Assembly: GCF_003402975.1 (NCBI RefSeq)
Contig: NZ_QURB01000012.1
Span: 1 to 49,732 of the forward strand
Reading direction: 5' to 3'
Length of the DNA stretch: 49,732 nucleotides
Source: Brumimicrobium aurantiacum
Lineage (GTDB): Bacteria > Bacteroidota > Bacteroidia > Flavobacteriales_D > Crocinitomicaceae
Position numbers and translations under genes: made by a program. The notes beneath the pieces were generated by a model that saw only the letters and a program-made list of their open reading frames with translations, was not told the origin of the DNA and searched no databases. Positions 1 through 49,732 of this stretch are shown here, in pieces (position 1 is the first letter of the stretch; the number at the start of each line of letters is the position of its first letter).

Positions 1-42
1 GCATAGACAAAACATATTAATAAGAAAACAATACAAATCAAA

Positions 43-74
43 AAAGCTGAGTAATGACGTCATTACTCAGCTTT
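43..74 (-). terminator. Rho-independent terminator, perfect 32-nt palindrome
   Basis: Each arm is AAAGCTGAGTAATGAC and the arms meet with no loop at a central GACGTC. On the minus strand it is followed by a run of T. It lies about 65 nt past the stop codon of the minus-strand T9SS cargo gene and should end that transcript. Because both flanks are A/T runs it could work in either direction. Confidence 0.75.
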
Positions 75-140
75 AATTTATAACTTTAATCCTTTAATAA
101 TCTGTATCGCTTATTTAGGACTTGACAATTGATGTTGTAA

Positions 141-1409
141 TTACTTACGTACAACCAATTTGTTTGTTTTGATAACCTCACCATTTTGGTCACGAACAGT
201 GTAGATATATACACCATTGTTTAGGTCACTAACGTTAACTTTCTTTGTTCCGTTAACAATTGAAGAGTTTACAACTTCTTGTCCAGTAACAGAGTTAATT
301 GTAACAGTACCGTTCACTAAACCATCAACTTTAATGTTTACAAAGTTAGACGCTGGGTTAGGGTATACGTTGATCTCTTTGATTTCTTTCTCTACAGAAA
401 GTCCACCGTCAAGTGTAATAGCGTTTGAAGCATCATATACATCATTGTATCCGTTAGCTCCTTCTACTAAAACGTAAACAACCATTTCCTCATTTGGTAC
501 GATTGCAGCCGCTTCAACAGCATTTCCAGCAGCATTTATTTTCCAGTACTCACCTGTAGCTGTAAAGTTATACGTTTGATTTGAACCATTTGGAGTGATT
601 TGAATACCATTTGCTTTAATGAATCCAATATCGTCATTTAGTTGACTTGGTGTAACAGCAGATGTCATTGCTAAAACATAGTAACTAGATACATTTGTTT
701 CGTCTGGTGTATCAAAAGAAACAGTTAAATCAGAACCATCCTCGTTATCAGAAACATCTGAAGCTACAATGTTTGTCGCATTTGGTGCATCAGGAATAGC
801 AGGTCCAACTGTGATGTTATCTACAGAAATCGTAGAACCTAAAGTTAATGTAGAGGCTGCACCTTGAAGTATTTGACTTTCACTACTTGCTATAAAAATA
901 GTGTATTCTGAAACAGATCCGATGTATTGCATGTCTACAGTAACATTTTGGAAAGTAGCTTCTGTTCCTGCGAAAGTAGCGAAACCTTGTCCAATTGCTG
1001 TTCCACCTGCATTGTATGCGTTGATAAAGACGATAGCTGTGTCATTTGCAGCTACATCGTATTTTACATCCATTGAAAAACTTTCATATTTTGTAGATGT
1101 TATGATGTCTTGTGTAGCAATTCCACCATAGTCTCCATCAGGTGCGTTTGTTGGATCTGTAGAGTTTGCAAGGTTGAACGTTGTTAATTCAATATAGCTA
1201 GACCCTTCAGTAGCACCAGTCGTTACTTCAGTAGCTGGTGTAAGTGGGTTAGTTCCATCAGTAACGTCACCAAGCGTTGTTAAAATGTTTAGTGTATTCC
1301 AATCATCTGGTTCATCATTTGTCCATGACTCAAATCCTGGATTTAAAACTTGTGCGTTAATACTTGCAGTAGCAATTAAAGCTAATGCAGAAAAGTAAAT
1401 TTTTTTCAT
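141..1409 (-). CDS. T9SS type A cargo protein, secreted
   Basis: This encodes a secreted protein of about 422 residues. The start is placed at the ATG of MKKIYFSALALIATASINA, a clear signal peptide; an in-frame start eight codons upstream would put acidic residues before it. After the signal comes a segment starting VLNPGFESW that resembles carbohydrate-binding or adhesin-type beta domains, then a fibronectin-like stretch. The last 75 or so residues are a typical type A sorting domain (VYPNPASNFVNI, then GVYIYTV and a basic KLVVRK end), which directs export through the type IX system and cell-surface attachment. It stands alone, with a strong terminator downstream. The substrate or partner cannot be told from the sequence. 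Confidence 0.85.
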   Translation of the reverse strand: MKKIYFSALALIATASINAQVLNPGFESWTNDEPDDWNTLNILTTLGDVTDGTNPLTPATEVTTGATEGSSYIELTTFNLANSTDPTNAPDGDYGGIATQDIITSTKYESFSMDVKYDVAANDTAIVFINAYNAGGTAIGQGFATFAGTEATFQNVTVDMQYIGSVSEYTIFIASSESQILQGAASTLTLGSTISVDNITVGPAIPDAPNATNIVASDVSDNEDGSDLTVSFDTPDETNVSSYYVLAMTSAVTPSQLNDDIGFIKANGIQITPNGSNQTYNFTATGEYWKINAAGNAVEAAAIVPNEEMVVYVLVEGANGYNDVYDASNAITLDGGLSVEKEIKEINVYPNPASNFVNIKVDGLVNGTVTINSVTGQEVVNSSIVNGTKKVNVSDLNNGVYIYTVRDQNGEVIKTNKLVVRK

Positions 1410-1520
1410 ATCTATAATTTTGTTTGATTCCAAAACTAATATTTAAATAATGAATAATCTAATCTTATTAAGTTTTTAATATTTTTTATGATTGAGTGGG
1501 TGAATATGTTTATTGAACGG

Positions 1521-4478
1521 TTAAAATCGCTGATCATCAACTTCCTTAAGTTTAACTTGTTTGTTAACTTCTAGACTAAAATAACCAAAATCCTGGGTAA
1601 CTTTTCCCTGTATCTTATAAATACCCTTTCCTCTAAATGGATATGATTTGACACTAGGAGGAAAATGAACAGTATCAAAAACATGTCCTTCGCAATCTTG
1701 AAAGGTTCCAAAATTCATTATTTCTCCTTTTTTTGTTCTTGTTGGCTTTATTGCCACTAGATATCCATAGACAATAATATGCTGACCGTCATATTTAGAA
1801 AAGTCCTTAACGGGAATGAAATTTTGAATAGGCTTTTCTAAAAGATCAAATGGTTGTCCCAATGGGAAACCTAAAAGATCTAACTCCTCAAAGGTTTGCT
1901 CTAGTTTCTCTGTTTGAAGTTGTGGTAACTGATACTGCTTGGTCTCTTGCTGAAATAATAGGGCTTGATGTTTGACTACCTTTGCTTTCTTATAAAATAA
2001 ATGTGCTTGCCATTTTAAGGCTTGTTTATTGGTTGAAAGTGTTCGAAATGCACCGATTCGAATAAGTAACAATAGATTTTCCAATGTAGGATGCAACATT
2101 CTCAAATAATGATCCAATGAGTTGAAATTCCCATTTTCTGCTCTAAAACGGAGTAATCTTATTATTTCTTTACTGTCAATTCCCAAAATAAGCTGAAAAC
2201 CGAGGTAAATTGTCTTTCCTTTAATTACTGTTTCCCACTTACTGTTTTGTATACAAGGTGGTTCTATGTTTGCACCTAGCCTTCTCGCTTCGTGAATGTA
2301 GAATTCTGTGGAGTAGTATCCTCCAAAATTATTGATGGTGGCAACCATATATTCTAAAGGAAAGTAGGCTTTGAGATACAAGCTTTGAAAACTTTCTACA
2401 GCATAGGAAGCCGAATGTCCTTTGGAAAAGGCATAACCTGCAAAACTTTCAATTTGTTCCCATATCGTTTGTGTGAGTTCATCAGCATAGCCTTTTGCTT
2501 TACAATTGGAGAAAAATTGATCTCGTATGGCTGTAAACTCTCCTCGGGAACGGTATTTTCCTGACATTCCTCGTCTTAAAATATCGGCTTCATCTAGTGT
2601 TAATCCTGCGAAATGATGTGCTACTTTTATCACATCTTCTTGGTAAACCATAATTCCATAAGTCTCAGGCATAATGGATAGCAAGAGCGGATGTCCAAGC
2701 TTTCTCCGTGCTTTATCTTTGTGGCGTAGAATGTATTCTTTCATCATTCCTGAACTGGAAACTCCCGGACGAATAATAGAACTCGCAGCAACTAAATCTA
2801 AATAAGTTGTTGTTTTCAATTTTTTCATGAGCATGCGCATAGCGGGAGACTCTACATAAAAACAGCCCATAGCTTCGCCGTTTTGCAACATCTTCTGAAT
2901 TTTCTTGTCTTGTTTGAAAAAGACCAAGTCATGAATGTCGTGGATTTTAGCTTCGGGTTGATTGTAAGCAATGACGTCCAAACTTTCACGAATTTTACTC
3001 AATCCTCGTTGACTCAAAATGTCAAACTTGTACAGGCCAACATCTTCGGCTTCTAGCATTGAGAATTGTACTGTTGGAAAACCTTTCGGTGGTAGAAATG
3101 TAGCACTCAACCATGAAGTTGGTTTTTCACTAATGATTACTCCACCTGCATGGATACTCAAATGGGAGGGGAGTCCTTCGATGTATTTTCCATATTTTAA
3201 TACCAACTGACTCATGTGGTCGAGTTCATGAAGTTGGAATTTTCCTTTGGCTAGTTTATCAATTTCTGATTTTGGAAGTCCCAATACTTTTCCTAGTTCA
3301 CGTACACAACTTCTGTATTTAAAAGTGTTGTAAGTGCAAATCAAGGCTGTGTTTGGAAAACGATTAAAGATGTACTTTAAAACATCGTCGCGTTCTCTCC
3401 AAGAAAAATCAATGTCAAAATCGGGTGGATTTTTACGGTGTAGATTGATGAAGCGTTCGAAATAGAGGTCGAGTTCTAATGGATCAACATCGGTAATTCC
3501 CAATAAATAAGCGACTATACTGTTGGCTCCACTTCCTCGTCCCACATGAAAGTAAGTTTGAGATTTCGCATAATGAATAATATCCCAAGTCACAAGAAAG
3601 TATGCCATATATCCTTTTTGTTCAATGACTTTTATTTCCCTATCAATTCGCTCTGTAATTTCTTTAGCTGTTTTGTTTTCTGTTGAAAAATCAGCCCAAG
3701 GATATCGTTTAGCTCTTCCTTTTAAACATAAGGATTGAATCAATGCTTTGTCTTCTTCATGTGTTCCGGTATAAGTTTGAATGTTTTGAGGTTCAGAATT
3801 GTCATTGAATCCAAAGTCGATTTTACATTGTGCTAAAAGTTCGAAAGTTTGAGTAATTACAAAGTTTGCTGGTTCAAATTTAGCATTCAATTCTTTTAAA
3901 TTGTAAAACCATTCTGTTTCAGGAGCTTGTTCCGACTTCGATAATTGAGAGAGCAACGTGTTTTCATTAATTGCGCGCAATAAACGATGTGTATTGAATT
4001 CCCTTTTTGATTGAAAAGTCATTATTGGAGCAGCCAAGAGTTTCTCTTTCGCTACATCTTTAATAAATGGCACTTTGTTGATTTCATGGGCTTGGATACC
4101 GATAAATTCATGCTCGCGTAAATACTTTGGTTTTTGACCTAAAGGATAAATAACTTTACAGTTGGCAAAGTAGGGCGCAACTTTTGGGAAATTGATGTTT
4201 TCATGTAAATGCGCTGTTAAAAACGCATTCATTTCGTGAAATCCTCTGTTGTTTTGAGCGATGATTAAATAGCAATGTTGCATTCCATTTCTGATGTCTA
4301 CTCCAGCCACAATCGGAAAGTCGATTTCTTGTGCATATTTTAAACTGCTTAAAATTGCAGTAGTTGTATTGATGTCTGTTATAGCTAAACATGGAAATTC
4401 ATGATTTTTTGCCCACTGAATTATTTTTTCAGGGGATTTCATGCCATAACCTATGCTGTATTTTGTGTGGATGAACAT
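1521..4478 (-). CDS. DNA polymerase III alpha subunit, DnaE2/ImuC-like (error-prone type)
   Basis: A C-family DNA polymerase of about 985 residues, shorter than replicative DnaE (usually about 1,160 or more). The palm is intact: PPDFDIDFS supplies the paired catalytic aspartates, preceded by GRGSGANSIVAYLLGI. The N-terminal PHP domain is degenerate: the usual HxHS and TDH motifs read IHTKYS and ITDINTT, so PHP nuclease activity is unlikely. An OB-fold lies near the C terminus, and the long tau-binding tail of replicative enzymes is absent. The ATG at 4478 is preferred; a GTG 31 codons upstream would add a lysine-rich stretch not expected in the family. It follows a Y-family polymerase gene on the same strand, the arrangement of mutagenic repair cassettes. 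That it is the damage-inducible rather than the replicative enzyme is inferred from length and context. Confidence 0.85.
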   Translation of the reverse strand: MFIHTKYSIGYGMKSPEKIIQWAKNHEFPCLAITDINTTTAILSSLKYAQEIDFPIVAGVDIRNGMQHCYLIIAQNNRGFHEMNAFLTAHLHENINFPKVAPYFANCKVIYPLGQKPKYLREHEFIGIQAHEINKVPFIKDVAKEKLLAAPIMTFQSKREFNTHRLLRAINENTLLSQLSKSEQAPETEWFYNLKELNAKFEPANFVITQTFELLAQCKIDFGFNDNSEPQNIQTYTGTHEEDKALIQSLCLKGRAKRYPWADFSTENKTAKEITERIDREIKVIEQKGYMAYFLVTWDIIHYAKSQTYFHVGRGSGANSIVAYLLGITDVDPLELDLYFERFINLHRKNPPDFDIDFSWRERDDVLKYIFNRFPNTALICTYNTFKYRSCVRELGKVLGLPKSEIDKLAKGKFQLHELDHMSQLVLKYGKYIEGLPSHLSIHAGGVIISEKPTSWLSATFLPPKGFPTVQFSMLEAEDVGLYKFDILSQRGLSKIRESLDVIAYNQPEAKIHDIHDLVFFKQDKKIQKMLQNGEAMGCFYVESPAMRMLMKKLKTTTYLDLVAASSIIRPGVSSSGMMKEYILRHKDKARRKLGHPLLLSIMPETYGIMVYQEDVIKVAHHFAGLTLDEADILRRGMSGKYRSRGEFTAIRDQFFSNCKAKGYADELTQTIWEQIESFAGYAFSKGHSASYAVESFQSLYLKAYFPLEYMVATINNFGGYYSTEFYIHEARRLGANIEPPCIQNSKWETVIKGKTIYLGFQLILGIDSKEIIRLLRFRAENGNFNSLDHYLRMLHPTLENLLLLIRIGAFRTLSTNKQALKWQAHLFYKKAKVVKHQALLFQQETKQYQLPQLQTEKLEQTFEELDLLGFPLGQPFDLLEKPIQNFIPVKDFSKYDGQHIIVYGYLVAIKPTRTKKGEIMNFGTFQDCEGHVFDTVHFPPSVKSYPFRGKGIYKIQGKVTQDFGYFSLEVNKQVKLKEVDDQRF

Positions 4479-4642
4479 TTTTACTTTTATTTTAAATGGC
4501 TTTTTTAATTTGTTTCGAATCTTTAATAAAAATGCTTTAAAGGCAAGGCTTGTGAAGTTTTTAATTGTCACGAGTTTACTCTCGTAAATGATTGTAATTA
4601 AAAACGAGCATAACGAAGTATTTGAAGCATTCTTATTAAAGA

Positions 4643-5791
4643 TTACTTGGAGCGGGCATACATCACGCTATCCTTCCCAAACCTATTTCTGATACGGTCC
4701 ATCGCTTGATATAAGTTTGAATACTTTCCATCGTCGGTAAATAAGCTGATTTGCTGTCCACCTTGCACCAAATGACTCAAACGTACACCAACTAATCTTA
4801 CCCTTACGCGACGTTGATACAATTGATTGAATAAAGTGAGTATCAAAGGAATTATTTCATGATCCGCTGCAGTGTAGGGGATTTTTCGTTGTAAGGTTTT
4901 GGTTTGAAAATCAGAATAGCGAACTTTTACTGTAACGCAGGCAGTAACTTTGTGACTTAGTCTGAGTTTGTAGGTGAGTTTTTCTCCCATTCCGCAAAGT
5001 AAAGCGCGTATACGTTGAATATCGATACTATCTTGTTCAAAAGTATGTTCTGTTGAAATAGATTTTTTTTCATTGTACTGCACAACAGGAGATGTGTCTA
5101 TTCCATGTGCTTTTTTCCAGATAGCACGACCCATTTTTCCAAAAACTTGTTCCAGTAATTCAACTGGCATTTCTTGAAGCGTTTGGATTTTTTTGACACC
5201 TAATCCACAGAAGGTTTGGTATGTTTTTAATCCAACAGAAGGGATTTTTCGAATAGACAAAGGCGCTAAAAATGTACGTTCACTTCCGTAATCAACATTA
5301 ATTGCATTATTTGGTTTAGCTTCTCCAGTTGCAATCTTAGAAACTGTCTTGTTTTCTGATAAACCAAATGAAATAGGAAGTCCCGATTCTCGAATAATAC
5401 GTTCCCGAAGTTCTTTGGCGTATTGTAAACAACCAAAGAATTTGTCCATTCCAGAGAAATCCATATAAAACTCATCAATTGAACTTTTCTCATAAACAGG
5501 CGACGCATCCTTTACGATGTCTGTAATTAAGCGTGAGTATTTGCTGTAAGTTTCGGAATTTCCAGCAATTACAATCGCTTCGGGACAACGTCTTATGGCT
5601 AGTTTCATTGGCATGGCAGAATGAATCCCGAATTTTCGAGCTTCATAGCTACAGGAGGCGACGACACCCCGATCTGAAGAACCTCCAATTAGAATGGGTT
5701 TTCCTTCGAGTCGACTATCTGTGAGTCGTTCGCAAGAGACAAAAAATGTGTCCAAATCCATGTGGACAATAGCACGGTGTTGTTGTTGCAT
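4643..5791 (-). CDS. dinB: DNA polymerase IV, Y-family translesion polymerase
   Basis: A 382-residue Y-family polymerase that copies past damaged bases. The catalytic acidic residues are visible: D12 in HMDLDTFF and D106-E107 in SSIDEFYMDF. A helix-hairpin-helix (KIPSVGLKTYQTF) and a little-finger domain follow. It is the first gene of a two-gene minus-strand unit with the DnaE2-like polymerase, 164 nt apart. No imuA or lexA is present nearby. A 16-nt inverted repeat about 40 nt upstream of the ATG may be the operator that makes the pair damage-inducible. The start codon is the first ATG and gives the usual short N terminus. Confidence 0.9.
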   Translation of the reverse strand: MQQQHRAIVHMDLDTFFVSCERLTDSRLEGKPILIGGSSDRGVVASCSYEARKFGIHSAMPMKLAIRRCPEAIVIAGNSETYSKYSRLITDIVKDASPVYEKSSIDEFYMDFSGMDKFFGCLQYAKELRERIIRESGLPISFGLSENKTVSKIATGEAKPNNAINVDYGSERTFLAPLSIRKIPSVGLKTYQTFCGLGVKKIQTLQEMPVELLEQVFGKMGRAIWKKAHGIDTSPVVQYNEKKSISTEHTFEQDSIDIQRIRALLCGMGEKLTYKLRLSHKVTACVTVKVRYSDFQTKTLQRKIPYTAADHEIIPLILTLFNQLYQRRVRVRLVGVRLSHLVQGGQQISLFTDDGKYSNLYQAMDRIRNRFGKDSVMYARSK

Positions 5792-5829
5792 TTGTTCAGT
5801 TTTACGTTTGTTTAAAAGTCTTATACATC

Positions 5830-5845
5830 TGAACCAAAAGGTTCA
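5830..5845 (-). promoter_or_regulatory. Candidate SOS-type operator upstream of dinB
   Basis: A perfect inverted repeat TGAACC-AAAA-GGTTCA lies 39-54 nt upstream of the dinB start. On the minus strand it overlaps the end of TGTATTTG, which differs by one base from the Bacteroidota -7 box TANNTTTG. A repressor bound here would block initiation. The half site GAAC/GTTC resembles LexA boxes of other phyla, but the spacing (6 nt) differs from the Bacillus type (4 nt). The regulator is not in this window. Confidence 0.4.
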
Positions 5846-5980
5846 AATACATGTAAAACTGCATATCGTTTTGGGTAGTAGAAATTTGTGTTTTTGGCAC
5901 TTGTTTTTACGCTTACAAATGTAATAAATGTTTATTTACTAATCTATATCTTGATTAGAATTTAATCAATTTTGGTTAGA

Positions 5981-6023
5981 TTAGGTTAGGTTAGGTTAGG
6001 TTAGGTTAGGTTAGGTTAGGTTA
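5981..6023. repeat. Microsatellite (TTAGG)8
   Basis: Eight perfect copies of TTAGG plus a partial ninth, preceded by a degenerate GGTTAGA. It lies about 190 nt upstream of dinB and directly beside the CGC-rich repeat that holds the IS110 element. The unit equals the insect telomere repeat, but the setting is plainly bacterial. A pentameric tract like this is prone to length change by slippage; it is outside any gene. Confidence 0.9.
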
Positions 6024-6117
6024 ATTCCACGTTAATCTGCGTTATAACATATCACTCCACACTCCATCAGCGTCCACAACACCAAAGGCGGCTCTCTGCG
6101 AAATCTTAGCGTTCTCC
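6024..6117. repeat. Left part of CGC-rich dispersed repeat, split by the IS110 element
   Basis: Contains spaced CTGCG, GCGTCC, GGCGGC, CTCTGCG and TTAGCGTTCTCC motifs. Joined to 7528-7540 across the insertion it reads TTAGCGTTCTCCGCGGTTAA, which matches the style of the repeats at 31621-31961. No gene is supported here. Confidence 0.6.
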
Positions 6118-6125
6118 TATGTTTG
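6118..6125 (+). promoter_or_regulatory. -7 box of a promoter formed only in the circular IS110
   Basis: TATGTTTG matches the Bacteroidota -7 consensus TANNTTTG exactly and is the first sequence inside the left end. In the joined (circular) form the right end supplies TTTG at 7504-7507, exactly 20 nt upstream. In the integrated state the equivalent position (6094-6097) reads CTCT, so the promoter would be weak or off. Confidence 0.55.
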
Positions 6126-6131
6126 TAATTC

Positions 6132-6310
6132 AATATATTTGAAGATAAATAAGATGAAAAGGAATGAGAGCTAATTTGCGAACAAGCAACCTTAAAGGTA
6201 TGTTCACGCGGAGAGATTGCCTCATTCCTTCTCAATTTCTTAGAGTTTGAACAGAATGTAAGGAATGCTACAATGTGGTATATCCAGAATGACCGATCAG
6301 TAGAAAAAAC
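6132..6310 (+). ncRNA. Putative IS110 bridge RNA
   Basis: This noncoding left end can fold into a 10-bp perfect stem (6159-6168 with 6221-6230, AAGGAATGAG) closing a 52-nt loop, followed by a second structured region. The first loop contains CGCGGAGA (6207-6214), complementary over 8 nt to the right target junction TCTCCGCG. The following region contains ACAGAAT (6251-6257), identical to the right end of the element (7517-7523). These are the expected places for target-binding and donor-binding guides in a bridge RNA. The left target guide is only partly matched (6 of 10 positions) and I could not find a convincing right donor guide. Both RNA ends are estimates. Confidence 0.5.
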
Positions 6311-6358
6311 GGAGGGAAATGATTCATCTTATTCTAATATTAATTAAAAATTCATATT

Positions 6359-7405
6359 ATGGATATTGTAAAACAAGCAGTAGGCATTGATGTTTCTCAA
6401 AAGGAACTAGTGGTTTGTTTAGGTAGAATGGATTCAGATTTTACACCAGAACTCTACGCTCACAAGGTGTTTAATAATACTGAACATGGCTTTAAAACAT
6501 TATTGCTTTGGGTTAAAACACACACTTTAGAGTCGATTAAACTTCGTTTTGTGATGGAAGCTACTGGAGTGTATCATGAGTCTTTTGCTTACTTTCTAGA
6601 TGAAAAAGGTTATGAATTAAGCGTAGTTTTACCCAATAAGATCAGTAATTATATTCGTTCGTTTAACTTAAAATCAAAAAATGATAAATCTGATTCTAGG
6701 GCTATTGCAATGTTTGGCTTGGAAAGAAAACTTGATAGCTGGCATAGACCTAAACCAATTTATAGAGAGATGAAGCAGCTTACTCGGGAACGAGATCAAG
6801 TACTTCATGAACGAACAATGGTTAAGAATCAACTACATGCAGAAAAAGTAGAAGCTCACCCTAACAAGCGTTCAATAGAGCGTTTAAACGAACGAATTAA
6901 ACTTTTAAATAGTCAAGAAAAAGAAATAAAAACAGAAATAAGTGATTTAATAAAGGCGGATAATTTGATTCTTGAAATAGTTGGCATCATCTGTACCATA
7001 CCAGGAATAGGCTTGGTAACCGCAGCAATTATTCTAGCTGAAACCAATGGTTTTGAATTGATCAAAAATAAAAGACAATTAGTTAGTTATGCTGGATTAG
7101 ATGTAAGAGAGAGGCAGTCTGGAACCTCAATAAATGGTAAAGCTCGAATAACGAAAAGAGGGAATAAACATTTAAGAAAAGCACTATACTTTCCAGCATG
7201 GACCGCAATAAGATATGATGAAAGATTTAAATTAACCTTTAGTCGACATGTGTCAAAACACGGTGTAAAAATGAAGGTAGGAGTTGTAATACAAAGAAAA
7301 CTACTAGAATTAGTGTTTGCTTTGTATAAAACGAGAAAACCTTATGATAAAGAGTATTTAAATGAATATGAAGAAGGTATGAAGAACAAAGTAGCTGTAG
7401 TATAA
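6359..7405 (+). CDS. IS110-family transposase (RuvC-like DEDD plus Tnp_20 domain)
   Basis: A complete 348-residue recombinase. The N-terminal RuvC-like domain shows the DEDD residues: D11 in GIDVSQ, E67 in VMEATGVY, and D109/D112 in NDKSDSRAIA. A coiled-coil linker (about 140-200) follows, then the C-terminal transposase-20 domain with IPGIGLVTAA and SYAGLDVRERQSGTSINGK, where the family's catalytic serine lies (S254 or S257). Length is normal and nothing is disrupted, so the copy may be active. In this family the enzyme works with an RNA made from the noncoding end of the element, which pairs with both target and donor. The start is the ATG after a short AT-rich leader. Confidence 0.92.
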   Translation: MDIVKQAVGIDVSQKELVVCLGRMDSDFTPELYAHKVFNNTEHGFKTLLLWVKTHTLESIKLRFVMEATGVYHESFAYFLDEKGYELSVVLPNKISNYIRSFNLKSKNDKSDSRAIAMFGLERKLDSWHRPKPIYREMKQLTRERDQVLHERTMVKNQLHAEKVEAHPNKRSIERLNERIKLLNSQEKEIKTEISDLIKADNLILEIVGIICTIPGIGLVTAAIILAETNGFELIKNKRQLVSYAGLDVRERQSGTSINGKARITKRGNKHLRKALYFPAWTAIRYDERFKLTFSRHVSKHGVKMKVGVVIQRKLLELVFALYKTRKPYDKEYLNEYEEGMKNKVAVV

Positions 7406-7537
7406 AAAATCAGAGGGTGGATTTATGAAAAAATCCTACCCTCTTAATAGGCTAGCTTAAAACTGCCATGAAAACAAATTTACGTAAAAAAAGCTAATGA
7501 AAATTTGTTTTCTAACACAGAATCTCCGCGGTTAACT

Positions 7538-7990
7538 CTAAATAATCACCTTCGTCGAATACTTCAACTCCTCTAAAACGATTTGTGATTCAATATCACT
7601 TACATTTGAAATAGATGCCACATCGTTTACCAAAAAGTCACGATACTCTTTGATACTCGAAAATCTAGCTTTGGCTAAAAAGTCATAAGAACCAGAAATG
7701 TGATAAAATTCAGTAATTGATTCTAGAGATTCCATTTGTTGGATGAATTCTGTTCGTTTCGAAACGTGATGGTCTTTCACAGTGAGATTTAAAAAAACGA
7801 CAATCGATTTTCCGAGTAAATCTGCATCCAATAGGGCAACATATTGTTTTATGTATCCCGCTTTTTCTAATTTTTTAATCCTTTCGTAGATAGGAGTAGT
7901 GGTTAAAGAAAGTTCAGAAGCCATTTCTTTAGCCGTCTTTAAACAGTCGGTTTGGAGAATTTCAAGGATTCGCTTATCAATATTATCCAT
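7538..7990 (-). CDS. Lrp/AsnC-family transcriptional regulator
   Basis: A 150-residue protein of normal length: an N-terminal helix-turn-helix (about 1-60, with TPIYERIKKLEKAGYI as the recognition region) and a C-terminal RAM/ligand-binding domain (about 65-145). Members usually form octamers and respond to amino acids. It is divergent from the arginine decarboxylase operon across 148 nt of AT-rich DNA with inverted repeats, so arginine-related control of that operon is the natural guess. The IS110 element sits only about 11 nt beyond its stop codon, so its 3' end or terminator may have been altered. Confidence 0.9.
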   Translation of the reverse strand: MDNIDKRILEILQTDCLKTAKEMASELSLTTTPIYERIKKLEKAGYIKQYVALLDADLLGKSIVVFLNLTVKDHHVSKRTEFIQQMESLESITEFYHISGSYDFLAKARFSSIKEYRDFLVNDVASISNVSDIESQIVLEELKYSTKVII

Positions 7991-8025
7991 TTTTAGTGTT
8001 TTTATCTGTAAATATATATGATATA

Positions 8026-8070
8026 AGTAAAATACACTAAGTTTTACTCATTAGTATTTTATTTCACTTA
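8026..8070. promoter_or_regulatory. Candidate Lrp-binding region between divergent genes
   Basis: AGTAAAA (8026-8032) and TTTTACT (8042-8048) form an inverted repeat 9 nt apart. A second, looser pair is ATAAGT...AAAATAC (8023-8034) with GTATTTTATTTCACTTAT (8054-8070). Clustered AT-rich inverted repeats between an Lrp-type gene and its neighbour fit autoregulation and control of the polyamine operon. The precise sites are a guess. Confidence 0.3.
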
Positions 8071-8138
8071 TTTAGATCAATTTTGCAGCGTTTTAAACTT
8101 ATAAAATATAAAGTAATCAATTTTTTCTGAGGTAAAGA

Positions 8139-9533
8139 ATGAAGAATAAGTATCAAGATTTAATAGAACAAACTTTCGATTTTCCACAAGAGGAGTTTAG
8201 TGTTGAAAATGGAGCATTGTCATATAGAGGAATAGACATGAATGCTTTAATCGCAAAGTATGGAACTCCGCTACGTTTTACCTACCTTCCAGCAATAGGA
8301 AAGCAAATTGAACGATGTCGAAATTGGTTCAATACAAGTATTCAAAAACAAAATTATAACGGGAAATATGAATATTGTTATTGCACGAAAAGTTCGCATT
8401 TCAATTTTGTATTAGAGGAGTGTACCAAACATAAAACCAATATCGAGACGAGTTCAGCTTTTGATATCGATATCTTGATTGCTTTGCACAAGAAAGGAAA
8501 ATTAGCTAAAGACACTTATGTTTTGTGTAACGGATATAAAACAGAGGTTTACATTAAGAAAATCAAGGAATTATTAGAGTTAGGTTTTACGAAGGTTATT
8601 CCAGTAATTGACAACTTTCAAGAATTTGATATTCTAGATGAGCAAATTGATCATAAATTAGAGATAGGTATTCGTATTGCGTCTGAAGAGGATCCCAAAT
8701 TTGAATTTTATACATCAAGATTGGGGATAGGATACAAAGATGTGGTTTCATTCTATAATTGGAAACTGAAAGACCACAAGAAATTTAAGCTCTCCATGTT
8801 GCATTTTTTTGTAAATACAGGGATACGTGATAACGCATATTATTGGAACGAATTACACAAATTCTTAAGTGTTTATGAAAACTTGATTAAGAATAACGCT
8901 GATATTACTTACTTGAATGTGGGAGGAGGATTTCCTGTGAAGAACTCTTTGGCATTCGAATTCGATTATGAATATTTGATAGAAGAAATTATAGGTCAAA
9001 TTAAATTATCGGCAGATCATGTGAGTGCATGTCATCCAGATATTTTTACAGAATTTGGTTCATTTACTATTGCGGAAGCAGGAGGGATGATTTACACTAT
9101 ATTGGATCAGAAGAAGCAGAATGATAGAGAGAAGTGGAACATGATTAACAGTTCTTTTATGACTACTTTGCCTGATTCATGGGCAATTAGTAAGCGTTTC
9201 ATTATGTTACCGATTAACCGTTGGAATGAGAAATATGAACGTGTGTTTTTGGGTGGCTTAACATGTGATAGTGATGATTACTATAATTCTGAACAACATG
9301 TCAATGCAATTTATTTACCTGTTTTCAATAAAAGGAAACCAATGCATGTCGGTTTTTTTAATTGCGGTGCATATCAAGAATCAATTTCTGGATATGGAGG
9401 AATTAAACATTGCTTAATCCCCAGTCCAAAACATATTTTAATAAATCAGGATGAAAATGGAGAAGTGATAGATGAACTATTTGCTCCACAACAAACAAGT
9501 GAAGAAATGCTTAAAATTTTAGGATACTCATGA
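8139..9533 (+). CDS. speA: Arginine decarboxylase, fold type III PLP enzyme
   Basis: A 464-residue alanine-racemase-fold decarboxylase. The PLP lysine is K84 in CYCTKSSHF. The glycine-rich phosphate loop is GGGFPV, and the conserved cysteine of the second active-site half is in LTCDSDDYY. It is shorter than the about 630-residue SpeA of Escherichia coli and looks like the compact form common in Bacteroidota. The substrate is taken as arginine, giving agmatine, because the next gene is an agmatinase; ornithine or diaminopimelate decarboxylases share the fold. GAGG precedes the ATG by 6 nt, an unusually clear ribosome-binding site here. It begins a three-gene operon with a 4-nt ATGA overlap to the next gene. 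Confidence 0.85.
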   Translation: MKNKYQDLIEQTFDFPQEEFSVENGALSYRGIDMNALIAKYGTPLRFTYLPAIGKQIERCRNWFNTSIQKQNYNGKYEYCYCTKSSHFNFVLEECTKHKTNIETSSAFDIDILIALHKKGKLAKDTYVLCNGYKTEVYIKKIKELLELGFTKVIPVIDNFQEFDILDEQIDHKLEIGIRIASEEDPKFEFYTSRLGIGYKDVVSFYNWKLKDHKKFKLSMLHFFVNTGIRDNAYYWNELHKFLSVYENLIKNNADITYLNVGGGFPVKNSLAFEFDYEYLIEEIIGQIKLSADHVSACHPDIFTEFGSFTIAEAGGMIYTILDQKKQNDREKWNMINSSFMTTLPDSWAISKRFIMLPINRWNEKYERVFLGGLTCDSDDYYNSEQHVNAIYLPVFNKRKPMHVGFFNCGAYQESISGYGGIKHCLIPSPKHILINQDENGEVIDELFAPQQTSEEMLKILGYS

Positions 9534-10375
9534 GAACATTTGCAGGAATCCCCGAAGAGTTAGGGAAATTAGAAAACGCAGCAGTCGTAATTATTCCTGT
9601 GCCTTACGATGGTACTTCTACCTACGGGAAAGGAGCCGACATAGGATTTGAAGCGTTAATGGATGCTTCTGAAAATATGGAGTTGTACGATATTGAGACC
9701 AATACAGTGGTTTATGAAAAAGGAATCTTTATTACGTCAGCGGTAACAGAGGAGTCTTCACCAGAAGCTATGTGTGAGGCAGTAGAGAAAACAACAGATG
9801 AATATATCGAAACAGGGAAGTTTGTATGTCTTTTTGGAGGGGAGCATTCTATTTCAATTGGAGCGATTCGTTCATTTAAAAAGAAGTACGAGAATCTTTC
9901 CGTTTTACAATTGGATGCGCATTCCGATTTAAGACCAGAATATAATGGTTCGGCTTGTAATCATGCATGTGCTTTACATGAAGCTTCAAAAAACACGAAT
10001 CTTGTTCAAGTAGGAATTCGCAGTATGGATGCAGTTGAATTACCATTCGTAAAAAAGGAGAATTTCTTCGATATGTACCGCATTAATTCAACTTCAAACT
10101 GGATGGATGAGGTGATTAATCAACTGGGAGATGAAGTTTACTTGACAATTGATTTAGATATTTTTGATCCATCAATTATGCCGTCAACAGGAACACCTGA
10201 ACCGGGAGGCTTGTATTGGTATGATGTAATCACTTTGGTGAGAAGAGTAGTAGAAGAGAAAAGCTTAGTTGGTTTTGATATTGTTGAACTGGCTCCTGTG
10301 AATGGAGTGCCAGCGCCAGATTTTATGGCAGCGAAATTATTATATAAAATATTATCCTATAAATTTAATTCATAA
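9530..10375 (+). CDS. speB: Agmatinase (ureohydrolase family)
   Basis: A 281-residue ureohydrolase with all manganese ligands: H106 in GGEHSISIG, D129/H131/D133 in LDAHSD, and D208/D210 in IDLDIFDP, then the substrate loop with TPEPGG. It should hydrolyse agmatine to putrescine and urea. Arginase and formimidoylglutamase share the fold; the overlap with the upstream arginine decarboxylase (ATGA) favours agmatinase. It overlaps the next gene by one base (TAATG), so the three proteins are probably made together. Confidence 0.88.
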   Translation: MRTFAGIPEELGKLENAAVVIIPVPYDGTSTYGKGADIGFEALMDASENMELYDIETNTVVYEKGIFITSAVTEESSPEAMCEAVEKTTDEYIETGKFVCLFGGEHSISIGAIRSFKKKYENLSVLQLDAHSDLRPEYNGSACNHACALHEASKNTNLVQVGIRSMDAVELPFVKKENFFDMYRINSTSNWMDEVINQLGDEVYLTIDLDIFDPSIMPSTGTPEPGGLYWYDVITLVRRVVEEKSLVGFDIVELAPVNGVPAPDFMAAKLLYKILSYKFNS

Positions 10376-11343
10376 TGGGAAAAGTTAGAGAATTTATTGA
10401 GTACAATTACAGACATTTTAATTCAGCGGCACTTGTCGATGCCGCAAAGGGGTACGAAAAACACCTTGCAGAAGGAAAGAAAATGTTGGTTTCACTTGCT
10501 GGTGCAATGAGTACAGCAGAATTAGGGATATCATTGGCGGAAATGATTCGTCAAGACAAAATTCACATGATATCAACAACAGGTGCGAACTTGGAAGAGG
10601 ATTTAATGAATTTAGTTGCTCACAACAGTTATGAGCGTGTGCCACATTATCGTGATTTAACAGCGGAAGACGAGTGGACATTGTTGGGAAGAGGTTTAAA
10701 TCGTGTTACAGACACATGTATCCCAGAAGAAGAGGCATTCCGTCGTTTACAACAACATGTATTTGACATTTGGAAAGAAGCAGAAGACAAAGGAGAGCGT
10801 TATTTCCCACATGAATTTTTGTATAAATTGATTTTATCTGGTGTTTTAGAGCAGTATTACGAGATTGACCCTAAAAATTCTTGGATGATTGCAGCAGCAG
10901 AGAAAAACCTACCGATTATCGTTCCAGGTTGGGAAGATTCAACTTTAGGAAATATTTTTGCTTCTTACTGCATAACGGGAGATTTAAAGCCTTCTACAAT
11001 AAAGTCAGGAATAGAGTATATGATGTGGTTAGCCGATTACTATTCAAATAATGCAGGTGAAGAAGGAATTGGTTTTTTCCAAATTGGTGGAGGAATCGCA
11101 GGAGACTTTCCAATTTGTGTTGTTCCAATGTTATCGCAAGATTTAGAGCGTGAAGACACCCCATTTTGGAGTTATTTTTGTCAGGTTTCCGACTCTACAA
11201 CAAGTTATGGATCTTATTCTGGAGCAGTTCCAAACGAGAAAATTACATGGGGCAAATTAGGAATCGATACGCCAAAATTCATTATTGAATCAGATGCAAC
11301 AATAGTAGTACCATTGGTGTTTGCTATTCTCTTAGATCAGTAG
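10375..11343 (+). CDS. Deoxyhypusine-synthase-like aminobutyltransferase
   Basis: A 322-residue bacterial homologue of deoxyhypusine synthase. The active-site lysine is kept (K294 in NEKITWGKL), as are GSYSGAVPNE and the NAD-binding glycines (STTGANLEED). Bacteria lack eIF5A, so protein modification is unlikely. Some bacterial members make homospermidine from putrescine; placed directly after agmatinase, this would complete a route arginine, agmatine, putrescine, homospermidine (or spermidine by exchange). That final product is inference. The start overlaps the agmatinase stop, and a bidirectional terminator follows. Confidence 0.85.
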   Translation: MGKVREFIEYNYRHFNSAALVDAAKGYEKHLAEGKKMLVSLAGAMSTAELGISLAEMIRQDKIHMISTTGANLEEDLMNLVAHNSYERVPHYRDLTAEDEWTLLGRGLNRVTDTCIPEEEAFRRLQQHVFDIWKEAEDKGERYFPHEFLYKLILSGVLEQYYEIDPKNSWMIAAAEKNLPIIVPGWEDSTLGNIFASYCITGDLKPSTIKSGIEYMMWLADYYSNNAGEEGIGFFQIGGGIAGDFPICVVPMLSQDLEREDTPFWSYFCQVSDSTTSYGSYSGAVPNEKITWGKLGIDTPKFIIESDATIVVPLVFAILLDQ

Positions 11344-11387
11344 TAAGATTGAGCTTAAATGAAAGTTGTATAAATATAGAAACATAA

Positions 11388-11417
11388 AAAATGCGACCCT
11401 AAAAAGAGTCGCATTTT
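11388..11417. terminator. Bidirectional terminator between convergent operons
   Basis: A 10-bp stem (AAAATGCGAC with GTCGCATTTT), loop of 10 nt, with A and T runs on both sides. It lies between the polyamine operon (plus strand) and the M16 peptidase pair (minus strand) and can serve both. Confidence 0.8.
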
Positions 11418-11438
11418 ATAATTTGATTTAGATTGGAA

Positions 11439-13550
11439 TTATTTCACCTCAAATTTTGAATCGTCAATTTTTTTATTGACTTCAACTTCGTTAAGTGTTG
11501 CAGTCATACCAACTGATTCAACAACTTGTGAAGTCTTTTTAGGGAATAAGAATCCTTGGTAATCTGTAAATTCACTATAGATTAAAACAACGGATTGTGG
11601 TCCTTCTTCAGTAACTTCTAGGGTTTCAGAATATTCTTTCAATCCATTTTCTGTATTGAAGTATGATTTAGTTGTTGTTTTTCCGATTGTATATTCAACA
11701 ACGTACATATCTATTCCATCTCTATTTTCAATACCTAATAGCTGATAGTCCTCTTCGTTACAAAGTAGGCTATATTCTGGTATAAATGATGCTGTACGCG
11801 CATGGTCTTCGATTTGTTCATCAGTCATTTTTTCTTCATCAAAACCACCTTGTTGACTCATTCTTTTTGTCATTCCATTTTTACCATCGAATCTTTCTTC
11901 CTGAATAACCATTCCGTTAAATTCCATTTTAGAAGCAGACATATTAGGAGCTTTGAAGTAAGTTGTCATTTTCAACTCCATTGGTGCTTGATTAGGAACA
12001 ATAACAGCTTTTTTAGTCATTGTTTTTACCTTTTCAATTTTCTTAACAGCTTTCTTCATTTTTGAAGTTTGTGTTACAGCCATTACGTATTTTTCAAAAA
12101 CTTCCTTTTTAGAAATATCAGCAGGTTTAAGTGTAACTTCAACTTTAGGATTACCAAAAGCGTCAAGAATTTCGATATTTCCATCAGCGTCAAATTGTTT
12201 AAGGTTTTCCAATACTTCCTCGTTACCAACAACAATAATGTTAAGGTTGTTTGGTTTGATATATTTCTTTCCCATTTCTAGAATGTCTGCTTGAGAAACA
12301 TTACTAAGTTTTTGAAGATAAGTTTGGTAATAATCTTTTGGCAAGTCATTTCTGTACGTTCTTAATGCAAAGTTTGCAATTGTACGTGGTGATTCTAAAG
12401 TTCTAGCGAAACTTCCTGCCATCGAAGCTTTGTTTAAAGATAATTCATCTTCAGTAACTAATTCCTGTGTAATTCTATTGAATTCATAAAGGAATTGTGT
12501 GATTGAAGAATCAGAAACTTCGTTACGGAAACTTCCCTGCGCATTGATATAACTACCTTTACGATTTACATTCATTCTTGAATATGCTCCATAAGTATAG
12601 GCTTTATCTTCACGTAAGTTTTGCATTAAACGAGTTCCAAAACCTCCACCACCAAACAATTTGTTCAATGTAGATAGTTTAATTTGATCTTCATCACCAG
12701 GCACCATATTGATTGGGAATGAAACACTAATTACAGACTGAACTGCTCCTGGTTTTTCAACAAAAATAACACGATTTCCTTCAGGTATAACTCCGCGACT
12801 ATAAGCTTTTTCATAAGGAACGCCTCCTTCCCAGTCAGCAAATCTTTCGTTTGCAACTTTCTTTGCTTCAGCCTCAGTAATATCTCCTACAATAACTAAA
12901 TAACTTCCAGCGGGAGTATATTGTTTATTGTAGAAATCAATTACGTCTTCACGCGTAATATTCGCCAAAGTTTCTTCAGTCATCACTTCACCATAAGGAT
13001 GTTGATCTGTAAAGAGTACTTTTTGCATTGCATTGGCCATCATTGAACTTGGATCTGTTTTTATTGAATATAATCCAGATTCGTATTGTTTTTTAATACG
13101 TTCAAATTCATCTTGAGGGAAGTTGGCATTCTTCATGACATCAGTCATTAAATCCAATCCTTTATCCATGTGTTTTGTTAATACACTTAAGTAGATATTC
13201 GAACTGTTTGCTGATAAATAAGCTCCGATAAAATCTTTTTCATTATCAATTTCATCTTTGGTTCTATTATCAGTACCAGACATTAATAAATCTCCTGCAA
13301 CATCAGAAAGTCCAGCCTTGTTTCCTTCTAATCTTGGATCAGAACCCATGACTAAGTTGAAAGAAACTTTTGGAATTTTATCATTTGGCGAAAGGATTAC
13401 TTTCATTCCATTGTCTAAGTCAAAAACAACAGGTTGAGGTATATTTATTTCTGGAGCAGGTCCAGGAATAGGTGCTTTAGAACGATCAACTTGTCCAAAT
13501 GCAAATACAGAAGTAAGTGCAAGTGCTGATCCTAAAATTAAATTTTTCAT
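11439..13550 (-). CDS. M16 peptidase, non-catalytic partner with extra C-terminal domain
   Basis: About 703 residues with a signal peptide (MKNLILGSALALTSVFAFG). The ATG at 13550 is chosen over a TTG two codons upstream. The first M16 half lacks the zinc motif: the HxxEH position reads SDVAGDLL. The second half keeps the substrate-binding R/Y region (GGGFGTRLMQNLREDKAYTYGAYS). This is the pattern of the non-catalytic subunit in two-chain M16 enzymes. After about residue 480 an additional lysine-rich, beta-strand domain appears that resembles lipoprotein-carrier-like folds. It follows the catalytic gene by 36 nt, so the two probably form a periplasmic heterodimer. Confidence 0.85.
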   Translation of the reverse strand: MKNLILGSALALTSVFAFGQVDRSKAPIPGPAPEINIPQPVVFDLDNGMKVILSPNDKIPKVSFNLVMGSDPRLEGNKAGLSDVAGDLLMSGTDNRTKDEIDNEKDFIGAYLSANSSNIYLSVLTKHMDKGLDLMTDVMKNANFPQDEFERIKKQYESGLYSIKTDPSSMMANAMQKVLFTDQHPYGEVMTEETLANITREDVIDFYNKQYTPAGSYLVIVGDITEAEAKKVANERFADWEGGVPYEKAYSRGVIPEGNRVIFVEKPGAVQSVISVSFPINMVPGDEDQIKLSTLNKLFGGGGFGTRLMQNLREDKAYTYGAYSRMNVNRKGSYINAQGSFRNEVSDSSITQFLYEFNRITQELVTEDELSLNKASMAGSFARTLESPRTIANFALRTYRNDLPKDYYQTYLQKLSNVSQADILEMGKKYIKPNNLNIIVVGNEEVLENLKQFDADGNIEILDAFGNPKVEVTLKPADISKKEVFEKYVMAVTQTSKMKKAVKKIEKVKTMTKKAVIVPNQAPMELKMTTYFKAPNMSASKMEFNGMVIQEERFDGKNGMTKRMSQQGGFDEEKMTDEQIEDHARTASFIPEYSLLCNEEDYQLLGIENRDGIDMYVVEYTIGKTTTKSYFNTENGLKEYSETLEVTEEGPQSVVLIYSEFTDYQGFLFPKKTSQVVESVGMTATLNEVEVNKKIDDSKFEVK

Positions 13551-13586
13551 TTTCAATGTATTTTAAATGTTGTAATTAGACTTCAA

Positions 13587-15056
13587 TTATTTCTTTGGTA
13601 AGTAATACAATACCAATCGTGCATCTTCTGTGAAATACTTTTTTGCAACTGCCATTAGGTCCTCACGAGTAATGTTGTCATAAACACTTAATTGCTCGTT
13701 AATCAAGTTTGTGTTGTCAAAGTATACATAATTGTTAGCTAAAGACTCTGCTTTACCAGCAACTGAACTGTTTGAAGAATAAAAGTCATTTTCAAATTGG
13801 TTTTTTACTTTTTCAAATTCTACTTCTGAAACCAATTCGTTTTTGACTTTATTGATTTCAACTTCTAATGCTTCTTTTAAGCTATCAATTTCAACATCTT
13901 TAGCTGCAATTCCAGCAAATAAAGCTATTCCTGGATCTTCCAATGGAAAAGCGAAAGAGAACGCAGAGACTGCTAATTCTTTTTCTTCTACAATGTTTTT
14001 ATTCATTCTTGCACTTGTTCCTCCAGAAATAACAGCGTTTAACATTTCAAGAGCATACGCCTCTTTTGTGTTTTGCCTAGGAGAGTGATAACCGATAAAA
14101 ACAGCTGGCAATTGAATATTGTCATAAACAGTGTCAACGATTTCTTTTTCTAACTTTGGTTCAACGATATCAGGACGAGGAATAACAGTTTCTTTTTTCT
14201 TATATTCGTTAATCAACCACATACCATCTTTAGATGTTGTGTTGAAAAAGTCCTTTTCATTAAAGATTGCTTTACCTTTTCCATACTTTGCAGTAAATGC
14301 GTCATTGTCTAAATTTAAATAATCACGGTAAAGGTTGATTGCTTGACCTTTTGGGATTGAACCAAAATATTTATCGATTAGAATTTTAGCCTCTTCTATG
14401 TCAATATCTCCAGCAATTGAAAGTGTTGCGTTAGAAGGAACGTAGAACGTTTTATAAAAGTTGATAAAATCTTCTTCTTGAGCAGCATCCAAGTGTTCCA
14501 TAGATCCAATTGGAGTCCATTGATAAGGATGTTTATCGTACAATAAATCAAAAGCAGAAGCCATAAAAGAACCATAAGGTTGGTTGTCTACACGTTGTCT
14601 TTTCTCTTCTTTTACGACTTCACGTTGTGTTTCGATTCCTACGTTATCCACTTTTGCGTGTAATAATCTTTCAGACTCTAGCCACAGACCTAATTCTAAA
14701 TTATTTGATGAAAAAATCTCGTAGTAATAAGTTCTATCTTGAGAAGTATTGGCGTTTAATGTTCCTCCATTTCTCTCAATGTATTGATCAAATTCTCCAC
14801 GATCTATATTTTCACTTCCTTCAAACATTAAATGCTCAAAAAAGTGAGCAAAGCCAGTTCTATCTGGGCTTTCATTTTTTGATCCTACATGATAAAGTAC
14901 TGAAACAGCAACAATAGGAGTAGAGTTGTCTTCATGTAAGATTACATGCATTCCATTGTCTAGGTCGTATTCAACGAAGTCGACATTACCTTTTTGAGCA
15001 TGTAAGCCAAACGCACAAGTTGCGGCTAAAGCTGCAGAAAATATTCTTTTCATCAT
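13587..15056 (-). CDS. M16 zinc peptidase, catalytic subunit
   Basis: A 489-residue exported metallopeptidase. The signal peptide ends near HAQ (residues 19-21). The inverted zinc motif is intact, H71-F-F-E74-H75, with the third ligand a glutamate in VVKEEKRQRVDNQP about 75 residues on. Two M16 halves are present, the second (from about 290) without metal ligands. It is the promoter-proximal gene of a pair with the non-catalytic M16 protein. Such pairs degrade peptides in the periplasm. The start is one of two adjacent ATG codons. Confidence 0.9.
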   Translation of the reverse strand: MMKRIFSAALAATCAFGLHAQKGNVDFVEYDLDNGMHVILHEDNSTPIVAVSVLYHVGSKNESPDRTGFAHFFEHLMFEGSENIDRGEFDQYIERNGGTLNANTSQDRTYYYEIFSSNNLELGLWLESERLLHAKVDNVGIETQREVVKEEKRQRVDNQPYGSFMASAFDLLYDKHPYQWTPIGSMEHLDAAQEEDFINFYKTFYVPSNATLSIAGDIDIEEAKILIDKYFGSIPKGQAINLYRDYLNLDNDAFTAKYGKGKAIFNEKDFFNTTSKDGMWLINEYKKKETVIPRPDIVEPKLEKEIVDTVYDNIQLPAVFIGYHSPRQNTKEAYALEMLNAVISGGTSARMNKNIVEEKELAVSAFSFAFPLEDPGIALFAGIAAKDVEIDSLKEALEVEINKVKNELVSEVEFEKVKNQFENDFYSSNSSVAGKAESLANNYVYFDNTNLINEQLSVYDNITREDLMAVAKKYFTEDARLVLYYLPKK

Positions 15057-15218
15057 TTGTTAATTTATTATTCTTTTCAAAGAAACGTAAAATTTCTTAA
15101 CAGCCTAATTGTTAAATGATAAAATGAGTTTTAAATAGATGAGTGGTATAAATTCAATATTTGGGTTAATTTATTTAGATTTGCTTGTCATGAAATATTA
15201 ACTAAAAACGTCAATTTT

Positions 15219-16292
15219 ATGCGTATAAATTTCTCGATTCTAGTACTTTTCTTTGTCCTTTTTTGTCAAGAATTTGCATATGCTCAAGACTCTTTGAAAG
15301 TGGGATATGTAAATTCTGCACCTTTTATTTTTAAGGAGAATAATAGATTGCAAGGACCGATAAGTTGGTTGTGGTATAATATTGCTGAAGAAAATAACTA
15401 CCATTGCGAATATGTTCAAATGAATTCGAAAGAGCTTGTAAATAGCTTGAAAAATGGTGAAGTTGATTTGGCACTTTATCCTATGTCTATCACGAGTAGT
15501 AGGGCAAAAGAGATTGATTTTTCTGTACCTTTTTATTTAGCCCATAGTGGAATTGTAACCAATAAATCCTCCTCCTGGAAAAGTACTTTATTATTCATTA
15601 AATCTTTTTTTTCATTGAATTTCTTCCGTGCATTAGGTTCGTTATTCTTGATTTTGATGGTTTTTGGATTTTTGACATGGAGATTTGAAAGAAAAGGAAA
15701 TGCCGAAGAGTTTGGAGATGGCCTTAAAGGATTATGGAGTGGGTTTTGGTGGGCAGCCGTTACGATGACGACTGTAGGATATGGTGATAAATCTCCTAAA
15801 ACCACCGGAGGAAGAGCAATAGCATTGGTCTGGATGTTTACTGCAATAATCATCATTTCTGGATTAACTGCGAGTATAGCATCTTCTTTAACGGTCACGG
15901 AATTAGAGAGTCGAACAAATAATATTAATAATTTTAAAAAGAAAAAGTTGGCAACCGTTAACTTATCAAGTACTGATGACTGGCTAAAAGACAATTTTTA
16001 CAATAATGTTATCTTGCTAGATAAACAGGATGATTTATTATCAAAACTTCGAGGAGATGAGGTGGACGCTGTTGTTTTTGATTTGCCTTTGTTAAAGAAT
16101 ATGGTTAAAAACGATACCTTAAACGAATATGAGGTTTTACCCTATAAATTTAATCCACAATATTATGCTTTAGGAATGAATCCTGTACTTGATGATAATT
16201 TATTGAAAGATATTAATACTAGTTTACTAGAACTAACAGAGGGCTTAGAATGGAAGGTCGTATTAGCAGAGTATAATTTGAATACAAATTAA
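15219..16292 (+). CDS. GluR0-type ligand-gated potassium channel
   Basis: A 357-residue protein with the layout of prokaryotic ionotropic glutamate receptors. A signal peptide (1-22) is followed by the first half of a solute-binding domain (24-115, with R95 in SITSSRAKEIDFS at the amino-acid-binding position), a membrane helix (about 135-155), a pore helix with selectivity filter TTVGYGD (184-190), a second membrane helix (about 201-224), and the second binding half (about 240-355). The filter is a potassium filter, as in cyanobacterial GluR0. The expected role is potassium flow gated by a periplasmic amino acid; the ligand is unknown. It is monocistronic, with a strong terminator behind it. 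Confidence 0.85.
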   Translation: MRINFSILVLFFVLFCQEFAYAQDSLKVGYVNSAPFIFKENNRLQGPISWLWYNIAEENNYHCEYVQMNSKELVNSLKNGEVDLALYPMSITSSRAKEIDFSVPFYLAHSGIVTNKSSSWKSTLLFIKSFFSLNFFRALGSLFLILMVFGFLTWRFERKGNAEEFGDGLKGLWSGFWWAAVTMTTVGYGDKSPKTTGGRAIALVWMFTAIIIISGLTASIASSLTVTELESRTNNINNFKKKKLATVNLSSTDDWLKDNFYNNVILLDKQDDLLSKLRGDEVDAVVFDLPLLKNMVKNDTLNEYEVLPYKFNPQYYALGMNPVLDDNLLKDINTSLLELTEGLEWKVVLAEYNLNTN

Positions 16293-16316
16293 GTTTGAAA
16301 TTATTTTTACAATAAA

Positions 16317-16344
16317 AAAAGAGACGTCAATTGACGTCTCTTTT
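16317..16344. terminator. Bidirectional terminator, perfect 28-nt palindrome
   Basis: Arms of AAAAGAGACGTCAA and its complement meet without a spacer; A and T tracts lie at either side. It separates the channel gene from the convergent HPF gene and can end both transcripts. Confidence 0.8.
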
Positions 16345-16363
16345 GCTTTAAACGATAAATTAT

Positions 16364-16678
16364 TTAGTGTTTTTGTAGTTTTCCAATTAATGTATTTAAA
16401 CTACTTGTCATTTTTTTCGTTGCACTGCTGATGGCTTTTTCGATAGATTCATCATGGCTAGTCACGGCAACAGGTTTTAGACCTTGTGGACGTACTTCTA
16501 GAACACATTTTTTATCTTTATTTCCCCCTTTGTCTCCATTTTCGTCAGATAGATGAACTTCTACACGCGTCACTTTATCTTCAAAACGGGTTAAATCTTC
16601 TTTTATCTTGTTAGAAAAGTAGGCTTCAATTCTTTCTTTTCCTTCTATGTTGTTGTCAGTGTTAAATAATACTTCCAT
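16364..16678 (-). CDS. HPF/RaiA-family ribosome hibernation factor
   Basis: A 104-residue S30AE-fold protein. The start is the ATG giving MEVLFNTDNN; an upstream in-frame ATG would add ten residues with no support. Visible family features are the beta strand VEVHLSDENG and the tail VTSHDESIEKAISSATKKM. The long C-terminal extension of long HPF is absent. Members bind the small subunit in stationary phase and block translation. The gene stands alone. Confidence 0.85.
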   Translation of the reverse strand: MEVLFNTDNNIEGKERIEAYFSNKIKEDLTRFEDKVTRVEVHLSDENGDKGGNKDKKCVLEVRPQGLKPVAVTSHDESIEKAISSATKKMTSSLNTLIGKLQKH

Positions 16679-16891
16679 GTTATTATATTTTATGAATGAA
16701 AAAATCATTCGGTTAGTAAATAAGGTAAATGGTCTTACCCACGAATCGATAACACAATATAAGGTTTTATGTTAATATAATACTGAATTAACGCGAAAAT
16801 TATAAAATTTTATATTTCATAATTAATAATCTAATCTCAGACCTTTTGAAGATCAAAAAAACTATGCAAAAGTTAAGGTATTGATTTATCC

Positions 16892-17512
16892 TTATTTAGA
16901 TTTAAATGTAGATTCAAATGGAAGTCTTTGTAGAATTGAACGACCTAAGGTTAATTCATCAGCATAATGTAATTCTGAACCAATAGAAACACCTCTTGAT
17001 AATGTAGTTACTTTTATGTTTGTAGGAGATATTTTTTTATAAATATAAAAATTAGTGGTATCACCTTCCATTGTTGAGCTTAAAGCAAAAATGATTTCAT
17101 CTACTTTACCATTTTCAACTTTGTCTAATAATGTAGGAATGTTTAAATCCTCAGGTCCTTGACCGTCCATTGGTGAAATAACACCTCCTAGGACATGGTA
17201 GATTCCTTGGTAGCTTCTTGTTGCCTCGATCGCCAAAATATCACGAATATCTTCAACCACACAAACAGTTCTGTGCTCCCGAGATGGATTAGCACAAATC
17301 ACACAAATTTTATCATCAGAAATGTTACCACAATTGATACAATAATTAATGTTGTCTTTGATGTTTTGTACGGCGTTTGAGAAACGGTCTATTTGTTCTG
17401 GAGATCTTTTAAGTAAATCCAAAACTAATCTTAAAGCACTTCTTTTTCCAATACTTGGTAATGAGGCAAATTGCTCAACAGCTTCGTTTAAATATTTTGA
17501 AGGTAAATCCAC
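16892..17512 (-). CDS. recR: Recombination mediator RecR
   Basis: A 206-residue RecR of normal length. It has an N-terminal helix-hairpin-helix ([12 protein letters not shown]), a C4 zinc finger (C58, C61, C70, C73 in CINCGN...CVIC), and a Toprim domain ([19 protein letters not shown] onward). It helps load RecA at gaps with RecF and RecO. The start is a GTG at 17512; this matches the family N terminus and no upstream ATG is in frame. Confidence 0.95.
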
Positions 17513-17655
17513 GAATACAAAAGTAATGAGCTTTTTGAGATTAGAATAAAAATTATGCGTTTTTGATGAAATTATAGACTTGAATTATTCCTCAAAGCTT
17601 CAATTTATCGCTGGATATAGCCTTTGCTTTTAAAATGAGTATAAGCCAAATAACT

Positions 17656-17687
17656 TATTGGTATTAATATTTTATTAATTAATTTTG
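17656..17687 (+). promoter_or_regulatory. Bacteroidota-type promoter
   Basis: TATTG (17656-17660) and TAATTTTG (17680-17687) match the -33 and -7 boxes with a 19-nt spacer. The gene starts at 17704, so the leader would be only about 10 nt. Confidence 0.55.
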
Positions 17688-17703
17688 CAGCATTATTGAT
17701 CGT

Positions 17704-18417
17704 ATGGAAAATTTATGTGGAATCCCAGCAGAAAAACTACCGTTTGAGTTTATGGGACTGTGTTTGCAAGAGCCTATGGCGATGGTTACCAATCTTTTGA
17801 TTGCCATAACTTGTTTTGTGATTTATTCAAAAATGAAAATTACTGAAACTAACTTCCAGAAAAACTGGAAATGGTTTTACTTCTTTTTTGGATTGAGTAC
17901 GTTTTTTAGTGGGTTTGGACACATGTTCTTTAATTACACTGGTTTTTATGGGAAGTTTCCAACATGGACTTTAGGGCTTATTTCTGCATTTTACGCAGGG
18001 AAGGCAATGATTAGTTTAAATGTTATTTCTCCAAAGTTGTATAAAGGGCTAATCCGTTTCTTAACTCTGAAATTATTTGTTTTTGCAATTCTTGCTATTT
18101 ATCAAAAATCATTTGTTTTTGTTATGGCTGATGCCGCAATTACTTACCTTTTCTTCTGTATGGGATTTGGAATCTATTATTGGAGAAAAGGGTTAACATC
18201 ATTTAAATATACGGTTTATGCTGTTTTGATTTTAATTCCTTCGATTTTTATCTTTACATTGCAATTAAATCCCCATTTATGGTTTAATAAAGAAGATTTA
18301 AGTCATGTAATTATGGTAACCACAGTAATTTTCTTTTATTATGGGGTAATAAGACTCAATCAAATTGATTTGGATCAACTAATTTCATCAAGGGAAATAA
18401 AATATGTCAACAAATAA
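17704..18417 (+). CDS. Multi-pass membrane protein of unknown function (possibly DUF6962-like)
   Basis: 237 residues with about seven hydrophobic helices separated by short loops, and no signal peptide. Aromatic clusters such as [14 protein letters not shown] and conserved-looking [11 protein letters not shown] stand out. It recalls small Bacteroidota membrane families, but I cannot name the function. It overlaps smpB by 14 nt, so the two are translated from one message. The promoter directly upstream is a good match to the Bacteroidota consensus. Confidence 0.7.
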
Positions 18418-18865
18418 TAACAGGATAAATATAGTTAATAAACGTGCTCGTTTTGAGTATCAGTTACTGGATAAATATGTAGCTGGAATTCAACTTGGAG
18501 GAACAGAAATCAAAAGTATTCGACTAGGAAAAGCGAGTATTTTAGAAGCTTTCTGTGTCATTGAAGAAGGTGAGGTTTACTTGCGAAACATGCACATCGC
18601 AGAGTATGGAAATGCTTCTTTTTATCAGCATAAAGCTAAAGCCGATCGAAAGTTATTGTTGAATAGAAAAGAGATAAATAAGCTAGATAAAAAGATGAAA
18701 ACCAAAGGATTTACAATTGTTCCTTTGCGACTTTTTATTAGCGACAAAGGTTATGCTAAGGTAGAAATTGCTTTGGCACAGGGAAAGAAGCTCTATGACA
18801 AACGTCAGGATTTAAAAGCAAAAGATGATCAAAGAGCAATGGATAGAATTAAAAAAGCATACTAA
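18404..18865 (+). CDS. smpB: SsrA-binding protein SmpB
   Basis: A 153-residue tmRNA partner for trans-translation. Family signatures are clear: the N-terminal [34 protein letters not shown], and the basic C-terminal tail ([16 protein letters not shown]) that enters the decoding centre. It starts inside the end of the membrane-protein gene. No ssrA gene is visible in the window. Confidence 0.95.
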
Positions 18866-18875
18866 TCATATTTGA

Positions 18876-19760
18876 ATGGAAGCCTTTCTAGACTATTTAT
18901 TACCATTTTCAATTGCCGTAATAATGTTTGGAATTGGTCTAGGTTTAACAATCAGTGATTTTAAACGTGTTCTTGTAGCTCCAAAAGCAGTTGTATTTGG
19001 GTTGTTTGGTCAATTGATCATGATGCCTTTAATTGGTTTTGGAATTGCATTTGCTTTTGACTTAGATCCCATTTATCAATTAGGAGTTGTCTTAATTGCA
19101 GCATGTCCAGGAGGAACTTCTTCAAACATTGTAACTTTTATGTTGAAAGGTAGGGTTGCTTTATCTGTTTCCATGACTGCTTTCAATAGTTTCCTCATTA
19201 TTCTTACGATTCCTTTAATTCTCGATTTAGCATTTAATTTATTTTGGACTTCCACCAAGGAGATTAGTTTATCGATGTTAGATACTTTTAAGGAGGTGAC
19301 ATTTACTGTTTTCCTTCCTGTTTTGGTTGGTTTGGTTGTGCGACATTATTATCCGAATTTCGTACAAAAGTTGAGAATACCTTTGAGGTATATTTTACCA
19401 GGAATAATGTTTTTGGTTTTTTTGTTGGTACTCATTAACGAACAGGGGAGTGGAGATAAATCTGTTTTGGAGTATTGGGAGCTCTTACTTCCAGCCTTGT
19501 GCTTAAATGTATTGGTGATGATGGTTGGGTTTATTACTTCAGGTTTTGCTAGAATCGACCATGCAGGAAAATACACCATTGCCATTGAAATGGGGTTACA
19601 AAATTCTGCTTTGGCTATTTTTTTGGCAAATAATGTAATTCAAATAGATGGACTTTCTTTAATCGCGGTATTGTATGGCGGTTTTTCTTTCTTCACAACA
19701 CTAATTATCGGTTGGTTATTGAAAAAGTATGCGCAAAAAAGGGAGATAATCTCAGGGTAA
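18876..19760 (+). CDS. Bile acid:sodium symporter (BASS) family transporter
   Basis: 294 residues with about ten membrane helices. The family's crossover motifs are seen (GLGLTISDF near residues 21-29 and AACPGGTSSNIVTF near residues 74-87). BASS proteins import organic anions with sodium; the substrate here cannot be predicted. It starts 10 nt after smpB and ends 10 nt before a convergent gene with no terminator visible in between, so some read-through or antisense overlap is likely. Confidence 0.85.
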   Translation: MEAFLDYLLPFSIAVIMFGIGLGLTISDFKRVLVAPKAVVFGLFGQLIMMPLIGFGIAFAFDLDPIYQLGVVLIAACPGGTSSNIVTFMLKGRVALSVSMTAFNSFLIILTIPLILDLAFNLFWTSTKEISLSMLDTFKEVTFTVFLPVLVGLVVRHYYPNFVQKLRIPLRYILPGIMFLVFLLVLINEQGSGDKSVLEYWELLLPALCLNVLVMMVGFITSGFARIDHAGKYTIAIEMGLQNSALAIFLANNVIQIDGLSLIAVLYGGFSFFTTLIIGWLLKKYAQKREIISG

Positions 19761-19770
19761 ATTACTGTTT

Positions 19771-20886
19771 CTAATAGCTCTTTTTAAACTTTTTCTCTAC
19801 AGAAAAATCGATCAGATTCATAAAGTTTTCGTGTACACCTAAATTGATATCTAATTTCAATTGTTCTATTACTTTTAAAATTAAATCTGGCTTAAATTGT
19901 AAATCAGGAATCGAAACGTATTTTTCAAATAAACCGCCAAGCGTTTTGTAATACAATAGCTCAAAAGTGTTTTGGTTTTCTGGTTTTTCCTCAACGTAAT
20001 TGTATTTATGGATATCAAAAGACTCTAATACATATCCTACATAATCTTTATGTAAAATCTGCTTCGGATTTACGATGTTGAGTTCTTCAATTTCTGGATT
20101 CGATAAAGCATACAATATTGCTTTTGATACAAAATCCACTGGAACTATATTTAATCCACTCTTTTTGTCAATCCAAATTCTAAAATTATCGATTGATTTA
20201 TTGGCATATTTATCTAAGAAAATCGGCCACGAATAAAAAACATCGTATTTTGGTGTTTCAAAAAGTGGCTGCTCAATTAAACGACCACAAATGATGCTGG
20301 GTCTGAGAATTTGAGATTTAATATTCTTTTGTAAACAAATTTCCTTTACATAACGTTCACTTTCATATTTTGATTGTTCATAAGGATTTCTAAATTCTTT
20401 GATATCATAACTTTCTATGGCATCATTTACTTTGTTGTTTTGGATTCCAAAAGAATATGCTGTACTGATGTAAAGGAAACGATTAACTGATTTAGGCAAT
20501 TGTTCTAACAGGTTTTTCGTTACCAAATAGTTCTGATTGTGTACTTTAGATTTAGACTCATTTGATTTTAAAAGACTAGTTGAACCCGCACAATGAATTA
20601 CGGTTTCAAAGTTAAAATGACGAAGTGTTTCATTGCTAATTGAAGATAAGTCTTCTGGAATAACGGTTATTTTCTCTAAGCATTCATCAATAGAAAATTG
20701 GTCTAAAAATGCAGGTCGAGAAGCGTCTTGTAATATGTCAATTAAACGTTGTTGAGCCGATTTTTCATTATTTCTAATCACAACATAAAGGTGATTAACC
20801 GACCTTTCAATAATGGCTTTATGAATCCATTCAAATATAATATGACTTCCTACAATTCCTGATCCACCAGTTAACAAACAATTCAT
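19771..20886 (-). CDS. NAD(P)-dependent SDR, thioester-reductase/NAD_binding_4-like
   Basis: A 371-residue extended short-chain dehydrogenase. The nucleotide motif is TGGSGIVGSH (7-16), the serine region YISTAYSFG, and the catalytic Y-x3-K is YEQSK. The N-terminal half resembles reductase domains that release fatty acyl or peptidyl thioesters (Lys2/male-sterility type) more than sugar epimerases. There is no carrier or adenylation domain, so the substrate is open. The gene stands alone, with 345 nt of featureless DNA upstream. Confidence 0.75.
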   Translation of the reverse strand: MNCLLTGGSGIVGSHIIFEWIHKAIIERSVNHLYVVIRNNEKSAQQRLIDILQDASRPAFLDQFSIDECLEKITVIPEDLSSISNETLRHFNFETVIHCAGSTSLLKSNESKSKVHNQNYLVTKNLLEQLPKSVNRFLYISTAYSFGIQNNKVNDAIESYDIKEFRNPYEQSKYESERYVKEICLQKNIKSQILRPSIICGRLIEQPLFETPKYDVFYSWPIFLDKYANKSIDNFRIWIDKKSGLNIVPVDFVSKAILYALSNPEIEELNIVNPKQILHKDYVGYVLESFDIHKYNYVEEKPENQNTFELLYYKTLGGLFEKYVSIPDLQFKPDLILKVIEQLKLDINLGVHENFMNLIDFSVEKKFKKSY

Positions 20887-21231
20887 TTCGTAATAATGAT
20901 TTAAATTTTGAACTTAACACCTTAGTTTTTTTGCTGGATTCAAGTTTTAAATCAAATTCAACGGTACAAAAATACTTTATTAATCATACAAATGATTGGG
21001 ATGGATTAATACTCAATAAAAAATGGTCAATATTCACATTTCTAAAAATTTATTTTCTACCCTTCTTCCTCAATAATTAGACTATTCGCTAAATTTCTAA
21101 CGATTATTTCATTATGTGAAATCCTTGATAGCATTTTGAGGTGAAATTGAAGAAGAAAAACTAAGAGGTGTTAGGACAAAATAAGATTCATATCCGTTAA
21201 ATTACATCCAAATATTTTAATAAAATTATTA
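20887..21231. other. Intergenic stretch with no recognised feature
   Basis: AT-rich DNA between two minus-strand genes. I see no gene, convincing hairpin terminator or repeat in it. It presumably holds the promoter of the downstream reductase gene. Confidence 0.6.
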
Positions 21232-22842
21232 TCAATAGTTTTCCATACGTTTCACTTCCTTTTGAATATCTGCTAAACTGGTTTCACTTAATATTCCATT
21301 ATTTTTCAAAATGAAAAAACGATCTCCGATGACTTCAAAATCGAGTACAATTCCTTCGTTTAATATGGGGTAAAATATATTGCCTGATTGAAATATTAAC
21401 CCTTCTCCAAACCAATGATTGCTTTGTTCATTAGAGCATATTTGTAATTGTCTGTTGTCATTAATTTGAGGTTGCATTGTGTTGGCTCTGAAATTCCCTG
21501 AAATAATCATATTTTGACCTATCATTTTGCTATTTGAGTAGAATTGACTTCCATATGGATACTGTTTAGGAGTGACCATGTTTTGCATGTGAACTGTTTG
21601 CTCAATGGGTTGACTGTATTTGTAATATCCACCAATACTGATCGACGAAATATATAAAGTGTCTTCTTGTACGTCTAAATCGTAATGCTTTATATATTGA
21701 TGATATTTGATACTCGACAAATATTGTATGCTGTCATTTTTGAATTTGTAGATTCCTCCATGCTGAATGAAATACATTGTCGTTTGACCGGCGATCATTT
21801 CACTATAATTTCTACTATTTAATCCATAAGCCTCAAACTTAGAAAATTCATTTCCATCAAAACAGGCCAAATTAGTGAGTGGTTTATCATTTATGTGATT
21901 AAAACTTCCTAGAATGTACATTTTAGAATTAAAGACTTCGATGTTTTTTATATTTCCATTAAAGTGAGCTGTTTTCTCGAAGGTCTTTCTTTTTAACTTT
22001 AAGAGTTGATGTGGGAAATTTTCAAAAGGAAGTAAAACTGAAATGTAAAGTTCATTTTTGAAAAAATGAATACCTAGAATATCACCATTAATTTCATTAC
22101 CAACTTGGGACCATTCATTAGACAAAACATTGAAGCGCATTACTTGATGTGCTAATCCATTTTGATCAGCATTTGAAATGGCATAAAGCACATTGTTTTC
22201 TTCATCTTTAATGATTTTATCAAATGTGTTAGATTGATTATTACTTTCTGTCCATTTCACTTGACTCTCTGCAGCACAAACCATTATAGGTGGTCCATAA
22301 GTTGGTTGTATTAAAGCCAGTTCAAATAACGTTAATCCACTTGTTTTTTGCCATTTAATTAAGTCTGGATGTTGTATTTCATGAAGGTAACTGAACAGTT
22401 GATTTGTTGCAATCTCACGACTTATCTTTTCTAAACCATTTTCTTTAATGATGTATCCAACAGCACAGAAAACATCATTTCTATCAATGAAAATTGGGAC
22501 TCTTGAGTTTTGGAAATCATTGGAAGGAAATGTTCCTTGTAGCGTATATTCTTTTAATATTTTAATATTGGATTGACGCGCTATTTGTAGCTTTTCACTT
22601 AGATGTTCAGTGTTTTTATTTTCTAAATAAGCGATCACATTCTTCAAGTGAAGCGCAACCAACTTTTGTTCTGTTTGAGGAGTTTGTGTAAATACAATTT
22701 CATGTTTGAGATTTTTCCAATTCGAATTGACGCTCAACAGCAAATTAAAAGTTGATTCTTGTGGAGACTTCCCGAATGTTGCAACGGAAATAAGTGTCAA
22801 AAGCACTGCTAAAATCCAATTTTTATTTCCTTTCTGTTCCAT
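21232..22842 (-). CDS. Exported protein of unknown function, possible beta-propeller
   Basis: 536 residues from the ATG at 22842; an upstream GTG/TTG would add twelve polar residues before the signal peptide (WILAVLLTLISVATFG). The first 200 residues are helical and end in a conserved-looking PPIMVCAAESQVKWTE. The rest has recurring beta strands with phrases such as NVLYAISNADQNG and SKMYILGSFNHIND, suggesting a propeller. No T9SS tail is present. It starts within the last 20 nt of the upstream gene, so the pair is coupled. I do not recognise a family. Confidence 0.6.
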   Translation of the reverse strand: MEQKGNKNWILAVLLTLISVATFGKSPQESTFNLLLSVNSNWKNLKHEIVFTQTPQTEQKLVALHLKNVIAYLENKNTEHLSEKLQIARQSNIKILKEYTLQGTFPSNDFQNSRVPIFIDRNDVFCAVGYIIKENGLEKISREIATNQLFSYLHEIQHPDLIKWQKTSGLTLFELALIQPTYGPPIMVCAAESQVKWTESNNQSNTFDKIIKDEENNVLYAISNADQNGLAHQVMRFNVLSNEWSQVGNEINGDILGIHFFKNELYISVLLPFENFPHQLLKLKRKTFEKTAHFNGNIKNIEVFNSKMYILGSFNHINDKPLTNLACFDGNEFSKFEAYGLNSRNYSEMIAGQTTMYFIQHGGIYKFKNDSIQYLSSIKYHQYIKHYDLDVQEDTLYISSISIGGYYKYSQPIEQTVHMQNMVTPKQYPYGSQFYSNSKMIGQNMIISGNFRANTMQPQINDNRQLQICSNEQSNHWFGEGLIFQSGNIFYPILNEGIVLDFEVIGDRFFILKNNGILSETSLADIQKEVKRMENY

Positions 22843-23965
22843 CTTCGTTGTAATATTTAATGTTGTATTGACTGTCAAACTTTTCCTCCATTTTTAACTT
22901 TCCTGTTGGATAGTAAATCAAACGTTTTTTTAATTTGTTTTTGAGTATTCCGTCATCGCTGTGGTAAACATTTAAAAGGATTAAATTTTGTTCTTCATTG
23001 TAATTGTATTCTTTTAATTCAGCTGAATAAGGCTGGTGAATACGTGTAAACTCTGATTTTAATAGTCCATTCTTGAAATATACTTTTATTGTTGTGTTAT
23101 AATTTCGCTGTTGGAAAGTATAAACCTCTTTCAATTTCTTTGGATTGAACCATTCGTAGGATTCCAGCAAAACTGAGGACCAAAATTCATGTTTGTACTT
23201 GTTTTCGTTTTGGAAATACTCCCAATAGCCATACTTATTATTGCTGTTTTGAGTCCAATTTCCTAGGTTTATTTGTGGACCTTGTGGATGTTTATATGCT
23301 GTAATCAATCTGAATCCTTGCGCAAATTTGCTTGGATTGATGGAGTCAAATTCTTGTACATAAATTAATGGAAAGTTTTTAGTTACCAAGAAGTATTTGA
23401 CGCTTACATTTCCATTCTTGAAATAGGCTGTACTGTCTAATTTTAATTTGATTTTATGTTCTTGAAAATTATAGGAATTGAAATGCGGAAGTTCACTCTT
23501 TTTGAGTGTTTGAAAAGTCTTCATTTTTTCTAGTTGATATTTCCCTTTCTTAAAATCAAGAATAAGTTGGGCGTCTTTTTCAAGCTTTTTGATTGAAATA
23601 ACCATTGAATCCTGAATATTTAAATTAAATCCATCTTGCTTGATGATCTTTAATTGATAGTTCTGATCACTTTTTAAGCTTAATCTACCAGATTGTATTT
23701 TGTGATTTTCCTTTGGAAACACATCACTGGTATCTTTTGATTTTAGCAAAATGTAGATTCTACTGTAATAGGTGCTTGTACTAAAAACAGTGCGTATTTT
23801 ATAATTTTTGGAGGTCGGATAATTATTGGATACGATTAAAGGATAAGTTATACCATCGTGAACTAACTTTATGTGTAATTGGGAAGTGTTGTCGTTTTGA
23901 CCAAAACTTATATCTGGATGGAGCATTAAAGCTACCAATAAAATTAATGTAATTCTATAAATCAT
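22823..23965 (-). CDS. Exported protein with MORN/YwqK-like repeats
   Basis: 380 residues from the ATG at 23965 (a TTG two codons upstream is the alternative). A signal peptide (MIYRITLILLVALMLHPDISFG) is followed by a beta-rich region. The C-terminal third has repeated strands of the MORN/YwqK kind: VYFKNGLLKSEF, IYYPTGKLKMEEKF and KYYNEDGTE. In Bacteroidota such repeats are common in proteins of unknown role. It overlaps the next gene by 20 nt and is probably its operon partner. Confidence 0.65.
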   Translation of the reverse strand: MIYRITLILLVALMLHPDISFGQNDNTSQLHIKLVHDGITYPLIVSNNYPTSKNYKIRTVFSTSTYYSRIYILLKSKDTSDVFPKENHKIQSGRLSLKSDQNYQLKIIKQDGFNLNIQDSMVISIKKLEKDAQLILDFKKGKYQLEKMKTFQTLKKSELPHFNSYNFQEHKIKLKLDSTAYFKNGNVSVKYFLVTKNFPLIYVQEFDSINPSKFAQGFRLITAYKHPQGPQINLGNWTQNSNNKYGYWEYFQNENKYKHEFWSSVLLESYEWFNPKKLKEVYTFQQRNYNTTIKVYFKNGLLKSEFTRIHQPYSAELKEYNYNEEQNLILLNVYHSDDGILKNKLKKRLIYYPTGKLKMEEKFDSQYNIKYYNEDGTERK

Positions 23966-24250
23966 ATTCAAATGTACAGTTAAAGAAAGAATCGGTTCAA
24001 TAAAAAGGAAATAAAATTTAAGTCGTTATGATGCAAATGTTTAATCGTTCCATCGTTCGCGTCCTGGATAGTCATGGAAATCCTTTTTCTGTTTAGCGTT
24101 AACAATTTTCGTAGCCAAAAAGCAACCAACGGAAGCTCTTTTGGGAAGTTATAATTGTAGGCTAAACAGCAAAAGATTGGAATAGATAGCCAGCTTTGAC
24201 GCCCTGAAAAAAAACTTAAAAGTAGAGTAGGAGTAAAAATTGGATCAAAA
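23966..24250. other. Intergenic stretch with a long-range inverted repeat
   Basis: CTGTTTAGC (24089-24097) and GCTAAACAG (24161-24169) are perfect complements. CTTTT and AAAAG flank them outside, giving a 14-bp stem with one bulge around a 63-nt loop. No open reading frame or known RNA family is recognised. Confidence 0.4.
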
Positions 24251-24284
24251 AAAATGGTTGTTGAATTCCTCCAACAACCATTTT
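24251..24284 (-). terminator. Rho-independent terminator of mdh
   Basis: A perfect 13-bp stem (AAAATGGTTGTTG with its complement) and 8-nt loop, followed on the minus strand by a long T run. It lies 20 nt past the mdh stop. Confidence 0.85.
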
Positions 24285-24304
24285 ATTTCAAGTAATTTTA
24301 TCTC

Positions 24305-25231
24305 TTAAAGTTCTAAAGCTCCGTTTGTGTCACGTACTTTGTCAGCCGCGGCATTAAATTTAGCTTTTTCGTCGTCAGACAATTCGATTTCAACGATTTC
24401 TTCAACACCGTTTCTACCGATCAATGCAGGAACTCCCATACAAATATCATTTTGTCCGTACTCACCTTCTAGGTAAAGTGAACAAGGGTACATTTTCTTT
24501 TGGTCACAAGCAATGGCTTGAACCAAACCTGATACTGCAGCACCTGGAGCATACCAAGCAGAAGTACCTAATAATTTAGTTAAAGTTGCACCACCAACAC
24601 GTGTTTCTTGTTCAACAGACTCTAATTTAGCGTTGTCTAAGAATTGGTTAACAGGAACTCCATTTCTTGAAGCCAATCTTGTTAATGGAACCATTCCAGT
24701 ATCACTATGTGCACCGATTACCATTCCGTCAACGTCAGAAATTGGAGATTCTAAAGCCTCAGCCAATCTGTATTTGAAACGAGCGCTATCTAACGCACCA
24801 CCCATTCCTATAATTCTGTTTTTAGGAATATCAGTAGACTTATGTACCAAGTAAGTCATTGTATCCATTGGGTTACTTACCACGATAATGATTACGTTTG
24901 GTGAATTAGCAACCAATTGCTCAACAACAGTTTTTACGATGTTTGCATTTGTACCGATTAATTCTTCTCTCGTCATTCCTGGTTTTCTTGGAATACCAGA
25001 AGTAATTACTGCGATATCAGAATTAGCTGTTTTTGAATAATCATTTGTTGAACCCACAATTTGCGTGTCGAATCCATTTAATGATGCAGTTTGCATTAAA
25101 TCCATTGCTTTACCTTCAGCAAAACCTTCTTTGATATCTAAAAGGCAAACCTCTGATGCGAAATCTTTCATCGCGATGTATTCAGCACAACTTGCACCTA
25201 CTGCACCTGCTCCAACAACTGTAACTTTCAT
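24305..25231 (-). CDS. mdh: Malate dehydrogenase
   Basis: A 308-residue lactate-dehydrogenase-like malate dehydrogenase. It shows GAGAVG (7-12) and D32 for NAD binding, substrate arginines R82 and R88 (GIPRKPGMTREEL), R151 in GGALDSARF, and the catalytic histidine H175 in IGAHSDTG. R82 at the specificity position supports malate over lactate. It converts malate to oxaloacetate in the citric acid cycle. It is a single gene with its own strong terminator. Confidence 0.95.
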   Translation of the reverse strand: MKVTVVGAGAVGASCAEYIAMKDFASEVCLLDIKEGFAEGKAMDLMQTASLNGFDTQIVGSTNDYSKTANSDIAVITSGIPRKPGMTREELIGTNANIVKTVVEQLVANSPNVIIIVVSNPMDTMTYLVHKSTDIPKNRIIGMGGALDSARFKYRLAEALESPISDVDGMVIGAHSDTGMVPLTRLASRNGVPVNQFLDNAKLESVEQETRVGGATLTKLLGTSAWYAPGAAVSGLVQAIACDQKKMYPCSLYLEGEYGQNDICMGVPALIGRNGVEEIVEIELSDDEKAKFNAAADKVRDTNGALEL

Positions 25232-25523
25232 TGTAATATAATTTTATTTTTTAATAGAATATTCTGTTGCCGAAATTAAGAATTTTCTTAAAAAAGGGGT
25301 TAATAGTTATGGATTAATTCCATTTTATTGATGGTTTTTATATTTTTTGGTAAAAAAGTAATGTTTTCTGTGAAACTTGTAAGTAGTGAAGTACGTTTTT
25401 AAACCTAAACTTCTTGACTAAAATAGGGTAGAAGTAGAAGTATTTTAATATTATTGAAACATAGAATATGAAATGTAAAAATTAGGGTTTAGTTCTCTTT
25501 TCTAGAGAAAGAAAATTAAAAAA
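25232..25523. other. Divergent intergenic region mdh / sigma factor
   Basis: AT-rich; on the minus strand TAATTTCG close to mdh resembles a -7 box. A short inverted repeat (TTCTCT...AGAGAA) lies near 25497-25511. No gene is supported. Confidence 0.4.
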
Positions 25524-25550
25524 GGCAACCCTTAAAAAGTTTATTCGTTT
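25524..25550 (+). promoter_or_regulatory. Candidate ECF-type autoregulatory promoter
   Basis: GGCAACC (25524-25530), a 15-nt spacer, then CGTTT (25546-25550), shortly before the sigma gene. The AAC core of the upstream element and a CGT downstream element fit ECF promoters in general. Control by the sigma factor it precedes is inferred. Confidence 0.4.
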
Positions 25551-25566
25551 TTAAAATGAAACAAAA

Positions 25567-26139
25567 GTGGAAGACGATCAACTCAAGGAAATAATAGAAC
25601 GTTGTGCAGCACAAGATAGAAGTGCTCAGGAACAGCTATTTAAACTATTCTACGGGAAGATGTTAGGGGTTTGTATGCGATATACAAAAGATCATGACAG
25701 GGCCCAAGAAGTCGTTCAAGAGAGTTTTATAAAGGTCTTTGATAAGTTAGGAGAATTTGATTTTAAAGGTTCATTTGAAGGATGGGTACGAAGAATTATG
25801 GTTAATGCTTCAATAGATGCGATTCGTAAGAGAAATCGTCAGCCATTTTCTACAGATGAAGAATATGTCTTTAACGAAAGAAGCAGTGTTCAAGAACATG
25901 ATTTCGATGAAGATATTACTAAAATTAAAGCTGAGTATGCCATGGAAGCAATTCAAGAATTGTCACCTGCATATCGTACTGTTTTTAACCTATTTGTAAT
26001 TGAAAATTATTCGCATAAAGAAATTGCACAAATTTTGGATATTACTGAGGGAACTTCAAAATCAAACCTAGCGAAAGCAAAGCAGAATTTAAGAAAGATA
26101 TTAAGTGAGAAATTTGTCAATATAGACCATGAAAGATAA
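25567..26139 (+). CDS. ECF-type RNA polymerase sigma factor
   Basis: A 190-residue sigma-70 family protein with only regions 2 (about 20-90, FYGKMLGVCMRYTKDHDRAQEVVQ) and 4 (about 125-180, SPAYRTVFNLFVIENYSHKEIA). The start is a GTG: the ATG 11 nt upstream is out of frame. It overlaps the next gene by 11 nt, a typical sigma/anti-sigma layout. Confidence 0.9.
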   Translation: MEDDQLKEIIERCAAQDRSAQEQLFKLFYGKMLGVCMRYTKDHDRAQEVVQESFIKVFDKLGEFDFKGSFEGWVRRIMVNASIDAIRKRNRQPFSTDEEYVFNERSSVQEHDFDEDITKIKAEYAMEAIQELSPAYRTVFNLFVIENYSHKEIAQILDITEGTSKSNLAKAKQNLRKILSEKFVNIDHER

Positions 26140-27412
26140 TTTAGAAAAAGCATTCAAGGAAAGTCTCGAGTCGTATGAAGCACCATACGATGAAGCGGCT
26201 TGGAGCGCGATGAATGCCAAATTAAATGCAAGATCAGCCGCAAAAGGTACTGGTCTAGCTAGCGTTTACAAATGGGGGCTTTCGATTATTCTCCTCAGTG
26301 CAGTGATTACGGGTTCATATTTCCTCATTGATAAGGAGGATGAAGTGAAACCTCAACAAGCTGAAGCGGTCACTACTGAAAAAGTAACGCCACAAACGGA
26401 AACGAATAATGAAGAGAAGAAAACTTCAATCTTTGAAGAAACTTCAAAAGAAGTAGAAAAGAAGGATGATGTTGAAAGTTCAATTAAAATAGAGGATAAA
26501 AAACCTGAATTGAATGAAAAAGAGGTGGAAACACAATCTGAAGTTTCAGATTCAGAGCCGGTTAAAGACAATACTAATGATCCTCAAAAAGATAAACTTG
26601 AAAAGAAAAATGAACCTCAAATGCTAATGGAACCTGCTGAAGTGACTGAGCAATATGTTGCTGGTTTAATTTCAAATACAACGATATGTACTGGAGAATC
26701 CATTGAAATAAGAAATGATTCAAAAGATGAATTGGTTCGTTTTAGCCTAGGAAACAATTGGGTTGTTTTAAAAGCTGGCGAAAACTATAATTTTAAACCA
26801 ACTGAGCATTTGGTAGTTGCATTTGTAAATCAAGATTTAGAAGTTATTGCAGAAGAAAAAATAACGGTGAATGCTTTGCCTTCAATTGACTTTAAAATGG
26901 AAGCTAATATTTTCGAAGAAGGTATGCCAGTTGTAAATGTTGAATCTTATGGAGATTACAAAGCATATAATTGGTCTTTTGATGGCGAGTCAACAGTAAA
27001 TGGAGCATCAGCTAAACATCACTTTTTCAACAAAGGAGACTATGACATTACATTAAATGTTACGGATTTAAATGGTTGTAAAAACTCAATTTCGAAATCT
27101 GTTCACATTAGAGATAAGTTCAACTTAATGGCTGTAGATGCGTTTAAACCAACAGGTTCTGATATTCGTAATAAAACCTTCATGCCATATTCTTTAACAG
27201 AAAGAGAAGTGCAATTTAAATTGACGATTATTGATCCTGTAGATAATGGAATCGTGTTTACATCCACTGATGCTACAAATGCATGGGACGGAACAGATCA
27301 GAGAACAGGAAAACTAACAGAAAGCAATAAGTCCTTCATTTGGAAAGTACAGATATTTAATCCTGCACCAAACGAAAGACCGATATACGCAGGTACAGTT
27401 GTACATAATTAG
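26129..27412 (+). CDS. Membrane-anchored probable anti-sigma factor with PKD and CHU_C-like domains
   Basis: 427 residues. A cytoplasmic N terminus (1-45, ESYEAPYDEAAWSAMNAKL) precedes one membrane helix (about 46-66, YKWGLSIILLSAVITGSYFL). Next comes an acidic, lysine-rich spacer (about 70-165). The periplasmic part has a PKD fold (about 250-330, YNWSFDGES...) and a final region starting FKPTGSDIRNKTFMPYSL and running to AWDGTDQRTGK and AGTVV, which resembles the gliding-motility-associated C-terminal (CHU_C, T9SS type B) domain. Translational overlap with the ECF sigma gene suggests it holds that factor at the membrane. A secretion-type domain on an anchored regulator is unusual. Confidence 0.75.
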   Translation: MKDNLEKAFKESLESYEAPYDEAAWSAMNAKLNARSAAKGTGLASVYKWGLSIILLSAVITGSYFLIDKEDEVKPQQAEAVTTEKVTPQTETNNEEKKTSIFEETSKEVEKKDDVESSIKIEDKKPELNEKEVETQSEVSDSEPVKDNTNDPQKDKLEKKNEPQMLMEPAEVTEQYVAGLISNTTICTGESIEIRNDSKDELVRFSLGNNWVVLKAGENYNFKPTEHLVVAFVNQDLEVIAEEKITVNALPSIDFKMEANIFEEGMPVVNVESYGDYKAYNWSFDGESTVNGASAKHHFFNKGDYDITLNVTDLNGCKNSISKSVHIRDKFNLMAVDAFKPTGSDIRNKTFMPYSLTEREVQFKLTIIDPVDNGIVFTSTDATNAWDGTDQRTGKLTESNKSFIWKVQIFNPAPNERPIYAGTVVHN

Positions 27413-27434
27413 ACATAACTAACCAATACCAAAT

Positions 27435-27473
27435 AATCCGGTAGATAGTTTTACTATTTATCGGATTTTTTTT
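27435..27473 (+). terminator. Rho-independent terminator of the sigma operon
   Basis: A 14-bp RNA stem with two G-U pairs (27435-27448 with 27454-27467), a 5-nt loop and eight T. Confidence 0.85.
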
Positions 27474-27494
27474 GGAGACTTCCTAGTAAATATT

Positions 27495-27555
27495 GACTTC
27501 GACAGGTTCTTTGACGGGTGGATCTTCGGTGACTGAGCCTATCGAAGTCACCGAA
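27495..27555. repeat. Dispersed palindromic repeat with two alternative hairpins
   Basis: GACTTCGACAGGTTC (27495-27509) pairs with 27535-27549 (13 of 15). A second perfect 10-bp hairpin, TTCGGTGACT with AGTCACCGAA (27525-27534, 27546-27555), excludes the first. A related ACTTCGACAAGCTC occurs at 29102-29115. Confidence 0.65.
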
Positions 27556-27592
27556 TAAGGACGTTTTAAAAAACATTATTACTATTATTCAC

Positions 27593-28285
27593 TCAATCAA
27601 ACTTTAACCACGTTTTGTAGTTTTCTTTGATTTTAGCAGGGGATTTTCCTAACATAAAACTCCAGTAACTATATAAGTTTACCATATTGACTTTAAAATA
27701 GGAGTTGAGTTTGTATTTTCGTGCAGAAACGACTACATCTTTAGGAATGATTTTAAACTTAAATTGTTTTCTGGCTCTTCTAATAAAATCAAAATCTTCC
27801 ATGATGATGTAATCTTCATCAAAACCATTTAACTTTTCAAAAATATCTTTCGTGACAAATAAGGTTTGATCTCCACCGCGACAAAACATAAAGTCGAAGC
27901 GCGTCCACCAAGCATTAAACTTGAGCATGACTGTATTTTTGTCAAACACAAAACGATAACATCCAAGATCTCCACCTTTTGCCAAAGTTTGCTCAATATC
28001 AGACTCAAAAGTCACAGGAGGAATAACATCTGCATGAATAAAATAGTAAAGTTCTCCAGTTGCAGATTCCGCACCTTTGTTGAGTTGTAATGCTCTAGAA
28101 GCTTGTTCTGTTTGAATTAATTTTACATTTGAAAACTTTTTAACGAGTTCAAGTGTTTTATCTTTACTTCCTCCGTCAACAACAATTATTTCAGAGGAGT
28201 GTAGTGCATGCTTTGTTAGAAAGTCTAGTAGCTGTGCAATTTTATTTTCCTCGTTTAATGTTGGAATAATAATTGAATGTTTCAT
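27593..28285 (-). CDS. TIGR04283-type glycosyltransferase (arsenosugar/selenodomain-associated)
   Basis: A 230-residue family 2 glycosyltransferase. It begins SIIIPTLNEE, has VVDGGSKDKT, and a metal/substrate region HADVIPP in place of the common DxD. A conserved AWWTRFDFMFCRGGDQTLFV and IMEDFDFIRRARK follow. These match the TIGR04283 subfamily linked in other genomes to radical-SAM arsenosugar (ArsS) loci. No ArsS or ArsM is in the window. It is divergent from a DUF547 gene with only 24 nt between start codons, so their promoters must extend into each other's coding sequence. Confidence 0.85.
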   Translation of the reverse strand: MKHSIIIPTLNEENKIAQLLDFLTKHALHSSEIIVVDGGSKDKTLELVKKFSNVKLIQTEQASRALQLNKGAESATGELYYFIHADVIPPVTFESDIEQTLAKGGDLGCYRFVFDKNTVMLKFNAWWTRFDFMFCRGGDQTLFVTKDIFEKLNGFDEDYIIMEDFDFIRRARKQFKFKIIPKDVVVSARKYKLNSYFKVNMVNLYSYWSFMLGKSPAKIKENYKTWLKFD

Positions 28286-28309
28286 TAATACAAATGTAAA
28301 ATACTTATT

Positions 28310-29065
28310 ATGTTAAGACTCAAATTTTTGCTTTATTTATTTTTAACAACAGCTATAGTTTTTTGTTCAAGTGTATCTGCTCAGGATAATTTCCACAAAC
28401 ATCAAAAATGGGATGCCTTAACTAAAGAGTATGTTACAAAAGACGGATTTGTTCGTTACAAAGGATTTATCAAAGATTCAACAAAACTGAATGCATATCT
28501 TGAGGAGTTAGCAGAAAATCATCCGAATGACAAATGGACCTCAGCACAAAAGAAAGCCTATTGGATAAATGCCTACAATGCCTTTACAATTCAATTAATC
28601 ATCAGAAATTATCCGGTGAAATCGATTAAAGATCTAGGTGGTTCTATTTATAGGGTAAATACAGCTTGGGACATAAAGTTTATTCACTTAGGAGATGAAA
28701 CCTACGATTTAAATAACATTGAACACAATATTCTAAGAAAAGAGTGGGAAGATGCCAGAGTTCATGCAGTGGTGAATTGTGCTTCTGTTTCTTGTCCGGC
28801 TTTACGTCAGGGAGCTTTTACAGCAAAGAATCTTGAAGCCCAAATGGATGAACAAATGCGAAAATTCATCAACGATAAAACGAAGAATACCATTTCAGAA
28901 GATAAAGCTAAAGTGTCTTCATTATTTACATGGTTTGCAGGAGATTTTAAAGATAACGCTCCGTCAGTGATAGCATACATCAACAAGTTTTCAGATGTAA
29001 AAATCAAACCAGATGCTGAAATCACTTATCAGGATTATGATTGGAGTTTGAATGATGTGAAATAG
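28310..29065 (+). CDS. DUF547 domain protein, exported
   Basis: 251 residues with a signal peptide (residues 1-24, cleaved after VSA). The DUF547 signature is complete: KKAYWINAYNAFTIQLI (about 83-99), LNNIEHNILR, and the cysteine motif VNCASVSCPALR. The biochemical role is unknown; a papain-like or transglutaminase-like fold has been suggested for the family. Its divergent partner is a TIGR04283-type glycosyltransferase, a pairing often seen near arsenosugar genes. Confidence 0.85.
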   Translation: MLRLKFLLYLFLTTAIVFCSSVSAQDNFHKHQKWDALTKEYVTKDGFVRYKGFIKDSTKLNAYLEELAENHPNDKWTSAQKKAYWINAYNAFTIQLIIRNYPVKSIKDLGGSIYRVNTAWDIKFIHLGDETYDLNNIEHNILRKEWEDARVHAVVNCASVSCPALRQGAFTAKNLEAQMDEQMRKFINDKTKNTISEDKAKVSSLFTWFAGDFKDNAPSVIAYINKFSDVKIKPDAEITYQDYDWSLNDVK

Positions 29066-29404
29066 TCTTTACAAGAAATCTTCAAATACTGCGTTTAGTT
29101 TACTTCGACAAGCTCTGCACAGGTGTTTTAATTGGAATTAGTTCTCTCATCGTTCCGATATCGAGATGACGTTGTTTTTGTGGCTAGGATTGAAAAAAGG
29201 CAGGGAGATGCCGGAACTCCCCGACTTTTATTTGCCTTTTTTCATTGATTTTTCCATTAAACATGTCATCTCGAACAACTTTGTTGGAGAGATCTTTGAA
29301 AAGACACTGTGAAAATTCCCTCTAAACAATTTCAAAATTAATTTCAACACAAATTTTAATCGAAAACTCAATCATATTTCAAAAAATAAGTAGTTTAGCA
29401 TACT
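29066..29404. repeat. Structured dispersed-repeat region
   Basis: Nested inverted repeats: CGAGATGAC with GTCATCTCG (29162-29170, 29265-29273) enclosing GAAAAAAGGCA with TGCCTTTTTTC (29192-29202, 29233-29243), which enclose GGGAG with CTCCC (29203-29207, 29217-29221). ACTTCGACAAGCTC at 29102 matches the repeat at 27496. The inner hairpin may also end the DUF547 transcript. No gene is supported. Confidence 0.55.
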
Positions 29405-30685
29405 ATGATACTTACGGTATACGCTGAACAAATTTCAAAACGACTAAAATATGTACTGTCGATAGTTTTTGATATTCGTGAAATTGACTTTCGATTGGTT
29501 AATGATATATACGAATATCAGCAAGCGGCATTCCCAAAATTTGCCTATTCAGATAATCCTTTATTTGAAGAAAATGTTCGAATCTCTCCGTCAAGTTTGT
29601 TGTTTGAAGAAGAACTCTTGCCTGTACTTGTTGAAAAGGATATGTGGAATAATCATGAGGTGCTTAAAATTGAAGGCGTTTCAGATATTTTAGCGAGTAT
29701 TTTCTATGTAATTACATTGTATGATGATACCTTGCAAGAAGAAACGGATGAACACGATAGAAATATTGGAGCGAAATCAATTTTATATAAGTATGGATGG
29801 CTCGATCAACTGATCGTTGAACGTTGGTCTGAACAACTCATTGATTTTATTGAAAAACACAACAATTACAGATTAGAAACAAAAGTAATTCCATTCAACA
29901 TTATCCCGACTTTTGATATTGATAACGTATATGCTTATCGGTTAAAAACGGGATGGAGAAAATTGATGAGTATTGGAAGAGATGTATTGAAATTTGATAA
30001 ATTCCGTTTAAAAGAACGTAAAGATGTCCTTTCAGGATTACAAAAGGATCCATATGATACTTATCATATTATTGAATCAATTGCTAAAAAGGGATTTGAT
30101 GTTAAGGTGTTTTGGTTATTGGGAGACTATGCTACTTTTGACCGAAATGTAAATTATGAAGACCTAGATCATCAAAAAATAATAAAGGAAGTTAATGAAT
30201 ATGCTGAAGTGAACCTGCATCCAAGTTATCGTTCTAATCAAGCAATTACCAATATTCGAGAGGAAAAAACAAGGCTCGAAACTATAATAGGTCAGGAAGT
30301 GACTCATTCAAGGCAACACTTCCTAAAAGTTAAAGTACCTTATACTTTTAGAGAATTATCAAAAGTTGGTTTTACGGATGATTATTCCTTGGGCTATGCA
30401 GATAAAATTGGTTTTAGAGCTGGAGTGGCTAGATCTTTTCCATTTTATGATTTAAAAGTGAATCATGTGACTAATTTAATACTTCACCCGATTTCTTATA
30501 TGGATGGTACTTTAAATGAATACATGAAATTGTCTATCGATGAAGCCATTGAAGTTGTTCAAGGTTTAAAAAAAGAAGTGCAAACATACGGTGGTGATTT
30601 TGTAGCATTATGGCACAATGAAACCATTGGAGACTACGGAAAGTGGAAAGGTTGGAGTAGGGTGCTTAATGAAACTTTGAAATAA
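29405..30685 (+). CDS. Polysaccharide deacetylase family protein
   Basis: A 426-residue protein with an N-terminal all-purpose domain of unknown function (about 1-175, as in DUF7033 proteins) followed by a NodB-like region (about 180-420). Motif 1 reads PTFDIDNVYAY (D for catalysis, D for metal) and motif 2 NLHPSYRSNQA, with one histidine where the family usually has HxxxH or HPS/T. There is no signal peptide, so it probably acts in the cytoplasm on a sugar precursor. It is followed after 12 nt by a GSCFA protein, which supports a role in surface polysaccharide modification. Confidence 0.8.
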   Translation: MILTVYAEQISKRLKYVLSIVFDIREIDFRLVNDIYEYQQAAFPKFAYSDNPLFEENVRISPSSLLFEEELLPVLVEKDMWNNHEVLKIEGVSDILASIFYVITLYDDTLQEETDEHDRNIGAKSILYKYGWLDQLIVERWSEQLIDFIEKHNNYRLETKVIPFNIIPTFDIDNVYAYRLKTGWRKLMSIGRDVLKFDKFRLKERKDVLSGLQKDPYDTYHIIESIAKKGFDVKVFWLLGDYATFDRNVNYEDLDHQKIIKEVNEYAEVNLHPSYRSNQAITNIREEKTRLETIIGQEVTHSRQHFLKVKVPYTFRELSKVGFTDDYSLGYADKIGFRAGVARSFPFYDLKVNHVTNLILHPISYMDGTLNEYMKLSIDEAIEVVQGLKKEVQTYGGDFVALWHNETIGDYGKWKGWSRVLNETLK

Positions 30686-30697
30686 AGGAATTAAAAA

Positions 30698-31636
30698 ATG
30701 CAAAAAACGAGTGTGAAAATACCGAAGGTTGAAAGTGTAGATTATGCTTCTCACTATTCATTTTTAGGAAGTTGTTTTTCAGAACATCTATCTGCTAAAA
30801 TGAAGGAAAATGGTTTTACCGTTTCTGCGAACCCTTTTGGTGTGATTTTTAATCCAATTTCTTTGGCAGATTTACTTCTTGGAGACGATGAAGTACTCGA
30901 AGATTCCGTTTTTGAAAGAGATGGAGTGGCTTTGTCTTGGTTGGCCAATAGTACCTGTTTTACGTATGCTGAAAAGACTTTAAAAACACAACTCGTTGAA
31001 TTAAGAAAAGAGTTTTTAAATAGCTTGTCTTCTTCTAAAATATTATTTGTCACTTTTGGAACCGCTTGGGTTTATGAAAAGAATTCCACGCATCAAATTG
31101 TTGCAAATTGTCATAAAGTTCCCAATAAGAATTTTACAAAACGCCTATTGACAGTAGAAGAAATCACAGAAAAATGGAGTCAGCTTATTGAAAAACTAAA
31201 TTTAGAAAGTGATCTTAAACTCATTTTTACGGTCAGTCCAGTTCGACATGTTAAAGACGGCTTAGTAGAAAATGCACGTAGTAAAGCTGTTTTATTGAAT
31301 GCAGTTCATAAATTAAATGACAAATATTCGAATGTTGGTTATTTCCCCGCTTATGAATTGATGCTTGATGAAATGCGAGATTATGCATTTTACAAAAAAG
31401 ATGGCCTTCATCCTAACGAAATAGCGGTTGATGAAATTTGGAAGCGATTTAAGGAAGCTTATTTTACTGAACAAACAGACAGTATTTGTAAAGAATATGA
31501 AAAAATTCGAATGTTATTTGCGCATCGGTCATTACATCCAGCATCAGAAAAGGCGAAGGAGTTTGAATTGAATCGGGAGAAGAAGTTGGAAGATTTTAAA
31601 CTGCGATTTCCAAGTTTTAACCGCGGAGGTCGCTAA
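30698..31636 (+). CDS. GSCFA-domain protein
   Basis: 312 residues. The name-giving motif is FLGSCFSEH (22-30), with NPFGVIFNP after it; later DGLHPNEIAVDEIW gives the D-x-x-H of an SGNH/GDSL-like fold. Members are probably acyl-transferring or esterase enzymes of surface polysaccharides. AAGGAATT precedes the ATG. It is in an operon with the deacetylase gene. Its last codons (RGGR) run into a CGC-rich dispersed repeat, so the C terminus may have been altered by the repeat. Confidence 0.85.
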   Translation: MQKTSVKIPKVESVDYASHYSFLGSCFSEHLSAKMKENGFTVSANPFGVIFNPISLADLLLGDDEVLEDSVFERDGVALSWLANSTCFTYAEKTLKTQLVELRKEFLNSLSSSKILFVTFGTAWVYEKNSTHQIVANCHKVPNKNFTKRLLTVEEITEKWSQLIEKLNLESDLKLIFTVSPVRHVKDGLVENARSKAVLLNAVHKLNDKYSNVGYFPAYELMLDEMRDYAFYKKDGLHPNEIAVDEIWKRFKEAYFTEQTDSICKEYEKIRMLFAHRSLHPASEKAKEFELNREKKLEDFKLRFPSFNRGGR

Positions 31637-31961
31637 GAAGTCGCAAAGGTCGCAGATTTGAAGTACTGATTTTATACTTTTTTCTTTGTGAAACTCCGCG
31701 TAAACCTCCGCTATCTTTGCGGTTACATTTCTAAAGTTCTCACGAAGAGAGAGGTGGCAATTACCTCCGATTAAACACCTAACTCTATATTTAGGCTTTT
31801 AAATGCAATAGTATTTGTATCTTTCTTCTTCTCCGTGACCCTCTGTGAAAACCTCTTTGATCTCTGTGTAAAATCAAATGTTACAGGCGCTCTTTGTGAC
31901 CAGTAAACTGTACAGCACTCTGCGAAACTACGCGTAAACCTCCGCTATCTTTGCGGTTAAG
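31621..31961. repeat. CGC-rich dispersed-repeat cluster
   Basis: Two direct copies, 31690-31725 and 31924-31959, agree in 35 of 36 bases (GAAACTmCGCGTAAACC then CTCCGCTATCTTTGCGGTTA). An inverted, more diverged copy begins at 31621 (CCGCGGAGGTCGCTAAG...). Degenerate units such as CTCTGTGAAAACCTC lie between. The same type of repeat carries the IS110 element at 6.0-7.5 kb. The region covers the gap between convergent genes and shows no gene. Confidence 0.75.
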
Positions 31962-32490
31962 CACCCAAAACCCGCACAAACTCCCACATCACAACACCTG
32001 CACAAACACTCACATTCAAACTGTGTTTCGTTCCAAATTGAGGGATCTCTAAAACCACATCTGCCAAATCAATAATTTCTTGTTGAACACCATCGACTTC
32101 ATTACCAAAGACCAACACATGTTTTTCTTCGCTTTTCACCACTACATCTTGTAATAGCAGTGTTTCCTCAGCTTGTTCTACAGCATAAACTTTATATCCG
32201 TCTGCTTGATATTCCTTCAACAAGTCAATCAAATTTTCATGGTGTTCCCAATCAATAGATTCCGTAGCTCCAAGTGCCGTCTTTTGAATTTCTCGATGCG
32301 GTGGTTGAGCTGTAATTCCACCTAAAATAACCTTAGAAACATTAAACGCATCGGCAGTCCTAAAAAAGGTACCTACATTTGCCAAACTTCTAATATTGTC
32401 CAAAACAACTACTAAAGGAAACTTTTCTTTTTCCTTAAATTCTTCTACCGTTGGGCGATTTAACTCCCATAATTTTAACTTTCTGTTCAT
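31957..32490 (-). CDS. TrmH/SpoU-family RNA 2'-O-methyltransferase
   Basis: 177 residues from the ATG at 32490 (MNRKLKLWELNR). The in-frame extension of 56 residues upstream overlaps the mutS start and is hydrophobic, so it is not used. SPOUT motifs are present: VLDNIRSLANVGTFFRTADA, VFGNEVDGV, and IPQFGTKHSLNVSVCAGVVMWEF cut as IPQFGTKHSLNVSV. The usual extra RNA-binding domain is absent. It methylates a ribose in tRNA or rRNA; the site is unknown. It is divergent from mutS. Confidence 0.85.
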   Translation of the reverse strand: MNRKLKLWELNRPTVEEFKEKEKFPLVVVLDNIRSLANVGTFFRTADAFNVSKVILGGITAQPPHREIQKTALGATESIDWEHHENLIDLLKEYQADGYKVYAVEQAEETLLLQDVVVKSEEKHVLVFGNEVDGVQQEIIDLADVVLEIPQFGTKHSLNVSVCAGVVMWEFVRVLGA

Positions 32491-32580
32491 AAAAATTGAT
32501 AACTGAATCCTGTATTGAGTTGGACTTTCCAACGAAACTTGTATGTTTACGATTTGCAAATTAACACAAACATTTTCATT

Positions 32581-35205
32581 TTGGCTAAAACAAAGAAAGA
32601 AAAAAAGGCTACAGAGACTCCACTGATGAAACAATACAATCAGATAAAGTCTAAACATCCAACTGCAATGTTGTTATTTCGTGTGGGTGATTTTTATGAA
32701 ACCTTTGGAGAAGATGCTGTGAAGGCGTCTAGAATTTTAGGGATTGTCTTAACCAAAAGAAAAAATGGAAGTGCTTCTCATATTGAATTGGCTGGGTTTC
32801 CACACCATTCATTACAAACTTATTTGCCCAAATTAGTAAGAGCTGGAGAACGTGTTGCCATTTGTGATCAATTGGAAGATCCTAAACTAACCAAGAAAAT
32901 TGTAAAACGTGGCGTCACGGAATTGGTAACTCCAGGTGTAGCATTAAACGATCAAGTACTTGAACACAATAAAAATAATTTCTTGGCTTCGGTTTTTCTT
33001 GGTAAAAAAGAACATGGTGTAGCATTTTTGGATATTTCCACGGGAGAATTCTTAATTGCCCAAGGAGATTCAGAATATATCGATAAATTACTGCAAGGTT
33101 TCGAACCAAGTGAAGTCTTATATTCTCGTCAGCAAAATCAAAAGTTTAAAGATTTATTTGGAGAACGATTCTATACATTCCGTCAGGAAGACTGGGTATT
33201 TACTGAAGATTTTGGACGTGAATCACTGAATAAACATTTTCAAACAAAAAATCTAAAAGGATTTGGTGTTGAAGAAATGACGGAAGGAATTATTGCAGCG
33301 GGGTCAATTTTACAATACATTTCAGATGCGCAACACAAAGATTTAGGACATATTTCTAAAATCAGTCGTATTGAAGAAGATAAATATGTTTGGTTGGATC
33401 GTTTCACCACACGAAACTTAGAATTGATTCACTCACCTCATGAAAATGGAGCAACTTTACTTTCTGTTTTAGACCGTTCCGTTACTCCAATGGGAGGTCG
33501 AATGATGAAACGTTGGATGGTTTTACCATTGAAAGATTTAAAATCTATTGAAGCAAGATTAGATGCTGTAGATGCTTTAATTAAAAATGAAGAGGTGGCT
33601 TTTGAATTGAGTCAGCGCTTAAGTAATATCTATGATTTAGAACGTTTGGCTTCTAAAATTGCCGTTGGAAAAGTAAATCCAAAAGAGGTGAATCAATTAA
33701 AGAACACTTTACTGGAGATTGAACCTATTCAGCAATTGTTAAAAAGCACAGATTCAAAGGCTTTGTTGAGTATTGCTGATAGAATGAATCCATGTGAACA
33801 ATTAATGACTTTGATTAACACACAATTGCACGATGATCCTGCGATTCAGGTGGGGAAAGGAAAAGTAATTGCGGATGGATTTAACGATGAATTGGATGAG
33901 TTGAGAAGATTGTCTAATTCTGGTAGAACATTTTTAGAAGATTTGCAAAAGCGTGAAGCCGAAAGAACAGGAATTCCAAGTTTAAAAGTGGCATTCAATA
34001 ATGTGTTTGGTTACTATCTTGAAGTTCGAAATACACACAAAGATAAAGTTCCGGAAGAATGGATTCGTAAACAAACCTTGGTGAGTGCAGAGCGATATAT
34101 CACCGAAGAATTGAAAGAATACGAAACGAAAATTCTAGGAGCAGAAGAAAAAATAGATGTAATTGAAAGAAAACTGTTTTTAGAACTTGTTTTATCAATG
34201 GCTGATTACATTACACCGATTCAATTTAACGCCTTTTTAATTGGACAATTGGATTGTTTCTCTTCTTTTGCAAAAGTTTCAAAGGCTAATAATTACAATA
34301 GACCAACGATTGACGAAGGATATGCACTAGACATTAAAGAAGGTCGCCATCCTGTAATTGAAAAACAAATGGGAATAGGCGAGGAGTATATTCCAAATGA
34401 TGTTTTTCTAGACAACGAAACACAACAAATCATTATGATTACCGGACCGAATATGTCTGGTAAAAGTGCAATTTTGAGACAAACGGCATTGATTTCATTA
34501 ATGGCGCAGATGGGATGTTTTGTTCCTGCAAAATCGGCGCAACTTGGTTTAGTCGACAAAGTATTTACCCGTGTTGGAGCTTCAGATAATATTTCTTCAG
34601 GAGAATCTACTTTTATGGTAGAAATGAACGAAACAGCGAGTATTTTGAATAATCTTTCGCCGCGTAGTTTGGTTTTATTAGATGAAATTGGTCGTGGAAC
34701 AAGTACTTATGATGGAATTTCTATCGCTTGGGCTATTGCAGAATACATTCACCAACATCCACAAGCGCATTGTAAAACGCTGTTTGCAACGCATTACCAC
34801 GAATTGAACGAGATGACAAACAAGTTTCCTCGTATTAAAAATTACACTGTTTCTGTTAAAGAAGTTGGGACAAAAATTCTCTTTTTGCGTAAACTAATAG
34901 AAGGAGGAAGTGAGCACAGTTTTGGTATTCACGTGGCTAAATTGGCTGGAATGCCGAATCCTGTTGTAGAGCGAGCTTCAAAAATGCTGAAAGAATTAGA
35001 GACATCGAACCGAGGGTCGGAAAAAGAAAAAGTGAAGGAAGCAGGAAATGCTGCAGATATGCAATTGAGTTTCTTCCAATTGGACGATCCAATTTTGGAA
35101 AGTATCAGAGAAGAAGTAGCCAATATGGACATTGATACATTGACACCAGTGGAAGCGTTGTTTAAGCTGAATGAGATTAAGAAGAAAGTAGGGAAGGGGA
35201 AATAA
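32581..35205 (+). CDS. mutS: DNA mismatch repair protein MutS
   Basis: 874 residues from a TTG at 32581, giving [20 protein letters not shown], the usual family start; the upstream in-frame extension overlaps the divergent methyltransferase promoter and lacks similarity, and ATG at 32626 (MKQYNQIK) is the other choice. The mismatch-reading motif is [14 protein letters not shown]. The ATPase has Walker A GPNMSGKS (622-629), Walker [11 protein letters not shown] (D701, E702) and THYHEL. It recognises mispairs and recruits MutL. Confidence 0.95.
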
Positions 35206-35426
35206 TTACGAATAGGGGAATTACGATTTACGAATTTTTTGTAGAAAGCAGATTTCTAGTCAGTTCAAGTGATCCAATAGCATTAGGATTACGTAATGAA
35301 GTGAAGAAATTTGTATTGAGAACAACGAGGACTCACTTAAGGAGTCAGCACTCTTCTCGATACGCTTTTGTTTCACTACAGTACTTGAAATGACGTGAAT
35401 AAAAAGTTTCGTTTCTTTGAATTTCT
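35206..35426. repeat. Intergenic dispersed-repeat remnant
   Basis: Between convergent mutS and a T9SS gene. It holds a TACGAATAGGGGAATTACGA-like direct duplication (ATTACGA twice) and a phrase CTCGATACGC...TACTTGAAATGACG similar to inter-operonic repeats common in the phylum. No gene is supported. Confidence 0.4.
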
Positions 35427-38400
35427 TTAATTCGATTTGACGATCCGAATTGTTTCCTCAGTTGTATTATTTTTTAACTTTAAAATATAGATGCCTGGAC
35501 TTAAGTCTTTTGTGTTAATAAGTCCTTCTCCTTGATGATTTGTACTTTCATTCATTATTTTTTGCCCAATACTTGAGTATAATGTTAACTGACCTTTTCC
35601 ATAAAATGATTTAATTTTTAGTTCATCATTAAATGGATTTGGGTAAACCAATGACTTCTGAAGTTTCTCTGTTTGTTCAAGTGAAGCAAAACAGTTCAAA
35701 CTACTCAAATCACCATCATATATGGTGTTTTTTACCGAATTTGTAAGAACTGGTGGATTGAAATCAAAGTAAATATCCGATTCATTAGAAATAACAGTAC
35801 CGTGTGGAAGATTGGGTTTAGGTTCTATTTCAAAAATGAGATAACCATTACTTTCAATTTCATTTGTAAAACTATCAATTAAATGAATATCGTCAAAAAC
35901 GAAGTTTACAATATTATTTCCAAGAATTTCTGTTTTCATATCATGGCTACTTCCGATAACATGAAATGTGTTCATATCAAGGTTATTATCAATGGTATCA
36001 ATTACATTAATGTTTATAGCCTCTGAATTCCCTGTATTTTGAAAACGAATTTTGTAGGTTAGTTTTTGATCTTGTGTTATATAATTGGGAATACATTTAC
36101 CAGAAGGGTAAACCTGTTTGTCATTAGGATCAAATCCATTAACTACAGGAACACAATAAGTTTTTACATTATTGGTAGTGTCATGATCACCTGGAATAGG
36201 GGTGATAATTAATTCCAAACATACAGTATCACCAATTTGTGCTTGGTTAATAGTGTGGACATTTATAAATGGGTTGAAATGTGTTGAAAAGTAGTCCATA
36301 GCTGAGAAGTCCCAAACTAGAGTGTCACCAGAAAAGGTGGCTTGTGGATATGAACTATTCACTAATACATTATTGTCAAGAACGAGTTTAAGTTGTCCAT
36401 TGGTAGGTTGACATCCGTTATTGAATGCATTTAACCACACTTTAGAGTCAAAACCAGGTCTAAATTCTGAGTAAACAAGATTAGCGTTTAGATCAAATGA
36501 GCTTCCTGTTGATGTTGGCCCCTCAATATAGCTACCAACTGTTGCGGTACAGTTATTAGTGTCAGTAATTTCGCATATATAGGCTCCACCTGAAGAAACT
36601 TGTAAGGAAGAACTCGTTCCTGAACTTCCAACTGTCCAGTTATAAGAATAAGGAGAGGCTCCATTAATTCCATTAATTGAAAGCCCTCCATCACTTGTAC
36701 AAGATACAAGAGAATCTATTGTAATATATCCGTCAATATATGCACAAGTATCATAAGGAGCATCATTGATTATTCGTGTAATTCCATTTTTTAGGAATGA
36801 AGTATTTAAATTGTTAAAACCTCCTGTTAGTAGAATGTCGTTTTGTTGGTTAAACGTCATGTTTTGAGCTAAATGTGCTTCATAAGACTCACTTGCTGAG
36901 CCAAAAATATTCTCATCGAAAGTCCCATCATAGTTATATCTTCTAATTCCATTACTGTATTGCCAACCATAAGTTACAGATGTTTTATAGGTATCCAAAG
37001 TAACTAGTTTACCATCACTTTGCATTTTTAACTTAAAATCATCTGCAGTGGATAAGCTGTTATCATAATTAGGATCAATTGTATATGAAGGAAGTAGAAT
37101 CCTTTTTTTCTCATGTAAGCTAGTACCGAATTTTGCGACAATTATAAGGTCTCCATTATGATCAAAAATAATATCTTTAAAGTAACTGAAATTTAAATTA
37201 AGATTGGCAAAACTTGAATTTACACTACCATTTGGATTTAGAGCTAATATGTCACCAGATTCTCTTGCAACGTAAATATCACCATTTGTGGCGCACAAGA
37301 TTTTAAGAATTCTACCAACATTGTTAGGGGAGTAAATACTTGTTCCATTAAAACTATAATCAATTGAACCATCAGTGTTTAGACGATAGAGTCTATTCTC
37401 TGTCACACCAGCCTGCGTCAGAGTAGAGACTCCTAACATTATTTTACCATTGTCTTGGATGGTCATTTTTAAATATCGATCCGAAGTGTATATACTGTTA
37501 TCCAACTGAAAAGTACTGTCTACACTTCCATCTGGATGGAACCTAAGTAAATGTTCATATTGACTACTATTGACATCAAATGTGGCACATACCAGTATTT
37601 TTCCATCATCTTGAACAACAAAATCTCCTATATAATGCACATGTCCATTGTGTGTATTAATATTTAATGAAAAAGTAGAATCTAATTGTCCATCGGGCAA
37701 TAATCTTAATATTGGACTTTCTATTATTGAGGAATTGTAGAAATTTATCACCTTTCCATTGTTACCAACAAGTAACTTTCCATTGGGTAATACTTCTACT
37801 TGTGATAATTCTTTAGTTCCATTACCTATATTGTATTGTGGGTCTGGCTCACAACTTGGTAGATCTATTTTATAAACCCCTGTAAACCCTGTAACATACA
37901 TTGTAGTTCCATCATATGCCATACTATAAATTGAATGAGGTCCCGAATTACCTGGTATTTCATCTCCGTTATACATTCGACTCTCTAATGGGGTGGAAGA
38001 ACCACCTGCAAAATAAATTTCACTATTAATTTCCTCAAGCACTGTTGGAGGTTGAACCTCTGGATAAAAATCAAGAGAAGGATCTAAGATTCCATCGGCA
38101 GTAAATCTTGCTAAGTACTTAATGTTGTTATTTCCTTGAATAGATGTGAATTGACCTCCTATATATAATTTCGAGTTTGGTGCTTCATAAATAAGTGAAA
38201 TTCCTACATTCGTACCTGTACCTATGTTAAAGCCAGTGTCATGAGTACCATCTTGATTTAGCCTTATAATTTTGTTGATTCCTGAAGAATTGTAGTCAGT
38301 GAAATTACCACGAACAATTAACTTACCATTTGATTGTAAATGAATTTCATTTAAAGAATAATTAAAACCTGCTGCTACAATAAATGTATTATCAAACGTA

Positions 38401-38954
38401 CCATTACTATTTACTTTCACGATGTCATGAACTGGGTTTCCGTTATAGGATGTAAAATCTCCAGCAATAAAGATATCCCCATTTGGTGAAATTTCAATAG
38501 ATTTTACATTTTGAAATCCTCCAGTAATTCCAGTACCTACATTAAAACTATTATCGATACTTCCATCACTCAATAACCTAACAATTCCAGTTGCTGGAAT
38601 TCCATTGAAAGTATCGAAAACTCCGCCAACTAAAATCTTTCCATCACTTTGAATCTTAATATCGAATATAAAACCGTTAAATCCAGTTCCAACGTTAAAT
38701 GACTGGTCAAGAGATCCGTCCGGGTTTAATCGTGCAATATAATTTATACTTTCTCCATTATAAGATGTAATGTCTCCTCCGATAATTAATTTGCCATCAC
38801 TTTGTAAAGCAGTTGCTTGAACATTATCAACTCCTGTCATATCTCCAAATGAAAGGTCATCCACAGTATTGAATGTTAAATCTATTTGACCTAATTGATT
38901 ATATGCAGAAAAAGAAAAGAATAAAGTCAGTAGTGTAAGTAAGTATTTTGTCAT
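35427..38954 (-). CDS. Large T9SS cargo protein with delta-60 repeats
   Basis: 1,175 residues. A signal peptide (1-18) is followed by many 50-60-residue delta-60 repeats (about 35-740) with the pattern LQSDGKLIIGG then IARLNPDGSLDQSFN. A short cysteine-bearing region (SCTSDGGLSI...), a DUF11/DUF7619-type beta domain beginning at GFDPNDKQVYPSGKC (about 955-1095), and a type A sorting domain (VYPNPFNDELKI to IYILKLKNN) complete it. It is exported through the type IX system. The repeats probably form a propeller; the ligand is unknown. It is monocistronic. Confidence 0.9.
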   Translation of the reverse strand: MTKYLLTLLTLFFSFSAYNQLGQIDLTFNTVDDLSFGDMTGVDNVQATALQSDGKLIIGGDITSYNGESINYIARLNPDGSLDQSFNVGTGFNGFIFDIKIQSDGKILVGGVFDTFNGIPATGIVRLLSDGSIDNSFNVGTGITGGFQNVKSIEISPNGDIFIAGDFTSYNGNPVHDIVKVNSNGTFDNTFIVAAGFNYSLNEIHLQSNGKLIVRGNFTDYNSSGINKIIRLNQDGTHDTGFNIGTGTNVGISLIYEAPNSKLYIGGQFTSIQGNNNIKYLARFTADGILDPSLDFYPEVQPPTVLEEINSEIYFAGGSSTPLESRMYNGDEIPGNSGPHSIYSMAYDGTTMYVTGFTGVYKIDLPSCEPDPQYNIGNGTKELSQVEVLPNGKLLVGNNGKVINFYNSSIIESPILRLLPDGQLDSTFSLNINTHNGHVHYIGDFVVQDDGKILVCATFDVNSSQYEHLLRFHPDGSVDSTFQLDNSIYTSDRYLKMTIQDNGKIMLGVSTLTQAGVTENRLYRLNTDGSIDYSFNGTSIYSPNNVGRILKILCATNGDIYVARESGDILALNPNGSVNSSFANLNLNFSYFKDIIFDHNGDLIIVAKFGTSLHEKKRILLPSYTIDPNYDNSLSTADDFKLKMQSDGKLVTLDTYKTSVTYGWQYSNGIRRYNYDGTFDENIFGSASESYEAHLAQNMTFNQQNDILLTGGFNNLNTSFLKNGITRIINDAPYDTCAYIDGYITIDSLVSCTSDGGLSINGINGASPYSYNWTVGSSGTSSSLQVSSGGAYICEITDTNNCTATVGSYIEGPTSTGSSFDLNANLVYSEFRPGFDSKVWLNAFNNGCQPTNGQLKLVLDNNVLVNSSYPQATFSGDTLVWDFSAMDYFSTHFNPFINVHTINQAQIGDTVCLELIITPIPGDHDTTNNVKTYCVPVVNGFDPNDKQVYPSGKCIPNYITQDQKLTYKIRFQNTGNSEAININVIDTIDNNLDMNTFHVIGSSHDMKTEILGNNIVNFVFDDIHLIDSFTNEIESNGYLIFEIEPKPNLPHGTVISNESDIYFDFNPPVLTNSVKNTIYDGDLSSLNCFASLEQTEKLQKSLVYPNPFNDELKIKSFYGKGQLTLYSSIGQKIMNESTNHQGEGLINTKDLSPGIYILKLKNNTTEETIRIVKSN

Positions 38955-39121
38955 AAGTAAAATCTTCTAATTAAATTCAAATTTAAACAAAAAAAGTATT
39001 TATACAATATACTCATACTCGTTGTTGAAATGTTATTTTAAACCTTTTTACATTTCTCTTGTTTTAATCAAATAATAATGGTGATATTCACCTTTTTAAG
39101 GATTAGAATCGAATCTATAAT

Positions 39122-39829
39122 TTGAGAGAAATCAAAAAAATAGCAGTATTACTTTTTGTGCGAAATGCATACGAAGAATTGAAGCACAAAGCTTTGATTA
39201 AAGGCGAGAGTAGTAAAAATGTTCTGCTGTTTAAGTACCTCAATAAAAGAATCGTCAATACCGTAAAAGATACAGATTACAATTATTTTATCATTGATTC
39301 GTCTCAACAACATGGCCGAACCTTTGCCGAACGATTTAAAAATGCGTTTAAAAGTATTTTTCAAGCTGGATACGATGCGGTAATTAGTTTGGGAAATGAC
39401 ACTCCACAGGTCAATAGTAAAACTTTACATGATGTAGTAGATCACTTTGAACATAACGATGTCGTTGTAGGGAAAACCAATTTAGGCGGTGCTTATACGA
39501 TTGGATTAACCAAGTATGCATTTTCAAAATGTTCATTCGAAGCAGTCGATTGGCGCACGAGTCATGTGGTTGAATCTATTGAAGAACGGGCCATTTTTCA
39601 AGGAAGTTCATTTGTTCAACTCGATGAGGTTTACACAGAATTGAGTACGCACAACGACTTAAATCTATTCCTTCAGCAACTTTTAACGAAGCATATTAGA
39701 CTAGAAGACGATACTTTCTTCTTAAGTCTTATTTCAAAACCAAATCATTTCGATAATTATCCTCAACTTCAAATGGACATCATTCTTCATGGTGTTACAG
39801 AAATTCGAGGTTCTCCTTCATTTATTTAG
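39122..39829 (+). CDS. TIGR04282-type (DUF2064) glycosyltransferase
   Basis: A 235-residue nucleotidyl/glycosyl-transferase-A fold protein. The start is a TTG; there is no ATG near the family N terminus. It has AVLLFVRNAYEELKHKAL, the diphosphate/metal loop SLGNDTPQVN (usual form GSDxP), and NLGGAYTIGLTK (usual form DGGYxLIGL). In other genomes this family travels with TIGR04283 and the radical-SAM enzyme ArsS for arsenosugar synthesis. Here it comes 109 nt before a SusC/SusD operon on the same strand. Confidence 0.8.
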   Translation: MREIKKIAVLLFVRNAYEELKHKALIKGESSKNVLLFKYLNKRIVNTVKDTDYNYFIIDSSQQHGRTFAERFKNAFKSIFQAGYDAVISLGNDTPQVNSKTLHDVVDHFEHNDVVVGKTNLGGAYTIGLTKYAFSKCSFEAVDWRTSHVVESIEERAIFQGSSFVQLDEVYTELSTHNDLNLFLQQLLTKHIRLEDDTFFLSLISKPNHFDNYPQLQMDIILHGVTEIRGSPSFI

Positions 39830-39937
39830 TTAAAACAAATACTTTTTTATTCAAAAGAAATTTTGACTTTTTAGTTAAAGTCAATTGGATATTCTATGCA
39901 TTTAATACGCTTATTTTTTAACTAAATAACATTATTT

Positions 39938-42900
39938 ATGAAATTATTTTACACCGTCATCTTCGTGATGATAGGATTAGTTGGATTGTCACAAAAGACA
40001 ATTCAAGGTGTGGTTTCCAACGAAAAAAATGAAACTATTCCTTACGTTAAAGTAAAAATTATTAATAAAAATCAGGGAACTGAGACAGATGAAAATGGGG
40101 CCTTCAAATTGATGGTAAACGCATCAGATTCAATACGTTTTTCTGCAATAGGCTATGAAAACCAAACACTTTCTGTTCAAAACAGTATAGATTGGAACAT
40201 TACATTAGTTTCAGCTGTAAATGAACTCGATGAGGTTGTTGTAACAGCGCTTGGTTTAAAGCGAAATAAACGCGATTTAGGTTATGCTGTTCAAACCTTG
40301 AAAGGAGAGGAAATTACTGAAGTTAGACATCCAAATTTGGTGAATGCATTGGCTGGTCGAGTGGCTGGAGTTCAAACCACCAACGGTTCTTCTGGAGTAG
40401 GATCATCTTCTCGTGTAATTATTCGTGGAGAAACTTCACTTTCTGGAAATAATCAACCGCTATTTGTGGTAGATGGTGTTCCGGTGAGTAACGAATTCAT
40501 TGCCAACAATACTGAAAATTTAGAATCTGGTTTTCATGAGGTAGATTATGGAAATGGAATTGGTGACTTGAGTCCAGATGATATCGCTTCCATAAATGTC
40601 TTAAAAGGCCCAAGTGCTGCTGCACTTTATGGTGCACGTGCAGCTGGTGGTGTTATTGTCATTGAAACCAAAGAAGGGAAAGCGAGTGATGGAATTGGAG
40701 TAAGTATTAATTCAAGTGTTACTTTTGAAGAAATTGCTTTTTTACCTCAATTTCAAAATAGGTATGGTCAAGGTGCTGGAGGTGTTTTTGCTTATGAAGA
40801 TGGCTTAGGTAGTGGGATTGGTGATGGTGGATTGGTGAGTTTTGGTCCTGAAATGAATGGCCAATTGATTACGCAATACGATGGTCCTTCCTACGATGAA
40901 AATGGAAATCCGGTGCGCGGTGGAGATGTGATTGCAAGAAATGGAAATCCAATTACTCCTACAGCATGGAATGCAAATCCAGATAACGTTAGAGACTTTT
41001 TTCAAACTGGGGTAACCAGTCAACAAAACATTGCTTTATCTGGAGCTAATGATAACGGTAGTTTCCGACTTTCATATACAAGATTGGATAATCAAGGAAC
41101 CTTACCAAACTCAGATTTTATCAGAAATAATGTGGCTTTAACAAGTACCTATAATTTCACCGATCGTTTGAGTGTTAGAACACATGCTACATTCATCAAC
41201 TCTTCTTCAAATCACCGACCAGGTTTAGGTTATGGAAGTGAAAATGTGATGTATTCTTTCCTTTGGATGGGACGACAAGTAGACCTTACAGCAGCTGAAG
41301 ATTATTGGCAAGCTGGACAAGAAGGATTTAAGCAATATACTTACAATAGTCAATGGCTTGACAATCCTTATTTTAATGTCTATGAAAACCGCAATGGATT
41401 TGAAAAGAATAGATTACTCGGAAATGCTATGTTTAAATATGAAATTTCTGAACATTTAAACTTAAGATTTCGTTCAGGAGTTGATACCTATTCAGATTTA
41501 AGAACTTCACGTAGAGCCTTTAGTACTCAGCGTTTCCCTATTGGAGCTTACAGAGAAGATGATGTCTCTTTTACTGAGTTAAACACTGATTTAATGTTGG
41601 CTTATGATAATAATTTTGGTGAAAAACTAAAATTTAATGCAGCCATTGGAGCCAATAACTTTACGCAAGAAACGCGCTACAAAAGTTTATTGGCAGGTCA
41701 ATTGTCTGTTCCAGGAATCTATAATTTTGAAAACTCTAAAATTCCATTAGAAGCCTCTCAATTTAATGCCCAAAAGCAAATCAATTCTGTTTATGGTTTA
41801 ACAGGTATTGCTTATGATCGCTTTTTATTCTTAGATGTAACATTGAGAAATGATTGGTCAACGACTTTACCTGTTGAAAGCAATTCATTTGCTTACTATT
41901 CTGTAAACGGAGCTTTTGTTTTTACAGAAAAATTAAATACACCTGACTGGTTTTCATATGGAAAGTTAAGGGTGAGTACATCGAGTGTAGGTTCTGATAC
42001 AGATCCTTTCCAACTGCGAAATACTTACGCATTTAACCAAAATTATGGGAGTTATCCTTTACTTACCAATAGTTCAATTTTGTTGAATGAAAATCTAAAA
42101 CCTGAGCGAATTAATGCTTTAGAAGCGGGTACTGAATTGTATTTCTTTGATGAACGCATCGGTTTAGATGTTACCGTTTATCAAAATACAGCGAAAAACC
42201 AGATCATTACTTTACCGACTTCTTCATCTAGTGGATATGCAGGTCAAGTAATTAATGGTGGAGTTATTCAAAGTCGAGGAGTAGAGGTTATGCTAACCAC
42301 AACGAATATCAAAAAAGAAAACTTCAGCTGGTCAACTTATGTGAACTTCAGTAAAGGCGCTAGTTATGTTGAAGAGTTACCAGAAGGAATAGATCAATAT
42401 ACAACAGGTTTTGCACGTTTATACACAACCGCAGAAAATACTGTTTTTTATATTGCTGATTCTGATGGTGGACGAATTGGAGATATGTATGGAACAGGAT
42501 TTCAAAAAACCGAAGATGGAAGAATAATTTATGGTGCCAACGGATTACCTTTACGTGACAATGAGTTACGTTATTTAGGGAATTACAATCCTGATTTTAT
42601 TCTTGGTATTGGAAATCAATTTGAGTACAAAGGATTTAAGCTAAATGTACTTTTAGACTGGAGACATGGGGGTGAAATAATATCCCGTACAAGAGCGGTA
42701 GGTTCTACATCTGGAGTTTTAGCAGAGACCATTGATGGAAGAGAAGATGGAATTATTGGTGATGGAGTTGTTAATGTAGGAACAGAAAGTAACCCAATTT
42801 ATGAAGAAAATACAACAGCAGTTTCCGCTTCAGAATACTATAATCAATTTTATAATCGTGCAAATGAAGAAAGTTCAGTTTATGATGCTTCTTATTTAAA

Positions 42901-43132
42901 AATTCGCGAAATAGGACTTTCGTATACATTTCCAGACCGTTGGGTTTCAAAATTCAATATAGAGGCCTTTAAAGTTGGTTTCATAGCACGTAATTTATTC
43001 ACTTGGACAGAGAATCCACATTTTGATCCAGAATTGAGTGCCATGCAAGGAACGTCTCAAATATATGGAGTGGAAGATTTATCTTATCCATCTTCAAGAA
43101 GTTATGGAATTCAAGTTCAATTTAAATTTTAA
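39938..43132 (+). CDS. SusC/RagA-type TonB-dependent outer-membrane transporter
   Basis: 1,064 residues. A signal peptide (1-18) is followed by a carboxypeptidase-regulatory-like domain (about 20-95, IQGVVSNEKNETIPYVKVKI), the plug with the SusC signature (VVVTALGLKRNKRDLGYAVQ, then IIRGETSLSGNNQPLFVVDG) and a C-terminal barrel ending in aromatic VQFKF. With the SusD protein 3 nt behind it, it forms an outer-membrane uptake complex. No glycoside hydrolase lies nearby, so the substrate may not be a polysaccharide. Confidence 0.95.
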   Translation: MKLFYTVIFVMIGLVGLSQKTIQGVVSNEKNETIPYVKVKIINKNQGTETDENGAFKLMVNASDSIRFSAIGYENQTLSVQNSIDWNITLVSAVNELDEVVVTALGLKRNKRDLGYAVQTLKGEEITEVRHPNLVNALAGRVAGVQTTNGSSGVGSSSRVIIRGETSLSGNNQPLFVVDGVPVSNEFIANNTENLESGFHEVDYGNGIGDLSPDDIASINVLKGPSAAALYGARAAGGVIVIETKEGKASDGIGVSINSSVTFEEIAFLPQFQNRYGQGAGGVFAYEDGLGSGIGDGGLVSFGPEMNGQLITQYDGPSYDENGNPVRGGDVIARNGNPITPTAWNANPDNVRDFFQTGVTSQQNIALSGANDNGSFRLSYTRLDNQGTLPNSDFIRNNVALTSTYNFTDRLSVRTHATFINSSSNHRPGLGYGSENVMYSFLWMGRQVDLTAAEDYWQAGQEGFKQYTYNSQWLDNPYFNVYENRNGFEKNRLLGNAMFKYEISEHLNLRFRSGVDTYSDLRTSRRAFSTQRFPIGAYREDDVSFTELNTDLMLAYDNNFGEKLKFNAAIGANNFTQETRYKSLLAGQLSVPGIYNFENSKIPLEASQFNAQKQINSVYGLTGIAYDRFLFLDVTLRNDWSTTLPVESNSFAYYSVNGAFVFTEKLNTPDWFSYGKLRVSTSSVGSDTDPFQLRNTYAFNQNYGSYPLLTNSSILLNENLKPERINALEAGTELYFFDERIGLDVTVYQNTAKNQIITLPTSSSSGYAGQVINGGVIQSRGVEVMLTTTNIKKENFSWSTYVNFSKGASYVEELPEGIDQYTTGFARLYTTAENTVFYIADSDGGRIGDMYGTGFQKTEDGRIIYGANGLPLRDNELRYLGNYNPDFILGIGNQFEYKGFKLNVLLDWRHGGEIISRTRAVGSTSGVLAETIDGREDGIIGDGVVNVGTESNPIYEENTTAVSASEYYNQFYNRANEESSVYDASYLKIREIGLSYTFPDRWVSKFNIEAFKVGFIARNLFTWTENPHFDPELSAMQGTSQIYGVEDLSYPSSRSYGIQVQFKF

Positions 43133-43135
43133 ATC

Positions 43136-44554
43136 ATGAAAAATATAATAATATATATCGTAGTCGCCTTATTTTTCTTTGGCTGTAAAAAGTTTGATGA
43201 ATCGAATATCAATCAAAATGCTCCAGAAAATGTAAATCCGCAGTTTTTACTTTCCAATGTTTTGGCAGAGGCTTCAAATAATCAAGCCTATTGGGGCTGG
43301 CATGCAGGGAATTTACTTGCGCAACATTCCTCCAATTTGGAGTTTTTGCCGGTTGACAGATACAACTTGGGTTCAAATGAAGGATTATGGACCGCAACCT
43401 ATCGTTTGATGAAAGACTTAAAAGACATTAAAAACAGTGAACAAGGAAACGAAGCTTATACAGCTGTTGCAGATGTTTTAACGGCGCATCAAGCGAGTCT
43501 GTTGACAGATTTATGGACAAATGTTCCATTTTATGAAGCGTTGAATGGTCAAGATGAAGGAAACTTTACGCCAGCTTTCGATACTCAGGAAGAGATTTAT
43601 ACTGGCGAAGGCGGAATTCTAGATTTGCTAGAAAATGCAGTAAATACCCTTCAAAATACGACAGATCGAATCGAAGGAGACTTAATGTATCAAGGAAACT
43701 TAAATCAATGGATTGCTTTTGCAAATAGTTTAAGAGTGCGATATTTGGTTAGAATCAGTAACAAAGTAAATGTGTCAACTGAACTACAAGATATTGTTGA
43801 TAATAGTGTTCTATTTCAAAGTGTGATGGAAGAAGCTGATGTTCCATACTTGTCAGCATCACCAAATCAGTGGGTTATTTTCACGGAGCGTGAAGGACGA
43901 TATGTAGATGTGCGAATGAGTAAAACTGCTGAAGATATTCTTACGCCACTCAATGATCCAAGGATGGCACATTATTATAAACCAACGGCAAATTCAACAG
44001 CTGGAAACGAGCAATATTTAGGATTACCCAATGGATTGAGTCGACAAAGTCAAAACAATTATGATTTAAGCGATATTTCATTGATGGGGAGTTTTTTGAG
44101 AGATGAGCCAGATGCCGTAAAAGCATCTTTTATGACCTACTCAGAATTGCAATTTTGTTTGGCAGAAGCGGCTCAAAAAGGATTGATTAGCGGAAGCTCA
44201 TCAACCTATTATGAAAATGGAATTCAAGCTTCTTTTGATCATTTGGGATTACAAATGCCAAGTGGATATTTAACCCAAATGAATGTCCCATTAGGTTCTG
44301 GAAATGAATTAGAGAAGATTATGACTCAAAAATGGATTGCTTCCTTTTTAAACGGCTTTGAAGCTTGGTTTGATTTCAGAAGAACAGGTTTCCCTGACTT
44401 ACCAATGCCTCAAGACAATTTAAACAATAATGTATTTCCTGTTCGTTATGCTTATCCCTCCACGGAACAAGCAGTGAATGGTTCAAATTATTCTCAAGCC
44501 GCTGGAGCGATAGGAGGTGATAATTATAATAGCAAAGGTTGGTGGGAACAATAG
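43136..44554 (+). CDS. SusD/RagB-type outer-membrane lipoprotein
   Basis: 472 residues with a lipoprotein signal (FFFGC, lipid cysteine at residue 17). The helical SusD-like fold of the RagB/SusD_2 subgroup is recognised from NPQFLLSNVLAEAS and LTDLWTNVPFYEAL near the N terminus, and from the C-terminal KWIASFLNGFEAWFDFRRTG. It is the surface lid that binds ligand for the SusC partner. Its end overlaps the next gene by 16 nt. Confidence 0.93.
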   Translation: MKNIIIYIVVALFFFGCKKFDESNINQNAPENVNPQFLLSNVLAEASNNQAYWGWHAGNLLAQHSSNLEFLPVDRYNLGSNEGLWTATYRLMKDLKDIKNSEQGNEAYTAVADVLTAHQASLLTDLWTNVPFYEALNGQDEGNFTPAFDTQEEIYTGEGGILDLLENAVNTLQNTTDRIEGDLMYQGNLNQWIAFANSLRVRYLVRISNKVNVSTELQDIVDNSVLFQSVMEEADVPYLSASPNQWVIFTEREGRYVDVRMSKTAEDILTPLNDPRMAHYYKPTANSTAGNEQYLGLPNGLSRQSQNNYDLSDISLMGSFLRDEPDAVKASFMTYSELQFCLAEAAQKGLISGSSSTYYENGIQASFDHLGLQMPSGYLTQMNVPLGSGNELEKIMTQKWIASFLNGFEAWFDFRRTGFPDLPMPQDNLNNNVFPVRYAYPSTEQAVNGSNYSQAAGAIGGDNYNSKGWWEQ

Positions 44555-45897
44555 AAGAAAATTTTAGTTTTTGGCAATGGACATTGGTAATTGCTACCAG
44601 TGTCCTTTTGATTGTGTTTTCTCCATTAGCGAAAAATGCAAAACAATTTTTTAATGCCCAAACCAAAGGGAAAAGTCCCAATTTTGGAATGCTCACTGGA
44701 AGTTTGGTCATTTCTTGGGTGTTTGCTAAATCAATTGCTGTAGCCTCAGATTTAGGTTTTGAACATGGTTTTACCGGAGGATTAGCGTATGCCTCTTATT
44801 ACGGTTCCTTTTTAGTTGCTGGAGTTGTGATTTACAGAATGAGAACAATAGGTGGCTTTACTAGTATTCATTCTTTTTTAGGACAGAAATTTGGACAAAA
44901 GGCCTTGCAATTGTTTTCTGTTGTCATCGCGATTCGGTTATTCAACGAAGTTTGGTCAAACACCATGGTAATTGGTTACTACTTCGGAGATTATGGAAGT
45001 ACGCCATTTTTTGCTTCGGTGATTGTTTTTACGGTATTAACTTTGATTTATTCCTTAAAAGGAGGATTGAGTAGTTCTATCTTTTCCGATCTAATTCAAA
45101 TTGGGTTATTCGGAATTTTACTGATTTCCATTTTGGTGATTTTCGGAGGTCAAAGTGAATCCAGTTTAGGAGAAGTGGTAACCGAAGGAGATTTTTCATT
45201 CGACAATGGCGTGAATCTGATTTTGGTTGGTTTACTCCATAGTTTTTCCTATCCATTTCACGACCCTGTGATGACAGATAGAGGATTTATTTCAAAACCC
45301 AAAACAACATTGTGGAGTTTTATCTTTGCAGGAATTCTAGGAGGCTTGTTAATCTTTACATTTAGTTTGGTTGGAATTTATGGCCGACTAAATGGCGCTG
45401 ATTCTAGTGATTTAACTTCATTTGGAGCTTTGTTTGGTCCGTTGATGTTGTTGCTGATTAACTTCATTATGATTGTTTCAGCATCTTCGACATTAGACTC
45501 TTCTTTTTCTTCCGCTTCAAAATTAATTGCTGTTGATTTAAAAAAAGGTGAGACCCTAAAAGTGGGACGATGGTCGATGCTTATTTTCACGATAGCAGGC
45601 TCTATTCCCTTGTTTTTCGATCCTGCGATTTTATCTGCTACAACAATCAGTGGAGTAATGGTAATTGGTTTAACCCCCATTTTCTTATTTTGGAAAATTC
45701 CCGCTCCAAAATTGAGTTTCTTTTTGAGTGTACTTTCAGGAATTGGATTTGGATTGCTCGCTGTACTAGATTTATTTCCAAAATCGTTAGTTATAACAGA
45801 TGGTCCTTATAGTGATTTACTGTGGATCACAATTTTTGGAATAATTGTTTGTTTTATTGTTTACTTTATACCGATTGGGTTAAAATCCAAAAAATAA
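44539..45897 (+). CDS. Sodium:solute symporter (SSS family)
   Basis: 452 residues with about 12-13 membrane helices of the LeuT-like SSS fold. The start is a TTG or the following GTG, both inside the end of the susD gene, which implies translational coupling. The sodium/proline symporter-type phrase is SASSTLDSSFSSASKLIAVD. Placed after SusC/SusD, it would carry the imported compound across the inner membrane. The substrate is unknown; sugars, amino acids and nucleosides are all possible for the family. Confidence 0.85.
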   Translation: MVGTIEENFSFWQWTLVIATSVLLIVFSPLAKNAKQFFNAQTKGKSPNFGMLTGSLVISWVFAKSIAVASDLGFEHGFTGGLAYASYYGSFLVAGVVIYRMRTIGGFTSIHSFLGQKFGQKALQLFSVVIAIRLFNEVWSNTMVIGYYFGDYGSTPFFASVIVFTVLTLIYSLKGGLSSSIFSDLIQIGLFGILLISILVIFGGQSESSLGEVVTEGDFSFDNGVNLILVGLLHSFSYPFHDPVMTDRGFISKPKTTLWSFIFAGILGGLLIFTFSLVGIYGRLNGADSSDLTSFGALFGPLMLLLINFIMIVSASSTLDSSFSSASKLIAVDLKKGETLKVGRWSMLIFTIAGSIPLFFDPAILSATTISGVMVIGLTPIFLFWKIPAPKLSFFLSVLSGIGFGLLAVLDLFPKSLVITDGPYSDLLWITIFGIIVCFIVYFIPIGLKSKK

Positions 45898-45899
45898 AT

Positions 45900-46727
45900 A
45901 TGGAAAACACTGATTTACATCTCTTCTTTGGAGGTTCTTATAGTAACCTTCATGCTTTGAAAGCCTTGCAAATTGAAGCAAAGCGTTTAAATATTTCATC
46001 GCGTAAAATTTACCATACAGGTGACGTTGTGGGCTATTGTGCATTTCCAAACGAAACATTAAACTTGGTTAGAGATTGGGGAATAAATGCTATTGCTGGA
46101 AATGTAGAAGTACAACTGCGAGAAGATGAAGAAGATTGTGGCTGTAACTTTGATGAAGGTACTCGCTGTGCAAACTTTTCTACCCTTTGGTATCCTTATG
46201 CAAAAATGAATGTTTCATTGGAAAATAAAGCTTGGTTAAAAGATTTATCAACGCATTCTAAATTTGAAATTGACGGTGTGAAAATCGGAATGATCCATGG
46301 AGGATTAACTGATATTTCACAATTTATTTTTAAAAGTACACCTCAGTCTATAAAGGAAGAAATAGCCAAAGAATTGGAAGTAGATGTCGTTATTGCTGGT
46401 CATTCAGGTTTGCCCTTTATGCAAACATTGGATGATTTTACTTGGATTAACCCTGGAGTAATTGGAATGCCAGCAAACGATGGAACACCGCGTGTTTGGT
46501 ATACTTTATACAATGCTAAAACCAAAACATTTTCTTCACATTCATTATCTTACGATCATCAAGCAGCAAGTGAAGCTATGACAAAAAATCAACTTCCACC
46601 AGAATATGCCAAAACCTTAATTGATGGTTTGTGGGACAATTGTGAGATACTGCCAGATGCGGAAACCAGTGAAAGAGGAATTCGGATAGTACCAGCTGAG
46701 TTATGCTTGGGAGTGGCAGTGAAGTAG
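45900..46727 (+). CDS. Calcineurin-like phosphoesterase-fold protein with degenerate metal site
   Basis: 275 residues from the ATG 2 nt after the symporter stop. The fold is recognised from SNLHALKAL, TGDVVGY, GNVE, MIHGG and AGHSGLPF. Compared with the canonical motifs, motif I D-x-H is G12-S-Y14, the GNH histidine is V69, and GHxH ends in G; D42, N68 and two later histidines remain. An insert DCGCNFDEGTRC adds cysteines that could bind a metal. Catalysis of the usual kind looks unlikely, or the metal site has been rebuilt. It is the last gene of the SusC-SusD-symporter operon. Confidence 0.75.
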   Translation: MENTDLHLFFGGSYSNLHALKALQIEAKRLNISSRKIYHTGDVVGYCAFPNETLNLVRDWGINAIAGNVEVQLREDEEDCGCNFDEGTRCANFSTLWYPYAKMNVSLENKAWLKDLSTHSKFEIDGVKIGMIHGGLTDISQFIFKSTPQSIKEEIAKELEVDVVIAGHSGLPFMQTLDDFTWINPGVIGMPANDGTPRVWYTLYNAKTKTFSSHSLSYDHQAASEAMTKNQLPPEYAKTLIDGLWDNCEILPDAETSERGIRIVPAELCLGVAVK

Positions 46728-46791
46728 GTTTAGTGTTTGTTGGATTAAGAAATATTTGTAATTTTAAAGTTGGTGATAGTTAGGATTCAGA

Positions 46792-46817
46792 CTACCACGA
46801 GAAGAAAATCGTGGTAG
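46792..46817. terminator. Hairpin between convergent genes
   Basis: A 9-bp stem CTACCACGA with TCGTGGTAG, loop of 8 nt. The T run after it is poor, so it may be a dispersed palindrome serving as a weak terminator. CCACGAGAAG also occurs inverted at 48779-48788. Confidence 0.5.
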
Positions 46818-46856
46818 CGAGGGTATTTTCAGCCATACTATTGGAGAAAGAAAATT

Positions 46857-47900
46857 CTATCTTTTCTTGCCTAGGTCCTTAAGGTTGTTTTTTAGGAAGT
46901 CAATTTGGAAACTTATTCCAGCTTGAGCCATTATATTTATATTGTACAACATTCCAGGAAGATATGCTAAGCTATACTCAAAGGCGAAGTTACTTTCTTT
47001 GTTATAGAATCGTTGATAAAATTCGAATCCAAAATTTAAAAATTGATTTTCTGGTGATATTTGATATTTTTCATAATAAGTCATATCATCTTTGTTCGGG
47101 TAATACTCTCCTAAATAAACATCTTCGAATTCATTTTGAAGCGCGTATAATACGTTAAACCCAGTGACATTGATTTTCGATTCACCATTTTCACCAAACT
47201 TTTCGAAATTCTTCCTAACGTTAATGATTTTTTGCTTTTGATAACCAATTTTGATATGTTGATAATTTTGAACCGTTGACATAGGACCTAAATCAACTGA
47301 TCTAGTGATATCATATTCCTCATTGTATAGTTGCAAATTATTTACATTTAAGTGGTGCCAAGTATAGCCTTGTTTAACACCTACTGTAACACCATGCTTT
47401 GTGATGTATTTAGTTTTAAAGTTTGAATAAAATGTTGTTTTAGTATTGTAACTTTTTTTAGTTTTTAAATAGATACTTGTATTCTCTATTGTTTCGTAAT
47501 CTGCAAAGAAAAAAGTAGCTTCTGCATTAAATGTTTGTGCATTTTTGGGATGGTAGAAAGGTATAACATTATCTACTCGAACGTATTCATCTCCTTGTAA
47601 GGATGTTTTGTTTACCTTATCTCCTAAAGCATAATTGTAAGATATCCTTCCATTTACAGGTCCTTTACCAATGTATTGCAGACTAGCCTTTAAATCATAA
47701 GCTGATGTATTGATTGGTGATAAACTTCCATGGTAAATAGGAATATTTAAGGTGAACATACTCAGTTGTGATGGAGCGTCAAATATATTTGTATAAAAAA
47801 CAGTGTCATCTTCTGATATATCAAGATCTTGTGCATTTAAAGTATTAAAATAACAAGTAGGAATAAGTAAACCTAGAAGGTAAATAATTTTAAATTTCAT
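46857..47900 (-). CDS. Predicted outer-membrane beta-barrel protein, unknown function
   Basis: 347 residues with a signal peptide ending near NAQ (about residue 24). The rest is made of alternating aromatic/hydrophobic strands with short turns, as in outer-membrane barrels, but the C terminus is charged (LKDLGKKR) and not the usual aromatic one. No family is recognised; PorP/SprF-like or porin-like barrels are possible relatives. It follows a lipoprotein gene by 6 nt and is probably its operon partner. Confidence 0.6.
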   Translation of the reverse strand: MKFKIIYLLGLLIPTCYFNTLNAQDLDISEDDTVFYTNIFDAPSQLSMFTLNIPIYHGSLSPINTSAYDLKASLQYIGKGPVNGRISYNYALGDKVNKTSLQGDEYVRVDNVIPFYHPKNAQTFNAEATFFFADYETIENTSIYLKTKKSYNTKTTFYSNFKTKYITKHGVTVGVKQGYTWHHLNVNNLQLYNEEYDITRSVDLGPMSTVQNYQHIKIGYQKQKIINVRKNFEKFGENGESKINVTGFNVLYALQNEFEDVYLGEYYPNKDDMTYYEKYQISPENQFLNFGFEFYQRFYNKESNFAFEYSLAYLPGMLYNINIMAQAGISFQIDFLKNNLKDLGKKR

Positions 47901-47906
47901 AGTAGT

Positions 47907-48572
47907 TTAGTTTTCGTTTAATTGCCCTTCAAAATCAACACGACCATATTGTGATTGTTCTTTAAGGCTTAATTCACAAAATGAAATATGGAATTTACCT
48001 GATGATTTATTTAGGTGAACCCTGTTTATATTTTCATTACTCTCTGAATTAAGGTCAGATTCAAAATATAAAACCTCAGGAGAATTGTATGGAGGTGGTA
48101 AAGGACTTACTTCAAGTCGAGCATTGATATAAACCTCTTCCATAACAATAGACGATTCTATGGTTGGGTTATAAGATTTAAAAAACATGGTATCATATTC
48201 AGGAAAGGTAAAAGTTATAGAATCTCCATTGCTATTTGAAGCTATAGCAATAAAGTTATCACCTATAACTTGAGCGCTTACTTCATCGAAAGTAACTATC
48301 CCCATGCTTGTTGTTATTTGTTTTTCGTCAAAATCATATAAAGTAAAACATCCACCATTGTTAGAAAATTCACACGGTTCACATAGTGCTCCACAATCTA
48401 TTCCTTCTTCATTACCATCCATTATACCGTTATCACAAGAAAGCAAACTTCCTAATTCACCATTTTTAGGTAAAGTATTGGGCTCTTGTTTGCGACAAGA
48501 AATACAAAAAAATAGAGGGAGTATGAATAATAGTGACGTAAGTTGAAAATAGTTTTTTTGCATCATAAGCAT
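47907..48572 (-). CDS. Lipoprotein with DxDG/cysteine motif, unknown function
   Basis: 221 residues if the first ATG is used; two further ATG codons follow at once (48566, 48563). The lipobox is FFCISC, with lipidation on the last cysteine. A short motif CDNGIMDGNEEGIDCGALC-EPC matches the cysteine module often seen in exported Bacteroidota proteins (NGxxDGxExGxDCGGxCxPC). The remainder is beta-rich and unrecognised. It is upstream of the barrel-like gene on the same strand. Confidence 0.7.
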   Translation of the reverse strand: MLMMQKNYFQLTSLLFILPLFFCISCRKQEPNTLPKNGELGSLLSCDNGIMDGNEEGIDCGALCEPCEFSNNGGCFTLYDFDEKQITTSMGIVTFDEVSAQVIGDNFIAIASNSNGDSITFTFPEYDTMFFKSYNPTIESSIVMEEVYINARLEVSPLPPPYNSPEVLYFESDLNSESNENINRVHLNKSSGKFHISFCELSLKEQSQYGRVDFEGQLNEN

Positions 48573-49013
48573 TTTTTAGTAGTATCTTGTAAAAGAGACA
48601 AATTTATAATAAATTTTAACTTTTTTTAATTTTATAAGTAAAAAAGAATGGGGATTTTTTAATTCAGCTGATTTGGGATCAATCTTCTCTAATTATTGAG
48701 ATTGATCCAATATTTGTATGGAATTCCACTATAAAATTATAAAGCAAAAAAAACAAGATGCCGCGAGATTAAGCGAAGCTTCTCGTGGCCTTGGGTCTCC
48801 AAACACATACTTCAGTCTAAAAAGCGGATAAAAAACATTATTCGATACAATATGATTGAATATTGTTCATTAACTTATTTAGTATTAACCCAATAAACCT
48901 CAATCAAAATAAGTGGAATATAATGCCTAAACTCCAATAATTAGTCTTGGGTCCTAATTAGTTATGATGCTTATTTTTATGGTGTGAGTGTGAGAGAAGA
49001 GTGCAAAAGAAAA
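48573..49013. other. Gene-free stretch with palindromic repeats
   Basis: Two hairpins are clear: GGATCAATCT with AGATTGATCC (48676-48685, 48699-48708) and GCCGCGAGA with TCTCGTGGC (48760-48768, 48781-48789, one G-U pair) with an inner AGC/GCT pair. The second is the kind of dispersed palindrome also seen at 46792. No open reading frame is supported. Confidence 0.5.
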
Positions 49014-49062
49014 AAAACCAGAGGATAAAGTTCGCTTTCGCTCTCATTATCACTCTGGTTTT
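49014..49062 (-). terminator. Hairpin behind the GIY-YIG gene
   Basis: A perfect 10-bp stem, AAAACCAGAG with CTCTGGTTTT, around a 29-nt loop; on the minus strand a run of T (complement of the A run at 49007-49017) follows. It ends the GIY-YIG unit. Confidence 0.65.
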
Positions 49063-49063
49063 C

Positions 49064-49104
49064 GTACCCGGAGCGGGTGCCGATAGCTATCGGCATGAAC
49101 CCGC
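49064..49104. repeat. 41-bp repeat, copy 1
   Basis: Identical to 49512-49552. It begins GTACCCGGAGCGGGTGCC and ends ATCGGCATGAACCCGC. It contains the 18-nt palindrome TGCCGATAGCTATCGGCA (49078-49095) enclosed by GCGGG and CCCGC. The stop codon of the GIY-YIG gene is inside the palindrome. Confidence 0.95.
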
Positions 49105-49386
49105 TTTATATTTGTCAATTAATTTTTCCATAATCTCACTATATTTGACAAGATTACTATAATAAATTCTTGATTTCATATTCTTTATATGCTGTTCAAT
49201 CTTTCTAGCTATTTGGTAATCTAGATTTTCATATGAGTAGAACAAAATCCAATCATTGGCTTTACCAGTAAATGCATTTTTATAAATCTTATTATTATGT
49301 TCCCACAATCGCTGTGTAAGATTATTACAACTTCCAATATAGAATTTATCAATTTCCTTAGAAAAAAGTATGTATACGGAAGCCAT
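49087..49386 (-). CDS. GIY-YIG nuclease family protein
   Basis: A 99-residue single-domain GIY-YIG endonuclease of the UPF0213/YhbQ-like size. The signature is VYILFSKEIDKFYIGSC (Y5-I6-L7 and Y16-I17-G18), with R27 (QRLWEH) and the acidic E62 (ARKIEQHIK) as further catalytic residues by position. The last residues AGSCR come from the 41-bp repeat. A second, broken copy with the same end lies upstream. Small GIY-YIG genes of this kind are often multicopy in Bacteroidota. The function is unknown; mobility is possible. Confidence 0.88.
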   Translation of the reverse strand: MASVYILFSKEIDKFYIGSCNNLTQRLWEHNNKIYKNAFTGKANDWILFYSYENLDYQIARKIEQHIKNMKSRIYYSNLVKYSEIMEKLIDKYKAGSCR

Positions 49387-49481
49387 AGTTTTATTTAGTT
49401 TGAATCAGTTGATTAAAACTAAAAGATAAACAAAAATACTAACAGATTATTATATTAAGAAAGAGAAAAGTCTAAAACCAA

Positions 49482-49510
49482 AAAATCCCCAACATTTCTG
49501 TTGAGGATTT
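49482..49510 (-). terminator. Hairpin behind the GIY-YIG remnant
   Basis: AAAATCCCCAACA (49482-49494) pairs with TGTTGAGGATTTT at 49499-49511 with one mismatch. It holds the same position relative to repeat copy 2 as the 49014-49062 hairpin does to copy 1. Confidence 0.6.
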
Positions 49511-49511
49511 T

Positions 49512-49552
49512 GTACCCGGAGCGGGTGCCGATAGCTATCGGCATGAACCCGC
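49512..49552. repeat. 41-bp repeat, copy 2
   Basis: Identical to 49064-49104 over 41 bp. The palindrome is at 49526-49543. The reading frame of the truncated GIY-YIG copy ends inside it, just as in copy 1. Confidence 0.95.
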
Positions 49553-49624
49553 ACTATATTTAATGATTAACTTTTTAATAAAGTCTTAGTACCTGATGAG
49601 ATTATCTGGAATTCCTACTAATTT
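49535..49624 (-). pseudogene. Truncated GIY-YIG gene remnant
   Basis: Translation of the minus strand gives DNLIRY-stop-DFIKKLIIKYSAGSCR, which aligns without gaps to SNLVKY-S-EIMEKLIDKYKAGSCR at the end of the intact copy (13 of 23 positions identical). An in-frame stop sits where the intact gene has serine. The 5' part is missing; the homology stops near 49625, where the IS3-type end begins. Confidence 0.7.
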
Positions 49625-49732
49625 TGTGACAAATTTTATCAAGCCACTTTATTAATTTTCCCTCTTAACTTAATTTCCATTTCTAGAGGGGAAACATACC
49701 CTAGAGATGAATGTAATCTTTCTGTATTGTAC
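49625..49732 (-). mobile_element. IS3-family insertion sequence, partial, inserted in a GIY-YIG gene copy
   Basis: Right end of an IS3-type element. The boundary is set by the start of the GIY-YIG homology at 49624 and by the terminal TG at 49625-49626. The other end is outside the window, so target duplication and the partner inverted repeat cannot be checked. Confidence 0.6.
49639..49732 (-). CDS. IS3-family transposase, C-terminal end (runs off the window)
   Basis: Partial gene. The minus strand encodes YNTERLHSSLGYVSPLEME followed by a short basic tail KLRGKINKVA and a stop. The phrase YNTxRLHSxLGYxSP is the diagnostic C-terminal motif of the IS3 (OrfB, DDE) integrase domain. About 31 codons are visible; the catalytic residues lie beyond the edge. 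The probable element end is near 49625, where the sequence inward starts TGTGACAAATTTTATC, beginning with TG as IS3 ends do. Confidence 0.8.
   Translation of the reverse strand, partial: YNTERLHSSLGYVSPLEMEIKLRGKINKVA

What the first reader, a model, noticed from the sequence alone, without database searches (positions are those of the whole stretch)
6132..6310. Candidate bridge RNA with a loop complementary to the target
The noncoding left end folds into a perfect 10-bp stem with a 52-nt loop. CGCGGAGA in the loop complements the right target junction TCTCCGCG over 8 nt, including the core. In the next region ACAGAAT equals the right end of the element (ACAGAATgT against ACAGAATCT). This is the bridge RNA architecture known from IS621, here in Bacteroidota. 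The left target guide is weak (6 of 10) and a right donor guide was not found.
Basis: partly seen in the sequence, partly recalled or inferred. Interest (0 to 1): 0.75.

Follow-up and report, generated by a model that had tools for sequence, protein, structure and literature searches.

The report
Bacteroidota IS110 element's bridge RNA
A jumping gene in a Bacteroidota bacterium carries a bridge RNA that names both its landing site and its own ends; this is an already known kind of system, here well supported by comparison of relatives, with a sister-species copy whose right guide and landing site differ together.

Summary
Window 6114-7525 is an IS110-group element (transposase 6359-7405, CT core) in a genome of the genus of Brumimicrobium oceani. 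Its left end encodes a two-loop bridge RNA whose core is 6148-6332 (finding: 6132-6310). From one sequence the evidence is modest: of 2000 shuffled left ends, 119 hold a 10-bp stem and 75 an 8-nt junction complement. Comparison settles it. Across 35 left ends, 32 of 37 pairs show two-sided changes. Guides match their own targets far beyond permutation: left 193/245 against mean 99 (n=35), right 124/135 against 49 (n=27), 0 of 20000 each. A 98%-identical element in B. oceani sits about 23 bp away in the corresponding intergenic region, with right guide and right target changed together. A congener keeps the empty site. The missing right donor guide is AGGAG in 32 of the 35; the window has AGTAG. 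The joined ends form a Bacteroidota-type promoter in 23 of 27 elements. New member of a known kind. The window copy may be impaired (weak left guide, right donor guide mismatch). Expression and activity are untested.

The parts
6102..6115 (+). left target flank ending in the CT core (AATCTTAGCGTTCT)
   Evidence: empty site in congener locus L061 reads AAATCTTGGCGTC-CT-CCGCGGTTAA
6114..6358 (+). left end (LE) of the IS110 element, core included, 245 nt
   Evidence: boundary shared by the 35 aligned left ends
6118..6125 (+). TATGTTTG, -7 box of the promoter formed when the ends are joined
   Evidence: TTG-N20-TATGTTTG (17) or -TATGTTTA (6) in 23 of 27 reconstructed junctions (no shuffled control was run); TAnnTTTG is the flavobacterial sigma-A -7 box (PMC9723704 passage)
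6148..6332 (+). bridge RNA core, match of covariance model R1, 170.7 bits (window is one of the 35 sequences the model was built from)
6159..6230 (+). target-binding loop hairpin: outer stem 6159-6168/6221-6230 (consensus reaches 6171/6219), inner stem 6185-6191/6197-6204
   Evidence: helices 1 and 2: 8 of 10 and 7 of 7 pairs with two-sided changes
6175..6184 (+). left target guide (LTG), TTTGCGAACA
   Evidence: family permutation test; this copy matches 4 of 7 scored positions (6 of 10 overall)
6207..6214 (+). right target guide (RTG) CGCGG, core-pairing AG, handshake-type A
   Evidence: 5 of 5 against its right target and family test; AGA invariant in 35 of 35
6235..6320 (+). donor-binding loop, stems 6235-6240/6315-6320, 6245-6247/6308-6310, 6262-6269/6277-6285
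   Evidence: helices 3, 4 and 6: 17 of 17 pairs with two-sided changes
6250..6259 (+). left donor guide (LDG), AACAGAATGT
   Evidence: matches the right end ACACAGAAT-CT; in distant relatives ending AGTACCT the guide reads AGTAC too
6299..6303 (+). right donor guide (RDG), AGTAG here, AGGAG in 32 of 35
   Evidence: mismatch at 6301 against the LE start CTCCT
6359..7405 (+). IS110 DEDD transposase/recombinase, 348 aa; D11, E67, D109, D112, S254
   Evidence: Pfam PF01548 and PF02371; IS621 and ISCro4 chains; residues located by motif
7406..7525 (+). right end (RE), ending ACACAGAAT + CT core; -33-type TTTG at 7504-7507
7526..7539 (+). right target flank, CCGCGGTTAACTCT

Best explanation
The left end of this IS110-group element encodes a bridge RNA with a core of about 185 nt. 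When the element is a circle, its joined ends make a Bacteroidota-type promoter that transcribes the RNA. The DEDD/Ser recombinase binds it. The first loop pairs with the two half-sites of an intergenic repeat around a CT core; the second pairs with the element's own two ends. Strand exchange at CT then inserts the element without a target duplication. Shown here by comparison: the structure, guide-target covariation, donor guide agreement, the empty site, and conservation of the promoter sequence. Inferred from IS621: circle formation, transcription, binding and catalysis. The window copy probably landed by this route but may now be weakened, because its right donor guide has one mismatch and its left guide fits poorly.
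For: Transposase family. Conserved two-loop fold: 96.8% of cells paired against 82.6% shuffled, 32 of 37 pairs with two-sided change, covariation 0.543 against 0.254, none of 500 shuffles as high, slid versions at most 0.127. Model R1, built on 35, matches 8 of 10 tested loci not used to build it, E 2.6e-29 to 3e-6. Guide-target permutation: LTG 193/245, n=35; RTG 124/135, n=27; 0 of 20000 each. RTG 5 of 5 in 20 of 27 and 4 of 5 in 6 more. Window against B. oceani: right guide GG to AA with right target CC to TT, own-target RTG scores 5 and 4 of 5 against 2 and 3 when swapped. Five of 11 left-end differences fall in 18 guide positions of 245, hypergeometric P 0.0004 (segment chosen after seeing the alignment). 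Target guides have mean entropy 1.64 and 1.71 bits, donor guides 0.04 and 0.10. Empty site with a single CT in L061. One element present five times in one genome with one target motif. RDG follows the left terminus: complementary in 33 of 35, and CTCG/CGAG, CTCA/TGAG in distant relatives.
Against: No RNA or recombination data. The window's LTG matches only 4 of 7 scored positions and its RDG has a mismatch. Swapping the left guides between window and B. oceani does not discriminate: own 4 and 4 of 7, swapped 3 and 4, although B. oceani's own LTG reaches 7 of 7 if G-U pairs are allowed. L004's right guide matches 0 of 5, L022's left guide 2 of 7, and the second G857 copy (L051) 3 of 7 on the left. 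The LTG score allowed a 1-nt register choice (also given to the permuted pairs). The structure tested was derived from the same alignment. The handshake rule of IS621 was not met on the donor loop: A in 33 of 35, where pairing to donor T is possible, and complementarity to target position 7 in 14 of 35, reached in 1888 of 20000 permutations.
Confidence: 0.96

Rival explanations
1. The conserved left-end hairpins are a cis-regulatory leader or terminator of the transposase gene, and the match to the target is chance.
For: It lies just upstream of the gene; a single-sequence stem or 8-nt complement is not very rare in shuffles.
Against: The loop bases are among the most variable and follow each element's own target; the donor guides follow the element ends.
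Confidence: 0.02
2. The window and B. oceani elements descend from one ancestral insertion; their guide differences are drift, not retargeting.
For: Both lie near the same genes, a dinB-like gene on the left and Lrp-like and arginine-decarboxylase-like genes on the right (names recalled from the sequences; no family search was run on them). Left guide swaps do not discriminate.
Against: Element identity is 1380 of 1412 while the right flank is 1402 of 1688. The insertion points differ by about 23 bp relative to the flanking gene (alignment offsets 2 and 25), and the empty site in L061 matches the window's point. Right-guide changes match right-target changes.
Confidence: 0.1
3. It was a working bridge RNA element but this copy is now defective.
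For: RDG mismatch at 6301, weak LTG, one copy in the genome.
Against: Open reading frame with the catalytic residues, intact ends and promoter boxes, RTG 5 of 5. L007 carries the same RDG change, but its activity is unknown.
Confidence: 0.4

Closest known systems
IS621 bridge RNA and recombinase (IS110 group; PMC11208160, PMC11208158)
   Same: Left-end RNA, target loop then donor loop, each 5' side matching the left half and 3' side complementing the right half, CT core, DEDD plus Ser recombinase, promoter at the joined ends, repeat-like targets.
   Different: Bacteroidota-type promoter in place of the sigma-70 type; right target guide of 5 nt plus core; own donor guide sequences (AACAGAAT, AGGAG); the donor-loop handshake position does not follow the IS621 rule in the register used here.
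seekRNA of ISEc21 (IS110) and of ISEc11/ISXne4 (IS1111) (PMC11187229)
   Same: Non-coding RNA guiding a DEDD transposase; natural reprogramming between relatives already reported for ISEc11/ISXne4 (passage).
   Different: IS1111 members carry the RNA downstream and have subterminal inverted repeats; here it is upstream (LE 245, RE 120).
ISCro4 transposase (PDB 9t56)
   Same: Closest solved relative by sequence, E 2e-38.
   Different: Its RNA was not compared here.

Membership tests
IS110 family (IS110 group) | DEDD RuvC-like plus Transposase_20 domains with conserved Ser | tested here: met
   D11, E67, D109, D112, S254 (located by motif and by the alignment to ISCro4)
IS110 family (IS110 group) | longer non-coding end upstream of the gene | tested here: met
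   LE 245 against RE 120
IS110 family (IS110 group) | insertion at a short core without target duplication | tested here: met
   empty site with one CT in congener locus L061
Bridge RNA (IS621 type) | conserved structure with two internal guide loops | tested here: met
Bridge RNA (IS621 type) | target loop covaries with insertion site | tested here: met
   (n=35 left, n=27 right)
Bridge RNA (IS621 type) | donor loop matches own ends | tested here: met
   RDG complementary in 33 of 35, LDG and RDG variants in distant relatives; in the window copy LDG met, RDG one mismatch
Bridge RNA (IS621 type) | handshake bases pair with the opposite DNA | tested here: inconclusive
   target-loop base is A in 35 of 35, facing the donor T; donor-loop base complementary to target position 7 in 14 of 35 only
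Bridge RNA (IS621 type) | promoter formed at the circle junction | tested here: met
   sequence only: 23 of 27 junctions; -33 TTTG consensus is recalled, -7 box from PMC9723704
Bridge RNA (IS621 type) | RNA expressed, binds recombinase, directs recombination | not testable with these tools
   needs experiment
IS1111 group | guide RNA in the right end | tested here: not met
   in the window the only strong model match is in the LE (E 1.6e-36); an antisense match to the same LE (E 0.0023) and one elsewhere (18125-18258, E 0.63) are the others
IS1111 group | long subterminal inverted repeats | not tested
   no search for them was run

The most novel reading that the evidence does not exclude
A Bacteroidota clade of bridge RNA elements moves between intergenic repeat families by frequent, concerted replacement of both target half-guides while donor guides stay fixed, and its donor-loop handshake works by a rule different from IS621. 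The Brumimicrobium pair would be a natural before-and-after of retargeting.
Probability: 0.3. Interest if true: 0.5.

Novelty: new member of a known kind. Interest (0 to 1): 0.36.

Why it matters
It gives strong comparative evidence for bridge RNA logic in a Bacteroidota clade, with a structural model and guide positions for it, and offers close natural guide variants. How natural bridge RNAs acquire new targets could be studied with the Brumimicrobium pair. The Bacteroidota promoter detail may help use of such elements in those hosts.

Tried and rejected
Rfam search of 5800-7600 found no relevant family (one sub-threshold microRNA match). The viral contig scan found no relative. The plasmid search gave 5 records at 37-41% identity, two of which were fetched but not analysed further. 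Short model hits in G022, G028, G023 and G073 first looked like solo target loops; four that were read (L086, L087, L088, L090) are left ends cut by a contig end, and the others lie at or near contig ends by their coordinates but were not read. Donor-loop handshake covariation was tested and not supported. Sites like the window guide's ideal target, up to 2 mismatches: 24 in the 10 genomes of the genus against 5 for the reversed pattern, in the own genome 2 against 0; suggestive only. An outer closing stem (AAGATGA/TCATCTT type) seen by eye was not in the RNAalifold consensus and is not claimed. The script that located donor guides misplaced rows (L014, L015, L021, L029, L040, L048, L051), matched a downstream GGAG for L001 and L007, and looked for the RDG anywhere in a 55-nt stretch; one search uses alignment columns instead, for the 35.

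Rows dropped: of 53 loci with a hit, 10 under 45% identity, 2 without a left end and 6 duplicates were left out, giving 35; 8 of these had no usable right end and flank, giving 27 for RTG.

Papers: PMC11208160, outline, sections 5, 6, 7, 12 and passages; PMC11208158, passages and section 11; PMC11187229 and PMC9723704, passages; all others only search listings. Searches bearing on Bacteroidota bridge RNA; only one review was listed for the three terms (PMC12765450, not read). 'Bacteroid' does not occur in the main texts of PMC11208160 or PMC11187229. Supplementary files could not be looked up, so these elements may already be in those papers' tables.

Full report
The thing. At 6359-7405 is a 348-aa IS110 recombinase with both Pfam domains, related to IS621 and ISCro4 of known structure, with D11, E67, D109, D112 and S254 in place. 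The search of the own genome gave one match. The element runs 6114-7525 with CT at both ends.

The observation. By themselves they are modest: 119 of 2000 shuffled left ends hold a 10-bp stem and 75 of 2000 an 8-nt junction complement; 6119-6358 folds with z -2.46.

Relatives. Protein searches found matches in the own genome, 14 of 240 genomes of the family, 14 of 399 drawn from the order, 7 of 395 from the class, and 15 of 201, 2 of 249 and 2 of 64 in three further families, plus 6 loci in a named collection; these sets overlap. They gave 53 loci and 35 usable non-redundant left ends. Their alignment has a two-hairpin consensus of 37 pairs, 32 with changes on both sides. Against shuffles: 96.8% paired cells against 82.6%, 217 two-sided cells against 65.7, covariation 0.543 against 0.254, none of 500 as high; slid partners give at most 0.127. 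The structure was derived from this same alignment, which favours it over the slid versions. A covariance model matches window 6148-6332 at 170.7 bits (window is in the training set). Of 10 further loci not used to build it, 8 matched on the strand of the transposase gene with E from 2.6e-29 to 3e-6, one of them (L011) cut by a contig end; L017 and L020 gave none, and L020 has almost no left end in its contig. In the family, 16 of 240 genomes match, once in the own genome.

Guides. At fixed structural positions, LTG (7 scored nt, 1-nt register choice, same choice for controls) matches its own left target 193 of 245 against 99.1 sd 7.8 permuted; RTG (5 nt) 124 of 135 against 48.8 sd 6.1; neither reached in 20000 permutations. 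By element: LTG 7/7 in 9, 6 in 10, 5 in 8, 4 in 7, 2 in 1 (n=35); RTG 5/5 in 20, 4 in 6, 0 in 1 (n=27). Target guides vary (mean entropy 1.64 and 1.71 bits) while donor guides barely do (0.04 and 0.10). Where the ends differ in distant relatives, the guides differ with them: AGAAT to AGTAC for LDG, and CTCG/CGAG, CTCA/TGAG for RDG beside the usual CTCC/GGAG. Within the 35, RDG is complementary to the left terminus in 33; the two exceptions are the window and L007, both GTAG.

A natural retargeting pair. The B. oceani element is 1380/1412 identical, whereas the right flank is 1402/1688. Of 11 left-end differences, 5 lie in 18 guide positions (P 0.0004; positions chosen after seeing the alignment). 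The right guide changed CGCGG to CGCAA, and the right target differs as CCGCG and TTGCA: own scores 5 and 4 of 5, swapped 2 and 3. The left guides do not discriminate by exact matches: own 4 and 4 of 7, swapped 3 and 4; with G-U pairs B. oceani's own is 7 of 7 and the window's stays 4. The two insertions are in the corresponding intergenic region but about 23 bp apart (alignment offsets). A third congener, G003, keeps the window's site empty: AAATCTTGGCGTC-CT-CCGCGGTTAA. Of five congener regions read by eye, two (L061, L064) are full of short repeats of the CTCTGCGGTTAA type, so this looks like repeat targeting, as described for IS110 elements and REP sequences (PMC11208160 section 5). Natural reprogramming was reported before for ISEc11/ISXne4 (PMC11187229, passages).

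Promoter. Joining RE and LE gives TTG-N20-TATGTTTG or -TATGTTTA in 23 of 27 junctions (17 and 6). No shuffled control was run, and the same bases serve as donor sequence, so their conservation is not independent evidence. TAnnTTTG is the flavobacterial -7 box (PMC9723704 passage); the -33 TTTG consensus is recalled. The RNA would then be transcribed from the circle, as described for IS621 (PMC11208160 section 5).

What does not fit. The window's LTG is among the weaker (4/7, with seven other elements at 4 or less) and its RDG has a mismatch, so this copy may be impaired. L004's right guide matches 0 of 5 of its right flank. The donor-loop base after RDG is A in 33 of 35 while the known donor ends have T at position 7; in IS621 such pairing (G166A) reduced recombination (PMC11208158 section 11). 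Either the register or the rule differs here.

Verdict. An IS110-group bridge RNA, new member of a known kind, with confidence 0.96 for identity. Function is inferred by homology and covariation, not shown.

Noticed in passing
window 5974-6023: Tandem array of ten GGTTA units (telomere-like), left of the element.
   Followed up: no
window 31617-31636 and congeners: Dispersed intergenic repeats resembling the insertion site, e.g. TTAGCGACCTCCGCGGTTAA.
   Followed up: partly
L057 1238-1300: Duplication of the left terminus of that element, CTCCTATGTTTGCAAAGTAATTAATTCCTATGTTTG.
   Followed up: no
L019, L030, L045, L050 flanks; L029, L042, L056 flanks: Elements of differing identity share targets like TTTTTTGTTACT-TTTTT; three others share CCGAT-like left and ATCGG right targets.
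   Followed up: no
L018, L019, L024-L026, L031, L032: Relatives of about 40% identity end in AGTACCT or AGTATCT instead of AGAATCT, with donor guides that change likewise, least clearly in L031.
   Followed up: partly
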